Part shown: positions 1-64,000 of the stretch, piece by piece
How the letters are laid out: each line of letters starts with the position of its first letter
Numbering within the stretch: position 1 is the stretch's first letter
Source: Prevotella sp.
GTDB taxonomy: Bacteria; Bacteroidota; Bacteroidia; Bacteroidales; Bacteroidaceae
Reading direction: 5' to 3'
Assembly: GCA_017619375.1 (NCBI GenBank)
Contig: JAFZSL010000038.1
Location: 1 to 64,000, forward strand
Length of the DNA: 64,000 bases
Notes under the pieces: generated by a model
What the model was told of the DNA's origin: nothing
What the model saw: the letters and a program-made list of their open reading frames with translations, nothing else
Databases searched by the model: none
Translations under genes and position numbers: made by a program

Positions 1-66
1 GATTGAAGATTGGAGATTGAAGATTGAAAATTGAAGATTTGAGATTTGAGATTTGAGATTGAAGAT
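1..66. repeat. GATTGAA-type low-complexity repeat
   Basis: Short imperfect units of the kind GATTGAAGATT and GATTTGA are repeated in tandem. The same units recur just after the large surface-protein gene (about 5106-5131) and again near 5211-5230, so this is a dispersed intergenic simple repeat. No coding potential is seen. Confidence 0.7.
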
Positions 67-180
67 ACCACCCCCAGCTATGGTCTGCCCACCCCTTCGG
101 GGTTCCGTGAAAATGGCGGGGCGAATCATTCAAGGCGATATTACCGTGGCAGCCATACAGCATGACTCTGATAAATAATC

Positions 181-401
181 AATTCAAGTTCCGCAAGTTG
201 GGAAAAATGAGGCGTGAAAAAGGTTTTAAATAAGTATAGGTTGCATTATAACCTTCCAAAAGGCGGTAAAAGTGAGCATATGTCCCTTTAACTCCCTCCC
301 CCTCTACCCGAGAGGGGGTGGCCGCAGGCCGGGGGCGAGGGAGAACTTCCTTTTAACTCCCCTTTAACTCCTGAAAGTTGAGCGAATGCGGAACTTGAAT
401 T
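181..401. mobile_element. MITE-like element, copy 1 (221 bp)
   Basis: The two ends are perfect 15-bp inverted repeats (AATTCAAGTTCCGCA at 181-195 and its complement at 387-401). The interior has no ORF. A second copy in the opposite orientation lies at 62226-62404 and shares the ends and most of the interior, including a conserved GTGAGCATATGTCCC segment. Relative to that copy, this one carries a 48-bp GC-rich palindromic insertion. The size, terminal inverted repeats and lack of coding capacity fit a miniature inverted-repeat transposable element. No transposase is present in the window to mobilise it, and target-site duplications are not clear. Confidence 0.65.
296..343. repeat. GC-rich palindromic insertion inside the MITE-like element
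   Basis: This 48-bp stretch replaces five bases of the other element copy. It contains nested hairpins: CCCCCTCT facing AGAGGGGG, GGCC facing GGCC, and CTCCCT (292-297) facing AGGGAG (338-343). It looks like an independent palindromic intergenic repeat that landed in or replaced part of the element. Confidence 0.5.
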
Positions 402-505
402 ATCAACATTCATTACACACTCGATGGATGGCTTGTTTGCTGTGAGAGCAAGGAAACCGGTCTGATAGCCTTGACACCTATCTCAAAACAAAAAAGACTA
501 CGAAA

Positions 506-3500
506 ATGAAAAACAAATCTGCATTTTCATCATTCATGGCCCGGACGGTCATGATGCTGTTCGTGGCATTGCTCGGCTCCACCCAAGGGGTGTGGGGCAA
601 GGACTTCATCACCGACGTGATGGTCATCGGCAACAGCGACAAGACGAAGTTTTACAATTTGGAGAACAACCTAAAGAACCAGGGTTGGATTGCCATCGAC
701 TATGACCTGAACAAAGGCTGCGGCGACGGCAGCGATTACATCCACCTGCTCTACAAGAAGCAGAGCAGTTCTGGCAGCAGTGGCACACCCATCACCGACT
801 TCTACATCAAGACGGGCAAGAATCCCCCCCAAAAGCTTTCCCACGACGGGCGCACCTATTACCGTGTGTCCTGCCAAGGCAGTGAAGACTTCGTCAACAG
901 TTATGGCGACCTGAACAACAATGCGGTAGGCGACTACATATTCCTCTATTACACCAAGGATGCCTTGCCTGACTACAACGCCGTCACCGGCATCACCTTC
1001 AACGACACCAAGAGCGGTGCCTTAGGCGCAAATGGCGGCACCACCGGCTACGACCTGAATGCGGGATGCGGCTCAGGCACCGCCTACATCTACATGCACG
1101 TCACCAAATCGCGAGCGCCTGTGGAACTGACCTCCTCGACTGCCAAGGTGACGCTGATAGACGGCGACGTGGTCTTCGGCATGGGAGGGCAGGAAACCCA
1201 CGTCACCATTGCCGACGGCGCCACGGTGACGCTGAGCGGCGTGGACATCACCGCCATCCCCAATGATGACAGCCACAAGTGGCCAGGCATCACCTGTCTG
1301 GGCGACGCCAACATCATCCTTGCCGAGGGGACGACAAACAAGGTAAAGGGAGGTCGTGATAATTCCGGCATCTTCGTTCCCGAGGGGCATACACTCACCA
1401 TAAGTGGCGATGGTTCACTTGACGCTAAAGGCAGCTCTAACGGCGCAGGCATAGGAGGCGGCTTTCAGATTTCTTGTGGCAAAATCGTCATCAAGGGTGG
1501 CAACATCACAGCCACAGGGCTTCTTAGTGCTTCAGGCATTGGTAGTAGTAAATGGTGTTCATGTGGCGACATCGTCATCGAGGGGGGCAACATCACTGCC
1601 ACAGCAACAGGCAACTCAGCAGGCATTGGTAGTAGTGAAGGGGGCTCATGTAATAACATCGTCATCGATGGTGGCAACATCACTGCCACGGGTGGTAGTG
1701 CCTCAGCGGGCATTGGCAGCGGCTATAATGGCTCTTGCGGCGACATCGTCATCGGCGATGGCATCATCCGTGTCAATGCCACAATGGGCGGTAATGCTTG
1801 GACTGCCATCGGTCCCGGTATTTACGGCAGTTGTGGCAACATCACCATCGCCCCAAGCATCATCGACTTGAACACAGGAAAGACCCGTATGCTCTTCCAT
1901 TTGCAGCCCTTCAACTCCAGCAACGACAAACTATATACGCTGACGAGCAAGCGTGGCGGGCTTGTGATGAACGCCGAAGGCACGGGGCTGGCGGCCGGAC
2001 AGACACGGACAAATGCGCCTGACGAGGACAAACGCTTCGCCATCATCACCTACGACGGCAAGCAATACCTCTATAGTCCGAGAGCGAAAATGTTCCTTCG
2101 CCACGACGGCACCTTCGTACGACGACTGGAATCACCCATCATCATAGATGGAAGCATTCCTTACGGAGACTACAAGTATATGATGTACATAAACAATGAC
2201 GACGGTGCGCTCCTGGCCTTCAACAACAAAGACAACAACATAGAAATCAACGATTGGTACACCCCTGACGACGGCAACCGCTGGCGCATCGACCCGGTGG
2301 CCGACTTCGACCCATCAGAGGTACTGTCCAGAATTTGCTTGAACAGTGAAACCGGCGAAGTGACATTTTACGACGGCGACGTTATCACCGGCACGGGCGG
2401 CATGAACACCCACGTGTTCATTGCCGACGGCGCCACGGTGACGCTGAGCGGCGTGGACATCACCGCCATCCCCAATGATGACAGCCACAAGTGGCCAGGC
2501 ATCACCTGTCTGGGCGACGCCAACATCATCCTTGCCGACGGGACGACAAACAAGGTAAAGGGAGGTCGTAATAATTCCGGCATCTTCGTTCCCGAGGGGC
2601 ATACACTCACCATAAGTGGCGAAGGTTCGCTTGACGCCAAAGGCGACACATATGGCGCAGGCATTGGTAGCGGCCATGAAAGCCCATGTGGCAACATCGT
2701 CATCAAGGGTGGCAATATCACTGCCACGGGAGACGACTATTCTGCAGGTATAGGAAGCGGCGATTATGGCTCTTGCGGCGACATCGTCATCAAGGGGGGC
2801 AACATCACTGCCACGGGGGGCTACTATCCTGCAGGCATTGGTAGCGGCTATAGAGGCTCATGTGGCGACATCGTCATCGAGGGGGGCAACATCACTGCTA
2901 TAGGAACAGGATCCTCGACGGGCATCGGCAGCGGCTATTATGGCTCTTGCGGCGACATCGTCATCGGCGATGGCATCATCCGTGTCACAGCCACGATGGG
3001 CGGATTTGCTTGGACTGCCATCGGTCCCGGTATTTACGGCAGTTGTGGCACCATCACCATCGCCCCAAGCATCATCGACTTGAACACTGGCAAGACCCGT
3101 GTGCTCTTCCCCATAAAGCCCTTCAACTCCAGCAACGACAAACTATACACGCTGACGAGCAAGCGCGGCGGACTGGTGATGAACGCCGAAGGCACGGGGC
3201 TGGCGGCCGGACAGGCACGGACAAATGCGCCTGACGAGGACAAGCGCTTCGCCATCATCAACTACGACGGCAAGCAATACCTCTATAGTCCGAGAGCGAA
3301 AATGTTCCTTCGCCATGACGGCACCTTCGTCCGCCGTCTGGGGACACCCATTATCATCGACGGAAACAATCCTGACGGAGACTACCAATACATGCTGTTC
3401 ATGAAGAATGACGACGGTGCGCTTCTGGCCTTCAACAACAACAACAACAACATCGAAATCAACGATTGGCACACCCCCGACGACGGCAACCGCTGGCACA

Positions 3501-5119
3501 TCAAACAAGTGGCCGACTTCGACCCGAAAGAGGCGCTCCTCATCGCCGGGTTGAAACTGCATGACAACGGCAGCAACGCGGAGGCCATCGCCGAAAACAA
3601 CAACAGTTTCGCCAACGTGGTGTTGAGCGGCCGCACGCTCTACCGCGACGGCACGTGGAACACGTTGTGCCTGCCCTTCGACGTGAATGATTTCGCCGGC
3701 ACGCCGCTCGAAGGATTCACCGTGATGGAACTCGACACCGAGACTGCCCTAAACGGCCACAAGACAGGTTTCGATATGATAGACATTGCTTACTACTTGA
3801 ACTTCAAGCCTGCCACGAGCATCAAGGCCGGTACCCCCTATATCGTGAGGCATAATGCCGAATACCAAAATGTCATCGGCTCGACAGACGACTGGAATGC
3901 CTTTGCCACCAACGTGGCGAATGGCACGACCTACGAGGGACAGGTTGTGCATCTTGTCGCCGACATCACCGTTTCCACCATGGTGGGTACGAGCGACCAT
4001 CGGTTCAAGGGAACCTTCGACGGACAGGGGCATCTGCTGACCCTCGCCAACCTGCCGGCAACAGGGCAGTATTGCGCACCGTTCCGCTATGTGGATGGCG
4101 CCACCATCAAAAACCTGCACACCACAGGCAAACTCACAGCCTCTGACAAGTATCGTTCGGGACTCATCGGCGAGATACGCAACAAGGTCACCATCAGCAA
4201 CTGCTGGAGCAGCGTGACCATCAACAGCAGTGTCAACGGCGACGGCACACACGGCGGATTCATCGGGGAGGTGAAAAGTGGTGGCGATGTCGTCATCGAC
4301 AACTGTCTTTTCGACGGAAGTTTCACAGGCACTTCCACCAACTGCTGGGGCGGTTTCGTGGGCTGGAGCCAAGGTTCTACGACAATCAATAACAGCGCAT
4401 TCCTTCCACAAAGCATCTCATCACTGGACAGTTCAAGCAGCATGACTTTCGGCCGCAACAACGTGAACATAGTGAACTGCTACTACTCAGTGGCTCTCGG
4501 AGAAGCACAAGGCAAGCCTGTCGGCAACAAGACCGCCGAACTATTGGCCGCCGCCCTGGGCAATGACTGGCAGGTGGAAGATGGCAAGGTGGTGCCTGTC
4601 ATAGACAAGAAAAACATCACCGACCCCGTGTTCTATGGAGTGACCGTCAAAAACATCGCACCGACCGCCGTCACCAGTGCCGACGGCGCGGTGACCTTCA
4701 CGGGCAGTTACAATCCCGTCACCCTCAGAGCCAAAGACCACACCAAACTCTTCCTCGCTGCCGCCAACACCCTCCATCATCCCAACGTCAACATGACCGT
4801 CGGCTCATGCCGGGCAAGTTTCCAACTGGCCATCTCCAGCAAGGGCGACGTGAACAGTGACGGCGGACTTACCATCACTGACGTGACGGCGATGGTCGAA
4901 CATATCATAGGAGCCGACGATGGCACCAACACCTTCGTCGCCGCCAATGCCGACCTCAACGGCGATGGAGTCATCACCGTGACCGACGTGGCAGTGCTGG
5001 TGGGTATGATCGCCGATGAGAGCCAGAACCTGAACATAGAGGTCTATTCCGGCGACATCCCCATCACCTACAAAGGCGATGGAAACGGTGCGACGAGAGT
5101 GAAAAAAATTGAAGATTGA
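506..5119 (+). CDS. Large exported surface protein with beta-helix-like repeats and C-terminal dockerin-like EF-hands
   Basis: A 1537-aa protein with an N-terminal signal peptide (hydrophobic stretch about residues 11-31). Two long homologous regions, about residues 215-600 and 620-1000, each hold short repeats of the type GGNITATGG-x-AGIGSG-x-GSCGDIVI, as in extracellular right-handed beta-helix proteins. A module containing WNTLCLPFD follows (about 1030-1110), then a GLUG-like region. The C-terminus has two D-x-N-x-D-G calcium-binding loops (GDVNSDGG and ADLNGDGV), typical of dockerin type I repeats. The same WNTLCLPFD module and EF-hand tail occur in the protein at 55361-57661. Function is unknown. 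Adhesion or glycan binding is inference from architecture only. Start chosen at the ATG before a clear signal peptide. Confidence 0.85.
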   Translation: MKNKSAFSSFMARTVMMLFVALLGSTQGVWGKDFITDVMVIGNSDKTKFYNLENNLKNQGWIAIDYDLNKGCGDGSDYIHLLYKKQSSSGSSGTPITDFYIKTGKNPPQKLSHDGRTYYRVSCQGSEDFVNSYGDLNNNAVGDYIFLYYTKDALPDYNAVTGITFNDTKSGALGANGGTTGYDLNAGCGSGTAYIYMHVTKSRAPVELTSSTAKVTLIDGDVVFGMGGQETHVTIADGATVTLSGVDITAIPNDDSHKWPGITCLGDANIILAEGTTNKVKGGRDNSGIFVPEGHTLTISGDGSLDAKGSSNGAGIGGGFQISCGKIVIKGGNITATGLLSASGIGSSKWCSCGDIVIEGGNITATATGNSAGIGSSEGGSCNNIVIDGGNITATGGSASAGIGSGYNGSCGDIVIGDGIIRVNATMGGNAWTAIGPGIYGSCGNITIAPSIIDLNTGKTRMLFHLQPFNSSNDKLYTLTSKRGGLVMNAEGTGLAAGQTRTNAPDEDKRFAIITYDGKQYLYSPRAKMFLRHDGTFVRRLESPIIIDGSIPYGDYKYMMYINNDDGALLAFNNKDNNIEINDWYTPDDGNRWRIDPVADFDPSEVLSRICLNSETGEVTFYDGDVITGTGGMNTHVFIADGATVTLSGVDITAIPNDDSHKWPGITCLGDANIILADGTTNKVKGGRNNSGIFVPEGHTLTISGEGSLDAKGDTYGAGIGSGHESPCGNIVIKGGNITATGDDYSAGIGSGDYGSCGDIVIKGGNITATGGYYPAGIGSGYRGSCGDIVIEGGNITAIGTGSSTGIGSGYYGSCGDIVIGDGIIRVTATMGGFAWTAIGPGIYGSCGTITIAPSIIDLNTGKTRVLFPIKPFNSSNDKLYTLTSKRGGLVMNAEGTGLAAGQARTNAPDEDKRFAIINYDGKQYLYSPRAKMFLRHDGTFVRRLGTPIIIDGNNPDGDYQYMLFMKNDDGALLAFNNNNNNIEINDWHTPDDGNRWHIKQVADFDPKEALLIAGLKLHDNGSNAEAIAENNNSFANVVLSGRTLYRDGTWNTLCLPFDVNDFAGTPLEGFTVMELDTETALNGHKTGFDMIDIAYYLNFKPATSIKAGTPYIVRHNAEYQNVIGSTDDWNAFATNVANGTTYEGQVVHLVADITVSTMVGTSDHRFKGTFDGQGHLLTLANLPATGQYCAPFRYVDGATIKNLHTTGKLTASDKYRSGLIGEIRNKVTISNCWSSVTINSSVNGDGTHGGFIGEVKSGGDVVIDNCLFDGSFTGTSTNCWGGFVGWSQGSTTINNSAFLPQSISSLDSSSSMTFGRNNVNIVNCYYSVALGEAQGKPVGNKTAELLAAALGNDWQVEDGKVVPVIDKKNITDPVFYGVTVKNIAPTAVTSADGAVTFTGSYNPVTLRAKDHTKLFLAAANTLHHPNVNMTVGSCRASFQLAISSKGDVNSDGGLTITDVTAMVEHIIGADDGTNTFVAANADLNGDGVITVTDVAVLVGMIADESQNLNIEVYSGDIPITYKGDGNGATRVKKIED
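1208..3300 (+). repeat. 1.2-kb tandem duplication inside the surface-protein gene
   Basis: The block starting near 1208 is repeated with an offset of 1212 bp (404 codons) starting near 2420. Stretches of more than 100 bp are nearly identical, for example the segments around 1208-1320 and 2420-2532. Identity falls in the central glycine-rich repeats, where the number and kind of units differ. Confidence 0.85.
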
Positions 5120-5352
5120 AGATTGAAAATTATATTTTTGGAGCAGCGAGAGCAGAGTCGAGCTTGCTTGAACTCTGCCGAGTCGTGACAAAAAATCAAC
5201 GAAGCTAAAATTGACTATTGAAAATTGAAAACCGGCCTGTGGTCGAAGTTGCTCTTACTCGACAGACATAAGCGAACTTGCTTTGGCCTCGCCAGGTTGC
5301 AACTTGAAAAGATGGTTTCTTCCCCACCAATCAAGGGATGAATTAGAAAGGC

Positions 5353-5384
5353 AAGGGCGGCTCTTCTCACGAGGAACCGCCCTT
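5353..5384 (+). terminator. Hairpin downstream of the surface-protein gene
   Basis: The stem AAGGGCGG (5353-5360) pairs with CCGCCCTT (5377-5384), extended inside by CTC/GAG, and is followed by a pyrimidine-rich stretch. It lies about 230 bp after the stop codon of the large surface protein. It may end that transcript, but the U tract is poor. Confidence 0.45.
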
Positions 5385-5467
5385 CTTCAATAATTAAAAC
5401 AAAAATTGTTAACAATGAAAAAGCATATTTACTTACCTATCTATTGAAAACCTTTTTCCCATTTGAT

Positions 5468-5692
5468 ATGACGATGCCCTTGGCTCAACGCTTCCCGGAC
5501 ACCTTTACACAGGTAATCATGGTGATTCAGGGAAAGGAGAAGCAGCCCAAGTTCATCAAGGGCACCAAGCAATACAAGCGCAATGCCATCATCGACTATG
5601 TACTGAAGGAAAACCTGAAGGAATATGGATGGTCTATTGAGCCTCCAGCATCAAGGAAGGAGAGGGCAAGAGACCTCATTGAAACTGTGTGA
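5468..5692 (+). CDS. Small uncharacterised protein (74 aa)
   Basis: I do not recognise a family. The reading frame gives a basic, soluble protein with no signal peptide or membrane segment, and composition looks coding (varied, many K, E and R). An in-frame TTG lies 24 nt upstream, but ATG at 5468 or 5474 is the likelier start. The C-terminus is a charged helix ending in ERARDLIETV. It stands alone between a hairpin and the tRNA terminator, on the opposite strand to the tRNA. It may be a remnant of a larger gene. Confidence 0.4.
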   Translation: MTMPLAQRFPDTFTQVIMVIQGKEKQPKFIKGTKQYKRNAIIDYVLKENLKEYGWSIEPPASRKERARDLIETV

Positions 5693-5948
5693 CCATAATA
5701 CGATTCAATATATCAATACTTATATAATGTAAATCAAGTCTAATTTAAAAGCGCGTTCAAATGAAGAGACAAATCAATCATCTCCCATTCGTGGGACAGA
5801 AGGGGTTAACATCGCCCCTTGCTTGCCATAGGCCAAAAATGTTCAAGATATTTGGTAGGTGTTTAACCCTGTTAAGCACCCCCTCTGGACACCCCCTTTT
5901 GTGCAGGTTTTTAGAAAATTTGTGCAGAATTTGTGCAGAAACGGTGTT

Positions 5949-5983
5949 AAAAAAAAGGAAGTGCTTGAAAATCAAGCACTTCC
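5949..5983 (-). terminator. Intrinsic terminator of tRNA-Pro
   Basis: On the minus strand a perfect 12-bp stem (GGAAGTGCTTGA with its complement, 5957-5983) closes a 3-nt loop and is followed by eight T residues (5956-5949). It lies 13 nt after the tRNA 3' end. Confidence 0.9.
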
Positions 5984-5995
5984 GGTTTGCATTTG

Positions 5996-6068
5996 TCGGG
6001 ATTACTGGACTCGAACCAGCGACCTCGCGCCCCCCAGACGTGTGCGCTACCAACTGCGCTAAATCCCG
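5996..6068 (-). tRNA. tRNA-Pro (anticodon GGG)
   Basis: Minus-strand cloverleaf of 73 nt: acceptor CGGGATT pairing with AATCCCG, discriminator A, D arm GCGC-AGTTGGTA-GCGC, anticodon loop CTGGGGG with GGG at positions 34-36, variable AGGTC, and T arm GCTGG-TTCGAGT-CCAGT. CCA is not encoded. The anticodon stem CACGT/GCGCG carries one A-C mismatch and one T-G wobble. A consensus promoter lies directly upstream and a strong terminator directly downstream, so this is a single-gene tRNA unit. Confidence 0.95.
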
Positions 6069-6079
6069 ATTTTGCGTTG

Positions 6080-6111
6080 CAAAGGTAGGCTTTATTTTTG
6101 AATAACGCAAA
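6080..6111 (-). promoter_or_regulatory. Promoter of tRNA-Pro
   Basis: On the minus strand TTTG (6111-6108), a 20-nt spacer and TACCTTTG (6087-6080) match the Bacteroidota primary sigma-factor consensus TTTG/TAnnTTTG. The box ends 11 nt before the tRNA 5' end. Confidence 0.85.
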
Positions 6112-6481
6112 TTTTCAAGCAGTTTTTTTTGTTTTTTATTGAACTCATTGCTTTTTTGTCGTGCTAAACGCTGCTTTCTAAAACAAATTCAGGGCAGACA
6201 TATGGCAAGTTCTACAAGGACGGTTATTGGGAGACTCTCTACCTGTCTTCGCCCTTCTAAACGAAGGGTGTCCTCCTCGAGGATGCCACCATATAGGTGC
6301 CTCATAGGGAATACTCATCCTTCGACAAGACAAGACAAGACAAGACAAAGCAAGACAAAGCAAGACAAGGCAAGACAACAAACACACAGACGCTCAACTT
6401 CACCGACTAAACCGGGCCGATGAGTTATTACAACAAAGATCCGTATTCCTTCTAAATCACAAGAGAGCGAAGGGAAACCTA
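6112..6481. other. Intergenic stretch without a recognisable gene
   Basis: This region separates the tRNA promoter from the 3' end of the MBL hydrolase gene. It contains a simple-sequence repeat at 6324-6380 and otherwise no feature. The reading frames that cross it look non-coding because they run through the simple repeat. Confidence 0.6.
6324..6380. repeat. CAAGA-type simple-sequence repeat
   Basis: About eleven tandem units of CAAGA or CAAAG (and one CAAGG), for example CAAGACAAGACAAGACAAAG, make a 5-bp/10-bp periodic tract. It lies about 100 bp beyond the stop of the MBL hydrolase gene, outside any convincing CDS. Confidence 0.85.
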
Positions 6482-7324
6482 TTATTTCATTCCGGTCCGG
6501 CTGCTGAAGTTGATACGTACCCCCTTGTCGTCAACCATCATGTCATTGCCTCCGTTATTGCCGTTGCTAAGAGTCGGCTTGCGTTCCCCGTCCAGAATCT
6601 CTCTGCACATGCTCCTGATATCGGAAACACGCTGGAGAGTCTCCAGATTGTCACCACTGTAATGACCAGGAAAGAGGAAATGGATATCATGTTTCTTCAT
6701 ATAGTTCTCTATCCTCTCGGCAGAGTACATTACGGTCGAAAGGTTGGTGAACACCAGCAGGTTGGTTGAACCGAAAGCATCTCCGCTGAACCCATAATGT
6801 CTTGCCTTGTCGAAGAAAGTAGTGCTTCCAGCAGTATGACCAGGGGTAAAGACAACCTCAATCTCACGGTCTCCAAGGTCAATCACCTCACCATCGTGAA
6901 GATACCTGATCTGCCCCTTGTAATTAGGCATGTTATTCGGCACGATGGGGATGTCACCTGCATTCATATAGACCTCAGGGAAAGGCCCTACCCCACCCAC
7001 ATGGTCACCATGTGCATGGGTTGCCACCATGGTGACAGGCTTGGAGATAATCTTTGCCACAATCTTGTCCAGTTCAGGTATGTATGCCCCAGCGTCGATC
7101 AGAAGTGCGCGCTCATTCCCCTCAACGATGTAGAGGGATTCATTATAGACTCTATGGCCATTGCCTATCCATGTATGCTCGTCAAGCTGTCGGAACACCA
7201 CTTCGTCATCTTGATAAACCACTTTGCCGCGAAGGTCACAGCTATTCACATCCGTCCCTTGTGCCCCAACAGCACAAGGCATCAGGCAAAGCAGCATGGC
7301 TGCAAAAAAGTTGTAGGCTTTCAT
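6482..7324 (-). CDS. Exported metallo-beta-lactamase-fold hydrolase
   Basis: The 280-aa product starts at the ATG at 7324, which opens a classical signal peptide (MKAYNFFAAMLLCLMPCAVGA). A longer frame upstream is untranslated leader. MBL-fold metal motifs are visible: the H-x-H-x-D-H signature in THAHGDHVGG, PGHTAGST, SGDAFGS and PGHYSGDN. The family hydrolyses esters, amides or thioesters with a dinuclear metal site. The substrate here is unknown, and export suggests the periplasm. The gene follows the radical SAM gene by 76 bp on the same strand but has its own TATTTTTG promoter box in that gap. A role in the neighbouring peptide system is therefore possible but not shown. Resistance to beta-lactams should not be assumed. 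Confidence 0.85.
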   Translation of the reverse strand: MKAYNFFAAMLLCLMPCAVGAQGTDVNSCDLRGKVVYQDDEVVFRQLDEHTWIGNGHRVYNESLYIVEGNERALLIDAGAYIPELDKIVAKIISKPVTMVATHAHGDHVGGVGPFPEVYMNAGDIPIVPNNMPNYKGQIRYLHDGEVIDLGDREIEVVFTPGHTAGSTTFFDKARHYGFSGDAFGSTNLLVFTNLSTVMYSAERIENYMKKHDIHFLFPGHYSGDNLETLQRVSDIRSMCREILDGERKPTLSNGNNGGNDMMVDDKGVRINFSSRTGMK

Positions 7325-7371
7325 ATTTGTAAAAGTTCTGTATGATATTGGCTTCTTTTCAGTATTTTGTG

Positions 7372-7379
7372 CAAAAATA
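7372..7379 (-). promoter_or_regulatory. -7 promoter box for the MBL hydrolase gene
   Basis: Minus-strand TATTTTTG matches TAnnTTTG. It lies between the radical SAM stop and the hydrolase start and would give a leader of about 40 nt. No convincing -33 TTTG is seen. Confidence 0.5.
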
Positions 7380-7400
7380 GTAATAAAAAATGAAAACAAC

Positions 7401-8702
7401 TCAATCACCTAATGCGTTTTTACTATAGATTTCAATCATGCCATCAATAAAAGCCTCCTTTTCATATTCACAAAAAGGGCTTGTAGACATGATGTCGCCA
7501 CACTCATGGAAAGATCTCGCCCTGCAAGCTCCTCCGCAAATGTATTTGATAGCACAAGTGGAACAACCTTTGATATTATCGACAGTCATTTTTGCGCATT
7601 TCTCCAGAACAGGAGAATCTGAAATCATTTCCGATATCTTGCCCTCATGGATATTGCCAATAAGGAATTCCGGATAATGAAGCAGTTGGCATGGATATAC
7701 GTCTCCCGACGCAGATATGCTTAATTCAGCTCCTCCTATGGCACACTTACTTCTGCGACATATCAAAGCTTCATCAAGAGTTGACTCACAATAACCAAGT
7801 GGATTCACACCACTTGCCTGTTTCAAAGCTTGATAATATTGCCTGCCGGTAATGGCAATGTCTTCTTTCCCCTTTTTTGCATTTCCTGCAGGAAACAGAG
7901 GCGCGAAATTCAAATTCCCCTTATATTTCTGCGCCATGTTTTCCACATCAGCAATATTCAACTTGTTAACCGTCATTGACAGCATGTAAGGTATCTGATA
8001 ATCCTTCAATAGGGATATCGCATGTTGTGTCCTATCATATGTGTTAGGCCCCCTGAATGTTTCATGTAGCTCTTTTGTACTGCCATCGAGGCTGACAGTG
8101 ACACGTTCGAAATTGTCTTTCACCTTTTGAATATTGCTCTCATCAAGCATGGTGGCATTGGTTAAAAGATCCGTAACGCACCCCCGGCTTTTAATATATG
8201 CTGCAATATGAAAGCAGTCTTTGTTCATCAGAGGTTCACCACCTGTGATGGAAAAGCTAACAGGTCCAAAATGGGACACGACATCATCGACGACATTTTT
8301 GTAGTCATCGAAAGACATCATTCCATGGTGTTCCCTGCGGTCAGTAGCATAACAGTATTTGCAATCAAGATTGCAGGCTTCGGAAATAGAGAGTTGGACA
8401 ATACTTAATTGTTGTCGTTCCTCTTTGACGGGTACACTCCCCTTTTCAGGCATTTCAAAGATTCTGCTGGCAACAGCTTGACGAAAGAATTCCTCGACCT
8501 TTTCACTTAATTCTTCGCCTTGACTCTCGCAAAATGCATCTACAATATCTTCTACACTGGTGGAACCATCACACAAGGACATCAATAATGCCCCATTCTT
8601 ATTTGTTACCAACCATGACGGTATGTCAGGGTTGACAAAGACGATTTTGTCTTTCCGTTCAAATTTTTGAACAGTTGATGGGAGTGACAATATTGTATGC
8701 AT
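7401..8702 (-). CDS. Radical SAM/SPASM peptide maturase with PqqD-like N-terminus
   Basis: A 433-aa protein from the ATG at 8702, which sits 2 nt after the stop of the Cys-rich precursor gene. Residues about 1-90 resemble the PqqD-type RiPP recognition element (an NGALLMSLCDGSTSVEDIVDAF-like helix-turn region). The radical SAM cluster motif C-x3-C-x2-C is at Cys110, Cys114 and Cys117 (CNLDCKYC). The C-terminal SPASM domain shows CAIGGAELSISASGDVYPC and then C-x2-C-x5-C-x3-C (CSTCAIKYICGGAC) plus a final Cys, enough to hold auxiliary 4Fe-4S clusters. This architecture is typical of enzymes that install thioether or C-C crosslinks in ribosomal peptides. That the adjacent repeat protein is the substrate is inferred from gene order. 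The exact subfamily cannot be named from the sequence alone. Confidence 0.9.
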   Translation of the reverse strand: MHTILSLPSTVQKFERKDKIVFVNPDIPSWLVTNKNGALLMSLCDGSTSVEDIVDAFCESQGEELSEKVEEFFRQAVASRIFEMPEKGSVPVKEERQQLSIVQLSISEACNLDCKYCYATDRREHHGMMSFDDYKNVVDDVVSHFGPVSFSITGGEPLMNKDCFHIAAYIKSRGCVTDLLTNATMLDESNIQKVKDNFERVTVSLDGSTKELHETFRGPNTYDRTQHAISLLKDYQIPYMLSMTVNKLNIADVENMAQKYKGNLNFAPLFPAGNAKKGKEDIAITGRQYYQALKQASGVNPLGYCESTLDEALICRRSKCAIGGAELSISASGDVYPCQLLHYPEFLIGNIHEGKISEMISDSPVLEKCAKMTVDNIKGCSTCAIKYICGGACRARSFHECGDIMSTSPFCEYEKEAFIDGMIEIYSKNALGD

Positions 8703-8704
8703 GA

Positions 8705-9361
8705 TTATTTTCCTGCGCAATCGTATGAAGAGCCGCATTTGCCTTTGCCCTGGCTACCTTGACCTGCACATTCATATGAAGAACCGCATTTGCCACCTCC
8801 GCCGGCACAGTCGTATGAAGAGCCACATTTGCCTTTGCCCTGGCTGCCTTGACCCGCACAATCAAAAGAAGAGCCACATTTGCCACCGCCGCCTGCGCAA
8901 TCGTATGAAGAGCCGCATTTGCCTTTGCCCTGGCTGCCTTGACCTGCACATTCATATGAAGAACCGCATTTGCCACCGCCGCCTGCGCAATCGTAAGAAG
9001 AACCACACTTGCCTTTGCCCTGGCTGCCTTGACCCGCACAACCATACGAAGAGCCACATTTCCCACCACCGCCTGCACAGTCGTAAGAAGAACCACACTT
9101 GCCCTTGCCCTGGCTGCCTTGACCCGCACAATTAAAAGACGAGCCACATTTTCCGCCACCGCCAGCGCAATTGTAAGAAGAGCCGCATTCACCCCCAGCG
9201 CCACTACAAGAAAATGAAGTGCTACATTTACCTGTCGCTGTGCTCAAAAGATTTGCAAACGTCTCTTTGGAACCCAAGAACAATCCAGCAGACACCAAGA
9301 ACGTGCTACTAATAAGTTTCTTCAGGAATTTGCGCCTTTCATTATCAAATTGTTCGTTCAT
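8705..9361 (-). CDS. Cys/Gly-rich repeat RiPP precursor candidate with Tat-like leader
   Basis: A 218-aa protein. The leader (residues 1-44) carries a twin-arginine-like motif, ERRKFLKK at 8-15, then a hydrophobic segment and a possible cleavage site near SKETFA. The rest is twelve C-x5-C units, mostly CGSS[YF]xC, with cysteines at 46/52, 59/65, 72/78, 89/95, 102/108, 119/125, 132/138, 149/155, 162/168, 179/185, 192/198 and 209/215. Spacers alternate between AGGGGK and AGQGSQGKGK, giving a 30-residue period. The variable residue before the second Cys is S, N, D, E or G. An alternative ATG lies two codons upstream (9367). The gene leads an operon with the radical SAM/SPASM enzyme, so a modified, exported multi-core peptide is inferred. 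It could instead be an unmodified structural repeat protein. Confidence 0.85.
   Translation of the reverse strand: MNEQFDNERRKFLKKLISSTFLVSAGLFLGSKETFANLLSTATGKCSTSFSCSGAGGECGSSYNCAGGGGKCGSSFNCAGQGSQGKGKCGSSYDCAGGGGKCGSSYGCAGQGSQGKGKCGSSYDCAGGGGKCGSSYECAGQGSQGKGKCGSSYDCAGGGGKCGSSFDCAGQGSQGKGKCGSSYDCAGGGGKCGSSYECAGQGSQGKGKCGSSYDCAGK
8708..9151 (-). repeat. 90-bp tandem repeats coding for the core units
   Basis: Five near-identical 90-bp units. The segment coding for the long spacer recurs at 8741, 8831, 8921, 9011 and 9101, exactly 90 bp apart. Differences between units are mostly synonymous or affect the residue before the second Cys, which suggests recent expansion or homogenisation of the array. 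Confidence 0.95.
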
Positions 9362-9397
9362 AATCATGTTTTTTTGGTGGTTCAATGTATTGCCATG

Positions 9398-9405
9398 CAA
9401 AAATA
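9398..9405 (-). promoter_or_regulatory. -7 promoter box for the RiPP operon
   Basis: Minus-strand TATTTTTG matches TAnnTTTG and would place the start of transcription about 30 nt upstream of the precursor ATG. No good -33 TTTG is visible. The serB promoter is divergent about 90 bp away. Confidence 0.55.
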
Positions 9406-9492
9406 GCAAAAAAAGGTGACATCGTATGAATATGAAAAGAAAAAGAAAACAAATTCTTTATCCCAAATAGTCTTCATAATCGGATTTTTTCC

Positions 9493-9500
9493 TATATTTG
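9493..9500 (+). promoter_or_regulatory. -7 promoter box for serB
   Basis: TATATTTG matches TAnnTTTG, 46 bp before the serB ATG. The upstream -33 element is poor. Confidence 0.55.
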
Positions 9501-9546
9501 CATTATCAAACAAGAACATGGCGCCACACAATCTGCCACTACAACA

Positions 9547-10785
9547 ATGGAAGAAATAGTAAAAAAAGAACAGATACTGGTAAGCATCACAGGCCAGGAC
9601 CGTCCCGGACTGACAGCGTCGGCAATGGGAATATTAGCGAAATACAACGCTCAGATACTTGACATCGGCCAAGCCGACATTCACAGCACACTATCTTTAG
9701 GCATTCTCATCCGCATCGATGAAGCCCATTCCGGGCAAGTGCTCAAAGAACTGCTCTTCAAGGCCACCGAACTGGGCGTGAACATCGGCTTCTCCCCCAT
9801 CACAGACGATGAATACGAGGCGTGGGTTGGCCGCCAGGGCAAGAACCGTCACATCCTCACGCTCATAGGACGCACGCTGACCGCCGCACAGATAGAGGCG
9901 GCTGCCAAAATCATCGCCGCCCAGGGAGTGAACATCGACTCCATCCGCAGGATGACCGGCAGGCAGAGCATACGCCACCCCCAACAGAAGAGTCGTGCGT
10001 GCATAGAGTTCTCGTTACGTGGTTCACCCAACCGCCACAAGATGCAGGAACAGCTGATGCGCCTTTCGGCAGACATGGGTTTTGACTTCTCTTTGCAGAA
10101 CGACGACATGTACCGTCGCATGAGACGCCTCATATGTTTTGACATGGACTCCACTCTCATCCAGACCGAGTGCATCGACGAACTTGCCATGCGTGCCGGC
10201 GTGGGCGACAAGGTGAAAGCCATCACCGAGAGTGCCATGAGGGGAGAGATTGACTTCAAGGAGAGCTTCACCAAAAGGGTGGCGTTGCTCAAGGGGCTTG
10301 ATGTCAGCGTGATGCGTGAGATAGCCGAGAGCCTTCCAATCACAGAAGGCGTTGACCGCCTCATGGCAGTTTTGAAACGTTGCGGCTACAAGATTGCCAT
10401 CCTCAGCGGCGGGTTCACATACTTCGGAGAATACCTGCAACGGCGTTACGGCATCGACTACATGTATGCCAACGAGTTGGAGATTGACGACAACGGTCTA
10501 CTCACCGGAAGATACCTTGGTGAAGTGGTTGACGGGCATCGCAAAGCCGAACTACTGAAACTCATAGCACAAGTGGAGAAGGTGAACCTTGCACAGACCA
10601 TCGCTGTGGGCGATGGTGCCAACGACCTTCCGATGCTATCCGAGGCAGGACTCGGCATTGCCTTCCACGCCAAACCGAGAGTAGTGGCCAACGCCAAGCA
10701 ATCCATCAACACGATAGGGCTCGACGGTGTGCTTTATTTCCTTGGTTTCAAAGACTCCTACCTCGGCGAAGAGGGAAAGGCATAG
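9547..10785 (+). CDS. serB: Phosphoserine phosphatase with N-terminal ACT domains
   Basis: A 412-aa protein catalysing the last step of serine synthesis, O-phosphoserine to serine plus phosphate. Residues about 1-180 form two ACT-like domains (start ILVSITGQDRPGLTAS), which usually bind amino acids and regulate. The HAD phosphatase domain follows with motif I DMDSTLIQTE (nucleophile near Asp199), motif II in AILSGGFTYF, and motif III/IV AVGDGANDLPML. It is longer than the E. coli enzyme because of the doubled ACT region, as is usual in Bacteroidales. It is transcribed divergently from the RiPP locus and appears monocistronic. Confidence 0.95.
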   Translation: MEEIVKKEQILVSITGQDRPGLTASAMGILAKYNAQILDIGQADIHSTLSLGILIRIDEAHSGQVLKELLFKATELGVNIGFSPITDDEYEAWVGRQGKNRHILTLIGRTLTAAQIEAAAKIIAAQGVNIDSIRRMTGRQSIRHPQQKSRACIEFSLRGSPNRHKMQEQLMRLSADMGFDFSLQNDDMYRRMRRLICFDMDSTLIQTECIDELAMRAGVGDKVKAITESAMRGEIDFKESFTKRVALLKGLDVSVMREIAESLPITEGVDRLMAVLKRCGYKIAILSGGFTYFGEYLQRRYGIDYMYANELEIDDNGLLTGRYLGEVVDGHRKAELLKLIAQVEKVNLAQTIAVGDGANDLPMLSEAGLGIAFHAKPRVVANAKQSINTIGLDGVLYFLGFKDSYLGEEGKA

Positions 10786-10964
10786 CATCAGACTTGTGGT
10801 CTGTAAAATCAAAATCGATGGGAGGGGATAGTGCGCACCGCTTTTTGCAAACAGCTAACTTATTCAAGGAGTGTCAAGTTACAGATGTTACTATCTACGA
10901 GAATCTGCACCCCTTCCGGGGCATGGCGCGAGTGTGTCCAAGCCTATAGACCCAGAAGAGACCA

Positions 10965-10996
10965 AAGGGATGACAGAACCTATACTGTCATCCCTT
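10965..10996. terminator. 12-bp inverted repeat between serB and the ADP-ribosylglycohydrolase gene
   Basis: AAGGGATGACAG and its exact complement flank an 8-nt loop. It lies in the 300-bp convergent gap about 180 bp after the serB stop. There is no U run on either strand, so termination is a guess. The rest of the gap (10786-11080) shows nothing else. Confidence 0.4.
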
Positions 10997-11080
10997 CAGT
11001 TCAATAGCTCACGTCGACTGTCAGAAAGCGACTTTCGTCCTTCCAGACAAGGATAGTCTATGGAATGGGGCTGGCGACAA

Positions 11081-12025
11081 TCAATTAAAAAAAGTGATTT
11101 CTATCATTCCCTCAACCACTTCGTCTAGTTGTTCACGATAAATCAACCCTTCCACACACCACGATGGAATGGAATGGAAACCATGTTTCGCACCGAGTAT
11201 GGCACATGCAACAGAGGCATTGGTGTCTGCATCACCTCCGGCACGTATGACGGCAAACAAGCCATCCTCAAAGGTTTTTGCATGCCAATAGGCCCATAGT
11301 CCAGCGGCCAATGCTTTCAACGTATATCCCAATGAATTTGGGTCCTGCAATTCCAACGCCTCGATACTGTCATTGTTGATAGCCAGGTCGATGTATTCCT
11401 CAATGCGTTTGTCGTATTTTCTGCCGATGTCAACAATCTGGCCATAGTCTATTGGAGCCTCGTCATATACCAGCGAGTGTATCAGTTGGGACACGATGAC
11501 ACACGAACCAACACATCTTGAATCATAATGGGTCAGCTGGCAGATTTTTGCAGCGCTTTCCTCCACCGCTTCCGGGAACAATCCTACAATTGATGTTCTC
11601 ATCACGCCACCGTTGGCAGCAGAGCGTTTATGGCTCAATTCCCATATCCATTTGGATACTTCGAAAGGATCCTGCACATAATCATGTTCTCTCAACACCC
11701 TGAAGGTGTTAGCTCCGATGCCCATTGGCTTTCCATTGGCCCATTCCTTGAAGTTGCTAGCAATATTACTGTAGTCAACACCTTTGTCCTTGATAAAGGC
11801 ATTGGCGATGCAGAGCATCATGTCGGTGTCGTCCGTCCAATCACCAATAGCCCATCTTTGACGGTGCTGGTCTTGGAAAATGTCGTTGTAATGCGAGATG
11901 CCGTGAGGGTATTTCTTCGCTATCTCCTCATCGGTCATTCCTTCTGTGGCCAGCCCCAGTGCATCACCAATGGCCTGGCCGAATATCGTTCCTTTTAACT
12001 TATCCTTTTGGTTTTCTGTATTCAT
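11081..12025 (-). CDS. ADP-ribosylglycohydrolase family protein
   Basis: A 314-aa protein of the DraG/ARH fold. Near the N-terminus it has the GTIFGQAIGDALGLATEG motif. The magnesium-binding acidic motif is in DWTDDTDM, and the C-terminal metal motif is in AGGDADTNASVACAILGA. All expected metal ligands appear present, so an active enzyme that removes ADP-ribose from a protein or small molecule is likely. The target is unknown. ATG at 12025 is used because the in-frame codon before it is GTG. It follows the lipoprotein gene at 12043-12591 by 17 bp and probably shares its transcript. Confidence 0.9.
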   Translation of the reverse strand: MNTENQKDKLKGTIFGQAIGDALGLATEGMTDEEIAKKYPHGISHYNDIFQDQHRQRWAIGDWTDDTDMMLCIANAFIKDKGVDYSNIASNFKEWANGKPMGIGANTFRVLREHDYVQDPFEVSKWIWELSHKRSAANGGVMRTSIVGLFPEAVEESAAKICQLTHYDSRCVGSCVIVSQLIHSLVYDEAPIDYGQIVDIGRKYDKRIEEYIDLAINNDSIEALELQDPNSLGYTLKALAAGLWAYWHAKTFEDGLFAVIRAGGDADTNASVACAILGAKHGFHSIPSWCVEGLIYREQLDEVVEGMIEITFFN

Positions 12026-12042
12026 CACATTTACTCTAAGTG

Positions 12043-12591
12043 TCAGAATCCCACCTTCCGTTCAGGCGCCGAGAACGAGCAGAACCTGGCTGTGGCATTG
12101 GTGATGTAGAGCACGGCCATATTGTCATCGTCCGCCTTGTACATCGACTTCAAACTCTCGTTGCGGTTCAAGAACTCCTCCTTCACGCTGAGCGTCTCGT
12201 CGTTGACCAACGTGCCACTCAGGCGCATCCACTCGGTACCCGATTTCTTCAGGGCGCAAATCTCGAACTTCCCATTCTTGGCCATCTGCTTGTAAACGTC
12301 CTTCACCTTGCCCGTCATGATGTAAAGACGACCATCGATGATTTCAGAGACGCCGAAGGGGCGTACACGAGGTTGGTCCTCATCTGTTGTGGCAATGAAG
12401 AATGCGCCGCAATCCTTCAAATAAGCCTGCACTTCCTGCATGTTTGCTTCTTTCATTTCCTTACTGATTGTGTCATTGGTTACCATTTCGTTACTTTCCT
12501 TGCTGCTCTCTTTTTCAGGAGCCGTTGCTTGTTTTTTGCCGCATGCTGCCAGAGTCATCATGACGGCAAGAGCGAAAATCATTCTTTTCAT
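12043..12591 (-). CDS. Lipoprotein with pyridoxamine 5'-phosphate oxidase-like (split-barrel) domain
   Basis: A 182-aa protein with a lipoprotein signal (MKRMIFALAVMMTLAACGKK, lipobox LAAC). After a short Glu/Ser/Lys-rich linker comes a flavin split-barrel domain of the type found in pyridoxamine oxidase-like and general stress proteins (GAFFIATTDEDQPRVRPFG, then GRLYIMTGKVKDVYKQM). These proteins usually bind FMN or F420-like cofactors, but many have no known substrate. An envelope-anchored version is unusual but occurs in Bacteroidales. It is probably the first gene of an operon with the ADP-ribosylglycohydrolase. Confidence 0.85.
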   Translation of the reverse strand: MKRMIFALAVMMTLAACGKKQATAPEKESSKESNEMVTNDTISKEMKEANMQEVQAYLKDCGAFFIATTDEDQPRVRPFGVSEIIDGRLYIMTGKVKDVYKQMAKNGKFEICALKKSGTEWMRLSGTLVNDETLSVKEEFLNRNESLKSMYKADDDNMAVLYITNATARFCSFSAPERKVGF

Positions 12592-12676
12592 TCTATTATT
12601 ATTTTAATGTTATTGTTTCTTGATGCAAATCCTTGTGCTTTTTTCTTCGAACGATTCCTTAATCAAAAATCACATG

Positions 12677-12684
12677 CAAATATA
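12677..12684 (-). promoter_or_regulatory. -7 promoter box for the PNPOx-like lipoprotein operon
   Basis: Minus-strand TATATTTG matches TAnnTTTG, giving a leader of about 80 nt. Confidence 0.5.
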
Positions 12685-12864
12685 ATCATTTTAATTGAGT
12701 TTTCATATCTTTACCACACCTTTTGTGTCAAACTTTATAAAAGAAGATTAATTACTATGTCCGCATTTTCAAATAGGCCCGGTTAACATCGTGGCAATCA
12801 TATAAAAAATCGTCAAAACAAATAATTTATCATCATTTAGGCACATTTTCTCGTCAATAATCAC

Positions 12865-12872
12865 TATTTTTG
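12865..12872 (+). promoter_or_regulatory. -7 promoter box for the CAT-like gene
   Basis: TATTTTTG matches TAnnTTTG, about 110 bp upstream of the start codon. Confidence 0.45.
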
Positions 12873-12980
12873 CTTTGTATTTATGAACGAGCCACTTGGT
12901 TCTGAGCCACCACTATTCTACAAACCCAAAGCAGATGTGAATAAACACGGGGCCGTCGATAACAAAATGCAAAGCAAAAA

Positions 12981-13604
12981 ATGTACAAGGAGATAGACTT
13001 TAACACATGGGACAGGAGGGAACATTATCAACATTTTGCCCGTCTGAAATTTCCCCACTACAATGTGGCAGCCCAAATCAACGTAAGCAGGTTGCTGGAA
13101 TACAAAAGGGAACATGGACTGTCGTTCTATCTCTCGCTCATCTATCTTGTAACCAAGAGTCTCAACCAAATAGAGAACTTCAATTACAGGATGAAGGACG
13201 GACGGGTGGTCATGTATGACATCATCCACACCAATTTCACCCATAAAAAACCAGAGGAAGGCTTGTTCCGCTTCCATACCGCCCCATTCCAGGGAACGTT
13301 GCTGGAGTATGTGGCCGACACCAGTGCGGCCATCATACAGCAAGACACACTGTTCGGTGGTCTTGGCGACATCCCCAACGTAGCGTATTGCTCATGCATC
13401 CCCACGCTCGACGCTACCGCCATGAGCAACCCCGGGATGGAAAATCCCGAGGATGCCATACCCCGCATCAATTGGGGAAAATACGTAGAGCGCGACGGAC
13501 GGTGGATGCTGAATGTCACTCTTACCCCCAACCACCGTTTCATCGACGGCTATCATGTCGGCCTCTTCTTCCAAATTCTACAAGAAGAAATCAACCGGCT
13601 GTAA
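12981..13604 (+). CDS. Chloramphenicol acetyltransferase-like protein
   Basis: A 207-aa protein with the full CAT fold length. It starts with the family pattern MYKEIDFNTWDRREHYQHF and keeps the catalytic HxxxDG signature near the C-terminus as NHRFIDGYH, with the active-site His before RFID. The family transfers acetyl from acetyl-CoA to a hydroxyl group. Classical members inactivate chloramphenicol, but many chromosomal homologues have other or unknown substrates. Nothing nearby points to mobile resistance, and composition matches the neighbours. Resistance should therefore not be inferred from sequence alone. Confidence 0.85.
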   Translation: MYKEIDFNTWDRREHYQHFARLKFPHYNVAAQINVSRLLEYKREHGLSFYLSLIYLVTKSLNQIENFNYRMKDGRVVMYDIIHTNFTHKKPEEGLFRFHTAPFQGTLLEYVADTSAAIIQQDTLFGGLGDIPNVAYCSCIPTLDATAMSNPGMENPEDAIPRINWGKYVERDGRWMLNVTLTPNHRFIDGYHVGLFFQILQEEINRL

Positions 13605-13721
13605 ACGCCGTATGCAAAGCCTTGATTTCCAATAATACAGAAAGAGTCCGACAAGATGGATTATAGTCTGTCGGCGTCTGAACCAATGCGTCAAGTTGCT
13701 AATGGCAAGCATTCAACTTGC

Positions 13722-15152
13722 TCATCGCTTCAGGTCTTCGTGACGTCTGGCATATTTTCTTCCACCGACGATGTTCACACCTTTTTGGAGGTGTTGCAGG
13801 CGCTGGCCGTGCAGGTTGAAAATGGCAGAGGAGGGAGCCTTTTCCACGGGTTTGACAGCACCGACGGCATCCGGTGTGTCACTGATGGCCTCATATTCTT
13901 CCATAGCCTCAACAAAGCGGGCATCAAGGTCGGACAACCGATAGAGACCGTCGCTGTTGGCTGTGAGTCCTTTCACGGTGACAGGCAACACCATGGGCGG
14001 CACGTCAAGCGAAAGCAATGTGCGGCCCTGCAATTGGTCGACAGCTTGATAGACCAGGTTCACGGCTACGTACTCATCCGTGCCGTCACTCCATTTCTCA
14101 AACACTATTTTCGACCCGATGGGCGTATGCAGTTCGAGGGCACGCACTGTCTCAGGAAAGACCAAACCGAGTGCGGCACCGATGCTGGCCAGATTGGAAT
14201 CGTGGCCGCAAAGGAACATGAACTTGCGATCCTGGCGTTGCAATTCCTCGCGGATGCGACTCACCAGCGGATAGGCCAGGTTGACGGCTGCCCTATGAGA
14301 GGTGAACAGCAGTCCGTCGTAGACCTCCTTGACTGCGCAGATGGCACGCCACTGTTCCACTGACAGTTCGTGACCGAACGCCGTCATGCTCTCTGTCTCG
14401 TAGCACTGCAGCACGAGCGCGTCAGCCACGCTGTTGGCCAATGTATATCCACCGGACATCTTAGGTTCGTCGTCTTTCTCAATCTTGAACTGCGTATCAT
14501 CGAACCAAAAATGGGTCGAATCGCCTTGCAATGCAGCAGGAGAATGTGCCATGTCGATAATCTCTTCCATCAAATCGAGCGTGGCTTTCTGGGCATTCAT
14601 CCATGCCTGCGGACCACCATGCAAGGTCTGCATCTCGGCGATTACTTCCTGTCTGTAGGTATCGTTCATCTTGGTGAACTTGGGCGTGAAAACGGGATCC
14701 ATCTTGTCCTCCTCATACTTGTGGGTGATTTCCACGTTGGCGAAGGGCAGGAAGCCGGCAGAGAAATACTTGGCCGTCGCAAAAGTGCGCTGGCGCGAGT
14801 TGGCGTAAAACAACACATCGTCACCCTCAGGACGGTAGTTGTCAGGCAGAAGGTTCTCACTGACCACCCATTTGCGGAAGAACTGTCCCATGGTCGTTTC
14901 CATCACTCCTCCACGCAGTGACAACTGGCTTCCAGGCGATGACCATTCGAACCACTCATAAGGTGTCACCCTTTGATAGGCAGCACCCGACGACAACGGC
15001 GAACGGATGTTATGGCGGCTCATCACCACCACCTCTTTCAGTTGATACTTCGCATGGAAATCATCCGAGCGTTTCATCTGTGCTTGTGCACTAATGCCAC
15101 ATAACATCAGCATGGCAACAGCCATATAGGAAACTTGTCTTTTCATCTTCAT
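13722..15152 (-). CDS. Exported histidine-type (acid) phosphatase
   Basis: A 476-aa protein starting at ATG 15152 or 15146 with signal peptide QVSYMAVAMLMLCGISAQAQ. The histidine phosphatase motif RHNIRSP is at residues 46-52 (canonical RHGxRxP with G to N), and the partner HD motif is in LCGHDSNLASIG. The family includes phytases, MINPP-type inositol phosphatases and acid phosphatases. The substrate is not determinable here. The C-terminus (FNLHGQRLQHLQKGVNIVGG) looks like the short sorting or anchoring tail common in Prevotella exported proteins. The promoter box lies just upstream of the start. Confidence 0.88.
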   Translation of the reverse strand: MKMKRQVSYMAVAMLMLCGISAQAQMKRSDDFHAKYQLKEVVVMSRHNIRSPLSSGAAYQRVTPYEWFEWSSPGSQLSLRGGVMETTMGQFFRKWVVSENLLPDNYRPEGDDVLFYANSRQRTFATAKYFSAGFLPFANVEITHKYEEDKMDPVFTPKFTKMNDTYRQEVIAEMQTLHGGPQAWMNAQKATLDLMEEIIDMAHSPAALQGDSTHFWFDDTQFKIEKDDEPKMSGGYTLANSVADALVLQCYETESMTAFGHELSVEQWRAICAVKEVYDGLLFTSHRAAVNLAYPLVSRIREELQRQDRKFMFLCGHDSNLASIGAALGLVFPETVRALELHTPIGSKIVFEKWSDGTDEYVAVNLVYQAVDQLQGRTLLSLDVPPMVLPVTVKGLTANSDGLYRLSDLDARFVEAMEEYEAISDTPDAVGAVKPVEKAPSSAIFNLHGQRLQHLQKGVNIVGGRKYARRHEDLKR

Positions 15153-15175
15153 TGGTTGGTTTGTAATTTGCGATG

Positions 15176-15183
15176 CAAAATTA
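15176..15183 (-). promoter_or_regulatory. -7 promoter box for the histidine phosphatase gene
   Basis: Minus-strand TAATTTTG matches TAnnTTTG, with the start codon about 25 nt downstream. It lies inside the gap after the YhcC-type gene, so the two genes can be transcribed separately. Confidence 0.6.
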
Positions 15184-15282
15184 GATAAAAATATCGAATT
15201 GATAAGCCATACGCGCCCCAAAAGTGACCTGGGGAGCTTTTTCCCTGTCCTGAAATAAAATGAATATGACAAGTGACACCTC

Positions 15283-16218
15283 CTACGGTAGAGCAAAAAC
15301 ACCTTGGCGCCATCCTTTTTCCAACATCAGTTCGGTCAGTTTCTGGTTCAATATGGCTGGCCGGATTCCCCACTGGGGTGCTATCACCATTTGGAGAGGA
15401 GATGAAGAGAAAAAGCGCTCCAACACAAGGTCGCTCCGTAGCCGGCAAATGTATTGTGCCAGCAGCGACAGATATTCGTCTGCAGTTGAGACGCGGAATT
15501 CCTCTCGCTCCCAAGATTTGGCCAGGGCCGTTCCTCGCAGCACCTGAAGCTGATGGATTTTGAGAATCTGAATGGGCAGACGTGAAATCAGCCTGGCCTG
15601 CAGGAGCATGTCATCCTCACTCTCTTGCGGCAGACCGAGAATCACGTGTCCGCAAGTGATGATGCCACGACTGGAAAGCGCTTCTGTGGCTTGGCGAACA
15701 CGCGCCATGTCGTGTTGGCGGTTCAGCCTCATCAAGGTGTTGTCGTTCATCGATTCAATGCCAATTTCAACCGTGAGGAAGGTGCGTCGGCTCAAGCTTT
15801 CCAAATAATCAAGACAGTTGGAGGAAAGGCAATCGGGGCGTGTGCTGATGACAAGTCCACGAACACCTTCCACCGCCAGGGCTTCCTCATAACGCTCGCG
15901 GAGGGTATCGGTGTCTGCATAGGTGTTGGAAAACGATTGGAAATAAGCCAAGTAACCTGTGTCGGGATATTTGCGGGAAAAGAAGTGCTTGCCTGCCTCT
16001 AATTGCTGGGTAATGGAGTCGCCGGGGTGGCAATACGGGGGAGTGAAACTACTGTTGTCGCAGAATGAGCATCCAAGATTTGACAGCGTTCCGTCTCTGT
16101 TCGGACAGTTGAAGCCGGCATTGACGGGAAGCTTTTGCATCCGCATGCCCAATCGCTGCCTGATCCAACGACCGTAATCGTTGTAAGGCAATGGAGTTGT
16201 CGGAGGTGTCGAAATCAT
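15283..16218 (-). CDS. YhcC-type radical SAM protein (TIGR01212-like)
   Basis: A 311-aa protein. The family pattern is clear at the N-terminus: RLGMRMQKLPVNAGFNCPNRDG with the cluster cysteines in CPNRDGTLSNLGCSFCDN, followed by FTPPY and YFQSFSNTYAD. This family has radical SAM and related domains and is nearly universal in bacteria. Its biochemical role is not settled, with links proposed to RNA or redox metabolism. The start is an ATG after an intergenic TCGGA-type repeat. The promoter box lies about 100 bp upstream. Confidence 0.9.
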   Translation of the reverse strand: MISTPPTTPLPYNDYGRWIRQRLGMRMQKLPVNAGFNCPNRDGTLSNLGCSFCDNSSFTPPYCHPGDSITQQLEAGKHFFSRKYPDTGYLAYFQSFSNTYADTDTLRERYEEALAVEGVRGLVISTRPDCLSSNCLDYLESLSRRTFLTVEIGIESMNDNTLMRLNRQHDMARVRQATEALSSRGIITCGHVILGLPQESEDDMLLQARLISRLPIQILKIHQLQVLRGTALAKSWEREEFRVSTADEYLSLLAQYICRLRSDLVLERFFSSSPLQMVIAPQWGIRPAILNQKLTELMLEKGWRQGVFALP

Positions 16219-16262
16219 CGGAGTAATCGGAATAATCGAACCAATCGGAGTAATCGGAATGC
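16205..16262. repeat. ATCGGA-type short tandem repeat
   Basis: Units such as ATCGGAGTAATCGGAATAATCGAACC are repeated around and just upstream of the start of the YhcC-type gene. A similar TCCGA/TTCGACAA tract lies at about 53910-53970. These appear to be degenerate low-complexity intergenic repeats. Confidence 0.6.
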
Positions 16263-16315
16263 TCGCCCATCATCTATAAGACAGGTCAGCATGGCCTTAG
16301 TATAAGGTTACTGTG

Positions 16316-16323
16316 CAAAGTTA
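16316..16323 (-). promoter_or_regulatory. -7 promoter box for the YhcC-type gene
   Basis: Minus-strand TAACTTTG matches TAnnTTTG. The 360-bp gap 16219-16580 holds this box, the divergent box at 16518 and a GTTAACTTCGAGTGAAGCG-like repeat copy, and nothing else I can support. Confidence 0.5.
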
Positions 16324-16517
16324 CTCATTATTTTCATAAACCGACGAATGGAATTGGCAAAAAAGAGATTCTTTTCACAACCACCCCACTCCCTCACTGT
16401 GAGCGAACGCAGTATTGTCGTTAACTTCGAGTGAAGCGATTAATTCGCCAACTTCGTTAACTACTGAAAATATCATACTTTTTTTGTGATTCTTGTCGTC
16501 AAATGAGGAATTTTGTG

Positions 16518-16525
16518 TAACTTCG
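16518..16525 (+). promoter_or_regulatory. -7 promoter box for the CE15-type esterase gene
   Basis: TAACTTCG is one base off the TAnnTTTG consensus and lies 55 bp before the start codon. Confidence 0.4.
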
Positions 16526-16580
16526 CAGCCAAACCGATGTCATTGCGAGCAATGGACACGTTATTTTTAACAGTAAAGCT

Positions 16581-17939
16581 ATGAAATCATTGAAATATTT
16601 CTTTGGGACAGTGCTCATGGCCTGCATTCCGTTGACGACAAACGCACAGTTCATGTTCGGAGGCGGAAACCAAGCCAATCAGGACAGCCTTCGCAGGATA
16701 GCCGAAGCCGATTATGCCGACATGTTGGCCAAAGTTGGTGTCAGCCAGCCGCGTGAAGGCCGGCAGCCCAACAGCCCTGACGAGAGCAAGCATCCCAACT
16801 ATGATGAGTTGGTGGCCAACCCTTACCCATTCTATCCCGACCCGTTGGTGACTGAAAGCGGGAAGAAGGTCACGAGTGCCAAGATGTGGTATAAGGTGCG
16901 CCGTCCTGAATTGGTGAAACTGTTTGAGGACCATGTGTATGGCCGTATTCCCGATAACGTACCAGGTGTGAGATGGGAGATTGTCAACGAGGAGAAGAAA
17001 GAGTTTGCCGGAAAACCCGTGGTGGTGCGTTATCTCAAGGGCGTGGTGGACAACTCCAGTTTCCCATCCATCAAGGTTGAGATTGACGCCAACGTGATGT
17101 ATCCGGACAACGGCAAGAAGAACATGCCCGTGATCATAGAGTTCGGCTTCGGTGGCGACCCCACACGCACCCGTCCGGGGATGGTCTCTTGGAAACAGAT
17201 GGTGATGGAACGCGGTTGGGCCGCCGTCACCATCAACCCCTCCTCCATACAAGCCGACGCGGGACATGGCCTGACGAACGGCATCATCGGATTATGCAAC
17301 AAGGGAGAGCACCGTCAGCCCGCCGACTGGGGGTCGCTCCGCGCATGGGGATGGGGGCTGTCACGCCTGATAGACTACTTGGAGACAGACAAGACTTTCG
17401 ATGCCACCAAGTGCGCCATCGAAGGTGTCTCACGTTATGGCAAGGCGTCGCTCGTGGCCATGGCTTTCGAGGAGCGCATCGCCGCCGGATTCATCGCCTC
17501 ATCTGGAAAGGGCGGGGCTGCAGGATGGCGACGCAACTGCGGAGAGAGCATCGGCAACATCGTCTCCAACCAGGAGTACCACTGGGTGTGTGGCAACCTC
17601 ATCAAATATAGTGCCGACCCGTTGACGGAAAACGACATCCCTGTGGACCAGCACGAACTCATCGCTCTCTGTGCACCCCGCGCCTGCTTCATTTCCACCG
17701 GTAGTTGGAATGGCGACAAATGGCAGGACGTCGTCGGTTCGTTCATCTCAGCGTCAAAGGCATCGCCGGTATATGAATTGCTGGGATGCAAGGGGGTGGG
17801 CACCGATCTCTTCCCAGGTATGGACAACGGACTGATGGAGGGACGGCTCACCTACCGCCAGCACCACGGAGGCCATGAGGCGGGCCCCAACTGGCCCTTC
17901 TTCCTTGACTTCTTCGAGCGTGAGGTGGTGAAGAAGTGA
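16581..17939 (+). CDS. Glucuronoyl esterase-like protein (carbohydrate esterase family 15)
   Basis: A 452-aa exported protein with signal peptide MKSLKYFFGTVLMACIPLTTNAQ. The CE15 nucleophile motif G-x-S-R-x-G-K is present as GVSRYGK (Ser near residue 283). The catalytic His is probably in QHHGGHEAGPNW near the C-terminus. CE15 enzymes cleave ester bonds between glucuronoyl groups of xylan and lignin alcohols, or simpler methyl esters. Together with the next gene (a carboxylesterase, 68 bp downstream on the same strand) this suggests plant cell-wall ester removal in the periplasm or outside the cell. No glycoside hydrolases or SusCD pair lie beside it. Confidence 0.88.
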   Translation: MKSLKYFFGTVLMACIPLTTNAQFMFGGGNQANQDSLRRIAEADYADMLAKVGVSQPREGRQPNSPDESKHPNYDELVANPYPFYPDPLVTESGKKVTSAKMWYKVRRPELVKLFEDHVYGRIPDNVPGVRWEIVNEEKKEFAGKPVVVRYLKGVVDNSSFPSIKVEIDANVMYPDNGKKNMPVIIEFGFGGDPTRTRPGMVSWKQMVMERGWAAVTINPSSIQADAGHGLTNGIIGLCNKGEHRQPADWGSLRAWGWGLSRLIDYLETDKTFDATKCAIEGVSRYGKASLVAMAFEERIAAGFIASSGKGGAAGWRRNCGESIGNIVSNQEYHWVCGNLIKYSADPLTENDIPVDQHELIALCAPRACFISTGSWNGDKWQDVVGSFISASKASPVYELLGCKGVGTDLFPGMDNGLMEGRLTYRQHHGGHEAGPNWPFFLDFFEREVVKK

Positions 17940-18007
17940 GGGGGGCGCGCATTTTTTCCATCTTTTTTACAAATTTTGCCAAATTAACCCTATAAACAGA
18001 TATCATT

Positions 18008-19663
18008 ATGACCAAAAAACATGTATTTGCGATGTTAGCCATCGTTTGTATTGCAGTTCTATTCAGCTGCACCCAGAAGGGAACCGATGTCGCCCTCGAA
18101 GTAAAAACCCAATATGGTGTGCTCCAAGGTTTCGAGGAAGATGGCGTGAAGAAGTTCCTGGGAGTGCCTTTCGCGAAGCCACCAGTGGGCGAACTCCGCT
18201 GGAAGGCTCCCCAGCCTGTTCAAGCCTGGGAAGGAGTGCGTCCGGCCAAGCAGTTTGGCGACGACCCCATGCAGCTCAACATCTTCGGTGATATGTCGTT
18301 CAGAGGTCCAGGTCGCAGCGAGGACTGCCTCTATCTGAACATTTGGACCACGGCAGCCACAACGGCCGACTCCCAGCCAGTGCTGATTTATTTCAATGGT
18401 GGCGGACTGATGGCAGGTTCAGGCAGCGAACCTCGTTACGATGGTTCTTCCATCTCCAAGGAAGGTGTGATTTGTGTGACGGCCAACTATCGTGAAGGTG
18501 TGTTCGGTTTCTTTGCCCATCCAGACCTCACGGCATCCTCTGAGTATAAGGGAAGCGGCAACTATGGCTTCCTCGACCAAGTGGCAGCCATCAAGTGGGT
18601 GAAAGAGAACATCTCCTCCTTCGGTGGCGACCCTGACAAAATCACCATTGTAGGCGAATCGGCCGGTTCCTTCTCCGTATCGCTCCTGATGTGCTCTCCC
18701 CTCTCCAAGGGCCTGATTGCCGGCGCCATGCTTTCTTCGGGTGCCGAGGTAATGCCTTTTCAGCCTTCTTCCCAAGCCGATGCCGATGCTGCCGGAGCAG
18801 AACTGCTGAAAAAGGCAGGCATCTCAAGTCTGGCAGATGCGATGGCATTGAACGCCGATTCACTCCAAAAGCTCCTTCCCCCCAGAGGGATGGCCAACGT
18901 GGTGCTCGACGGCTACTTCATGACAGAGAGCGCAGACGAAGTGTTCGAAAAAGGCCAGCAGGCCCATGTGCCTCTTCTTGCAGGATGGAACTCCCTGGAA
19001 GGAACTCCCATGCAAACACTGAATGGTCAGGCTCCCACCCTTGCAAACTACAAAAACGCAATGAAGGCACAGTTTGGTGACATGACAGACGAGATTTTCA
19101 AGGCTTACGGACTCGAGACCGACGAAGACGTGTTGAGCCAGAAGGGCCTCGACCTTGCCTCTGATCTTTTCACCGGCTTCCCCACTTGGAAGGTCTGCGA
19201 CTATCACGCGAAGTCAGGTCTACCCGTTTATCGCTATCACTATATGCACCCCCGTCCCCAGGTGTCGGCGAAAATGGGCGACAAGGTAGGTGCCCTTGCC
19301 GGAGGTGTGCGTGAGAAGACTGCAGAAGAGAAGAAGTCTGAGGCTCAGCAGCCTGCGATTGCTCCAGGTGCCGTCCATTCGGCAGATATCGAATACGCCA
19401 TGGGAACCCTCGACACCAACGAGTATTATGATTGGAATGAAGACGACCACGCCATCTCAAAGCTCTTCCTCTCTTACTATGCCAACTTCTGCAAGACGGG
19501 AAATCCCAATGGCAAAGGCTTGCCTGAGTGGACAGCCATCACCAAGGACAACCTTGATGCCGCTCCTGTCATGAAGATTGACGTGGAATCCAAGATTGTT
19601 GCATCTCCTGAAAAGGAGAACGCCTATCGCACACTCGAAAAATTCTATAGGAGCAAGAAATAG
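18008..19663 (+). CDS. Carboxylesterase type B, lipoprotein
   Basis: A 551-aa protein with a lipoprotein signal ending in VLFSC (Cys near residue 19). The type-B carboxylesterase fold is shown by GVPFAKPPVGELRWKAPQP, SEDCLYLNIW and the nucleophile elbow GESAGSFS (Ser near 218), with downstream acid and His residues in the C-terminal half. The enzyme hydrolyses carboxylic esters of unknown substrate. It follows the CE15-type gene and is likely cotranscribed. It is related to the esterase at 40445-42013, so the window has two paralogues. Confidence 0.9.
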   Translation: MTKKHVFAMLAIVCIAVLFSCTQKGTDVALEVKTQYGVLQGFEEDGVKKFLGVPFAKPPVGELRWKAPQPVQAWEGVRPAKQFGDDPMQLNIFGDMSFRGPGRSEDCLYLNIWTTAATTADSQPVLIYFNGGGLMAGSGSEPRYDGSSISKEGVICVTANYREGVFGFFAHPDLTASSEYKGSGNYGFLDQVAAIKWVKENISSFGGDPDKITIVGESAGSFSVSLLMCSPLSKGLIAGAMLSSGAEVMPFQPSSQADADAAGAELLKKAGISSLADAMALNADSLQKLLPPRGMANVVLDGYFMTESADEVFEKGQQAHVPLLAGWNSLEGTPMQTLNGQAPTLANYKNAMKAQFGDMTDEIFKAYGLETDEDVLSQKGLDLASDLFTGFPTWKVCDYHAKSGLPVYRYHYMHPRPQVSAKMGDKVGALAGGVREKTAEEKKSEAQQPAIAPGAVHSADIEYAMGTLDTNEYYDWNEDDHAISKLFLSYYANFCKTGNPNGKGLPEWTAITKDNLDAAPVMKIDVESKIVASPEKENAYRTLEKFYRSKK

Positions 19664-19811
19664 GGGCATCTGCATAGTGATTCCGCCCCCTTGGGGGCTT
19701 CCTAAAGGCAAGAGGTTTTAGGAGAGTCCAAAAGGCACCGATGCCGTCACCTCCATTTTGGAAGAAAGATGGACCCGAAGGGCATTGCCGTCGCTGTTCT
19801 CCGTTCAAGTT

Positions 19812-22310
19812 TCATTTCCTCTTCACCCCTCTTACGGGATCAGCCTCCATCGGGTTGTCGGGCCAAGAATGCTTCGGATAACGTCGGCGCAACTCTTTGC
19901 GCACCTCGAAATAAGTGGATTGCCAAAAGCTGTGCAAATCCGTGGTGAGTTGTACGGGTTTGAAGCCAGGAGACAACAGTTCCATCAACACGGGAGCGCC
20001 GTCCACCAACGGTGTATCCAACAGTCCGAAGCATTCTTGCAAACGCACCCGCAAGACCGGCATTTCGGCTCCTATGCGATAGTCGAGCCGTATCCGGCTC
20101 CCTGTGGGGACAACGACATGTGTGGGAGCCAGCTGCTCCACCATTTTCTGTTGCTCATAGGTGAGTCGGCTCCAGACAACCTCGCAAAGGTCTATCTTCT
20201 TCAGTTCATTCGTTGTCGTGGCCTTGCCGATGAAGAGAGGCCCCCACTCCACTGCGCTCCTGCAGACGGCCTCCATTTCCACTGACGGAAGAGACAGACC
20301 TGGATGGCGGGCGGCAACAAAAGCTATTCTCCGTTGCAGGTTGCGCACCTCATCGGAGAAATCCAGCATAGACGGCCCTTCCTTGACAATCGCCTCACAT
20401 ACAACCTGTTGCAACTTCTCCCGAGTACAATTTGCCAATGGTTTCGAAGCCAGAAGAATGGCACCGATGCGGGTCTCCCTTCTGGCAACCACGGCCCCGA
20501 CCTTGCCATCCCAAAAGACGTTGTCGCGCTCAAAGGCATATGCTTTCAAGTCAGCCGGGTCAACGACGCTGGCCAGAAAGACTTTCCCCACGCCACCTGC
20601 TTTCTGATGCATCGAAGCGATGGTCAGCCATTCTTCACCGGCCATGGCATCCGATGCATCCACCGCCACCAGTTCACCTCCCGGCAATTGGAACACGCCG
20701 ACCGCCTCCTTCCACGCCTTGGCGATACGCTCAGGATAGGCCGATGCAAGCAAGGCACCCACCTCGTAGGGGTTGACAGAGGCATTGTCCACTTTGGAGT
20801 GTATCATATCGGCATATTGACGGGCTATTTTCGCCATACGCCCCCATTTGCCGGGTTTTCCACTTCTGCGCTCTCTGCGGAGAGCATCCAGCCGAAGGTC
20901 CATGGCGACGTCGCCCTCTTTAGCCAAAGGATCTTTCTCCTCAATCAGCGCGGCGATGTCGGCAGCAAGGGCTTGCCGCTCCTTAGTGCCTGCCATCAGC
21001 AGCATGCGAGCGATGCGGGGATGGCAAGGCAGTCTTGAGAGCCTGCGCCCCCACTCCGTCACCCTGCCCGCTTCATCTATCGCGCCAAGCGATGTCAGCA
21101 GCCTGCGAGCATGGCCCACCGCCGACTTCGCCGGAGGGGTCAGCCATGGCAGTCTTTCAACGTCGTGTTCGCCCCAGATGGCGGCATCGAGCACCAACGA
21201 GCAAATGTCGGCCTCCAGGATCTCCGGCATACGCACAGCGGTCATGCGCGACTCTGTGGCGGCAGTCCACAACCTATAGCACACGCCAGGTGCCACACGC
21301 CCCGCCCTTCCCGTGCGCTGCGTCGCCATATCCAATGAAATCCGCACCGTTTCCAAGTGGTTCAGTCCGCTGCGTGCGTCAAAAACCATCTTTCGGCAGA
21401 GGCCGCTATCGACAACCACACGCACACCCTCGACAGTCAAAGAGGTCTCTGCGATAGGCGTTGCCAGCACCACTTTACGTTCGCCCGCCGGGGTCGGTGC
21501 AATGGCTTTCGCCTGCTCGTCAATGGAAAGCATACCATACAAGGGGAAAATCTTCGTATCGCCTAACCCGCCCGACGAGAGCAGTTCCTGGACACGTCGT
21601 ATCTCCCCTTCGCCAGGCAAAAATGCCAAGATGTCGCCCTCGTGCGAACGATGGGCCTGCAGGATGGTCTTGGCCACCATCTGCGACACGTTAAACACAT
21701 CGGCATTTTCATTATTGTGGATGACCTCGACAGGAAACATCCTCCCCTCGCTGGCCAATACCGAACAATGCAATGCTTCCGACAGGGCATTCGTGTCTAT
21801 CGTTGCAGACATCACCACCAGCCGCAGGTCCTCCCTCAGTACCTCCTTGCACTGTCTAACCAACGCCAAGGCCTCGTCGGCGTTCAGACTCCGTTCATGA
21901 AACTCGTCGAAGACAACCACCGCCACATCTTCCAACGCCGGGTCATCCAAAAGCATCCGCGTGAGCACGCCTTCCGTCACCACCTCAATGCGCGTTTTCG
22001 GCGACACCTTGCTCTCAAACCGGATGCGATAGCCCACGGTATCGCCAACCGATTCGCCAAGAAGCCACGCCATGCGTGATGCGATCTGCCTTGCAGCCAC
22101 ACGTCTTGGTTCCAACACGACAATCTTGCCAGCGCCTTCCCACAGCCCTTCCAAAATGGTCAATGGCAGCACCGTTGACTTTCCTGCACCAGGTGCAGCC
22201 GTCACTATCACCGCCGTCTCCCTCCGGAGGGTCTCATTCAGCGGTTTCACCAACGCTGCCACAGGCAGGGTCTCCAACTCTCTTTGCAGGCGTTCAGTCA
22301 ATTCTGTCAT
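19812..22310 (-). CDS. hrpB: ATP-dependent helicase HrpB
   Basis: An 832-aa DEAH-box helicase of the usual HrpB length. Walker A is AAPGAGKS at residues 39-46, the Walker B/DExH motif is DEFHERS near residue 135, motif III is SATID, and motif VI is QRTGRAGR. A helicase-associated domain and the HrpB C-terminal domain (PGGELVAVDASDAMAGEEW and NPMEADPVRGVKRK) follow. Its role in RNA or DNA metabolism is poorly defined in bacteria. Its start overlaps the stop of the upstream MBL gene by 4 bp (ATGA), so the two are translationally coupled. Confidence 0.95.
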   Translation of the reverse strand: MTELTERLQRELETLPVAALVKPLNETLRRETAVIVTAAPGAGKSTVLPLTILEGLWEGAGKIVVLEPRRVAARQIASRMAWLLGESVGDTVGYRIRFESKVSPKTRIEVVTEGVLTRMLLDDPALEDVAVVVFDEFHERSLNADEALALVRQCKEVLREDLRLVVMSATIDTNALSEALHCSVLASEGRMFPVEVIHNNENADVFNVSQMVAKTILQAHRSHEGDILAFLPGEGEIRRVQELLSSGGLGDTKIFPLYGMLSIDEQAKAIAPTPAGERKVVLATPIAETSLTVEGVRVVVDSGLCRKMVFDARSGLNHLETVRISLDMATQRTGRAGRVAPGVCYRLWTAATESRMTAVRMPEILEADICSLVLDAAIWGEHDVERLPWLTPPAKSAVGHARRLLTSLGAIDEAGRVTEWGRRLSRLPCHPRIARMLLMAGTKERQALAADIAALIEEKDPLAKEGDVAMDLRLDALRRERRSGKPGKWGRMAKIARQYADMIHSKVDNASVNPYEVGALLASAYPERIAKAWKEAVGVFQLPGGELVAVDASDAMAGEEWLTIASMHQKAGGVGKVFLASVVDPADLKAYAFERDNVFWDGKVGAVVARRETRIGAILLASKPLANCTREKLQQVVCEAIVKEGPSMLDFSDEVRNLQRRIAFVAARHPGLSLPSVEMEAVCRSAVEWGPLFIGKATTTNELKKIDLCEVVWSRLTYEQQKMVEQLAPTHVVVPTGSRIRLDYRIGAEMPVLRVRLQECFGLLDTPLVDGAPVLMELLSPGFKPVQLTTDLHSFWQSTYFEVRKELRRRYPKHSWPDNPMEADPVRGVKRK

Positions 22311-23149
22311 ACTTCATTGAGTTCATCAAGAACCGTCCCTTTCGTTTCACCTATCTCACGGACATCGCCACAGCAGAAAGCATGCAGCCGAGTTGCCATA
22401 ACCTCTTTCATTATGGCATACGCCATCTCACCCGTGCAGTGGCTGGTGTGGAACACCGTCCGGGGATAGTTGTCCGTCAGTTCCCTGGCGAGACCGACCA
22501 GTTCGTTTCTCGTCTCATGGCCGTCCAACAGGTGGAATCCTCCCACGACAGTGCTGACAGGCCAGGGGCATGCCGCAAGGATGTTCTCCAGACCACTATG
22601 AGCACAGCCGGTGAAAAGCATGCCTTCGGTATAGAGAGCCAGTTCGTGCCGGAAATCATCGGGTATGAAATTCCCTTCTGCATCCTTGATGAACAGATGG
22701 CGGTTGCCCATGGGCATGGTGTGAGTCTGTGGAATATGTGCCATGACATGGATGCCATCGGCAACCTCGCAGGTTTGGTCCACCATGATGAACCGCTCGT
22801 CCATTCCCTCGGGCCAAGTCGTGGTGATGCTATGCCGGCCATTCCTTATGGAATAGAACTTCCCGTTGACGGCTTCGGGGGAAACGATGACTTTCGCCCT
22901 CTTGTTGACTTCCATAAAATGGCGCAGTCCCCCAGCGTGGTCGCTGTGGCCATGGGAAACAAAGACGTAATCCACCGTCCTGAGGTTAACGCCCATCTGG
23001 TTGGCGTTACGGATGAACACGTCACTTGCTCCTGTATCAAGCAGGATGCGGTTATGCTCCGTCTCCAACAAGATGGACAAGCCGTGCTCAGTCTCAAACG
23101 ACGGGTCTTTTGCACGGTTGTCAGTCAACACAGTCCATTTCATATACAT
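22307..23149 (-). CDS. Cytoplasmic metallo-beta-lactamase-fold hydrolase
   Basis: A 280-aa protein with no signal peptide. The metal-binding motif H-x-H-x-D-H is in VFVSHGHSDHAGGL. An early acidic loop LLDTGASDVFIRNA and a late GGFHLLDG and HTSHCTGEMAY resemble the subfamily related to 7,8-dihydropterin-6-methyl dihydropteroate synthase-like hydrolases. The substrate is unknown. It overlaps hrpB by 4 bp and is the first gene of that operon. A second in-frame ATG two codons later is equally possible as start. Confidence 0.87.
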   Translation of the reverse strand: MYMKWTVLTDNRAKDPSFETEHGLSILLETEHNRILLDTGASDVFIRNANQMGVNLRTVDYVFVSHGHSDHAGGLRHFMEVNKRAKVIVSPEAVNGKFYSIRNGRHSITTTWPEGMDERFIMVDQTCEVADGIHVMAHIPQTHTMPMGNRHLFIKDAEGNFIPDDFRHELALYTEGMLFTGCAHSGLENILAACPWPVSTVVGGFHLLDGHETRNELVGLARELTDNYPRTVFHTSHCTGEMAYAIMKEVMATRLHAFCCGDVREIGETKGTVLDELNEV

Positions 23150-23205
23150 GCTCTATTTCTCAAATTCGTTCTTCTCGCCAAAGCAGTCCTTTCGATATCA
23201 GCATA

Positions 23206-23213
23206 CAAAGATA
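23206..23213 (-). promoter_or_regulatory. -7 promoter box for the MBL-hrpB operon
   Basis: Minus-strand TATCTTTG matches TAnnTTTG, about 57 nt upstream of the start codon. Confidence 0.5.
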
Positions 23214-23318
23214 AGCCTTTTCAATCAAAAAACCGTTTTTATGCCGATTCTTTGAAATAAAGGCCTCGGAAATGTGAACACGACCTGGTGCAACCACAGA
23301 AATCTTCACAATTGGCAC

Positions 23319-23355
23319 AAAAAAACTCCACACCCTTTCTTTCAAGAGTGTGGAG
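23319..23355 (-). terminator. Intrinsic terminator of the small-lipoprotein operon
   Basis: On the minus strand CTCCACAC pairs with GTGTGGAG across a 14-nt loop and is followed by seven T residues. It lies 25 bp after the stop of the 177-aa lipoprotein gene. Confidence 0.85.
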
Positions 23356-23379
23356 AGTCCTTTTAGCTTTCGATGCCTA

Positions 23380-23913
23380 TTATTTCATCTTCAGCGATTC
23401 CATCACCTTCAGCACGGTCTCGTTGTCGCCAGTCTTCACGTTGGTAGTATTCACCTTGATGATACCGTTCTCACCGTCGCCGATTTTCAAGATGGCAGAA
23501 TAGGAGTCGCCCGAGTTATCTTTACGGAGGTAGGTTGCGTAGGTGTTGTCGCCAAGGGTCTTTTCTCCAAGGTCTTCCATACCCGAGACTTCCATCTTTA
23601 TCTGTTGTGACTGCTTGTAGTTGGCTTGATCCTCATATACGAAACTCACGCCCTCTTTGTATTCCTGGCCGGCACTGATTTCGTTGTCCTTGATTACACG
23701 AACCACCCATCCCTCGGGGATGTCGATGCTGAACTTATCACATGAGACGGTGCACGGTCCTTGGCTACCCTCTTTCACCTCATTGGCAGCCTCAGCTGTT
23801 TGCTCTGTTGTCGTACCTTCGGCATTTTCGCCTTCTTGTGCTGTCTTGTTGCCACATGCAGTGAAAGCGATGGCTGCAACGAACATAATCGCGATTTGAT
23901 AAACTTTTTTCAT
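23380..23913 (-). CDS. Uncharacterised lipoprotein (177 aa)
   Basis: I do not recognise a named family. The N-terminus is a lipoprotein signal (MKKVYQIAIMFVAAIAFTACGNK, lipobox FTAC). A Glu/Thr/Ala-rich linker (about residues 22-50) leads to a compact domain with CTVSCDKFSIDIPEGWVV and a C-terminal KVMESLKMK, similar in style to small PsbP/DUF-type periplasmic domains. It is the last gene of a three-gene run with the next two entries, with a 61-bp gap and a strong terminator after it. Confidence 0.75.
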   Translation of the reverse strand: MKKVYQIAIMFVAAIAFTACGNKTAQEGENAEGTTTEQTAEAANEVKEGSQGPCTVSCDKFSIDIPEGWVVRVIKDNEISAGQEYKEGVSFVYEDQANYKQSQQIKMEVSGMEDLGEKTLGDNTYATYLRKDNSGDSYSAILKIGDGENGIIKVNTTNVKTGDNETVLKVMESLKMK

Positions 23914-23974
23914 TGTCTTATTTTTTTATGGTTATATAAATAAATGATATCTTTTCTTATACATTGAGTGACTC

Positions 23975-24418
23975 TTACAATTTGGGAATGCCAAGTTCCT
24001 GCATGGTGGTTTGAATCCATTCGTCGCTGATATCCTTTCCACCTTCGGCTTGTTTGGCAAGACCTGCGAATTCCTTGATCAACGAGGGGAAGTCGGCATA
24101 TTTCTTGGTGATTTCCTCCAACTCAGCGGGCTGGGCCTCGTTCATTGCCACAGCGAAAGGTTTGTAGGCTTCCATAGCCTTTTTGAACTGCTCCTTCCAC
24201 TCGTCAGCACTCCATTTAGTCCCTTCGGCCTTGGCTTTTTCCACGATGTCGGCCAGTGATGCAGGCTGTTCCGCCTCCATAGCGGAAGCCTCTTCCTTTA
24301 CCTGTTCTGTCTGTTCTGCTTGTTCTGCCTCGGGGGCAGATTCCGTACTCTTGTTGCCACATGAAGCTACAAACATACCGGCAGCTACGATGGCTAAACT
24401 GAATAATACCTTTTTCAT
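23975..24418 (-). CDS. Uncharacterised lipoprotein (147 aa)
   Basis: No family recognised. Lipoprotein signal MKKVLFSLAIVAAGMFVASCGNK with lipobox VASC, then a very Glu/Ala/Gln-rich linker, then a helical domain rich in Lys, Glu and Ala (residues about 55-147). Its signal and linker resemble those of the downstream 177-aa lipoprotein, but the mature domains differ. It lies 19 bp after the 62-aa protein gene, so the three are likely one transcript. Confidence 0.75.
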   Translation of the reverse strand: MKKVLFSLAIVAAGMFVASCGNKSTESAPEAEQAEQTEQVKEEASAMEAEQPASLADIVEKAKAEGTKWSADEWKEQFKKAMEAYKPFAVAMNEAQPAELEEITKKYADFPSLIKEFAGLAKQAEGGKDISDEWIQTTMQELGIPKL

Positions 24419-24437
24419 GAATCTAATGATTAAATAA

Positions 24438-24626
24438 TTAATGATGTTGTTCGTTGGTTGTTCTTTCTTGGATTTTTTTGTCGATCAGTTCTTCTATATA
24501 AGATGACAGTTCCTGCCACTTGCGTTCCAGAATCCGTTCCACCAAGTTTTCTTGGTCAAACAGATAGCGGCTGTAGTCTGAGGCCAGCTTCCGGGCTGCT
24601 TTTTGTTTGTCTGTCATTTCTGTCAT
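24438..24626 (-). CDS. Small helical hypothetical protein (62 aa)
   Basis: The real start is an ATG at 24626 or 24617. The longer upstream frame has unlikely composition and would run through the promoter box at 24649-24656. The product is soluble, highly charged and predicted to be all helical (AARKLASDYSRYLFDQENL and ERKWQELSSYIEELIDKK). No family is recognised. It heads the run with the two lipoproteins. Confidence 0.6.
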   Translation of the reverse strand: MTEMTDKQKAARKLASDYSRYLFDQENLVERILERKWQELSSYIEELIDKKIQERTTNEQHH

Positions 24627-24648
24627 CGACTTGTGTTTGATGTCGGTG

Positions 24649-24656
24649 CAAAGGTA
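24649..24656 (-). promoter_or_regulatory. -7 promoter box for the 62-aa protein/lipoprotein operon
   Basis: Minus-strand TACCTTTG matches TAnnTTTG about 23 nt upstream of the ATG at 24626, which supports the short start. Confidence 0.6.
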
Positions 24657-24791
24657 AAGCAAAAAACACTTGTCGTGGTTGATAAAATCTACCAAAATGG
24701 GTGGAAAAATTGTCTTTTTCTTCCAAAATGCGGAAAAAAAGGAAAAACAAGGGGTAATCATGTTACAGAAGTTAACATTATTATCCTTTTA

Positions 24792-24830
24792 TAGAAGTCA
24801 TAGAAGTTACAGAAGTTATCGCTTCGCTCG
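24792..24830. repeat. Dispersed intergenic repeat, copy 1 (GAAGTTATCGCTTCGCTCG type)
   Basis: AGAAGTCATAGAAGTTACAG followed by AAGTTATCGCTTCGCTCG. Related sequence occurs at 53842-53877 and in inverted, degenerate form at 62452-62476. The rest of the gap 24657-24932 shows no gene. Confidence 0.6.
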
Positions 24831-24932
24831 GACTAAAAGACAACAGTTCTCCGGCATTGGAGGTTGTTGGTAGCCCCATCCTACAGCTACAATGTTGGCC
24901 TCACCATTCATCTTTGGCGTGTTTACCGAATG

Positions 24933-26630
24933 TCACTTGTTTGACTCCCGGTAACTGGATGGTGAGCAACCGTAAATGCGCTTGAAAGAATGTCCGAAGC
25001 TGCTGGTCTCCTCAAAACCACATAGGTTGGCCACCTTTGAGACAGGCATGTCGGGATTGCCGACAAGCAAGGTGGCGGCTCTTTCCATTTGGATGGCAGA
25101 GATGTAGGACTTGGGCGACTCGCCGGCGGCAGCCATCAGTCGGCGCCGGAAAGTCTGCACACTCATGTTCAATTCCGAGGCAATCGTCTCGACCCCGAAA
25201 TTGCCGGAAGGCATAGCCATGTTCACTGTCTCGATGACTCGCATCAGGAACAGGCGGTCTTCCTCGTTTTTCACCTCCAGTTGGGTTTCTTCTTTCTGCT
25301 CTTCCGTATTGGGAGCCGTCTTCTGACCATCGTTTCTCAGATGTTCTATCTCACGGATGAGGTCCTGCATCACCTGTTGGTGCTTACGGCGGATTCTTCG
25401 GATGATGAGCCATGCGGCAAGAGCCATCAGGAGGATGATGAAGGTGGACAAGAGGATGGTGCGTCGATGGGCTTTCCTCACCTCCTCGTTTTCTTTCTGC
25501 AACTGGTCGTTGCCAAACTCGGCATTGTAGCGCGACAAGGCTTCAGCCGTGGAATGGATGTAGAGGGAGTCTTTCAACAGGTCGAAGTAGTCGAGTTCAA
25601 TCTTCGCAGAGTCAGGGTTGAGGTTCCAATAGCTCTCATAAAGCCCGCGATGGGAATGAATCTCGTTGTAGAGGTCCCCCATCTTGGAGAACAAACCGGC
25701 AGCCTCCTTGAAATAAGGGATGGCCTCCACCTGACGCTCCTGGCAGAGCAGCGACATCCCCAGTCGATTGAGGGCGATGGCATAAGAGTGGTAGTCGCCC
25801 GTCTCCTTCAAGTCGGGGAGTATCTGACGGAAGATTTCCTCCGTCTCCTTGTAGCGATGGAGGCCAAGGAGCGCCGACCCTTTTTGTGACAGGCGGATGG
25901 GCAACTTCTCCTTCCTGCCCAACTTCTTCTCTATCTCTATGGCCTGCTCGGCATAGGAAAGAGCCTTGGCATCGTCGCCCAAGGTGTGATATATTTCTGA
26001 TGCCATACCCTGGATGATGGCTTTGCGCCCGGGATTGTCCACCTTGTTGGCATGTTCCAGGGCCTGCAAGATAATCTGCTCCGCCTCCTTCGCTTGATAG
26101 CCAGCCATATAGATGCCAGCAAGAGTGTTCAGACTCGATGATATGCGGTCGTGGTCGCCCCCTTTCATCTCAATATCCACACTTTGCTTGGCATAGAGGG
26201 CCGCTTTCTTGAAGTCGCTCAGACGGACGTAAATGCACCCAAGAGTGTTGAGGCAGTCGGCCTTCTCTGGATTGGAGGGATGATATTTCTGCAACGCTTT
26301 CAAGGCATACTGCTCCGCCATTTCGTATTGCTGTTGATCGTACAGCCATTCGGCGGCCCAATACCACACCTGCTGTTTCAAGGAATCCGTCGGTGTCGCA
26401 GCATCAAAAGTGATTGTGTCGTCAGTGAACTCTTCTTTCGCCAGTTCGTTGAAGAAATGGTTGGCGGCAGTAGCATCCTGTTGTTTATCAAACTGCTGCA
26501 ACAACGACTCTACTTTGTCCTGTGCCCATGCGTTGACGTTCATGGCCAATGCCACCAAGGCCATGACGACCTTGCCCTTTATTTGGAAATATCCAAGTAT
26601 GCTTGGTTTCTTCTTCATATCTTTCCCCAT
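24933..26630 (-). CDS. Membrane-anchored TPR/AraC-family transcriptional regulator
   Basis: A 565-aa protein. A signal-like hydrophobic N-terminus (about residues 15-37, ending NAWAQ) is followed by TPR repeats (about 60-370; for example AEWLYDQQQYEMAEQYALKA). A transmembrane helix is at about 385-407 (LLSTFIILLMALAAWLII), then a coiled cytoplasmic linker and an AraC-type double HTH DNA-binding domain (about 465-563, ending CSPSSYRESNK). This periplasmic-TPR/cytoplasmic-AraC layout is common in Bacteroidales one-component regulators, which sense an unknown envelope signal. Targets cannot be told from the sequence, and it is not beside an obvious utilisation locus. Confidence 0.92.
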   Translation of the reverse strand: MGKDMKKKPSILGYFQIKGKVVMALVALAMNVNAWAQDKVESLLQQFDKQQDATAANHFFNELAKEEFTDDTITFDAATPTDSLKQQVWYWAAEWLYDQQQYEMAEQYALKALQKYHPSNPEKADCLNTLGCIYVRLSDFKKAALYAKQSVDIEMKGGDHDRISSSLNTLAGIYMAGYQAKEAEQIILQALEHANKVDNPGRKAIIQGMASEIYHTLGDDAKALSYAEQAIEIEKKLGRKEKLPIRLSQKGSALLGLHRYKETEEIFRQILPDLKETGDYHSYAIALNRLGMSLLCQERQVEAIPYFKEAAGLFSKMGDLYNEIHSHRGLYESYWNLNPDSAKIELDYFDLLKDSLYIHSTAEALSRYNAEFGNDQLQKENEEVRKAHRRTILLSTFIILLMALAAWLIIRRIRRKHQQVMQDLIREIEHLRNDGQKTAPNTEEQKEETQLEVKNEEDRLFLMRVIETVNMAMPSGNFGVETIASELNMSVQTFRRRLMAAAGESPKSYISAIQMERAATLLVGNPDMPVSKVANLCGFEETSSFGHSFKRIYGCSPSSYRESNK

Positions 26631-26710
26631 GTGACTATTTTACATTGGTGCATCGTGTCGTGATGGTCACCAAATGGTTGTCCTTGTATCGGCTTATAAA
26701 AATGAGGATA

Positions 26711-26718
26711 CAAATGTA
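26711..26718 (-). promoter_or_regulatory. -7 promoter box for the TPR/AraC regulator
   Basis: Minus-strand TACATTTG matches TAnnTTTG, giving a leader of about 75 nt. Confidence 0.5.
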
Positions 26719-27163
26719 CTTCTTTTATTTGAATTGCCCAAATATGTCTTGCTGAACTTGTCGTATTTACAAGGGAGAGATACGAATTCGAGGGAGTGAA
26801 CGACGATTTTTCCGGACATACATGGAGAAGACCAATACGACGACATCCAAGGGTGCACCACCACATAAAAGTGCGACATGAATAATACCATAATGGGTGA
26901 AGGAGTATTTGAAATACAACAAGTTACAGCCCCGCCACTCCATTCCCTTGAAGGAGCAGGGATATGCGTACAGACTTTTTGGCCACTGAACAATTTGTAA
27001 AGGAGACGGAATTCTTAAACAAAATCTATGTCTTAGAAGAACAGAATGAATCAATAACTCCGTGCCCGTGATTTACGAATCACGGGAAATCCGTCCCCGC
27101 GGCCCAAAATGATAAAAAGCAACAAAAAATCGGGAAAAATTCACTTTTTTCAAGAAAAAGTAG

Positions 27164-27171
27164 TAATTTTG
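27164..27171 (+). promoter_or_regulatory. -7 promoter box for maeB
   Basis: TAATTTTG matches TAnnTTTG. It would give a leader of about 155 nt, long enough for regulation. Confidence 0.5.
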
Positions 27172-27333
27172 CAGCAATTTGTCAACAATTCGGTTGAAAC
27201 ATCATCATTTTCAGGGTGGAGACCCTTCAAAAGTAGACGAAACAAACTTTCAAAAGAAGGAGAGACAAACCTTCAAGTGAAGAAAGAAAAAGAATCAAAC
27301 AATAGGTTGATAACCCATCAATAACAAGGTAAA

Positions 27334-29631
27334 ATGGTAAAGATTACAAAAGAGGCCGCGTTGGAATACCACAAGAGCGGCCGTCCCGGCAAGATTGAAG
27401 TCACCCCAACAAAACCCTACCGCACTCAGACCGACCTGAGTCTGGCCTACTCCCCTGGCGTGGCATTCCCATGCTTAGAGATTCAAGAGCATCCCAACGA
27501 TGCCTACAAATACACGGACAAAGGCAACCTCGTGGCGGTCATCAGCAACGGTACGGCAGTGCTTGGCCTCGGCGACATCGGAGCACTGAGTGGGAAACCC
27601 GTAATGGAAGGCAAAGGACTACTGTTCAAGATTTACGGTGGCATCGACGTCTTCGACATCGAAGTAGATGAGAAAGACCCGGAGAAGTTCTGCGAGGCCG
27701 TGGAGAAAATCGCACCCACCTTCGGTGGCATCAACCTTGAGGACATCAAGGCTCCCGAATGTTTTTATATCGAGGAGCGCCTGAAACGCACCCTCGACAT
27801 CCCCGTGATGCACGACGACCAGCACGGCACAGCCATCATTTCCGCCGCCGGTCTGAAGAACGCCCTTGAGGTGAACGGCAAGGATATCTCGAAGGTGAGC
27901 ATCGTGGTGAACGGTGCCGGAGCCGCTGCCATCTCCTGTACCAAACTCTATATGGCTCTCGGCGCACGGAAAGAGAACATCCTCATGCTCGACTCCAAAG
28001 GTGTCATCACCAGCGACCGCGAAAACCTCAACGAACAAAAACGCTTTTTCGCCACCGACCGCACCGACGTACACACGTTGGAAGAAGCGGTGAAAGGCGC
28101 CGACGTCTTCGTCGGACTGTCAAAGGGCAACGTGCTCACCAAAGACATGGTGCGGTCGATGGCCAAAGACCCCATCGTCTTCGCCCTCGCCAACCCCGTG
28201 CCTGAAATATCCTACGAAGATGCCATGGACTCCCGTCCCGATGTGCTGATGGCCACAGGACGCTCCGACTATCCCAACCAAATCAACAACGTCATTGGCT
28301 TCCCCTACATTTTCCGAGGAGCACTCGACGTACACGCCAGCGCCATCAACGAAGAGATGAAACTCGCCGCCGTGCACGCCATCGCCGACTTGGCGAAACA
28401 ACCCGTTCCCGACGTGGTGAACGATGTCTATAAAGTGAACAACCTCACCTTCGGCCCCTCCTATTTCATCCCGAAACCCGTTGACCCACGCCTCATCACC
28501 GAGGTATCCGCCGCCGTGGCGAAGGCTGCCATCGACAGCGGAGTGGCACGGCACATCATCACCGACTGGGAGGAATACAAGAACAACCTGCGCCAGATGC
28601 TCGGCCTGCAGACGAAAGTGACACGCAAGCTCTACGACACCGCCCGCGCACACCCACAGCGCGTGGTCTTCGCCGAAGGCATACACCCCACCATGCTCAA
28701 GGCGGCCGTCCAGGCCAAGGCTGAGGGCATCTGCCAACCCATCCTCTTGGGTAATGATGAACGCATAGCAAAACTCGCCGACCAGTTGGACCTTTCACTC
28801 GAAGGGATAGAGGTGGTCAACCTGCGACACGACCGGGAGGCGGAACGCCGTGAACGCTACGCCCGCATCCTCACGGAGAAACGCCAGCGCGACGGCTACA
28901 CCTTCGAGGAAGCCAACGACAAGATGTTCGAGCGCAACTACTTCGGTATGATGATGGTGGAGACCGGCGACGCCGACGCTTTCATCACAGGCCTCTACAC
29001 CAAATACTCCAACACGCTGAAAGTGGTGAAGGAAATCATCGGCGTGAGACCCGAATACCAGAATTTCGGCACCATGCACATCATCAACTCCCAGCGCGGC
29101 ACCCTCTTCGTGGCCGACACGCTCATCAACAACAACCCGAACACCGACCAACTGGTGGACATCGCCAAACTGGCCTCCACCGCCGTGAGGTTCTTCAACG
29201 AACAGCCGCGCATCGCCCTCATCAGCCACTCCAACTTCGGCAGCGACCAGTCCGTGGGCAGTAGGAAGGTACGCGAGGCCGTGGCAAAAATCCACGAGCA
29301 AGCACCCGACTTGCCTATCGATGGCGAGATGCAGATCAGCACGGCCCTCGACCGTGAGTTGCGCGACACCCTCTACCCCTTCAACCGACTGAAAGGGATG
29401 GATGTGAACACGCTCATATTCCCCAACCTCACCAGCGCCCGTTCCTCCTACAAGATGATTCAAGCGTTGGAACCCAACATCGAAATCATCGGCCCCATCC
29501 AGATGGGTCTGAACAAACCCATCCACTTCGCCGACTATGGCAGCAGCGTGCGTGACGTGGTGAGCATCACCGCCGTTGCCGTCATCGACGCCTACGTAGA
29601 CAAAATCAAAAGGAGCTTTTCGGTGAAGTAG
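27334..29631 (+). CDS. maeB: NADP-dependent malic enzyme fused to phosphotransacetylase domain
   Basis: A 765-aa protein. The N-terminal malic enzyme (about residues 1-430) shows the start [20 protein letters not shown], the catalytic region [12 protein letters not shown], and the nucleotide-binding [11 protein letters not shown]. The C-terminal half (about 440-765) is a PTA/PTB-type domain ([25 protein letters not shown]). This MaeB architecture is standard in Gram-negative bacteria. The PTA-like part is usually regulatory (acetyl-CoA binding) rather than catalytic. It decarboxylates malate to pyruvate with NADPH formation. It is monocistronic and ends at a bidirectional terminator. Confidence 0.95.
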
Positions 29632-29824
29632 AGGAATAGTTGACTAAGTTAATCAAGTGTCTGCCTGAAAATCATCATCATCCCGAATTAGAGAGATTTG
29701 TCGCAGACCCACGACCGATAGGGAGTAATTAGAGAATTTTTCGGGCGGGCACAAGACCCGTTCCTACTATACGCACGAAGGGTACGCTCTTACAACTTCG
29801 GGAGAGACGACCAAAGGCCCAAAC

Positions 29825-29862
29825 AAAAAGCCGCCCCTGCAAAGGGGCGGCTTTTTGTTTTT
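29825..29862. terminator. Bidirectional terminator between maeB and nqrF
   Basis: AAAAAGCCGCCCCT and its exact complement close a GCAA tetraloop, with A tract on one side and T tract on the other. It can stop both the rightward maeB and the leftward nqr transcripts. Confidence 0.92.
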
Positions 29863-29874
29863 ATATCTTCAGCA

Positions 29875-31140
29875 TCATCCGAAGTTGTCGAACATGATGC
29901 TTTCCGGTTCCACGCCAAGGGAATCGAGCATGCCTTGCACAGCCTTCGACATGGGGCCGGGACCACACATGTAGTACTCGATGTCCTCTGGAGCCTCATG
30001 GTCCTTGAGATAGGTCTCATACATCACCTGATGCACGAAGCCGGCGGTGTATTTCACCCCTGCGGCATCGGCTGCGGGGTCGGGACGGTCGAGGGCGAGG
30101 TGGAAATGGAAATTGGGGAACTCCTTCTCCAGCTCGAGGAAATCGTCGATGAAGAAAGCCTCGACCAAAGCGCGTGCGCCATAGAAGAAATGCATCTCGC
30201 GGTCGCGTGTCTTCAACGTCTTCGTCATGTGCATGATCTGTGCGCGGAGGGGAGCCATTCCGGCGCCACCGCCCACCCATATCATCTCCTTCTTGGAGTC
30301 GAAGATGGGATGGAAGTCTCCATAAGGACCGCTCATGATCACCTTGTCGCCAGGTTTGCGCGAGAAGATATATGACGATGCAATACCTGTCGGCACATCC
30401 ATGAATCCTACTTCAGGCTTGGGTTTGAACGGCGTGGTTGCGATACGCACCGTCAGCGTGATGCGGTCGCCCTCTGCCGGATAGTTGGCCATGGAGTAGG
30501 CACGGATGGTAGCCTCTGGGTTATGGGCCTTGAGCGAGAAGATGTTAAACCTCTCCCACGAGCCAATATATTCCTGTCCGATGTCGTCCTTGTCGAAGTC
30601 CTTGTCATAGTCGATACAGTCGTATGCAGGAATCTTGATTTGGGCGTAAGAGCCAGGGACGAAGTCCATATGCTCTCCCGGGGGCAATGCCACGATGAAT
30701 TCCTTGATGAACGACGACACGTTCTTGTTGGAGATGACGGTGCACTCCCATTCCTTGACACCCATGACACTCTCGGGCACCTTGATCTTGAGGTCGCCTT
30801 TCACCTTGCACTGGCATCCCAGTCGCCAATGGTCCTTGATTTCCTTGCGAGTGAAGTGCGGACGCTCGGAATCGAGAATCTCTCCCCCACCCTCGAGGAC
30901 CTGCACCTTGCACTGGCCACAAGAAGCCTTGCCGCCACAAGCCGACGGAAGGAATATGCCATTCTCGTTGAGCGTGGTCATCAGGCTGCTGCCCTGCCCC
31001 ACCGTTATAGTCTTGTCACCGTTGATTTCAATGTTCACGTCACCACTGGGCGAGAGATAACTTTTCGCCACGAGCAGGATGATGACCAGAAGGAGAATCG
31101 TCACGAGGAAAACTCCTATACTTGCTAAAATGAAACTCAT
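29875..31140 (-). CDS. nqrF: Na+-translocating NADH:quinone reductase subunit F
   Basis: A 421-aa protein, the NADH-oxidising subunit. There is one N-terminal membrane helix (SFILASIGVFLVTILLLVIILLV region, residues about 2-25), a 2Fe-2S ferredoxin domain with C-x5-C-x2-C (LPSACGGKASCGQC) plus a later Cys, then an FAD domain with RAYSMANYP and an NADH domain with GGGAGMAPLR, ending in EPESIMFDNFG. It is the last gene of nqrABCDEF, 17 bp after nqrE. Confidence 0.97.
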   Translation of the reverse strand: MSFILASIGVFLVTILLLVIILLVAKSYLSPSGDVNIEINGDKTITVGQGSSLMTTLNENGIFLPSACGGKASCGQCKVQVLEGGGEILDSERPHFTRKEIKDHWRLGCQCKVKGDLKIKVPESVMGVKEWECTVISNKNVSSFIKEFIVALPPGEHMDFVPGSYAQIKIPAYDCIDYDKDFDKDDIGQEYIGSWERFNIFSLKAHNPEATIRAYSMANYPAEGDRITLTVRIATTPFKPKPEVGFMDVPTGIASSYIFSRKPGDKVIMSGPYGDFHPIFDSKKEMIWVGGGAGMAPLRAQIMHMTKTLKTRDREMHFFYGARALVEAFFIDDFLELEKEFPNFHFHLALDRPDPAADAAGVKYTAGFVHQVMYETYLKDHEAPEDIEYYMCGPGPMSKAVQGMLDSLGVEPESIMFDNFG

Positions 31141-31157
31141 ATGCGTATCCTCCTTTT

Positions 31158-31784
31158 TTAGATGTTAAGTCCTGAGAAGCACATCATGGCCATGGCCATG
31201 AGTCCCACGGTGATGAAAGTGATGCCCAGTCCCTTGAGCGGCTCAGGCACGTCGCTGTATTCCATCTTCTCCCTGATGGCTCCCATGGCCACGATGGCCA
31301 ATGTCCAGCCGATGCCGCTACCAAAGGCATAGACGATGGCATCGACAACCGAACCGATATACTGAGAGTTGGACGGGTCGAGGTTGATGCGCTGCTGCAT
31401 GAAGAGCGATGCACCCATGATGGCGCAGTTAACGGCGATAAGGGGCAGGAAGATGCCCAATGCCGCATAGAGCGAAGGCGAATATTTCTCCACCGTCATC
31501 TCCACGAGTTGCACCATGCCAGCGATGACCGCAATGAACAAGATGAAACTAAGGTATGAAAGGTCCACGCCTTCGACAAGACAGTTGGGTCCCAGCACCT
31601 TCGTCTGCAGGAGATAGTCCACGGGGACGGTGACGAGCAGCACGAAAGTGACTGCCATGCCCAGTCCGAGAGATGTTTTGACATTCTTCGACACAGCCAG
31701 GAACGAGCACATTCCCAGGAAGAATGCGAAGATCATGTTGTCGATGAAAATCGACCTGAAAAACAAACTAACCAGATGTTCCAT
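31158..31784 (-). CDS. nqrE: Na+-translocating NADH:quinone reductase subunit E
   Basis: A 208-aa, six-helix membrane subunit ([20 protein letters not shown], then [20 protein letters not shown]). It pairs with NqrD to form the membrane site that holds an inter-subunit iron centre, with cysteines in GMCSF and in the NCAIMG region. ATG at 31784 overlaps the nqrD stop (TGATG), which implies coupling. An in-frame GTG lies one codon earlier. Confidence 0.96.
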
Positions 31785-32413
31785 CACTTCTCCTCCTTAT
31801 AAAAATATGCCCTGTGAATCCAGATGACGCATCCCAGAAGGATGAGCGCCATGGCCGGCATGGTCATCATGCCATTGTTGATATACCCTGCATCGTATGC
31901 TCCCTGCGGGATGATTTGGAATCCCAACAGCGAACCTCTTCCGAAGAATTCCCTCACCGCACCGACGATGACGAGGATGAGCGCGTAGCTCAGTCCGTTG
32001 GACACGCCGTCGAGAAAACTTGGCCAAGGTTTGTTCATCATGGCGAAAGCCTCCAAGCGTCCCATGAGGATGCAGTTGGTGATGATCAGACCCACATAGA
32101 CCGAGAGTTGCACGCTGACATCGTAGGCGAAAGCCTTTAGCACCTGGCTGACGATGGTGACGAGCGTCGCCACGACAACGAGTTGCACGATGATGCGAAT
32201 GCGATTGGGAATGGTGTTGCGTATGACCGAAATGATCACGTTGGAGAATGCCGTGATGATGGTGACGGCGAGTCCCATGACGATGGCCGGCTTCAGTTGT
32301 GAAGTGACGGCCAAGGCGGAGCAGATGCCCAGCACCTGCACAAGGATGGGATGGTCAAGGTTCAACGGCTTTGCGAAAGCCTCCTTGTTCTCCTTGGAAA
32401 ACAGTTTGCTCAT
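31784..32413 (-). CDS. nqrD: Na+-translocating NADH:quinone reductase subunit D
   Basis: A 209-aa, six-helix membrane subunit homologous to NqrE/RnfA-type proteins. It shows [18 protein letters not shown] and [15 protein letters not shown], with the conserved cysteines in GICSAL and TNCILMG. It overlaps nqrE by one base and follows nqrC by 3 bp. Confidence 0.96.
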
Positions 32414-32416
32414 ATC

Positions 32417-33157
32417 TTAGTTTCCTCCTTTGTTTTGTTTTGACTTGAAAAAACCGACATATTTCCCCAGACCTTCCTTGAGCATGTCTCTCACGCCATT
32501 GGAAGTCAGCGTGGCACCTGTGACGGCATCCACCTGAGATTCTGGCTTGTCCACATTCTTCTCTACGGAAAGAGCGATGTCGTCGGACCCTTCGGCGAAG
32601 AGCTTCTTGCCGATGAACTTCTCCTGCCATGCCTGGCTATCCTTTATCTCGGCTCCCAGACCGGCAGTCTCCGAGTCATGGTTGAAGTAGGCGCCGAAGA
32701 CCGTCTGGCAGTCGCTGTCAAGGGCGATGTAACCACTGATGGGGCCCCAAAGACCCATGCCATAGACAGGGATGACGTATTTGGTGTCCTCGCCTATCTT
32801 GCAGGTGTAGACAGCCAACTTGCCTTCCTTGTACTGGGCGCTGCCCAGTTTGAAGCCGCTGCTCTCATTGTCCTTTCCCTCAAATGGAGCGACTTCCCCG
32901 TTTTCGGCAAGGATGTCATCGCTGAGCACCACTTCCTTGTATTTCGCTGCAGCGTCGTCGTCATTGAGGCCACGGATGTTGAGCGCGTAGAGGATTTGCT
33001 TCTTCTTGTCGAGTGCCACGTTGGCATCCTGCCTGTCCTTCAGCGTCTGATAGACGAAAGCGAGGAGGAAGGCCACTATGATGACCATGATGGCCGAATA
33101 GATGATGGTATATGAATTCGAATTGGTATTCAACCCCTTTTTTGTTTCGTTTGCCAT
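32417..33157 (-). CDS. nqrC: Na+-translocating NADH:quinone reductase subunit C
   Basis: A 246-aa protein with one N-terminal membrane helix and a periplasmic FMN domain. The covalent flavin attachment motif is TGATLTSNG (Thr near residue 216). It carries covalent FMN in the electron path from NqrF/DE to NqrB. The first residues are cytoplasmic, Lys/Asn-rich. Gap to nqrB is 7 bp. Confidence 0.96.
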   Translation of the reverse strand: MANETKKGLNTNSNSYTIIYSAIMVIIVAFLLAFVYQTLKDRQDANVALDKKKQILYALNIRGLNDDDAAAKYKEVVLSDDILAENGEVAPFEGKDNESSGFKLGSAQYKEGKLAVYTCKIGEDTKYVIPVYGMGLWGPISGYIALDSDCQTVFGAYFNHDSETAGLGAEIKDSQAWQEKFIGKKLFAEGSDDIALSVEKNVDKPESQVDAVTGATLTSNGVRDMLKEGLGKYVGFFKSKQNKGGN

Positions 33158-33164
33158 GGCCTTG

Positions 33165-34322
33165 TCATTTAGAGGTGAGACGTTTCATTCGCTTCGACAC
33201 GTTGCGCTGCACGACACAGTGGTCGATGAGCGGTGCAAACATGTTCATCAGAAGTATGGCCAGCATCATGCCCTCCGGGTAGCCGGGGTTCATCACACGG
33301 ATGATGATGGCCATGGCCCCCACGAGGAATCCGAAGACCCATTTGCCGCACTCCGTGCGGGCGCTGGTGACGGGGTCGGTGGCCATGAAGACTGCACCAA
33401 AGGCGAATCCGCCAAGAACAAGGTGCTCATAGAACGGTATCGGCGTCTTGCCTACAGCCTCGAAGATGAGCGCCATGACAGAGCCTCCGATGAAGACGCT
33501 AAGCATGGTCTTCCACGATGCAATGCCCGTCCAAAGAAGGATGACGGCACCAATTGCGATGGCGATGACGCTGGTCTCTCCGATGGAGCCTGGGATGAGT
33601 CCCGTCACCATGTCGCACAACTCCGTCGTCGTCTTCCCATCCTGTCCTATTTGTGCCAGCGGTGTGGCTGCGGTGTATCCGTCAGGAAGCGTGTATCCGA
33701 GTCCAAGAATCTTGTCGGAAGCCACCCATACGGTGTCGCCGCTCATCTTCTGGGGATAGGAGAAGAAGAGGAACGCCCTCGTGACAAGGGCCACATTGAA
33801 GATGTTCATACCCGTTCCACCGAAAATCTCCTTGGCGAAAATCACTGCGAATGCACAGGCGATGGCCAGGATCCACAACGGACAGTCGACAGGAATGATC
33901 AGCGGGATGAGGATGCCCGACACGAGGTACCCCTCCTGGATTTCCTCCCCTTTCCACTGCGCCCAGGCGAATTCGATGCCCAGGCCGACGATGTAGCTGA
34001 CCAGGATTTTGGGCAGCACGGCGAAGAAACCGTAGAAGAAGATGCTGAAGAAGGTGGCGTCGGCCGGTTTTCCGGCAGCCAGGAAGTTCTGGTATCCCAC
34101 ATTGTACATGCCGAACAACATGGCCGGCATGAGAGCGATGACCACCATGCTCATGATACGCTTGGAATCGATGGCGTCGTGGATATGCGCCCCGCTCTTG
34201 GCGGTGGTGTTGGGCACATAAAGGAACGTCTCAAATCCATCGAACACGCTTCTGAAAGCGTGCAGCTTGCCTCCTTCCTCGAAGGCAGGCTTGATTTTAT
34301 TCAGATAATTTCTCAGTGACAT
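33165..34322 (-). CDS. nqrB: Na+-translocating NADH:quinone reductase subunit B
   Basis: A 385-aa membrane subunit with about ten helices. The start (MSLRNYLNKIKPAFEEGGKL) is typical. The FMN-attachment region is DGYTAATPLAQ, with the Thr before PLA as the expected flavin site. This subunit forms the Na+ pathway and the quinone site. It lies 19 bp after nqrA. Confidence 0.96.
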   Translation of the reverse strand: MSLRNYLNKIKPAFEEGGKLHAFRSVFDGFETFLYVPNTTAKSGAHIHDAIDSKRIMSMVVIALMPAMLFGMYNVGYQNFLAAGKPADATFFSIFFYGFFAVLPKILVSYIVGLGIEFAWAQWKGEEIQEGYLVSGILIPLIIPVDCPLWILAIACAFAVIFAKEIFGGTGMNIFNVALVTRAFLFFSYPQKMSGDTVWVASDKILGLGYTLPDGYTAATPLAQIGQDGKTTTELCDMVTGLIPGSIGETSVIAIAIGAVILLWTGIASWKTMLSVFIGGSVMALIFEAVGKTPIPFYEHLVLGGFAFGAVFMATDPVTSARTECGKWVFGFLVGAMAIIIRVMNPGYPEGMMLAILLMNMFAPLIDHCVVQRNVSKRMKRLTSK

Positions 34323-34341
34323 AGTCTAACGCTTTAAGTGG

Positions 34342-35694
34342 TTACGCATTCTCCTTCCTGAGCATATCGAGTCCCTCGCGCACGATGCGCTGCAACTCGA
34401 GTTTGGAAGAGTCAACGAATTCTGCCAATGCGAAATCCTCGGGAGCCACCTCGTAGATACCCAACTGCTCCATCTTGTCGATGTTGCCGGCGATGATGGC
34501 CTTGACGAGGTATTCGGGGAAGATGTCCATTGGAATCACGCTGTCGTATTCACCGCTCATGATCATGTGTCGCTCTCCACCCTTGACACGGGCGTCGAGG
34601 GTGTATTCCCTGCCCTTGCCAAACAACCATGAGAAATAGCTGCGGTTGGCGGAGAACTCCTTGGTGCGCGGCATGATCCATCCGAGCATCTCGTCGCAGT
34701 CGTCGCCTTCGGGGATGGCGGTGATTTCAGAGGTGTGTCCTCCCACATATCCATCAAGCGTGGCGAGTGTACCCGTGAGGGGGTTGCCATTGATGAGCCG
34801 CACGTGCTTGCCTGCATCGATGCGCTGCTCCACAAGAGGTCTGAAGGGATATCCCACGCAGACATCGACATAACAGGGGTCGCTCATCTCGCTGCCAGCG
34901 AGGGCTACCGTCCTTCTGAGGTCCACCTTGCCGTCGAGGAAGAGCCTGCCGATGAAGATCACGGAGGCGGGGTCCACCGTCCACACCACTTCGCCCTTGT
35001 TCACCGGGTCGAGATGATTGACTTGCACACCCACGTTTCCAGCCGGGCAAGGTCCGTCGAAGATGTTGGTTTCCACATCCTTCATGGCGCCAAGAGCTCC
35101 GGAGGCCTGGGAAGGACAGATGCCGAGATAGGTCTTGGCGATGCGCGAGAGAGCTGTCAGTCCAGCCTGGAAAGCCTTTTCGTTGCCTTCCAGTTCCACA
35201 TCGACATCCCCGGTGAGCGGCATGTCACGGAATGCACTAACAAAGATGGCTTTGGGGTCGGCATCCGGTGTTGCGGAGACAGCATAAGGCAACTGGTTGA
35301 TGTAACCGAACAAACCGGCGTCGAGCAAAGCAGCCACCACAGCCTTCCCATCGAGGGAGGCGGGGTCTTTGACGTCGAATTTCCGGTATTCCTGCTTGCT
35401 GTCGGCCTTCACCTTGACACAAAGCAATTTTCTGCGTTCACCCCTGACCACCTCGGTAATCGTACCGCTGACGGGGGAAGCGAAGCCTACTTCAGGGAAT
35501 TTCTTGTTGACGAACAAGGCATCCCCGGCTTTGACAACGTCCCCCTCACGTACGACCACCTTAGGAACGACTCCGATGAAATCTGCAGGAACCAAAGCAT
35601 ATTCCCCTGCAGGTTTCACATTGTCCCTTTTCCTGGCGGCCTTACCTTTGAGGTTGATGTCTAAGCCTTTTCGTAACTTAATAACATTTGCCAT
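34342..35694 (-). CDS. nqrA: Na+-translocating NADH:quinone reductase subunit A
   Basis: A 450-aa peripheral subunit that binds near the quinone site. N-terminal IKLRKGLDINLKGKA is characteristic, with barrel-sandwich segments (VVREGDVVKAGDALFVNKK) and C-terminal EYLVKAIIAGNIDKMEQLGIYE. First gene of nqrABCDEF. Promoter box 47-54 bp upstream. The Na+ pump is the usual respiratory NADH dehydrogenase in Bacteroidales. Confidence 0.96.
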   Translation of the reverse strand: MANVIKLRKGLDINLKGKAARKRDNVKPAGEYALVPADFIGVVPKVVVREGDVVKAGDALFVNKKFPEVGFASPVSGTITEVVRGERRKLLCVKVKADSKQEYRKFDVKDPASLDGKAVVAALLDAGLFGYINQLPYAVSATPDADPKAIFVSAFRDMPLTGDVDVELEGNEKAFQAGLTALSRIAKTYLGICPSQASGALGAMKDVETNIFDGPCPAGNVGVQVNHLDPVNKGEVVWTVDPASVIFIGRLFLDGKVDLRRTVALAGSEMSDPCYVDVCVGYPFRPLVEQRIDAGKHVRLINGNPLTGTLATLDGYVGGHTSEITAIPEGDDCDEMLGWIMPRTKEFSANRSYFSWLFGKGREYTLDARVKGGERHMIMSGEYDSVIPMDIFPEYLVKAIIAGNIDKMEQLGIYEVAPEDFALAEFVDSSKLELQRIVREGLDMLRKENA

Positions 35695-35740
35695 ATAATA
35701 GAAAAAGTTGATGAATAAGCCCTATATTGACAAGTTTTGG

Positions 35741-35748
35741 CAAAGTTA
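35741..35748 (-). promoter_or_regulatory. -7 promoter box for the nqr operon
   Basis: Minus-strand TAACTTTG matches TAnnTTTG, 46 bp upstream of the nqrA ATG. Confidence 0.6.
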
Positions 35749-35779
35749 ACATTTTTTTCCAAATGTCGGTTTGAAAATG

Positions 35780-37099
35780 TCACTTATTTTTCCTCAACTG
35801 CAGTTTTGGTATCATGTATTTCTCTCCCGGTTGCGGATTGTCGTTCCCGTTATTTAGCACGACGAGATAATCCGTGTAATCCGTGCCAAGATAGCGTCTT
35901 GCTATTTCCAACAAAGTAAGCCCCGGGGTGACGGTGATGGTGCTGGCCACTCCTACGATGTCATAGCCGCTATAAGGCAGTTGTGCGTTCATCTTCGCAA
36001 AATCGAGCTGTGGTGTGTCGGCAGACGACGAAGCGATATCATCGCCCCCTACGGCTTGGCCTGTCCCATCGGCTGTCCCGCTTACAGGAGCAGCCGATTC
36101 GCCTGCCTGCACAGAGGGATGGTCGTCAACCATATTGTTCTCCACTACGGAGCCGAGCTCTTTCCCGTCTTCCTTTCCCCTCATCATGAAAAATGCCATC
36201 ACGCAGGCAAACAACACCAGCGCTGCCACGGCATATTTCCACCAATGGGAAGAGGGAGAAGGCTGGTCAGGGCCGTCGGCTTCTTCAGACTCAGGAGTAT
36301 TGGCGGCGGCAGAACCGCCGCTTACGGAGAAACGGGAAGGCTGATCGGACGGAGAAGGCTGATCGGACGGAGAGACCCCATCAGCCAAAGAGGAGTGAGC
36401 GGACGGGGAGGACGAAGCGACCCCCTCAGACGGGTCGGACTGGCCAAGCGGGGCGGGAGCCTCCTCCTTGAAAATCAGGAAAACCTGCTCCCCATTGTCG
36501 TCCTTGGGGCGGTGTGTGGTTGTCTCGACATCCTCAAACTCCACGCCCTCATTGACTTCCACGGGTTTGAAATAAGAGAAAGGATGGTTGATGTCAGCCA
36601 ACAAACCCTCATCAGGCGTGAAGGAAACCTTGCCATAAATGGCATCGTCCACCTTCATCTTGGCGAGGAGGAAACCTCCCAATCCATCCACCTTCACCAG
36701 ACAGCCTTCCTCCATGGCATCCAGGATGGTCCTGAAAAACATGACGGCATACTTCCTTGCGGTGATTGGTTTTTCCTCGTGTTGCTGTGCAATGACATCG
36801 GCTATGACGCCAAAGACCTTTCCCTTGTCCCTCTCGTCTTCCTCCAACAATGGAGCGGGGATGAACTTGACGGAAAGCCGAGGCGGCACAAGCCATCTTT
36901 TCTTGGTGGCTACATCGAGGAAAACATACTCCATATGCTTCTCCACCAAGAATTTGCCGAAATCATTGACAACAAGGCATCCTTCCTCGGCGACTTGGCG
37001 TACGAGCCATTTGACGATGGTGTCGGCATACTGTCGCGCCACCTCTTTTGTTCCTCCGGCATTCGCCGCCAAGTTGGTCATGAGCAAGTCGTAATCCAT
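35780..37099 (-). CDS. Membrane protein with HU-like N-terminal domains and C-terminal LysM
   Basis: A 439-aa protein. Residues about 1-75 (TIVKWLVRQVAEEGCLVVNDFGKFLVEKH) and about 95-165 (FFRTILDAMEEGCLVKVDGLGGFLLAK) look like two HU/IHF-type folds as seen in Bacteroidales HU-domain proteins. A Ser/Pro/Asp-rich linker with DQPSPSDQPS repeats (about 215-285) precedes a transmembrane helix (about 286-308, WWKYAVAALVLFACVMAFFMM). A LysM-like domain (about 385-435, TPGLTLLEIARRYLGTDYTDYLV) would lie in the periplasm. A link between DNA or a septal partner inside and peptidoglycan outside is inference. It follows rimO by 11 bp, so it is in the ftsY/rimO operon. Confidence 0.75.
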   Translation of the reverse strand: MDYDLLMTNLAANAGGTKEVARQYADTIVKWLVRQVAEEGCLVVNDFGKFLVEKHMEYVFLDVATKKRWLVPPRLSVKFIPAPLLEEDERDKGKVFGVIADVIAQQHEEKPITARKYAVMFFRTILDAMEEGCLVKVDGLGGFLLAKMKVDDAIYGKVSFTPDEGLLADINHPFSYFKPVEVNEGVEFEDVETTTHRPKDDNGEQVFLIFKEEAPAPLGQSDPSEGVASSSPSAHSSLADGVSPSDQPSPSDQPSRFSVSGGSAAANTPESEEADGPDQPSPSSHWWKYAVAALVLFACVMAFFMMRGKEDGKELGSVVENNMVDDHPSVQAGESAAPVSGTADGTGQAVGGDDIASSSADTPQLDFAKMNAQLPYSGYDIVGVASTITVTPGLTLLEIARRYLGTDYTDYLVVLNNGNDNPQPGEKYMIPKLQLRKNK

Positions 37100-37110
37100 A
37101 ACACTTCTAT

Positions 37111-38409
37111 CTATTTCACAGTCCCATACAGGTCGAACTCTTCAGAATCAGTGATGCGCACCTCATAGAAGCCTCCTCTTCTCAACGTTTTCCCCTCAAT
37201 GGGTATGAGCACCTCCGGATCGACTTCCGGCGACGAGAATTGCGTTCTTCCCACGTAATAATCGCCCTCTTTCCGGTCGATGATCACCTTCATGGTCTTC
37301 CCCACCGCTGTCGCCTCAATCTCAGCACTGATGTCCTGCTGCAGCGCCATCAGTTGGTTCAACCGTTTCAGTTTCAACTCATAAGGCACGTCATCCTTGA
37401 AATGCGTGGCGCTGTAGGTGCCTTCCTCTTCCGAGTATGCGAAAGCACCCATCCTTTCAAACCTTGCCCATTTCACGAATTCCATCAACTGGTCGAAATC
37501 CTCCTCGGTCTCTCCGGGGAACCCCACCATCATGGTAGTCCGCAAGGCCAAGCCAGGCACTTTCTCCCTGACATCCCTCACAAACTGGTAGGTCTGCTCC
37601 TTGGTGAAGTTGCGCCCCATCCTTTTGAGCATGTTGTCCGAGACGTGTTGCAAAGCAACGTCGAGATATTTGCACACATTGTCGCGCCGGCTGATGACAT
37701 ACAGCAGTTCATAAGGGAACTGGGTGGGATAAGCATAATGCAGTCTTATCCATTCCACTCCCTTGACATCGGCCATCCTGTCGACCAATTCGGCAATGCA
37801 CCTTTTCCCATACAAGTCCACACCGTAATAGGTGAGTTCCTGGGCGATGACCTGCAGTTCTTTCACTCCCATGGCGACCAAATCCTCCACTTCGGCTATG
37901 ATTTCCTCCATGGGGCGGCTTCTATGTCTTCCCGTCATCATCGGAATGGCGCAATAGGCGCAATGCCTGTCGCACCCCTCGCTGATTTTAACGTATGCGT
38001 AATGCTTGGGGGTGGTGATGCACCGCCTGGCCTCAGGCATGCCCAAGACAGGCTTTCCGAGGTCGGCTATCAATTGTTTGTAGTCGAATTTCCCATAGTA
38101 CTTGTCCACAGCGGGAATCTCCTTCTCCAGTTCCTCCTTGTATCTTTGCGAGAGGCACCCCATGACAAAGAGTTTGGCTATGCGTCCCTCCTCCTTGGCC
38201 TGGGCAAATTCAAGAATGGTGTTGATGCTCTCCTCCTTGGCATCCTGGATGAATCCACAAGTGTTGATGACAACGATTTCCCCCTTGGGGTTTTTGCTGT
38301 CGTGCTTGCAGACATAGCCATTGGCCAAGAACTGCCCCATCAAAGCCTCGCTGTCGACGAGGTTTTTCGAGCAACCCATGGTGATGATGTCAACACGGTT
38401 CTTGATCAT
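37111..38409 (-). CDS. rimO: Ribosomal protein S12 methylthiotransferase RimO
   Basis: A 432-aa protein that methylthiolates the conserved Asp of S12. It has the N-terminal UPF0004 domain with cluster cysteines in MGCSKNLVDSE, NTCGF and GCLSQRY, the radical SAM motif C-x3-C-x2-C in CDRHCAYC, and the C-terminal TRAM domain (VGKTMKVIIDRKEGDYYVGRT). ATG at 38409 is preferred over an upstream in-frame start that would overlap ftsY by 20 bp. The chosen start leaves a 10-bp gap. Operon with ftsY upstream and the HU/LysM protein downstream. Confidence 0.96.
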   Translation of the reverse strand: MIKNRVDIITMGCSKNLVDSEALMGQFLANGYVCKHDSKNPKGEIVVINTCGFIQDAKEESINTILEFAQAKEEGRIAKLFVMGCLSQRYKEELEKEIPAVDKYYGKFDYKQLIADLGKPVLGMPEARRCITTPKHYAYVKISEGCDRHCAYCAIPMMTGRHRSRPMEEIIAEVEDLVAMGVKELQVIAQELTYYGVDLYGKRCIAELVDRMADVKGVEWIRLHYAYPTQFPYELLYVISRRDNVCKYLDVALQHVSDNMLKRMGRNFTKEQTYQFVRDVREKVPGLALRTTMMVGFPGETEEDFDQLMEFVKWARFERMGAFAYSEEEGTYSATHFKDDVPYELKLKRLNQLMALQQDISAEIEATAVGKTMKVIIDRKEGDYYVGRTQFSSPEVDPEVLIPIEGKTLRRGGFYEVRITDSEEFDLYGTVK

Positions 38410-38419
38410 AAGTGCATTA

Positions 38420-39382
38420 TCATTTCTTCCTGTCTCCAAACAGGGAATCGACGAACTGCCTTCTGTTGAAGAGTTGGAGGTCTTCCGTCCCCTCTCCCAG
38501 TCCGATGTATTTCACGGGTACTTTCAACTGGTCACTGATGCCGATGACGACGCCGCCCTTGGCCGTACCATCAAGCTTGGTAACCGCCATGGAAGTGATG
38601 TTGGTGACGGCTGAGAATTGCTTGGCTTGTTCGAAAGCGTTCTGCCCGGTGCTGCCATCGAGGATGAGCAGCACTTCGTCGGGAGCCTCTGGCAACACCT
38701 TCTTCATCACATCCTTGATTTTCTTCAACTCGTTCATCAGTCCCACCTTGTTGTGCAACCTACCCGCCGTATCGATGATGACGACATCAGCGTTGTTGGC
38801 CTTGGCAGAGCACAAGGTGTCATAAGCCACGGATGCGGGGTCGGCACCCATCTGCTGTTTGATTACTGGCACCCCCACTCTCTCGCCCCAAATGCAGAGT
38901 TGGTCCACAGCGGCGGCCCTGAACGTGTCGGCGGCACCGAGAAAGACCTTTTTGCCAGCGTTCTTGAACTGGTAAGCCAGTTTTCCGATGGTGGTGGTTT
39001 TTCCCACACCATTGACTCCCACAACCAGGATGACGTATGGCTTATGGTCGGTGGGAAGGTCCCAATCTTCATTGTCAGAGGAATTGTTCTCCGTAAGCAA
39101 CGAAGCAATCTCGTCTCTGAGAAGATTGTTGAGTTCGGAAGTGGACACATATTTGTCCCTTGCCACCCTTGCCTCGATGCGCTCGATGATTTTCAGGGTG
39201 GTCTCCACCCCGACGTCAGAAGTGATGAGCACCTCTTCGAGGTTGTCGAGCACCTCGTCGTCCACGGTGGATTTTCCAGCGATGGCTTTGCTTATCTTAG
39301 AGAAAATGCTTTGCGAGGACCTTTCCAGACCCTGGTCGAGTGTTTCCTTCTTTTTCTTTCCGAAAATACCGAATAATCCCAT
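38420..39382 (-). CDS. ftsY: Signal recognition particle receptor FtsY
   Basis: A 320-aa SRP-receptor GTPase that docks SRP-ribosome complexes at the membrane. N domain about 15-100, then the NG GTPase with P-loop GVNGVGKTT (122-130), DTAGRLHNK and TKLDGTAKGG, ending SLFGDRKK. The acidic A domain of the E. coli protein is almost absent, as in other Bacteroidales. It lies between DUF4295 (265 bp upstream) and rimO. Confidence 0.97.
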   Translation of the reverse strand: MGLFGIFGKKKKETLDQGLERSSQSIFSKISKAIAGKSTVDDEVLDNLEEVLITSDVGVETTLKIIERIEARVARDKYVSTSELNNLLRDEIASLLTENNSSDNEDWDLPTDHKPYVILVVGVNGVGKTTTIGKLAYQFKNAGKKVFLGAADTFRAAAVDQLCIWGERVGVPVIKQQMGADPASVAYDTLCSAKANNADVVIIDTAGRLHNKVGLMNELKKIKDVMKKVLPEAPDEVLLILDGSTGQNAFEQAKQFSAVTNITSMAVTKLDGTAKGGVVIGISDQLKVPVKYIGLGEGTEDLQLFNRRQFVDSLFGDRKK

Positions 39383-39539
39383 AATTTATCTATTTTATTA
39401 CAAAGGAAGTGCAAACCTGGCGAGAAAGTCGGGGATGCGGGATGCTAATCCCCAGACCGCCATGTCGCATCAGAGATTGATGTATGTCAAGCAAAAACTT
39501 GTTTTTGGCGGCTTGCAACCTTCCTTCCACATTCATGTG

Positions 39540-39547
39540 CAAAGGTA
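39540..39547 (-). promoter_or_regulatory. -7 promoter box for ftsY-rimO
   Basis: Minus-strand TACCTTTG matches TAnnTTTG, with a TTG 22 nt upstream as a weak -33. It follows the terminator of the ribosomal-protein unit, so ftsY-rimO-HU/LysM can be transcribed on its own with a leader of about 150 nt. Confidence 0.55.
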
Positions 39548-39594
39548 GCAAAAAAAAATGTCATAGTTGCAAGAAGTGCTGTTTTTTTTCACAA

Positions 39595-39629
39595 GCAAAA
39601 GAGGGTGCGCGATGCGCACCCTCTTTTGC
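39595..39629. terminator. Terminator after the L28-L33-DUF4295 unit
   Basis: GCAAAAGAGGGTGCGC and its exact complement (16-bp stem) close a 3-nt loop and lie 19 bp after the DUF4295 stop. The A and T tracts of the stem make it plausible on both strands, and a further eight-T run lies just beyond it for the minus strand. Confidence 0.88.
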
Positions 39630-39647
39630 CATATGTTTCACTAAATC

Positions 39648-39806
39648 TTACTTCTTGAAGAAATCGTCAACTGCCTCATTGGGCACCATTTGCTCATCAA
39701 AGACGTAAGCACCAGTCTTGGGGCTTTTCACCATCTTGATTACCTTGGTATATGCGCGTCCATCCGTCGAACCTTCGTGGAGGGAGGCCACAGTTTTCTT
39801 TGCCAT
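39648..39806 (-). CDS. DUF4295 small ribosome-associated protein
   Basis: A 52-aa basic protein starting MAKKTVASLHEG and ending VPNEAVDDFFKK. It matches the Bacteroidota DUF4295 family, which is found next to L33 and L28 genes. A Bacteroidota ribosome structure reported a lineage-specific large-subunit protein named bL38, and I believe it is this family, though I cannot confirm that here. It lies 10 bp after rpmG. It is too short for many ORF filters. Confidence 0.9.
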   Translation of the reverse strand: MAKKTVASLHEGSTDGRAYTKVIKMVKSPKTGAYVFDEQMVPNEAVDDFFKK

Positions 39807-39816
39807 ATTCTAAAAC

Positions 39817-40008
39817 TTATTTGATTTCTTTGTGAACAGTCATTTTCTTCAGTATGGGGTTGTATTTTTTCAACTCCATACGCTCGGGCGTGTTTTTACG
39901 GTTCTTGGTAGTAACATACCTGCTGGTACCAGGAAGGCCGCTATTCTTCATTTCAGTGCATTCAAGTATGACCTGCACTCTGTTGCCTTTAGCTTTCTTT
40001 GATGCCAT
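39817..40008 (-). CDS. rpmG: 50S ribosomal protein L33
   Basis: A 63-aa basic protein with the L33 pattern [38 protein letters not shown]. It belongs to the cysteine-poor form (a single Cys), so zinc binding is not expected. It lies 5 bp after rpmB. Confidence 0.96.
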
Positions 40009-40013
40009 TTGTA

Positions 40014-40277
40014 TTAATCTCCTATCACTTTAATGTCTTTCCAATCGACGTAGCCTTTGGCAACAGCCTGCTTCAGGGCTGCGTCAAGTCCCACCTTGTT
40101 GATCATGCGCAATCCGGCTGCGCTGATTTTAAGACTGATCCAGCAGTCCTCTTCCACGTAGTAGAATTTCTTTGTGAACAAGTTCACGTCGAAAGTCCTC
40201 TTCGTGCGATGCTTCGAGTGGGAAACATTATTGCCAACTTGTGCTTTTTTCCCAGTAATCTGACAAATCTTCGACAT
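40014..40277 (-). CDS. rpmB: 50S ribosomal protein L28
   Basis: An 87-aa protein with L28 features: [33 protein letters not shown] and [19 protein letters not shown]. It is the first gene of the L28-L33-DUF4295 unit and has a full-consensus promoter 50 bp upstream. Confidence 0.97.
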
Positions 40278-40328
40278 TTCTATCTAAATTTTTGTTTTCG
40301 TTTTTTGATACCTATTCCAAACAGGGTG

Positions 40329-40359
40329 CAAAATTACGAATAATTTTAAATAAAACAAA
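40329..40359 (-). promoter_or_regulatory. Promoter of the L28-L33-DUF4295 unit
   Basis: Minus-strand TTTG (40359-40356), 19-nt spacer, TAATTTTG (40336-40329). This is a full match to the Bacteroidota consensus and among the best in the window. Confidence 0.85.
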
Positions 40360-40444
40360 ATTTATTTGCCTTTTATTTTTCCATTTAAAGTTTTTTTTGT
40401 TTTTCGCATCCAGTTTTCGCTCAAAACATATCCTTTCCCACCAA

Positions 40445-42013
40445 TCATTTGGCTCTCATACGCTCCGTTTCCTCCCTTTTCCACTGGTAGAATCGGTCAA
40501 CGAAGTCGAGTTGTTCCCGATTGGGCGTCATGATGAGCGATGCGCCGTTGGAGAACTGCATCGTGGTGGGCTTGTTTTCGTCGAATGACGGCCAGTAGGG
40601 CAATCCCTTGCCGTTGGGGTTGCCTGTCTTTGCGAAATTGACCCAGTAGCGCTGCATGATTTCCGCCACAGCAGCCTCGGCAGGAAACTTGTCGGGTTGT
40701 GTGAGGAAGGTGCCATTGAGATAGAGGATGTCGTCGGCGTGTGACACCCCTCTCCGCCTCGGATCCCTGGAGAAGCTCACCGTGGAGGGTTGTGCGAGGA
40801 ATGCGGCGTAGGCAGGACTTTTCCCAGTCTTCGCCTGAAGCCTCACCCATGCGAAGGAAGGCCATGCGAACCCCATGTCACGGAAAGCGTCGCCATTGGC
40901 GTGGAAAGCCTCGTCTGGCGTGTTTCCCGGATAAACCTTCAACGCCTCATCGGCGAAAGGTCCGAAGATGCCCTTTGCAGAATTCTTATAATCTTCTGGT
41001 TTGACATTTCCTGTGAAGAGCACACCCTCGTCGCTGTTCGTCATCACGATGGCCGGCACATCGTTGTATTCCCCCCGCTCATAGAGTCTGTATTGGTCGT
41101 CGGTGATCACATATCCGTCGACACACGGCCAGAAGCCACCGAAGCCGACATTGTCGCCACAGAGTTGGAGTGCGTCCATCTTACGCATTTGCTTGATAGA
41201 CTTTTTCCCGAGATGTTTCTGGAAGGCCAGCCCCTGTTGCTCTGCGCCTTTCTGCGAAGCATTGACGGCCAGTGACCTCGGCTCGTCGCTCCAAGGAGCA
41301 AACGACCCACCGCTCTGGCTGATGACCCCATGGAAAAGCCCCTTGGCCAAAGGAGATGCACACAAGATGCTGCAACTGATGGCACCGGCGCTCTCGCCGA
41401 AGATGGTCACCTTCGAGGGGTCGCCTCCGAAGTTGGCAATGTTTCTCTGCACCCACTGCAAGGCATAGATTTGGTCGAGCAGTCCGTAGTTTCCAGAATG
41501 CCCGTCCTTCGACTCCTTGGACAATTCAGGATGCGCCATGAACCCCAGCGCCCCGGTGCGATACTCCACGCTGACGATGACCACTCCCCGCCTTGCGAGA
41601 TGCACCCACAAGTCGCCTCCATAATGCTCGGTGGCGAAGCCTCCGCCGTGTATCCACACCATCACCGGCAGCCTGTCGTTGACGGAGGTGGCCGGCGTTG
41701 CGATGCCCAGGTACAAGCAGTCTTCGCTCATTTTAGGATGCGACCCGTCGCGCCTTGACGGTTGTGGCGGCCATGGTCCGTATTCCTCAGCTTTCAGCAC
41801 CCCCTCCCAGGGTTTTGCCGGTTGTGGAGCCTTCCACCTCAATTCGCCCACGGGTGGAGCGGCATAGGGTATGGCCTTGTAAACAGCCAAGTCGTTGCCT
41901 TCCAAGACGGCTTCCAAGTCGCCGGTTTCCACATGTGTCCTCATCACAGGCTGCCCTTGCACCATGGCAATGCCCAGCAGTCCGGAGAGAAAAAGCAAGA
42001 ACAATCTTTTCAT
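40445..42013 (-). CDS. Exported carboxylesterase type B
   Basis: A 522-aa protein with signal peptide RLFLLFLSGLLGIAMVQGQP. Type-B carboxylesterase motifs: AIPYAAPPVGELRWKAPQPA, SEDCLYLGI, MVWIHGGGF and nucleophile elbow FGESAGAIS (Ser near 206). A periplasmic or secreted ester hydrolase with unknown substrate, paralogous to the lipoprotein esterase at 18008-19663. It follows the M3 peptidase gene by 53 bp with no promoter box between, so it is probably the second gene of that transcript. Confidence 0.9.
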   Translation of the reverse strand: MKRLFLLFLSGLLGIAMVQGQPVMRTHVETGDLEAVLEGNDLAVYKAIPYAAPPVGELRWKAPQPAKPWEGVLKAEEYGPWPPQPSRRDGSHPKMSEDCLYLGIATPATSVNDRLPVMVWIHGGGFATEHYGGDLWVHLARRGVVIVSVEYRTGALGFMAHPELSKESKDGHSGNYGLLDQIYALQWVQRNIANFGGDPSKVTIFGESAGAISCSILCASPLAKGLFHGVISQSGGSFAPWSDEPRSLAVNASQKGAEQQGLAFQKHLGKKSIKQMRKMDALQLCGDNVGFGGFWPCVDGYVITDDQYRLYERGEYNDVPAIVMTNSDEGVLFTGNVKPEDYKNSAKGIFGPFADEALKVYPGNTPDEAFHANGDAFRDMGFAWPSFAWVRLQAKTGKSPAYAAFLAQPSTVSFSRDPRRRGVSHADDILYLNGTFLTQPDKFPAEAAVAEIMQRYWVNFAKTGNPNGKGLPYWPSFDENKPTTMQFSNGASLIMTPNREQLDFVDRFYQWKREETERMRAK

Positions 42014-42066
42014 ATCATTATCTTTTTGGTTGTAACATCATCATTGCAGATACAAGATGGCTGTTG

Positions 42067-44202
42067 TCACAGCCCTCTTGCTTTGAGGAGGGAAGAAGGG
42101 TCGGGAGCCTTCATCCCCGTGAAATCAGTGAACATCTCCATCAGGTCCTTGGTGTTGCCTCGGCTGAGAATCTTTTCGCGCAGCGCCTGCCCCACCTCGG
42201 GGTTGAGCGGCCCGTGTGCCTTGAAATAGTCGGCGATATTGTCAGCCAGGACTTCTGTCCAAAGATAGCTGTAGTATCCGGCGGCATATCCCCCACCCCA
42301 CACATGGTTAAAATAAGAAGTGGAATAACGAGGTGGAATCTGCGGGTTGAGCAAACCGATTTTCCTCAACGCCTCGGTCTCGAACCCAGATGCTTCAGCA
42401 GCCGTGGGAATCTCCTTGCTGGACAGCATGTGCCAAGCCATATCGAGGCATGACGCCGTGAGGTTCTCCCCCAATGCGTATGCGGAATGGAAATTGATGG
42501 AATTGAGCATCTTTTCCTTCAACGCCTCCGGCATGGGCTCTCCCGTAACTGTATGCTTGGCATAATGGTCGAAGATTTCCGGCACGGAAGCGAAGAACTC
42601 GTTGAACTGTGAAGGCATCTCTACGAAGTCACGGGCCACAGCTGTTCCACTGAGCGTGTTGTACTTGCAGTTGGAAAGGATTCCATGGATGGCGTGTCCG
42701 AACTCATGGAAGAGCGTGGTCACCTCGTCCCATGAAATGAGGGATGGTTGCCCCTCCGGAGCCTTGGCATTGTTGCACACATTATATATTAAAGGTATTT
42801 GCTGACGCAGCCCGCTCTGCTTGGCGAAAGAGCTCATCCATGCCCCTCCCCTCTTGGTGGGCCGGCGGAAATAGTCGTTGTAGAAGATGGCCAATGTCTT
42901 TCCATCCTTGTCGACCACCTCCCAAACCTTCATATCGGGATGATAGACGGGGATGTCCTTTCTCTCCTTGAAAGACAAGCCATAGACCCTGTTGGCGGCA
43001 TAGAAGACGCCATTGACCAACACGCTGTCAATATTGAAATAAGGTTTCACGTCATCTTCCGAGAAGTTGCATTCCTCTTTCTTCATCTTGGCAGAGAAGT
43101 AGAACCGGTCGTAAGGTTGGAGTTGAAAGTCGCTGCCCATGGTCTTTCGCGCATAGGCCTCTATGGCCTTGGTCTCTGCGTCGGCCTTCGGCGCATATTC
43201 GTTCACGAGTTGCTGGAGGAAGGCGTATACCTGGTCGGGCTTCTTGGCCATCGTCTTTTCCAAAGAGAGGGAGGCATAGTTGTCATATCCCATCAGTTCG
43301 GCCTTCTCAGCACGGAGTTTTGCCACCTCCACCACGATGGGGAAAGTATTGAAAGACCTTTCTCCATCCGCGCGGTGCCGGGAAGCCTCATAGACGCGTT
43401 TTCTCAACTGCCTGTTGTCAAGGCTGGCGAGAATGGGTTGCTGGGTGGTGTTGATGATGACGATGCAATAGGGAGTCTTTCCTCCCCGGCTCTCAGCATC
43501 CTTCTTGCATTGGGCGATATCAGCCTCGCTCAACCCCGCCAACTCCTCCTCGGTGTTCACCCAGATGACAGAGTTGTTGGTGGCGCTGGGCAGCAAGTCG
43601 CCCCATTGCTGTTGCAGTTCGGCAATTCGCAAGTTGATGGCTTTCATCCTCTCCATCTTCTCCGGGGAGAGCAGCGCACCGGAGCGCACGAAACTCTTGT
43701 AAGTCTCTTCCAAGAGTTTTTTGTCCTCGCCTTTCAACGACTTGTATTGATGGTCATAGACGTATTTGATTCGTTCGAACAAAGTCGGGTTGAAAGTGAT
43801 GTCGTTTTCCAGTTCTGTCAGCATCGGCATCACCTTGCGCTCGGTTTCCGCTATCTCCGGTGTCTTGTCAGCGCTGACCAATCCGAAGAAGATGCTGGTC
43901 ACTTTGTCGAGGAGCACGCCGCTTTTCTCCAAAGCGAGGATAGTGTTCTCGAAGGTAGGTTTTTTCTTGTTGGCCAGGATGGCATCGATTTCTTCCCTCT
44001 GCTGTTGTATGGCGGCCTCTATGGCAGGCAAATAGTCAGAGGATTTGATCTTGCTGAAGTCCGGTGCTCCAAAAGGGAGTGTGCTTTGTTGCAACAAGGG
44101 GTTGACAGGGTCGTCAGGCCCCATCGTGTCGATGGTGGCTGCTGGTGACTGCAGCATCATGGATGCCAGTCCCATGGTCATCAGTGTTCTTGTGATTCTC
44201 AT
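42067..44202 (-). CDS. Exported M3-family zinc peptidase (peptidyl-dipeptidase Dcp-like)
   Basis: A 711-aa protein. ATG 44202 is chosen because the codon two positions earlier in frame is TTG. Signal peptide TRTLMTMGLASMMLQSPAA. The M3 zinc signature is LFHEFGHAIHG with the downstream Glu-containing helix, and the oligopeptidase core is long and helical. Full length for Dcp/oligopeptidase A. It degrades short peptides, releasing dipeptides, probably in the periplasm. Its promoter box lies 60 bp upstream. Confidence 0.92.
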   Translation of the reverse strand: MRITRTLMTMGLASMMLQSPAATIDTMGPDDPVNPLLQQSTLPFGAPDFSKIKSSDYLPAIEAAIQQQREEIDAILANKKKPTFENTILALEKSGVLLDKVTSIFFGLVSADKTPEIAETERKVMPMLTELENDITFNPTLFERIKYVYDHQYKSLKGEDKKLLEETYKSFVRSGALLSPEKMERMKAINLRIAELQQQWGDLLPSATNNSVIWVNTEEELAGLSEADIAQCKKDAESRGGKTPYCIVIINTTQQPILASLDNRQLRKRVYEASRHRADGERSFNTFPIVVEVAKLRAEKAELMGYDNYASLSLEKTMAKKPDQVYAFLQQLVNEYAPKADAETKAIEAYARKTMGSDFQLQPYDRFYFSAKMKKEECNFSEDDVKPYFNIDSVLVNGVFYAANRVYGLSFKERKDIPVYHPDMKVWEVVDKDGKTLAIFYNDYFRRPTKRGGAWMSSFAKQSGLRQQIPLIYNVCNNAKAPEGQPSLISWDEVTTLFHEFGHAIHGILSNCKYNTLSGTAVARDFVEMPSQFNEFFASVPEIFDHYAKHTVTGEPMPEALKEKMLNSINFHSAYALGENLTASCLDMAWHMLSSKEIPTAAEASGFETEALRKIGLLNPQIPPRYSTSYFNHVWGGGYAAGYYSYLWTEVLADNIADYFKAHGPLNPEVGQALREKILSRGNTKDLMEMFTDFTGMKAPDPSSLLKARGL

Positions 44203-44261
44203 ATTCAATTGTTTTTGATGCCTCTGGCATCGTAAATGTTCTTCATCGGGGTTCTAATTTA

Positions 44262-44269
44262 CAAAGATA
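44262..44269 (-). promoter_or_regulatory. -7 promoter box for the M3 peptidase-esterase operon
   Basis: Minus-strand TATCTTTG matches TAnnTTTG, 59 nt upstream of the start. Confidence 0.55.
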
Positions 44270-44459
44270 TACATATTTTTTATCATGGCATGTAATATGA
44301 CATTATTTAACTTTTCTGACAGCCATGCGAATCTGATCTGCGACAATTGATTTTCGGCACAAGAGGGGCAGAATGATTGGAGGGGGCGGAGAAGTCGGAC
44401 GAATCGAAGGAGGATGGACTAATCAGACATGTCAGGCCATCCCTGTACGCAGATAGGGC

Positions 44460-44574
44460 AAAAAAAATCGGATGTCTCACGACGTCCGATTTTCAAAAAC
44501 AAACTACTTAAAAACTAATCTACTAAAACAAATCAAAAAAAATATTCTTAACAATGATGTATCTATGTAATATT
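44460..44574 (-). ncRNA. Candidate small RNA between groEL and the M3 peptidase
   Basis: A consensus promoter (44580-44610) would start a minus-strand transcript near 44574. It ends about 110 nt later at a hairpin with a GTGA tetraloop, stem AAAATCGGA/TCCGATTTT with an inner GTC/GAC, and eight T residues (44460-44493). The interval has no ORF of any length worth calling and is AT-rich. This is a prediction from promoter and terminator placement only. It could also be an isolated leader of a lost gene. Confidence 0.5.
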
Positions 44575-44579
44575 CGGTG

Positions 44580-44610
44580 CAAAGTTAATGACTTTTGTTG
44601 AGCAGACAAA
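44580..44610 (-). promoter_or_regulatory. Promoter of the candidate small RNA
   Basis: Minus-strand TTTG (44610-44607), 19-nt spacer, TAACTTTG (44587-44580). Full consensus, with no gene directly after it. Confidence 0.75.
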
Positions 44611-44662
44611 AATTTCAGGGTAAAAAAAACACTTCTTTTTACTTTTTTTAAGGGTTTTTTAA

Positions 44663-44693
44663 GGGTGAGGGCAAAAAAACTTGCCCTCAGCCC
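44663..44693 (-). terminator. Stem-loop downstream of groEL
   Basis: GGGTGAGGGCAA and TTGCCCTCAGCCC pair with one bulged base, 27 bp after the groEL stop. No U run follows on the minus strand, so it may be a 3' stabiliser or a weak terminator. Confidence 0.5.
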
Positions 44694-44719
44694 TATTTTG
44701 TCATGTCAACGTGTCAAAA

Positions 44720-46363
<1,644 letters not shown>

Positions 46364-46373
46364 TTAAGAATGA

Positions 46374-46646
46374 TTACTCTTCGATGATGGCGAGCACGTC
46401 GCTCTGCCGCATGATGAGGTATTTCTCTCCGTCGAGTTCCACCTCTGTTCCTGCATACTTGCCATAAAGCACGATGTCGCCCTCCTTGAGCACCATCTCT
46501 TCGTCCTTGGTTCCGTCACCTGCGGCGACGACAGTACCCTTGAGGGGTTTTTCCTTAGCTGTGTCGGGTATGATGATACCACCGACTTTTTGTTCTGCTG
46601 GCATGGGGAGCACGAGCACCCTGTCTGCCAATGGTCTGATGTTCAT
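46374..46646 (-). CDS. groS: Co-chaperonin GroES (10 kDa)
   Basis: A 90-aa protein with [14 protein letters not shown], the mobile loop [17 protein letters not shown] and C-terminal [16 protein letters not shown]. First gene of groESL. Two inverted repeats lie upstream (46701-46729 and 46752-46771) and could be regulator sites. Confidence 0.98.
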
Positions 46647-46700
46647 TTCCTTAAAGATTTTATGTGTTGATAAATCATTTTCCTCACATCTTATAGCTAA

Positions 46701-46729
46701 AATCGTGCCAAAATGGAGTTGGCACGATT
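46701..46729. promoter_or_regulatory. 11-bp perfect inverted repeat upstream of groESL (candidate operator)
   Basis: AATCGTGCCAA and its exact complement are separated by 7 bp, 55 bp upstream of the groES ATG. It is not the CIRCE element of HrcA (TTAGCACTC-N9-GAGTGCTAA), although it shares the idea of a long palindrome before groESL. The role as an operator is inferred from position and symmetry. Confidence 0.6.
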
Positions 46730-46751
46730 CACAAGGTCAAAAAATGTCATT

Positions 46752-46771
46752 TTTGTCAGTGGTGTGACAAA
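46752..46771. promoter_or_regulatory. Second inverted repeat upstream of groESL
   Basis: TTTGTCA and TGACAAA are separated by 6 bp, 22 bp further from groES than the first palindrome. It could be part of the same control region or belong to another promoter. Confidence 0.35.
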
Positions 46772-46935
46772 CGTGCGAAACATATTGGCCAATTATTTCC
46801 TTCTTACTCAGTTTCACCCAACCACCACGGCAATGTCAACGACAAACATGCCATATGATAAAGATCATAAGAGCAAGTCAGGACGCCGTCCGATTATTTC
46901 TCGGCTGAAGAATGATTATAATCAATTGTTAATTG

Positions 46936-48120
46936 TCAATCACCAATTTTATAATAATAGTACCAATAGGTGTCGCCAAACTTTCTCCAAAGCTGCAAAG
47001 CGCCCCCTGGATTGTTTCTCTTTTGCTTCATATCCAAGAATTCGTCGAGACGCAACTGCATCGGGTCAGGGGTTTGCTCCACCACCACTTCCTCCTCCTT
47101 TTTCTTCTTTTTCTTCTTTCCTTTCTTGACATCCTTCTCCTCCACCTTGGGGGGTGGCGGAGGTGCTGTTTTCTTATATATGGCCAATGCCTCGGCGTAG
47201 TGTTTCGGCATGATGGAATCAGGATATGCCTTCTGCACGGTGAGGGCAAACCGCTCGATGTCCCTGTCGATAAGCATGTCGATGAGTTTGTAGTCGAGTC
47301 TTGCCCTCGACGACTTGACAACAGTGGCCAGGATACTGTCGTTCAGCAAAATGGTGCGGTTGCCTATGGTGTCGTGCATCAAGGTCTTCCCCTCCCTTAC
47401 GAAAGGATATTCGAAGAAATGTTCTCCCATGAGTCCTTTTTTCGACAAGGCGAACGCCCTGAGCATGGTGATTTGCGGGTCGGCCACCTGTGAATTCCTG
47501 CCCACCTTGATGCCCTGCGCATATTTTCCTTGCTTAATGAGCCTCTCCATCTTCATGCGCTGATGGAATGCTTCGTCGCCGTTGCTTACGATGCCCGTGA
47601 GCACCATCATCACCACCATGGCGATGAGGTTGACCCATATGGTGCGCGAAGTGACTCCCGGACTCGCCGGTTCAGGTTCGAAAGGCTCCATCTGCCTGGC
47701 CGCCCACACGGCTCCGCAGAAAAGCGCCAAAAGCAGGGGGACCGCCACATACCATCCACCGAATGAGAATCCGAGGTCAATGTTCGAACTCACATCAGTG
47801 ACGATGGTGAGGATGAGAAAGGAAGGGAAATAAGTGAGGAAATGGGCACGTTTGGACAACTTGGTGAACATGAACACGACCCTTTGCAGGAGGAAAAGCG
47901 TGAGGGTGATGAGCACCGCGCCAACCCATCCCACATAATGTGTCTTTCCTTCAGAAAGGACATGCTGCCCCGCCACAAGAACGTCTGTCTGGTAGAAGAG
48001 GAGGTAACAGAAGGAGAAGAGGCAGAACGCACATGCGCAAGCCACCACCGTGTACCGTTTTGTTGCGGGCCCTTGTTGGGAGTTGAAGAAGAGGAAAGGC
48101 ATCAGTATTCGTCCATTCAT
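46936..48120 (-). CDS. Polytopic membrane protein, DUF6057-like
   Basis: A 394-aa protein. The N-terminal half (about residues 20-195) holds five or so transmembrane helices (for example YTVVACACAFCLFSFCYLLF and ILTIVTDVSSN region). The C-terminal half is soluble and helical, with a run of lysines (GKKKKKKKEEE, about 335-345) and ends WRKFGDTYWYYYYKIGD. It resembles the Bacteroidales DUF6057 family, with no known function. It lies 55 bp after glgB with a hairpin between, so it is possibly in that transcript. Confidence 0.65.
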   Translation of the reverse strand: MNGRILMPFLFFNSQQGPATKRYTVVACACAFCLFSFCYLLFYQTDVLVAGQHVLSEGKTHYVGWVGAVLITLTLFLLQRVVFMFTKLSKRAHFLTYFPSFLILTIVTDVSSNIDLGFSFGGWYVAVPLLLALFCGAVWAARQMEPFEPEPASPGVTSRTIWVNLIAMVVMMVLTGIVSNGDEAFHQRMKMERLIKQGKYAQGIKVGRNSQVADPQITMLRAFALSKKGLMGEHFFEYPFVREGKTLMHDTIGNRTILLNDSILATVVKSSRARLDYKLIDMLIDRDIERFALTVQKAYPDSIMPKHYAEALAIYKKTAPPPPPKVEEKDVKKGKKKKKKKEEEVVVEQTPDPMQLRLDEFLDMKQKRNNPGGALQLWRKFGDTYWYYYYKIGD

Positions 48121-48165
48121 ACAAGGAAGGCGTGAGGCACAGGTGCGTCACGCCTTCCCCTTGTT
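48121..48165 (-). terminator. Hairpin between glgB and the DUF6057-like gene
   Basis: ACAAGGAAGGCGTGA faces TCACGCCTTCCCCTTGT with a small bulge. It directly abuts the start codon of the downstream gene. No U tract follows on the minus strand, so it may attenuate or process the transcript rather than terminate it. Confidence 0.45.
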
Positions 48166-48175
48166 TTCTGAGATG

Positions 48176-50266
48176 TTAGTTTTTCTTAAGCACCACTGCC
48201 GACCTTGCGGGGATGTAGAGTTTGAGCCACTCCTTGTGGTCCTCCACATACAATGGGTCGAAATTGGTGAAATGCGTTATCGAGTCGTCGGCAAAACCAT
48301 TGCCTCCAAACTCTTTGGCGTCTGTATTGAGGACGACATCATAAGAGCCTGTGGGGACGAGGAAGCCATAGTCGGTGAACGAACGGGTGGGACTGAAGTT
48401 GAAGACGAAGACAAGGTCGCCTCTCATGAATGCGAGCACCTGGTCGCCATCGTTGTGCCAGATTTCCTGTACAGGAGTCTTCTGGAAATTTTTCTGGCTT
48501 TTGATGACACCAATCATCTTCTTGTCGAAGTCTCCGAGCCAATGATAGCACAACTCCTTGTTGTCCACAAGGTTCCATTGCCTCCTGGCATACTTGTAGC
48601 TCCAGCCGTTGCCCTCCCTGGGGAAGTCTATCCACTCCGGGTGTCCGAATTCGTTGCCCATGAAGTTGAGATAGCCTCCGTTGATGGCGGCAGCCGTGAC
48701 AAGCCTAATCATCTTGTGAAGGGCGATGCCCCTGTTGGCCATGTCGTTCTCGTCACCTTTCTTGAAGTGCCAATACATATCGGCGTCGATGAGCCTGAAA
48801 ACGATGGTCTTGTCGCCCACGAGTGCCTGGTCGTGGCTCTCGCAGTAGCTGATGGTCTTCTCGTCAGGCCTTCTGTTCTTCACCTCCCAGAAGATGGAAC
48901 TTGGCTTCCAATTCTCATCGCTGAGTTCCTTGATGGTCTTTATCCAGTAATCGGGAATGTTCATGGCCATGCGGTAATCGAAGCCATAGCCACCCTGTTC
49001 GAATTTGGCAGCCAGTCCCGGCATGCCGCTCACCTCCTCGGCGATAGTGATGGCATTGGGGTTGACCTCATGGATGAGTTGGTTGGCCAACGTGAGGTAA
49101 CAGATGGCATTGTCGTCCTCATGGCCGTTGAAATAGTCGCCATAGTTGCAGAAGGCTTCTCCCAAGCCATGGCTGTAATACAGCATGGAGGTGACACCGT
49201 CGAACCTGAACCCGTCGAAATGGTATTCCTCAAGCCAGAACTTGCAGTTGGACAAGAGGAAATGGATGACATCATCCTTTCCATAGTCGAAGCACAAGGA
49301 GTCCCAAGCTGGATGTTCGTGCCTGTCACCGGGATAGAAGAACTGGTTGGGGTCTCCTGCAAGATTGCCCAGTCCCTCGACCTCGTTCTTTACGGCGTGC
49401 GAATGCACGATGTCCATGATGACAGCCACGCCGTGCTGGTGAGCTGTATCGATGAGTTCCTTGAGTTCCTCGGGTGTGCCGAACCTGCTTGAAGCAGCGA
49501 AGAACGAACTGACATGGTATCCGAATGAGCCATAATAGGGATGCTCCTGAATGGCCATGATCTGGATGCAGTTGTACCCGTCCTCTATGACCCTGGGGAG
49601 CACGTTGTCCTTGAACTCGGTGTATGTCCCCACCTTCTCAGCATCCTGTGACATGCCGATGTGGCACTCATAGATGAGCAGCGGGTTGACGTTGGGTTTG
49701 AACTTGGCTTTTTTCCACTCATAGGGTTTCTTGGGGTTCCACACTTGTGCGGAGAAAATCTTGGTGTTTTCGTCCTGCACCACCCTCTGGGCCCATGCCG
49801 GTATTCTCTCCCCTTCTCCTCCGTTCCAATGCACGTGCATCTTGTAGAGGTCTCCATGCTTCATGGCCTTTGAAGGCAGTTTGAGTTCCCAGTTGTCAGA
49901 CCCCTTGACACGTGTGGCGCGGTAGGTCTCATTCTCCTGCCATCCGTTGAAATCTCCCACGAGGTAGATGTCAGTCGCATTGGGCGCCCACTCTCTGAAC
50001 ACCCATCCCCTTGCCGTCTTGTGCAGTCCGTAATAGTCGTAGCCAGAAGCGAAGTCGCGCAAGGTGGTTTTCCCATTCCTGGTGAGTTGGTTGATTTTCC
50101 ATACTGCATGGTCGTGTCGTCCTTTTATGGCATCCTCATAAGGTTCGAGATAAGGGTCCTTGGCCACCAATCCGATGTGTTTTGGTGTCCTTGGTTTCCT
50201 CGTCTGGCCTTGTTTGGCTTCCACTTTCTGCTTGTCCATGCTCTTGGTTGTCTTTTTCTCTGCCAT
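48176..50266 (-). CDS. glgB: 1,4-alpha-glucan branching enzyme (GH13)
   Basis: A 696-aa enzyme that makes alpha-1,6 branches in glycogen. It has an N-terminal CBM48 (AGWVFREWAPNATDIYLVGDFNGW) and a GH13 barrel with DIVHSHAVKN, the nucleophile in DGFRFDGVTSM, the acid in IAEEVSGMPG and the third acid in CESHDQALVG. The pattern is that of the eukaryote-like subfamily (GH13_8) used by many Bacteroidales rather than the E. coli type. An extra Lys-rich N-terminus (about 25 residues) precedes it. It follows the YhcH-like gene by 87 bp. Confidence 0.95.
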   Translation of the reverse strand: MAEKKTTKSMDKQKVEAKQGQTRKPRTPKHIGLVAKDPYLEPYEDAIKGRHDHAVWKINQLTRNGKTTLRDFASGYDYYGLHKTARGWVFREWAPNATDIYLVGDFNGWQENETYRATRVKGSDNWELKLPSKAMKHGDLYKMHVHWNGGEGERIPAWAQRVVQDENTKIFSAQVWNPKKPYEWKKAKFKPNVNPLLIYECHIGMSQDAEKVGTYTEFKDNVLPRVIEDGYNCIQIMAIQEHPYYGSFGYHVSSFFAASSRFGTPEELKELIDTAHQHGVAVIMDIVHSHAVKNEVEGLGNLAGDPNQFFYPGDRHEHPAWDSLCFDYGKDDVIHFLLSNCKFWLEEYHFDGFRFDGVTSMLYYSHGLGEAFCNYGDYFNGHEDDNAICYLTLANQLIHEVNPNAITIAEEVSGMPGLAAKFEQGGYGFDYRMAMNIPDYWIKTIKELSDENWKPSSIFWEVKNRRPDEKTISYCESHDQALVGDKTIVFRLIDADMYWHFKKGDENDMANRGIALHKMIRLVTAAAINGGYLNFMGNEFGHPEWIDFPREGNGWSYKYARRQWNLVDNKELCYHWLGDFDKKMIGVIKSQKNFQKTPVQEIWHNDGDQVLAFMRGDLVFVFNFSPTRSFTDYGFLVPTGSYDVVLNTDAKEFGGNGFADDSITHFTNFDPLYVEDHKEWLKLYIPARSAVVLKKN

Positions 50267-50353
50267 AATATGTCGTTTTTCAATGATTTGTTTTCTGTTT
50301 CGGAGCCGCCATCGTGCACGACTTCATCAAGCATATCCTATTCGTTTTTCCCG

Positions 50354-50800
50354 TCAGTTTTTCACTTTGAAGATGGCCTTTTTCAGTTCCTTATCTTGTG
50401 AGATGCAGGGCGCATGACCGTCCTGTGGGAAGAAGATGGCGAACATGCCAAGTTGGCAAGTGACGTGGCACATCGCCTTCACGCCGGGGAACAAAGCCAT
50501 GTCTTTAGCGGCATCATACCCACCCTCAGGCAGCAGGCATGCGGGAGCGTATCCATAGGTTTCCTTTCCGGAGATGGGCACTTGGATATCTGTCATCACT
50601 TTGTGCGTTTCCAGTACCGCTTCTTCTTCGGTTTTCCCCTTTGCCACTTGTATGTTGACAAAGACCTCGTCGCCCTTGATGACATGCTTGCCCGGTTCCA
50701 ATGCGTTGAGGTCGTTTTCTTTGATGAACTCAGCCACCAGCTTGAAGAGCGGGTTGACCGAGAAGTATTTCTCCAAATTATCCAGTGTGTCGATAATCAT
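50354..50800 (-). CDS. YhcH/YjgK/YiaL family protein
   Basis: A 148-aa cupin-like protein with family features MIIDTLDNLEKY, GKHVIKGDEVFVNIQ, ETHKVMTDIQVPISG, and FFPQDGHAPCI with metal-ligand His. Related proteins act on free sugars (sialic acid anomerase NanQ/YhcH, EbgC). The substrate here is not known, and there are no sialic acid genes in the window. It lies between the MORN-repeat gene and glgB on the same strand. Confidence 0.9.
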   Translation of the reverse strand: MIIDTLDNLEKYFSVNPLFKLVAEFIKENDLNALEPGKHVIKGDEVFVNIQVAKGKTEEEAVLETHKVMTDIQVPISGKETYGYAPACLLPEGGYDAAKDMALFPGVKAMCHVTCQLGMFAIFFPQDGHAPCISQDKELKKAIFKVKN

Positions 50801-50826
50801 GGTTAGGTATTTTGAAGTTTGACATT

Positions 50827-51942
50827 TTAGTCATTGTATCTGACACCGTCGACGTAATGCCCTTTGGCAACAACTTGGCCACTTTTGTTTTTCTCCACGA
50901 AATTGCCGTCACGCTCTCCATTCTTGTAGCTTCCGACGAAGATCTTGCCGTCCAATCCCTCCTCGCTGCAGTTGCCGTGCTTGATGCCTCTGTGGAAATA
51001 TCCGCGGAACCTGGTGCCGTCATGGTAATGGATGGTCATGAGTCCGTCGAACAACCCGTTTTTAAACTCCCCTTCGAAACGGTCCCCGTTTTTCTTGGTG
51101 AGTTTTCCCTGACCGTGTTGTTTGTCCTTATACCAGTTGCCAATATAGACATCACCATTTTTCCATGTGTAGGTGCCAGCTCCCGAACGTTCCCCCTCGA
51201 GGAATCTTCCACTGTAGACCTCTCCGTCGTGATATTTGAGTACGCCCAGTCCCTGGCGCTGGCCTCTGACATAATCACCTTCGTAAACATCGCCATTGGC
51301 ATAGTAGTACACCCCTTTTCCATTGGGAAGGTCGTTCTGCCACATGCCGACATACTTGTCACCACCCTCGTAATAGTTGGTGCCTTTGCCGGAACGCTCG
51401 TTGTCCACCCAGTTGCCGGAATAATACACACCGTTTCCCCAGTTGAACACCCCGTGCCCATTTTTCATGTCGTCCTTCCACATCCCTTCATAGTATTGGC
51501 CAGAAGAGAAAGTATACTTTCCTCTACCTTCCCTCTTGTCCTTCACCCACTCTCCATTATACACGTCGCCATTGTAGTAATACATCACTCCATGGCCTTC
51601 CTGATAGTCCTTGAACCAGAGTCCCACATACTTGTTGCCGTTCATGAAGTAGAATGTGCCGTGACCATGCTGCTGGTCCATCACCCATTGCCCTTCATAC
51701 TTCTCCCCGTCGGAGAAGGTATAGACCCCCTGGCCTTGTCTCTTTCCTTTCACATATTCGCCGACATAGACGTCGCCGTTCTTATATTTTGCCGTGCCCT
51801 TTCCGTGAGGCTTGCCGCTGAGCATCTCACCATTGTAGGTGGCCCCGTCTTTTGTAGTACAGGTGCCGACGGTGATGTTCTGAGCAATCGCCAATGCAGG
51901 AATCATCAAGAGCATAAAGACAATCAATTTTCCAATTTTCAT
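50827..51942 (-). CDS. Exported MORN-repeat protein
   Basis: A 371-aa protein with signal peptide KLIVFMLLMIPALAIAQ followed by about 14 MORN repeats (pattern NGDVYxGEWVKDKRxGxGxYTF). MORN repeats form elongated beta-hairpin stacks that mediate membrane or protein contacts. No catalytic domain is attached. It is the first gene of a run with the YhcH-like gene and glgB, with a promoter box just upstream of its start. Function unknown. Confidence 0.9.
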   Translation of the reverse strand: MKIGKLIVFMLLMIPALAIAQNITVGTCTTKDGATYNGEMLSGKPHGKGTAKYKNGDVYVGEYVKGKRQGQGVYTFSDGEKYEGQWVMDQQHGHGTFYFMNGNKYVGLWFKDYQEGHGVMYYYNGDVYNGEWVKDKREGRGKYTFSSGQYYEGMWKDDMKNGHGVFNWGNGVYYSGNWVDNERSGKGTNYYEGGDKYVGMWQNDLPNGKGVYYYANGDVYEGDYVRGQRQGLGVLKYHDGEVYSGRFLEGERSGAGTYTWKNGDVYIGNWYKDKQHGQGKLTKKNGDRFEGEFKNGLFDGLMTIHYHDGTRFRGYFHRGIKHGNCSEEGLDGKIFVGSYKNGERDGNFVEKNKSGQVVAKGHYVDGVRYND

Positions 51943-51963
51943 TCTTTCTTCGGATTTTCACCC

Positions 51964-51971
51964 CAAAAGTA
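51964..51971 (-). promoter_or_regulatory. -7 promoter box for the MORN-YhcH-glgB run
   Basis: Minus-strand TACTTTTG matches TAnnTTTG, 21 nt before the MORN-protein ATG. Confidence 0.6.
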
Positions 51972-52156
51972 GTAAATTTTGTGGATACGATGAAAAAAAA
52001 ACGATTTTTTTATAACTTATTTGCTAAAAGAACATATTTTGGTCATTTTTCGGATATCGGCCCCCAGGTTGTTCAAGCATGTCCGCCTCCACTCAATTTT
52101 CCATCAATCCATTCCAATCTTTCATCTTTCATTTTTCATCTTTCATCTTTTTTGAT

Positions 52157-52164
52157 TACTTTTG
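52157..52164 (+). promoter_or_regulatory. -7 promoter box for the AEC transporter
   Basis: TACTTTTG matches TAnnTTTG and lies 44 bp before the ATG at 52209. It sits inside the longer upstream open frame, which supports the short start. Confidence 0.6.
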
Positions 52165-52208
52165 CAGCCGAATCAGAGGATTGTCATATTTTGGAGAACA
52201 TCGAAATC

Positions 52209-53105
52209 ATGCTGATACTCCTTGCCATCGTCATCGTCGGTTATGTGGCGGGCAAGTTGAAGTACATGGGAGACGATTTTGACCGTCGCCTTTCCAACAT
52301 CATCATCGACATCACCTGTCCCGCGCTCATCTTGTCGTCGACGATGGGCGGGAAGTTCCCCGACCGCAGCCTCATACTGCCGCTTTTGGGCATCAGTCTG
52401 CTCACTTACCTGCTACTCACCGCCGTGGCGTTTTATCTTCCAAGGTTGCTCACACAAAAAAGCGAAGACCAGGGTTCTGTGGGATTTGCATTGATGTTCG
52501 GCAACGTAGGCTTCATCGGATATCCCATAGTAGGCGCCATCTTCGGACATCAAGCAGTGTTCTATGCCGCCGTACTCAATGTGGTCAATACGCTCTCCGT
52601 CTTCACCGTCGGCGTAATGCTGGTCAACGGGGAGCGACAGCGTCTGGCGTTCCAACCCCAAATCCTGGTCAGCACACCGATGATTGCAGCATACCTCGCC
52701 ATCCTCATCGTCGCTTTCGGCATCGACGACATACCAGAGGTCATCAGCCAACCCATCACGATGATCGGCAACATCACCGTGCCTGGCGCCTTGTTGATTA
52801 TCGGTTCTTCGATGTCGAAACTCTCGTGGCGCATGATGCTCGGCTCACGTGTCGTATATGCCACCACCGTCTTCCGGCTCCTCATCCTTCCCCTCCTCCT
52901 ATATGGCATCTTCCGTGTCGTAGGTTTCGACCCGTTGGTTATCAACATCAACACCCTGGTCATCGCCATGCCAGTGGCAACATATGGCACCATCCTCTGT
53001 CTGAGGCACGGACGCGACACCACCCTCATCACCGAAGTCACTTTGATCAGCACTCTCCTTTCCGTACTCACCATCCCATTGGTGGCTCAACTGCTGACAA
53101 GATAA
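52209..53105 (+). CDS. AEC-family (auxin efflux carrier-like) transporter
   Basis: A 298-aa membrane protein with about ten helices: N-terminal MLILLAIVIVGYVAGKLKYMG, middle GFALMFGNVGFIGYPIVGAIFG and C-terminal TLVIAMPVATYGTILCLRHG. The family exports or imports small organic acids. Substrate unknown. ATG 52209 (or TTG a few codons earlier) is chosen since the upstream extension contains low-complexity TTTCATC repeats and the promoter box. It is convergent with the DUF554 gene, with 5 bp between the stops and no terminator. Confidence 0.9.
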   Translation: MLILLAIVIVGYVAGKLKYMGDDFDRRLSNIIIDITCPALILSSTMGGKFPDRSLILPLLGISLLTYLLLTAVAFYLPRLLTQKSEDQGSVGFALMFGNVGFIGYPIVGAIFGHQAVFYAAVLNVVNTLSVFTVGVMLVNGERQRLAFQPQILVSTPMIAAYLAILIVAFGIDDIPEVISQPITMIGNITVPGALLIIGSSMSKLSWRMMLGSRVVYATTVFRLLILPLLLYGIFRVVGFDPLVININTLVIAMPVATYGTILCLRHGRDTTLITEVTLISTLLSVLTIPLVAQLLTR

Positions 53106-53110
53106 GGATG

Positions 53111-53806
53111 TCAGAACAACGAGCGTAGAAGAAACCAGACGACGGGAACGAGCAAGGCGGGCAACAGATTGAGCGTCCGACAATCCTTCAATTGAAGGAG
53201 AGACAGACCGCTACCCGTGATGAGCAGGCCACCGACTATCAACAACTCCGCCATCAATGCGTCGCTGATGGCAGAAGCCGAAATGTGTGCCACCAACCAG
53301 AACATCCCCTGCCAACAAAAAAGGACTGGAGCAGCCAACACCATGCCTATGCCATAGGTGGAAGCGAACACCATCGATGACACGAAATCGAGCGTGGCAT
53401 TGGTGAAAAGGAAGGTGTGGTCGCCTTTCAAGGCGGAGATGACAGGGCCTAGCATCGACAAAGGGCCTATGCAATAGAGCAGTATGGCAGTGGCAAGACC
53501 GTCGGCAAGACGGTTCTTCTTGCCCTCTCCTTGTTTGGAAAATTTGTCCACCAAGCGTTTGAAACGCCCGTCGATGTCGAGAGCAGTGCCCACCACACCG
53601 CCCACAGCCAGCGAGACGATGAAAAGCACAGGATACTCCGACTCCTTGAAATGCGAAATGGTGGCGTTGAGGCCGATGGCCAGCGATGCCAGTCCCAATC
53701 CCGTATATAGCACCTCTTTGTACTTGTCCTTGATGCCACGGTGCAGCAACGCCCCGATGATACCCCCCACGATGATGGTGGCGGTGTTGACGATGGTTCC
53801 TATCAT
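53111..53806 (-). CDS. DUF554 family membrane protein
   Basis: A 231-aa protein with the DUF554 start MIGTIVNTATIIVGGIIGALLH and six or seven transmembrane helices (for example SMVFASTYGIGMVLAAPVLF). Often annotated as a putative transporter, with function unknown. Convergent with the AEC transporter gene. Confidence 0.9.
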   Translation of the reverse strand: MIGTIVNTATIIVGGIIGALLHRGIKDKYKEVLYTGLGLASLAIGLNATISHFKESEYPVLFIVSLAVGGVVGTALDIDGRFKRLVDKFSKQGEGKKNRLADGLATAILLYCIGPLSMLGPVISALKGDHTFLFTNATLDFVSSMVFASTYGIGMVLAAPVLFCWQGMFWLVAHISASAISDALMAELLIVGGLLITGSGLSLLQLKDCRTLNLLPALLVPVVWFLLRSLF

Positions 53807-53841
53807 TATAATAGTAGAAAAGAAGGCAGCGAAGTAAATAA

Positions 53842-53877
53842 AGTCATAGAAGTCATTGAAGTTATCGCAACGCTCGA
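53842..53877. repeat. Dispersed intergenic repeat, copy 2
   Basis: AAGTCATAGAAGTCATTGAAGT followed by TATCGCAACGCTCG, close to the copy at 24792-24830. A low-complexity TCCGA/TTCGACAA tract follows to about 53970. No gene lies in 53807-53988. Confidence 0.6.
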
Positions 53878-53973
53878 AATTAACGACATTACCCTGCCAA
53901 ATGCAGAACGACCTTCGACAACTCCGACCATTCCGATAACTTCGACAACTTCAAAAATTCCGAAAATCCGAAA

Positions 53974-54003
53974 GGGATACCTTCTTGATTAGAAGGAATC
54001 CCC
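53974..54003 (-). terminator. Hairpin at the end of the 277-aa exported protein gene
   Basis: GGGAT-x-CCTTCT and AGAAGG-x-ATCCC pair around a short loop that includes the stop codon. A short T-containing tract follows on the minus strand. Confidence 0.55.
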
Positions 54004-54822
54004 TATGACATTGATGAAGTCCATGGCCTTTTCCAATTTCTTGAAGATGTTTTTCTCCATCCTCGAGACCACGGCGAACTTCACGCCCTGGTTGTTTTTC
54101 CAAAGTTTCATCAATTGTTCCTTGTCTTTTTTCGGTTTGCAAATGGAGAAGGTGGGACTCGCCTTGTCCAGATGGAGGGTGGCGATGCGCTCACTCACCT
54201 CACCATTGTTCACAATGAACACGTCGAACCATTGGTTGCTGCGCACGCCGTCGTTGGTGCCAAGGTCGATGTAAACCATCCCCGCACGGTTGGGTTTCTT
54301 GGGGTCGGGTTCAATTTTCGTGATAAGTCCTACCAGGGCGAAAGCCTCCTCCGCCACTTCATTGAAATCGCTATCATAGGGATATTTCTGACAAGCCTGG
54401 GCGAAAGCGTCCGCATAGCTCTTTTCCGACTTGACATAAGCTGTTTTCGTCGATCCCTGCGCCAGCACCTCATTCGTCTGGGTGTTCTTGATGGCCAAGA
54501 CGTAATGGAAATCCACCCTGTAATAGAACTTCCCGTCTGTAGAGTCCCGGTAGGTGTATCGCTTATAGTTCTGGATGACGGTAAGCAGTTTGTTGACGCA
54601 GTTCCTGTCCTCCACCGTCTGCACCTTCGGGTTTTCGTTCACCTTTTTGATAAGAGGTGCACGCATGGCCGCAAAGGTGGTCTGTTCAGTACTATTGCCG
54701 CCATTGGAAAGGATGGGCGACTCGACATAAATTTCATTTGTTTTTTTTGTGACGTCCAACTGTGCAAAGGCCGTACCGGCAAGCACGCAGACCAGGAAGG
54801 TTAAAAAGCATCTTGTCTTCAT
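53989..54822 (-). CDS. Uncharacterised exported protein (277 aa)
   Basis: ATG 54822 opens a clean signal peptide (KTRCFLTFLVCVLAGTAFAQ). The promoter box lies 28 nt upstream, within an earlier in-frame extension, which supports this start. The mature protein has no membrane segment. A beta-rich middle region (TDGKFYYRVDFHYVLAIKN) precedes a C-terminal domain (NRAGMVYIDLGTNDGVRSNQWFDVFIVNNGEV) that recalls small barrel domains of curli/CsgG-type accessory proteins, but I cannot assign a family. Followed by a hairpin. Confidence 0.75.
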   Translation of the reverse strand: MKTRCFLTFLVCVLAGTAFAQLDVTKKTNEIYVESPILSNGGNSTEQTTFAAMRAPLIKKVNENPKVQTVEDRNCVNKLLTVIQNYKRYTYRDSTDGKFYYRVDFHYVLAIKNTQTNEVLAQGSTKTAYVKSEKSYADAFAQACQKYPYDSDFNEVAEEAFALVGLITKIEPDPKKPNRAGMVYIDLGTNDGVRSNQWFDVFIVNNGEVSERIATLHLDKASPTFSICKPKKDKEQLMKLWKNNQGVKFAVVSRMEKNIFKKLEKAMDFINVIGDSF

Positions 54823-54849
54823 TGTCAAAAAAATTATTGATATCGTGCA

Positions 54850-54857
54850 CAAATGTA
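54850..54857 (-). promoter_or_regulatory. -7 promoter box for the 277-aa exported protein gene
   Basis: Minus-strand TACATTTG matches TAnnTTTG, 27 nt before the ATG. Confidence 0.55.
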
Positions 54858-55060
54858 CATAAATATTTTGGATTTATAAGCCAGTCGAGATAAAAATGTG
54901 ACAAATTGCCCCGAATTGGGCCTTTTGCTCAAGAAATCAAGGCGCACATACGCTCTATCCTAATATTTCCGTGCTCTTCGTCACATTTTTTGTTATATTT
55001 GAAGTGTGATAATTAACTCTATGTTAAATCTTCAAATTTGTAGGCCTTTTTGTTGTTTTT

Positions 55061-55109
55061 ATGTCAAAGAATGGGGCTCGGTTTGTACTGAGCCCCATTC
55101 TTTTGACAT
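55061..55109. terminator. Long near-perfect inverted repeat after the gene remnant
   Basis: ATGTCAAAGAATGGGGCTC (55061-55079) faces GAGCCCCATTCTTTTGACAT (55090-55109), a 19-bp stem with one bulged T. It lies 15 bp beyond the stop of the gene remnant at 55125-55247. Neither strand shows a strong U tract. A TATATTTG box on the plus strand at 54994-55001 points towards it with no gene between. Confidence 0.55.
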
Positions 55110-55124
55110 ACCTACGGGTATTGA

Positions 55125-55247
55125 TTACTCTTCATAATAAACGGCATTGAGCGTCATGGTACCGCTATACAGGCTGCATACGCGTAACCAAATGATGTCG
55201 CCAGTGCTAAGGTTCAGGAAAAGACCCATCAAAGCAACTGTAATCAT
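55125..55247 (-). pseudogene. 3' remnant of a decayed gene
   Basis: The minus strand encodes a 40-residue C-terminal-like fragment beginning MITVALMGLFLNLSTGD and ending SGTMTLNAVYYEE before a stop. A few more residues (NYDENR) continue upstream until an in-frame stop. The amphipathic beta pattern (NLSTGDIIWLRV, TMTLNAVYYEE) resembles the last strands of a jelly-roll domain of the C1q/TNF type. No promoter or N-terminal part is present, and a large inverted repeat follows as after a normal gene end. It reads as the leftover end of a deleted gene. Confidence 0.5.
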
Positions 55248-55299
55248 ACGGTTTTCATCATAATTTCACCGAACTTTACGTTCGTATCGAAAAAATTTA

Positions 55300-55307
55300 T
55301 AACTTTG
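55300..55307 (+). promoter_or_regulatory. -7 promoter box for the BspA-like gene
   Basis: TAACTTTG matches TAnnTTTG, with TTTA 21 nt upstream as a weak -33. It lies 53 bp before the start codon. Confidence 0.65.
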
Positions 55308-55360
55308 CGGACAAGATGGATTGAGCCTTCTTCTTCAGTAATAACGAAAAATCCAAAGAT

Positions 55361-57661
55361 ATGAAAACAGCCTTATCAACCAGTTTTGTCCGAGCAGCCA
55401 TGACGCTGCTCATGACGCTATGTTTGACAACCACCATCCATGCAGGGGTCTTTGCCGTGTATTCCAATGACAACCACGCCCTCTATTTCACCAAAAGAAA
55501 TGGACTGGAAACAAGTTTGTCACAAGGTGGTCTTTTCACTCCAGCGGGTAGCAGTCGTTCGTTGAATGTCGCCTGGTACTATCAAATCGAGTCTGTTGAC
55601 GCTGAGAACCCATATTGGGGTGGCAGGTCGGACCTTGGCGAGGTGCAAAAAGTGGTGTTTGAGTCTTCTTTCGCCGACGTGAAACCCACGATGCTGCAAA
55701 ATTGGTTCAAAGGCTTCAGCGGGTTGAAGAGCATGGATGGCCTTGAAAACTTCAATACCAGCGAGGTCAGGAACATGAACATGATGTTCGCAAATTGCAC
55801 CAGTTTGGCATCGTTAAACCTCAATTATTTCAATACGGCCAAGGTGACGACCATGAACTCCATGTTCCATGGGTGCACCAATTTTATCTACCTCGACATC
55901 AGTAGTTTTAACACTGCGAATGTGACCAGTATGACAGGAATGTTCGCGATGTGCCAACAACTTGTAGGCATCTATATCGGTGATGGATGGACTACTGCCA
56001 ATGTGCAAAGTTCCGGGTCAATGTTCCAATGGTGTTATAAGATTGTCGGGCAAGATGGCACAACCTACGACAGCAGTGTCACGGACAAAAGAAAGGCCCA
56101 TGCCGGTCCTGGGGGATATATGCGAAAGGAGACATTGTACCAACCTGCTGCAGTATATTGCGCCGACACCAAGGCCATGTATTTCACCAGGAGTTTCAAC
56201 CCAAACAATGGCTATTACTCCCCCGAGGGTGGCAGCGAGTCATACTCCGTCACAGCCTATTGGACCGATACCGACGTAACGGCAACGGGTGAATATCCTG
56301 AATGGTACGACAACTACAGCATGAAAAACAACGTGACCACGGTTGCCTTCGAACCATCGTTCAACTTCGTGAAACCCATAAGTACAAGAAGATGGTTCAT
56401 GGATTTCACAAAACTATCTTCCGTGCTGAGGATGAACAACCTGAACACGAGCGACGTGACAAACACGGAGGCGATGTTCTATGGATGCGTCCGGCTCACT
56501 TCGCTTGACCTGACAGACTTCGTTACGGGCAAAGTCACGGAAATGTCCTCCATGTTTGGAAGCTGCACCACCCTCACCACCCTCGACTTGAGTAGTTTCG
56601 ACACAGGCAAAGTGAATCAAACCGCCTATATGTTCAAAGGCTGCTCAAAACTTAAGAGCATCTACATCGGCGCCAAATGGAACCTCTCAAGAGTAAGCAA
56701 TATCGGTTCCATACAGATGTTCCAAAACTGCACCGACATCGTCGGACAGGACGGCACCACCTATGACAGCAATTACACGAACAAGACCAAGGCCCATGCC
56801 GATGCTGGCGGCTATATGCGCGTTCATACCACACCGCTCACCTTATACGACGACAGCGACAACACCTCGTTGATAGCCAATGCGACGGAATCAGGCGGCT
56901 ATTACGATGTCACCCTCTCTGGCCGCATGCTCTACAAGGATGGTTCGTGGAACACACTGTGCCTGCCGTTCGATCTCAAAGCCACACAGATAGCGACGAT
57001 GCTCGAGAGTCCCGAAAAGATCATGACACTCGATGATGCATCCATTGCCAATGGTACGTTGACAATGAATTTCAAGGAAGCCACTTCCATCGAGGCTGGC
57101 AAACCCTATATCATCAAGTGGGCAAAGGCTGACGGTTACGTCAACGACAAAGAGCACAACCTTTATCAGCCGACGTTCAAAGCCGTGAGAGTAAGCAAGA
57201 ACCTTACCGACATCACCACCGACGTCGTCACGTTCAAAGGTCTTTACAAACCACTCGTCATCGCCAAGTCCGGCGACAGGGGCAAGCTATACCTTGGTGC
57301 CGACAACAAGCTCTACTTTGCTGAAATATCCTTCAACATCAATGCGTTCCGTGGCTATTTCCAGTTAAAGGACATGGTCATCTCAAGCCTGGGCGATGTG
57401 AATGGCGACAGGAATCTCAACGTGACAGACGTGACCTTGCTCGTGAACCATATCTTGGGCATTCACGAAGGCCTCTTCATCCTCGGGAACGCCGATGTCA
57501 ACGGTGACGGACAGGTCACCGTGACTGATGTGACGGAAATGGTGAATCTCATCCTCAACAACAACAGATATATCTATAATGTAGTGGTTAACGCCGACGG
57601 CTCTCCCATCAGTTTTGAAGATGGTGGAAGTGGACCCGCCAGAGGAAAGAAGAAAGAATAG
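55361..57661 (+). CDS. BspA-like (DUF285) surface protein with dockerin-like tail
   Basis: A 766-aa exported protein (signal peptide near residues 1-29, ending TIHAG). Two blocks of DUF285/BspA repeats (about 60-260 and 265-490) show units such as MNMMFANCTSLASLNL and MSSMFGSCTTLTTLDLSSFDTGKV. A module with WNTLCLPFDL follows (about 520-580), then a beta-rich segment, and finally two calcium loops (GDVNGDRN, ADVNGDGQ) of dockerin type. The same C-terminal layout occurs in the protein at 506-5119. BspA-type proteins mediate adhesion in oral and gut Bacteroidales. The partner of the dockerin-like tail is unknown. Confidence 0.88.
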   Translation: MKTALSTSFVRAAMTLLMTLCLTTTIHAGVFAVYSNDNHALYFTKRNGLETSLSQGGLFTPAGSSRSLNVAWYYQIESVDAENPYWGGRSDLGEVQKVVFESSFADVKPTMLQNWFKGFSGLKSMDGLENFNTSEVRNMNMMFANCTSLASLNLNYFNTAKVTTMNSMFHGCTNFIYLDISSFNTANVTSMTGMFAMCQQLVGIYIGDGWTTANVQSSGSMFQWCYKIVGQDGTTYDSSVTDKRKAHAGPGGYMRKETLYQPAAVYCADTKAMYFTRSFNPNNGYYSPEGGSESYSVTAYWTDTDVTATGEYPEWYDNYSMKNNVTTVAFEPSFNFVKPISTRRWFMDFTKLSSVLRMNNLNTSDVTNTEAMFYGCVRLTSLDLTDFVTGKVTEMSSMFGSCTTLTTLDLSSFDTGKVNQTAYMFKGCSKLKSIYIGAKWNLSRVSNIGSIQMFQNCTDIVGQDGTTYDSNYTNKTKAHADAGGYMRVHTTPLTLYDDSDNTSLIANATESGGYYDVTLSGRMLYKDGSWNTLCLPFDLKATQIATMLESPEKIMTLDDASIANGTLTMNFKEATSIEAGKPYIIKWAKADGYVNDKEHNLYQPTFKAVRVSKNLTDITTDVVTFKGLYKPLVIAKSGDRGKLYLGADNKLYFAEISFNINAFRGYFQLKDMVISSLGDVNGDRNLNVTDVTLLVNHILGIHEGLFILGNADVNGDGQVTVTDVTEMVNLILNNNRYIYNVVVNADGSPISFEDGGSGPARGKKKE

Positions 57662-57927
57662 TAGCAGAGGTGTTGTTACGCGTTGTCAGCTCCATGCCGA
57701 ACTGGACGCCTGGCAAACAGGGAGGGAAGGCCGTGCGTGTGAAATACACATTACCCATAACTTTCAACTTGAACTAAACGAAAAGAAATATTCTACGGAC
57801 TATTTGGACTCAATGGACTGTGATGGAAAGTCCGAAAATTCCTTATCGTCCGTAGTATTTTTGTATATTACACGAATTTCCATCAATTATCCATAAATGT
57901 TTTTCATATTATATGCCATTTTTTCCA

Positions 57928-57935
57928 TACCTTTG
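57928..57935 (+). promoter_or_regulatory. -7 promoter box for the EamA transporter
   Basis: TACCTTTG matches TAnnTTTG and ends only 8 bp before the annotated ATG, so transcription would start at or next to the start codon. The rest of the 282-bp gap 57662-57943 shows nothing else. Confidence 0.6.
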
Positions 57936-57943
57936 CATGACTC

Positions 57944-58864
57944 ATGGAAAAAACGAGAACTTCCATATTCCAGAGACCCGCATGGGTGACGGTGTTTGCC
58001 TTGACGGCGGCAATAGCATGGGGCTGGGCATTCCCACTCATCAAAGTGGGATTCAATGCCTTTGGCATCACGACGGACATGACGGGCAGCAAGATGCTCT
58101 TTGCGGGCATCCGTTTTGCAGCGGCAGGCCTGATCATACTCTCCGTTGCCCGAAGCAGTGAACGTTCCTTCAAGACAACCGCAACGAATGATTGGTGGTT
58201 CATCCTTGCCTTTGCACTGATGAACACCACTCTCCACTATTTCTTCTTCTATATCGGCATGTCACATAGCGAAGGCTCACGGGCGGCCATACTCAACTCG
58301 TTGAGCACTTTCCTCGTGGTACTGCTGGCCTGCGCTTGTTTCAAGAGTGACAAACTGACCTCACGGAAGATAATTGGCTGCTCCATAGGGTTTTGCGGAA
58401 TATTGGCATTGAATCTTGGCGGAGCCGAAAGCGGGCTGTTCACCTGGTTAGGCGACGGCATGATCATTCTTAATGCTTTTTGCTCTGCATTCTCTGGTTT
58501 GATGACCCGCGGGCTGAGCCGCCGTGTGGATGTGTTCGTAGGAACGGGTTATAGTCTCACCATTGGAGGCATGCTGCTCGTCGTCCCAGGGCTTGCCTTT
58601 GGCGGTACGCTGCCCCAAGTCAATTTGCTCGGCATCGGCTGTCTATTGCTTCTCATCGCCATTTCTGCCATCGGATTCGCCCTTTACAACAAGCTGCTCA
58701 GCTGCAATCCCGTGGGAAAGGTTGCCATTTACAACTCGCTGATCCCCATAGTAGGAGCTGTAACGTCGTGCCTCTGTCTTGGTGAGAAATTCCATCTGAA
58801 ATACGCTCTAGCCGGAGGACTCGCCGCACTTGGCATATATATTATCAACAAAGGAAAGAACTGA
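57944..58864 (+). CDS. DMT-superfamily (EamA) transporter
   Basis: A 306-aa inner-membrane protein with about ten helices in two EamA halves: N-terminal VFALTAAIAWGWAFPLIKVGF, end of the first half NTTLHYFFFYIGMSHSEGSRAAIL, and second half YNSLIPIVGAVTSCLCLGEKF. It probably exports a metabolite or amino acid, but the substrate is unknown. The ATG at 57944 is so close to the promoter box that the mRNA may be leaderless. Confidence 0.9.
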   Translation: MEKTRTSIFQRPAWVTVFALTAAIAWGWAFPLIKVGFNAFGITTDMTGSKMLFAGIRFAAAGLIILSVARSSERSFKTTATNDWWFILAFALMNTTLHYFFFYIGMSHSEGSRAAILNSLSTFLVVLLACACFKSDKLTSRKIIGCSIGFCGILALNLGGAESGLFTWLGDGMIILNAFCSAFSGLMTRGLSRRVDVFVGTGYSLTIGGMLLVVPGLAFGGTLPQVNLLGIGCLLLLIAISAIGFALYNKLLSCNPVGKVAIYNSLIPIVGAVTSCLCLGEKFHLKYALAGGLAALGIYIINKGKN

Positions 58865-58865
58865 T

Positions 58866-58900
58866 TATTTAACTCCTTATAGTTGAAGTGAATGCGAAAC
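58866..58900. repeat. Degenerate end of the MITE-like element (possible)
   Basis: The sequence TTTAACTCCTTATAGTTGAA with GTGAATGCGAAAC resembles the right part of the element at 181-401 (TTTAACTCCTGAAAGTTGAG with CGAATGCGGAAC), with about three quarters of positions the same. It overlaps the start codon of the TonB receptor gene. Confidence 0.35.
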
Positions 58901-60997
58901 ATAAAAATATATTATAAATTATCCTTGGACCGCTGGAGATTGATGGTTTTGCTCCTATTTGGGGTTTCCGCAGTTCATGCCCAGCCCGACAACGTGGTGC
59001 GTGAGGACACCCTGGAAGGGGTTACCGTGATGTCGCGAACAGCGCAACGCCGGCTGGACGAGGTGCAGGTGGGCGTGGAGCGCATCGACATAGTGACCCT
59101 GAACAAGACCCCCGCCCTCTTCGGGGAGCGCGACATCACCAGGTCGCTGCAATTGCTCCCCGGGGTGAAGAGCGAGAGCGAGGCTTCAAGCGGCTACGAA
59201 GTGCGGGGAGGCACCTCCGCACAGAACCTCATCCTGCTCGACGGAGCAACCATATACAACGCCGGCCATCTCATGGGTCTGATTTCCACTTTCAACGACA
59301 ACGCCCTTAACAACGCCGCCTTATACAAAGGTCTTGTGCCAGCCAATTATGGAGGCGCCACCTCGTCGGTCTTCGACATCAGCACACGGGTGGGCGATAT
59401 GAGCAAATTCCATTTCAATGGTTCCATCGGTCTTCTCTCCACCAACGTGTCGGCTGAAGGCCCCATCCAGAAAGAAAAATCTTCCTTTCTCTTCGCCGGC
59501 CGCAGGTCCTACCTCGACCTGTTCCTCAAAGCCACGAAAGACTACAAGGACAACACCCTCAACTTTTACGACGCCAACCTGCAACTCACCTTTCGCCTGT
59601 CACCACGCGACAGGTTGTCGTTCACGTTCTTCAGGGGAAGGGACAACATGGGGATAGAAGACCTCATGGACATGAAGTGGAGCAACACCACAGCCAATGC
59701 CAGTTGGCTCCACAATGCCAACAGCCATCTATACGCACATACCCAACTCACCTACAGCGAGTTTGCAGACAATGTCGGCATAGACATGATGAACATCTAT
59801 TACACGATGAAGGGTTTCATCCGCCATCTCACCTTCCATCACGACCAACGGTGGATGCCATCTAAGAAATTCACACTCAGATACGGGTTGGAATCCACCT
59901 ACCTTCAACTGTTATCGGCGGAGTGGGACATCAACTTGCTCCACCAACGGGAGAAACGCGACGGATGGAGCAATGCCTTATGGGTAAGCCAAGAACTCAA
60001 CATCAACGACAGGTTCACCCTCTCTGCGGGGCTCAGGCTGCGTCTGCACTCCGTCCTCGGCGGCGCCCCCTACTATGAGGTGAGTCCAGACGGCAACATC
60101 ACCAACACGACCACCCCCGAGAAATGGCACGTGGTGAAGACCTACTACAATCTTGAGCCCCGCCTGAGCGGCAACGTCAAACTCTCACCTCACCATAGCC
60201 TAAAAATAGGCTATAGCCGAAGCACGCAGGACATCCACGCCATCAGGGCAGGGTCGATGTCGATGCCCTTCGACCGCTACGCCATGACAAGCAACCTGCT
60301 CAAGCCGGAAACAGCCGACCAAGTGGCTATGGGATGGACGGGCATCATCGGGGATGGCGACTACGATTTCAGTGCCGAGGGGTATTACAAATGGGTGAAA
60401 GACATCTACGACTACCGTGACGGGAAATCGTTCTATTCCGAGATAGAGATAGAGCGGCTCCTGCTTGGCGGCAATGGGCGTGCATACGGTTTGGAATTCT
60501 GTGCGCACAAGAACAAAGGGAAACTGACGGGATGGTTGAGCTACACCCTGTCGTGGTCGCAGAACAAGATAGCGGGCATCAACAACGGAGACTGGTACAC
60601 AGCTTCCAACGACCGCCGCCACGACATCAGCGTCATCGGCATCTACAAGGCTAACGACTTGTGGGAGTTCACCGCCATGTGGCACTACAACACAGGGCAA
60701 GCCCTCACCGCCCCCAGCGCCAAGTATGAAATTGACGGGCGCACGTTCTACTATTATGCCGAACGAAACGGCTACCGTGCACCTGCCAGCCACCGCCTCG
60801 ACCTTGGCGCCACCCATACCAAGAAATGGCGACGTAGCACACACGTATGGGCGTTCGGCACCTATAACACCTACAATCGATACAATCCGCTCGTCATCAG
60901 GTTCGAGAACGACGACGACAAGCCTTCCGGCACGAAAGCCACGCTTTTTGCCATGTTCGGCATCGTCCCATACGTTTCATTCACCGTGAAATACTGA
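58892..60997 (+). CDS. TonB-dependent outer-membrane receptor
   Basis: A 701-aa protein with an N-terminal signal region ending SAVHAQPDN. The plug domain has DTLEGVTVMSRTAQRR, LLPGVKSESEASSGYEVRGG and NLILLDGATIYNAGHL. A beta-barrel follows, ending in the aromatic terminus FGIVPYVSFTVKY. The carboxypeptidase-regulatory-like domain found in many Bacteroidota SusC-type receptors is missing, and there is no SusD gene. The DUF4249 lipoprotein gene follows 2 bp later, a pairing typical of a distinct receptor class. The ligand is unknown (metal chelate, peptide or glycan). Confidence 0.92.
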   Translation: MRNIKIYYKLSLDRWRLMVLLLFGVSAVHAQPDNVVREDTLEGVTVMSRTAQRRLDEVQVGVERIDIVTLNKTPALFGERDITRSLQLLPGVKSESEASSGYEVRGGTSAQNLILLDGATIYNAGHLMGLISTFNDNALNNAALYKGLVPANYGGATSSVFDISTRVGDMSKFHFNGSIGLLSTNVSAEGPIQKEKSSFLFAGRRSYLDLFLKATKDYKDNTLNFYDANLQLTFRLSPRDRLSFTFFRGRDNMGIEDLMDMKWSNTTANASWLHNANSHLYAHTQLTYSEFADNVGIDMMNIYYTMKGFIRHLTFHHDQRWMPSKKFTLRYGLESTYLQLLSAEWDINLLHQREKRDGWSNALWVSQELNINDRFTLSAGLRLRLHSVLGGAPYYEVSPDGNITNTTTPEKWHVVKTYYNLEPRLSGNVKLSPHHSLKIGYSRSTQDIHAIRAGSMSMPFDRYAMTSNLLKPETADQVAMGWTGIIGDGDYDFSAEGYYKWVKDIYDYRDGKSFYSEIEIERLLLGGNGRAYGLEFCAHKNKGKLTGWLSYTLSWSQNKIAGINNGDWYTASNDRRHDISVIGIYKANDLWEFTAMWHYNTGQALTAPSAKYEIDGRTFYYYAERNGYRAPASHRLDLGATHTKKWRRSTHVWAFGTYNTYNRYNPLVIRFENDDDKPSGTKATLFAMFGIVPYVSFTVKY

Positions 60998-60999
60998 CT

Positions 61000-61863
61000 A
61001 TGAAAAAGTTGACGTCCATCATCACCCTCTTGTTCCTCCTCGCCTCATGCGAGAAGGAAATCGACATCCATTATCACGAGATAGCCCCCATGGTGGTCAT
61101 CGAAGGGCAGGTGACCAATGAGGGCACCGAGGTGTCGGTGAGGCGTTCGCGCTCCGTCACCGACTCCGTCCAAGGCGTCTCCCTGCCAGGCGCCACCATC
61201 TTCATCTTTGACAACGGCGTAGAGCACCGCCTCGCCTACGACCCGAAGGACGGCTGCTATCGGTCGAGTCTGACTGGCGTGGAGGGGCACAACTACCGCA
61301 TGACGGTGGACTTCGAAGGGATACGTTATGAGGCGACATCCACCATGCCGGCACCCACGGCCATCCTTTCCTCCAAATTCTATTGGTTCAATATTCTCGA
61401 CGAGCGTTTGCTGGTGTACGAACTATGGGCGACGGACCCAGATCCGGAACAACGCAACTATTTCCAATATCGCGTCGACCGCCACTCCTCCAATCCTCAT
61501 GTCACCCCGAAGATGCAAGGCAGGCCATACCGATGGAACGTCTTTGACGACCGAGGCAATCCTCCCGACCGCATATATCGCGACATCCACTGCATGATGG
61601 AACAAACGGCCCTCGAAGACAAGGAGGAAGACTGGGAGCGAATCCTTTACGATGGCGACACCATCACGCTCAAACTCCAAACCATCGACCATACCGCCTA
61701 TGAGTATTTCAGGACGTTGATTTCCGGTCAGGGCGAGGGTGCAAACCCCGTAAGCAACATCTCTGGAGGTTGCCTTGGCTATTTCATGGCATCAAGCATC
61801 ACCCACGCCGACACACTGATCCTCCACCTTGATGAAGTAATGGATTACGAGATGCCAAAATAG
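61000..61863 (+). CDS. DUF4249 lipoprotein paired with the TonB receptor
   Basis: A 287-aa protein with lipoprotein signal LTSIITLLFLLASCEKE (lipobox LASC). The DUF4249 pattern is visible in PMVVIEGQVTNEGTEVSVRRSRSV, PGATIFIFDNG and the C-terminal NPVSNISGGCLGYFMASS. These lipoproteins lie next to TonB receptors in Bacteroidota and probably sit on the outer membrane as partner or lid, a role inferred by analogy with SusD. It starts 2 bp after the receptor stop. Confidence 0.9.
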   Translation: MKKLTSIITLLFLLASCEKEIDIHYHEIAPMVVIEGQVTNEGTEVSVRRSRSVTDSVQGVSLPGATIFIFDNGVEHRLAYDPKDGCYRSSLTGVEGHNYRMTVDFEGIRYEATSTMPAPTAILSSKFYWFNILDERLLVYELWATDPDPEQRNYFQYRVDRHSSNPHVTPKMQGRPYRWNVFDDRGNPPDRIYRDIHCMMEQTALEDKEEDWERILYDGDTITLKLQTIDHTAYEYFRTLISGQGEGANPVSNISGGCLGYFMASSITHADTLILHLDEVMDYEMPK

Positions 61864-61939
61864 AGATATTTGGAGATATATTGGAAGTGATGGCAGGAGA
61901 TAGAAATACTGGTAAAAAAAACAGAAAGCCATAGAAAAC

Positions 61940-62028
61940 AAAAAAAGCGATGACCTTCTCAGGCGACCGCTTCGAATCTTCAATAGGTATTAGTTTTTTT
62001 TAAGGTAAAAAGATTGTTTTCAGGATAA
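61940..62028 (-). ncRNA. Candidate small RNA beside the DUF4249 gene
   Basis: A full-consensus promoter (62034-62064) would start a minus-strand transcript near 62028. It ends about 85-90 nt later at a 12-bp stem with one mismatch, AAGCGGTCGCCT/AGGTCATCGCTT, a GAGA tetraloop and seven T residues (61972-61940). The first 55 nt are A/T-rich with a CTTAAAAAAAACTAATACC stretch. No ATG-started ORF exists. Its end is 77 bp from the convergent DUF4249 stop, so antisense action on that mRNA 3' end is possible. Prediction only. Confidence 0.55.
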
Positions 62029-62033
62029 CGATG

Positions 62034-62064
62034 CAAAGGTAAGCCATTTTTCTTAATGACCAAA
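62034..62064 (-). promoter_or_regulatory. Promoter of the candidate small RNA
   Basis: Minus-strand TTTG (62064-62061), 19-nt spacer, TACCTTTG (62041-62034), a perfect Bacteroidota promoter with no protein-coding gene after it. Confidence 0.8.
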
Positions 62065-62225
62065 ATTAATCAATCCTTTTTTTCAGGCAAAAATAATTGT
62101 GCGGGCGCACAATTCATTTTTTAACAATTTTTATGATAAATATTTGCGTAATCGATTGAATAAAGCATAAAAAATGTCAATGATTAAAGATTATCTTCGA
62201 AGTAAAAAAATTAGAGGAGTTAAAG

Positions 62226-62404
62226 AATTCAAGTTCCGCATTCGCTCAACTTTCAGGAGTTAAAGGGGAGTTAAAAGGAAGTTAAAGGGGAGTTAAAGGG
62301 ACATATGCTCACTTTTAACGGCTTTTTTCAAGGAAATGATGTAATAGTGACTTCATTAAAACCTCCATCACGCCTCATTTTTTCCTACTTGCGGAACTTA
62401 AATT
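62226..62404. mobile_element. MITE-like element, copy 2 (179 bp)
   Basis: Terminal inverted repeats AATTCAAGTTCCGCA (62226-62240) and TGCGGAACTTAAATT (62390-62404) match with one difference. The interior matches copy 1 at 181-401 in inverted orientation. It has GGAGTTAAAGG repeats and lacks the 48-bp GC-rich insertion. No ORF. Confidence 0.65.
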
Positions 62405-62411
62405 AAAGAAA

Positions 62412-62453
62412 TTAGCGACATTAGTTCTGCCTTTGACAGAATAATGTCGCTAA
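62412..62453 (-). terminator. Terminator-like hairpin after the lamin-tail protein gene
   Basis: TTAGCGACATTA and its exact complement flank an inner TTCTG/CAGAA stem. The minus strand continues into a T-rich stretch (TTTCTTTAATTT). It lies 47 bp after the stop at 62500. Confidence 0.7.
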
Positions 62454-62476
62454 CTTCAAGCGAAGCGGTAACTTCG
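62452..62476. repeat. Dispersed intergenic repeat, copy 3 (inverted, degenerate)
   Basis: On the minus strand GAAGTTACCGCTTCGCTTGA resembles the GAAGTTATCGCTTCGCTCG core of the copies at 24792-24830 and 53842-53877. Confidence 0.45.
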
Positions 62477-62499
62477 ATATCTTCTTTATCTTGCTAATC

Positions 62500-64000
62500 T
62501 CACCTGACGAATTTGCAGGACACCTTAGCGGCTTGGTCGTCGGTAGCCCTTGCCACGTAGAAGCCGGCGGGCAGATGCCTTACATCCAAGCGTGCTGCTC
62601 CATGATTGATGTCCGCGGTCTGCTGTTCGACGAGCCTTCCATCATAGGTGTAGATGTCCACCTTCGCCCATTTTCCTACTTCGCTCTTGATGCAGAGTTG
62701 CTGTGCAGCATAATAAATACGGAAGCCGTTTGCCGCAGCGATATACGGGTTGCGGATGTCAGACAAGTCGCCCTGTTCCACCTTGACCATATAACTGGTG
62801 AGGATGTTTGTCTTTTCTATGGTCGGAACGTTCATCAAGTAGATGTCTGCCGTGCCGTCGGGATAGCGCCCCACGGTGGAGTTGCCGTCATGCGGCCCAT
62901 ATTGCAGGATATCGCTCCAACTGCCATTGGAAGCCGTCAACACGACGGCGCCCTCCTCTCCAGCAAGTTTGAATGTAGCGTGGAGCGCCTGGTCGGTGGT
63001 CTCCAACTTGTCACACCAGACGACAAGATAGCCGTGTGCGGGAATGATGGTGCTTGCCGATGTTCCCGCCTTGGTGACCTTGTACTTGAGCGGTTGGTCG
63101 AGATTGTCGGAGAGATACATTCCTTCGATATCTACATCCTCGTCAGTGGTATTGTAGAGTTCCACCCAGTCGTTCTTCTTCCCGTACTCATTGATGAGGG
63201 CGTTATTGGAAGCGCTCACCTCATTGATGCAGACGGGATGGATGCCCGCCTCAGTCATCTCCTCCGGTGTCATCTCCCTATAGCAAGCCGTCAGCGACAA
63301 GTCACCATCTGGCAATTGGATACTCGCTTCGGTGGAGTAATAATTTGTGGTGGCTGCGTCGGAGGCAGTGGTGGAGATTGATGCATCCCAATAGAGGTCA
63401 GTGGAACTCGCGCTATTGTTGTGCACCTCCACCGCGATGGTGTTTACACCGCTGTGGAAGAGACCAGGGGCTAATTCCATCGTCCCCGTGTCGGGGTTGT
63501 TCGGTGCGTAAGTGGAAGCGTAGGTGTTGTAACTCACATGTCCGGAAGGCATGTTGTATCGTCCCGCCTCGGCGCCGTTGATATAGATGATGAAACCATC
63601 GTCGATGATGTAATGGAGCGTCACCTTGTCGTTCGCCTTCGGTGCGTTGGGGAAATCGACCTTGATGCGGAAATAAGCCGTCGGCCGCTTTTGATTGGCA
63701 TTATTGCCATAGTCGAGTGTCGTGCCGATGTAGTTCTTCCCATAGCCTAATGGTGCAATGCCGGTGTGCCATCCGTTCTCATTGTAGGAGGGCGAAGTCC
63801 AGTTCCTATTGTCGAGCGAACCCGCGTCATAGTAGTTCCACATCGACTTGTAAGGCATCACCGTGGACTCTTCACCATAGCCGTTGGTCCATCCTAGGAA
63901 CACATGCCCGGCCGGTGCCACCGCCTGTAGCGTGGCAGGTTGGAAGAGGTGTCCATTGAAGTACCCCGTGGGCACTTTCATACCGTTGACGAGGATGTCG
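62500..64000 (-). CDS. Surface protein with lamin-tail domain and C-terminal sorting tail (5' part outside window)
   Basis: The reading frame is open to the window edge. The codons before the ATG at 63981 continue as DILVNG, so about 500 C-terminal residues of a larger protein are seen. An early beta domain (GYFNGHLFQPATLQAVAPAG) leads to a jelly-roll-like region (about 63800-63350) and then a lamin-tail domain (INEVSASNNALINEYGKKNDWVELYN, shown here in part by CINEVSASN and NDWVELYNTT). The C-terminus (VDIYTYDGRLVEQQ, HLPAGFYVARATDDQAAKVS) is a type IX secretion or Prevotella-style sorting domain. Bacteroidota CotH-family proteins often have this tail, so a CotH kinase domain upstream is a reasonable guess but cannot be seen. 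Confidence 0.8.
   Translation of the reverse strand, partial: DILVNGMKVPTGYFNGHLFQPATLQAVAPAGHVFLGWTNGYGEESTVMPYKSMWNYYDAGSLDNRNWTSPSYNENGWHTGIAPLGYGKNYIGTTLDYGNNANQKRPTAYFRIKVDFPNAPKANDKVTLHYIIDDGFIIYINGAEAGRYNMPSGHVSYNTYASTYAPNNPDTGTMELAPGLFHSGVNTIAVEVHNNSASSTDLYWDASISTTASDAATTNYYSTEASIQLPDGDLSLTACYREMTPEEMTEAGIHPVCINEVSASNNALINEYGKKNDWVELYNTTDEDVDIEGMYLSDNLDQPLKYKVTKAGTSASTIIPAHGYLVVWCDKLETTDQALHATFKLAGEEGAVVLTASNGSWSDILQYGPHDGNSTVGRYPDGTADIYLMNVPTIEKTNILTSYMVKVEQGDLSDIRNPYIAAANGFRIYYAAQQLCIKSEVGKWAKVDIYTYDGRLVEQQTADINHGAARLDVRHLPAGFYVARATDDQAAKVSCKFVR

Follow-up and report, generated by a model that had tools for sequence, protein, structure and literature searches.

In the literature cited here, most radical SAM RiPPs are short peptides that carry a cleavable leader and have a protease or transporter of their own. 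Streptosactin (GggA/GggB, streptococci), which is grouped in the GGG subfamily (PMC13361665), contains two Cα thioethers, Cys25-Ser28 and Cys31-Gly34, corresponding to the pattern C-x-x-S-x-x-C-x-x-G; in its unnested Cys-to-Cα rings, its C-x5-C step and its SPASM maturase it resembles the system that we propose below (PMC8172795). It differs in that the product is a 14-mer, a protease gene is part of the cluster, and there is one motif compared to 2 to 19 here; a Tat leader is not mentioned in the accessible sections of the source. In the poly-cyclopropylglycine system TvgA/TvgB a radical SAM enzyme also modifies a repeated motif many times, but this motif, TVGG, lacks Cys, the cluster includes transporters and an oxygenase, and the bond formed is a different one (PMC9062424). 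The bufferins and other MNIO-modified RiPPs are Cys-rich, in some cases very long, and use a general export signal as leader, which the authors call rare (PMC12452194). However, their enzyme is an MNIO enzyme and not a radical SAM enzyme, they depend on Sec and not on Tat, and neither "tat" nor "twin-arginine" occurs in the text of that paper. In QhpD/QhpC (quinohemoprotein amine dehydrogenase) a SPASM enzyme crosslinks a subunit that stays a protein, although there Cys is joined to methylene carbons of Asp/Glu and the subunit is part of an enzyme complex (PMC8172795). In our searches of openly licensed papers in PMC we found no radical SAM RiPP, sactipeptide or SPASM system with a Tat or twin-arginine signal, and no literature on the StsB sactipeptide.

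The locus investigated here is located in a window of 64,000 nucleotides from a contig (JAFZSL010000038.1) of a gut-type bacterium, Prevotella sp., and consists of a gene for a repeat precursor and a gene for a radical SAM/SPASM maturase. In contrast to the known systems, the substrates are repeat proteins that reach 341 aa and contain as many as 38 cysteines; their leader resembles a general export signal, and the locus appears to need no further gene. We consider this pair a promising candidate for a new kind of modified peptide; judging from the sequences, the radical enzyme probably ties the Cys units into rings.

The Repeat Precursor

The precursor is encoded on the minus strand of the window (8705..9361). 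A reading of the sequence only had described a product of 218 aa that contains twelve C-x5-C units, mostly CGSS[YF]xC, separated by alternating spacers. We can confirm this description and add the strand: nine of the twelve units are CGSSYxC and two CGSSFxC, the first is CSTSFSC, and all 24 cysteines of the protein are located in these units. The leader (MNEQFDNERRKFLKK...; residues 1-45; 9227..9361, minus strand) has a twin arginine and in our reading of the motifs comprises NERRKFLKK, a hydrophobic stretch and a signal-peptidase-I-like site, TFA↓N, nine residues ahead of the first Cys. In the core (residues 46-218; 8708..9226, minus strand), short Gly-rich spacers and long Gly/Gln ones separate the twelve units; the first two spacers are short (6 aa), and thereafter spacers of 10 and 6 aa alternate. 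Tandem Repeats Finder reports a 90-bp unit in 5.3 copies with 86% matches (score 669). The repeat array is not a fresh duplication: the codons of the fixed residues differ between the twelve units (Cys1, seven TGT and five TGC; Cys7, eight TGT and four TGC; Ser4, six TCA, five TCT and one TCG). In a scan against Pfam and NCBIfam no precursor family matched. In an AlphaFold prediction the precursor, unmodified, adopts no fold (mean pLDDT 41.0, pTM 0.23). This would be expected if crosslinks shape the chain, although a low score is weak evidence in the case of a Gly/Ser/Cys-rich repeat predicted from nine sequences.

Across the 15 loci described below, the precursors contain 151 units, and Cys1, Cys7 and Gly9 are present in every one of them. 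Residue 4 is small throughout (Ser in 130 units, Gly in 14, Ala in 7), and residue 2 is either Gly (111) or Ser (40). Of the streptosactin-type core C-x-x-[S/G]-x-x-C-x-x-G, the first part, as C-x-x-[SGA]-x-x-C, is found in 151/151 units, and 80 of these also have Gly at residue 10, a position held by Gln in another 54. Residue 4 fits the C-x-x-S ring of streptosactin, and the second ring (C-x-x-G) fits the 80 units with Gly10. The aromatic residue and the variable residue before the second Cys had been proposed as crosslink acceptors from the window alone. We rejected an aromatic or acidic acceptor, as neither position is conserved: the aromatic one is loose, with Ile (12), Ala (8) and Ser (6) in addition to Tyr and Phe, and seven residue types precede the second Cys (Asp/Glu 80, Ser 48, Gly 12, Asn 5, Thr 5, Ala 1). 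The number of units per precursor ranges from 2 to 19 and is exactly twelve in 8/15 loci. The Polynucleobacter precursor has two units in 77 aa; the precursors from green sulfur bacteria include one of 101 aa, and in a four-unit precursor from this group, with the unit CGIGAGC, the units lack Asp, Glu, Thr and Ser.

A twin arginine and a hydrophobic stretch are present in 15/15 leaders, and [S/E/D/T]-R-R-x-F-[LF] is found in 14 of them; the Polynucleobacter leader contains TTRRAIK, a weak Tat motif. Between leader and core an [AVSTIL]-x-A site occurs in every locus, in the strict form A-x-A in 9/15. The twin arginine of all 15 leaders is in line with the Tat-like character ascribed to the window leader by the sequence-only reading, but the NCBIfam Tat model TIGR01409 exceeds its cut-off in only one of seven precursors scanned (L023) and does not match the window precursor. 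That reading had also suggested looking for TatABC in the host genome. TatC is indeed encoded there and in 12/12 other carrier genomes searched, a set that leaves out G1110; however, TatC is common in any case, being present in 154 of the 191 genomes of the family.

The Maturase

The stop codon of the precursor gene ends at 8705 and the maturase gene starts with an ATG at 8702, which leaves a gap of two bases between the genes. The maturase gene (7401..8702, minus strand) encodes 433 aa with a PqqD-like N-terminus, a radical SAM core and a SPASM domain. Its open frame has a further in-frame ATG upstream, at 8738, but it is the start at 8702 that matches those of the nearest relatives. The previously noted distance of 2 bp, PqqD-like N-terminus and C-x3-C-x2-C motif agree with the coordinates and with Pfam, which places a PqqD-like (RRE-type) domain at residues 23-79 (8466..8636, minus strand; PF05402, 24.4 bits, cut-off 23.4), the radical SAM core at residues 105-258 (7929..8390, minus strand; PF04055, 86.8 bits; C110-x3-C114-x2-C117), and the SPASM region at residues 320-411 (7470..7745, minus strand; PF13186, 30.4 bits). 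The SPASM region contains seven cysteines (320, 338, 380, 383, 389, 393 and 411), and these and the three radical SAM cysteines are all retained in 15/15 family maturases. Among the 11 family maturases scanned, the Pfam Radical_SAM and SPASM models matched in all; the PqqD domain was found at E ≤ 0.01 in six and is weak in the remainder.

The closest solved structure, both by profile and by model, is that of CteB, the thioether-forming SCIFF maturase (PMC10352776), with which the window enzyme shares 21% identity. Clustering with anaerobic sulfatase maturases would have spoken against a peptide-modifying role, but is not what we observe: the profile search of the PDB gives CteB 140.7 bits versus 85.3 for anSME, and CteB is the first Foldseek match of the maturase model (TMq 0.66, E 7.5e-18). 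By these measures the enzyme is closer to peptide thioether maturases than to anaerobic sulfatase maturases. The SCIFF precursor is short, contains six cysteines and is not known to have repeats, in contrast to the repeat protein found here.

None of the NCBIfam maturase models reaches its cut-off with the window enzyme: 84.0 bits for SCIFF (TIGR03974, cut-off 425), 90.0 for the PapB ranthipeptide model (NF047865, 340), 75.3 for the QhpD-type model (453), 82.4 for the ACGX system maturase (TIGR04340, 400), 112.5 for the anaerobic sulfatase maturase (TIGR03942, 349.45) and 199.6 for the sactipeptide maturase StsB (NF045574, 625). The StsB model is the best one, near full length, for all 11 maturases scanned. 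However, it is a general magnet for SPASM enzymes: with the true member excluded, it also ranks first for 6/10 control radical SAM proteins at E ≤ 1e-18, and the control L028 outscores the window enzyme (205.9 versus 199.6 bits). The true member, from Streptantibioticus cattleyicolor pSCAT (L064), scores 738; it too has a small Cys/Gly-rich ORF upstream, a different one whose Cys cluster is short and not repeated, and, in our ORF reading, an ABC transporter downstream. We therefore reject the equation of StsB with GggB, and the comparison with streptosactin is accordingly one of spacing alone. In the maturase tree the branch that sets the 15 system maturases apart has a support of no more than 51/46, and this tree does not settle their monophyly.

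Distribution and Divergence of the Pair

A gene with a twin-arginine leader and C-x5-C repeats lies beside the maturase in 15/15 loci from 14 genomes and in 0/40 control loci, where the counted loci are those whose maturase is 35-85% identical to that of the window. The sequence-only reading had proposed looking for the pair in other Prevotellaceae; it occurs there, and well beyond that family: the carriers are rumen Prevotellaceae, green sulfur bacteria, Polynucleobacter and another pseudomonadote, Polynucleobacter finlandensis being a carrier that can be cultivated. The pair is present in at least three distant lineages, and the gene surroundings differ between loci. L019-L021 coincide with L005-L007 and were counted once; L002, L025, L029, L030, L057-L062 and L067-L069 repeat other loci and were not recounted. 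L028 (G457), whose maturase match (E 5.9e-60, 202.9 bits with alignment A1) is not accompanied by such a precursor, was left out of the count and used as a control; four other system matches outside the window score 403 bits or more, or are 57-62% identical. Among the 14 loci compared, no further gene is common to more than two, and no protease, immunity, transporter or metal gene is common to the loci. A gene with a metallo-beta-lactamase fold (6482-7327) was rejected as part of the system, as the loci of relatives do not share it. Viral contigs yielded 26 loci with best-segment identities of 21-38%, none with the precursor motif, and a tblastn search of plasmids returned 20 records, all below 60% identity (best 27.6%).

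In two green sulfur bacteria the leaders are 88.0% and the maturases 87.7% identical, whereas the cores, with 6 versus 4 units, share 55.1% identity over aligned residues. A dedicated precursor gene beside the maturase, a conserved leader and a faster-changing core are the features by which a RiPP of the radical SAM type is recognized; the system shows all three, and at the sequence level the precursor appears to evolve as RiPP precursors do.

Proposed System and Alternatives

We favor, with moderate confidence, a two-gene RiPP system with a Tat-signal leader, Cys thioethers made by the maturase, export by Tat, and trimming by signal peptidase I. The maturase would bind the leader in the cytoplasm through its own PqqD-type recognition domain, the leader doubling as Tat export signal and maturase handle. 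It would then move along the tandem units and, using the radical SAM core and two auxiliary clusters in the SPASM domain, form a bond between the sulfur of each Cys and a small residue, most likely at the α carbon of the latter: Cys1 would be linked to residue 4 (Ser, Gly or Ala), and Cys7 to a residue of the Gly-rich stretch that follows it (Gly9 or residue 10). The finished chain would be exported by Tat, and the general signal peptidase I would cleave off the leader near the first Cys. The product would be a protein-sized chain of small rings, located in the periplasm or farther out, with up to 24 thioethers for the window precursor. Because Tat would export the product and the general signal peptidase I would trim it, the locus would need neither a protease nor a transporter of its own. 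Tat carries folded cargo; the rings could thus be finished before export, a matter of timing for which Sec-dependent RiPPs need another solution. The pairing and its conservation, the twin arginine of the leaders, the unit pattern and the domain structure of the enzyme are observations, whereas we infer the type of bond (thioether), the acceptors, the sequence of steps and the trimming by signal peptidase; sactipeptide-type Cys-to-Cα bonds are suggested by spacing and conservation. The evidence is evenly balanced on whether this is a new class that uses a Tat signal as leader and the general signal peptidase I as leader peptidase, so that one precursor and one radical SAM gene suffice for making and exporting the chain of rings. 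Equally balanced is the claim that the pair, being self-contained, has passed among Bacteroidota, green sulfur bacteria and Pseudomonadota, and that unit number (2-19) and sequence vary freely around C-[GS]-x-[SGA]-x-x-C-x-G.

The same system might form another thioether, with Cys linked to β or γ carbons as in ranthipeptides, or a crosslink between unit and spacer. The γ-thioether made by CteB, the closest solved relative (PMC10352776), the joining of Cys to Asp/Glu methylene carbons by QhpD in a whole protein subunit (PMC8172795), and the frequency of Asp/Glu before the second Cys (80/151) would fit this explanation. We nevertheless regard it as unlikely, as the same position is also occupied by Ser, Gly, Asn, Thr and Ala, the CGIGAGC units have no fixed β or γ acceptor inside the unit, and the PapB, SCIFF and QhpD-type models score far below their cut-offs. 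We are similarly doubtful that the precursor is a Tat-exported repeat protein that keeps its cysteines as thiols or disulfides or binds metal, with the enzyme not using the cysteines and instead performing epimerization, a single activating modification or loading. C-x5-C pairs would suit disulfides or soft-metal sites too, the Sec-exported, Cys-rich bufferins bind copper (PMC12452194), and epimerases exist among SPASM-like enzymes, EpeE being among the Foldseek matches. However, the EpeE-type matches (E 9.7e-9 or worse) are weaker than that to CteB, the neighborhoods have no metal gene in common, and a disulfide alone does not explain why Gly9 and a small residue 4 are kept alongside cysteines that, in the window precursor, are all confined to the units.

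The chain could also be a multi-core RiPP that is cut in its spacers into many small peptides, for example antimicrobials. The units are near copies, and the Lys ahead of Cys1 in 103/151 units is a possible cutting site; however, 13 kinds of residues occur at this position, and Lys is never found there in, e.g., the Polynucleobacter, CGIGAGC and G1110 precursors. We therefore rejected Lys-directed cutting, and with no protease, immunity or transporter gene common to the loci and exactly twelve units in so many of them, a multi-core product is quite improbable. The two genes might be chance neighbors, the enzyme having another substrate; given the pairing in 15/15 loci versus 0/40 controls, with surroundings that vary and in three or more lineages distant from each other, we find this very hard to believe.

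If the two-gene RiPP interpretation is correct, the substrate range of radical SAM enzymes widens to secreted repeat proteins, natural substrates with 2 to 19 units provide a built-in test of processivity, and the pair represents a minimal two-gene module with which crosslinked peptide chains could be made. The short two-unit precursor from Polynucleobacter makes the chemistry directly testable.

The precursor and its maturase

The sequence-only reading of a 218-aa product with twelve C-x5-C units holds: all 24 cysteines of the repeat precursor (9361..8705, minus strand) are accounted for, every one within a unit. Nine of these units have the form CGSSYxC and two the form CGSSFxC, while the first is CSTSFSC. 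The codon choice for the fixed residues varies from unit to unit, which argues that the pattern is kept by selection on the protein and not by recent duplication. The 433-aa maturase (8702..7401, minus strand) does start two bases past the precursor stop, and Pfam recovers the PqqD-like N-terminus (slightly over the cut-off), the radical SAM core, and the SPASM domain. The proposed search against family models found none that covers the precursor (seven precursors in NCBIfam, the window's own in Pfam); in NCBIfam many SPASM models match the maturase, none of them near its cut-off. The best of these is StsB, which we judge unspecific because control proteins without a precursor motif (L009, L010, L012, L013, L014, and L028) likewise match it best.

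That the maturase might group with anaerobic sulfatase maturases, as the sequence-only reading had considered, is not what the comparisons indicate. In a profile search of the PDB, CteB ranks first with 140.7 bits, ahead of the anaerobic sulfatase maturases (85.3) and SkfB (76.0). CteB is also the best structural match by E-value (7.5e-18, TMq 0.66) of the AlphaFold model (mean pLDDT 79.6, pTM 0.77); TigE reaches TMq 0.65, and anSME chains reach 0.54-0.59. Among openly licensed papers, targeted searches found nothing joining radical SAM or StsB with Tat or sactipeptide, and the term "tat" is absent from the available portions of a Bacteroidales RiPP mining paper (PMC10352776). We file the pair among the radical SAM RiPP systems, as a new variant.

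A short Cys/Gly-rich ORF end (ACSCGCGSGGGGGAGS; L064:3528-3851, plus strand) precedes the gene of an StsB-family maturase on pSCAT, a plasmid of Streptantibioticus cattleyicolor whose feature table carries no annotation for it.

Distribution of the pair

Searches for the maturase covered partly overlapping sets of genomes, namely 201 and 399 of the window's family, 395 of its phylum, 86 of the family of G365 (a presumed green sulfur bacterium), and 299 and 398 of the family and phylum of Polynucleobacter, as well as the GTDB contig collection. It is rare: at E <= 1e-60 it occurs in 5 of the 399 window-family genomes, own genome counted; it was found in two of the 86, in one of the 299 (the Polynucleobacter genome itself), and in two of the 398 (that genome and G1110). 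The pair sought in other genomes was recovered, window included, at 15 distinct loci in 14 genomes. They comprise Prevotellaceae or Bacteroidales loci (the window, L005, L006, L007, L016, L017, L018, L022, L023, L063, and L070), two from G365 and G409 (L026 and L027), that of Polynucleobacter finlandensis (L024), and L071 from G1110, drawn from the phylum of the latter; L005/L006 and L017/L018 are near copies. We take G365 and G409 as green sulfur bacteria because both encode the FMO antenna protein family (2/2, against 0/14 control genomes). L063 (G593) is a second copy of the pair, from the same 5.7-Mb metagenome assembly as L017; its maturase shares 58.4% identity with that of the window, and it could be a paralogue or the product of a mixed assembly.

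Maturase identity to the window enzyme ranges from 35.4 to 84.7%, and the ten cluster cysteines are retained in 15/15. In the maturase tree the 15 members fall on one side of a branch and eight others on the other, with support of 51/46 that does not establish a single origin. A six-frame scan of 72 sequences for the pair motif (RR, 25-60 residues, two C-x5-C units) finds it at 15/15 member loci versus 0/40 controls, the latter being 26 viral-contig loci, three plasmid loci, and 11 other radical SAM/SPASM or distant-match loci (L003, L004, L008-L015, and L028). L028, in G457, has a maturase match at E 5.9e-60 yet lacks a precursor; this match scores 202.9 bits, roughly half of the 403.6 and 404.4 bits reached by the green sulfur enzymes.

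The repeat unit and the proposed crosslinks

The 15 loci provide 151 units with 36 different 7-mers, counts to be read knowing that units of one protein are not independent and that Ser/Gly-rich repeats favor small residues anyway. Cys1, Cys7, and Gly9 are invariant. At position 2 we find Gly (111) or Ser (40), at position 4 Ser (130), Gly (14), or Ala (7), and at position 8 Ala, Ser, Gly, or Thr. Position 5 varies (Tyr 83, Phe 42, Ile 12, Ala 8, Ser 6), position 6 takes seven residue types, and position 10 is Gly in 80, Gln in 54, and another residue in 17. Units are alike inside one genome and unlike between genomes (4/4 CGIGAGC in L027, 2/2 CGQSYNC in L024). The longest precursor (341 aa, 19 units; L070:2790-3815, minus strand) has an Ile-type block and then a Phe-type block, with a Gly-poor linker between; that of L023 (L023:5287-5958, plus strand) strictly alternates CGSGYEC with CGSS[S]xC, the latter without an aromatic residue.

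The variability of residues 5 and 6 makes the aromatic and the variable in-ring residue, which the sequence-only reading had favored, the least likely crosslink acceptors. In streptosactin, according to the available part of PMC8172795, GggB forms two Calpha thioethers, Cys25-Ser28 and Cys31-Gly34. Window-type units have the same C-x-x-S-x-x-C step, so a first guess by analogy is that the Cys1 sulfur would be joined to residue 4. For the second streptosactin ring, position 10 would have to be Gly, as it is in 80 of the 151 units here; Gly9 is better conserved and is an alternative candidate acceptor. In the working that we consider most likely, the PqqD-type domain of the maturase would bind the leader of the newly produced precursor, SPASM radical chemistry would link the Cys sulfurs to small residues one unit after another, and Tat would export the modified chain for trimming by signal peptidase I.

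Leader and export

The Tat-like leader stands in part: RR followed by a hydrophobic stretch occurs in 15/15 leaders, and RR-x-F-[LF] in 14/15 (the exception is Polynucleobacter, with TTRRAIK), but the NCBIfam Tat model is over its cut-off in only one of seven precursors scanned, that of L023. As for the suggested TatABC check, TatC is encoded in the own genome and in 12/12 other carriers searched, a set outside which G1110 falls; TatC is so frequent in the window's family (154/191 genomes) that its presence agrees with Tat export but does not prove it. After the hydrophobic stretch and before the first Cys, [AVSTIL]-x-A occurs in 15/15 (strict A-x-A in 9/15; ANA one residue ahead of the first Cys in L026, L027, and L071), a probable signal peptidase I site. 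The two green sulfur leaders are 88.0% identical and the maturases 87.7%, whereas the cores, with six versus four units, share 55.1% identity over aligned residues. Between these two the leader is conserved while the core changes, as in RiPPs.

Bufferins, according to the portions available of PMC12452194, are exported by a general Sec signal, called rare among bacterial RiPPs, and how their export waits for modification is an open question. The pair here has a Tat-type leader instead, and Tat, by handling finished cargo, would answer the question of export delay.

Neighboring genes and other features

Neighboring ORFs were compared by blastp over 14 loci, all but L071, with flanks of 1.5 kb for L026, L027, L063, and L070 and up to 6 kb elsewhere. 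Apart from maturase and precursor, no gene is common to more than two loci, and no recurrent protease, transporter, or immunity gene was found. Because no such gene is shared, our guess at the role is a stable chain outside the cytoplasm that binds or protects, in preference to a bacteriocin; this is the weakest part of our reading. Flanks are common to near relatives (L017/L018, L019/L020, L026/L027), and a pyridoxamine-phosphate-oxidase-like gene is shared by the window and L021 only. A metallo-beta-lactamase-fold gene (6482-7327, minus strand; 60.1 bits), which follows the maturase directly and in the same orientation, is absent from the relatives' loci in this comparison. Adjoining it, GACAA is repeated about 11 times (6324-6378), a possible slippage site.

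A single tRNA was detected over the 64 kb, tRNA-Pro (ggg) at 5995-6068 (minus strand). In a 1537-aa protein (506-5119, plus strand), tandem repeats of 29 residues (87 bp) lie at 1471-1716 and 2657-2965; we presume its C-terminal stretch, from its look, to be dockerin-like. GATTGAA repeats occupy positions 1-66, at the window edge.
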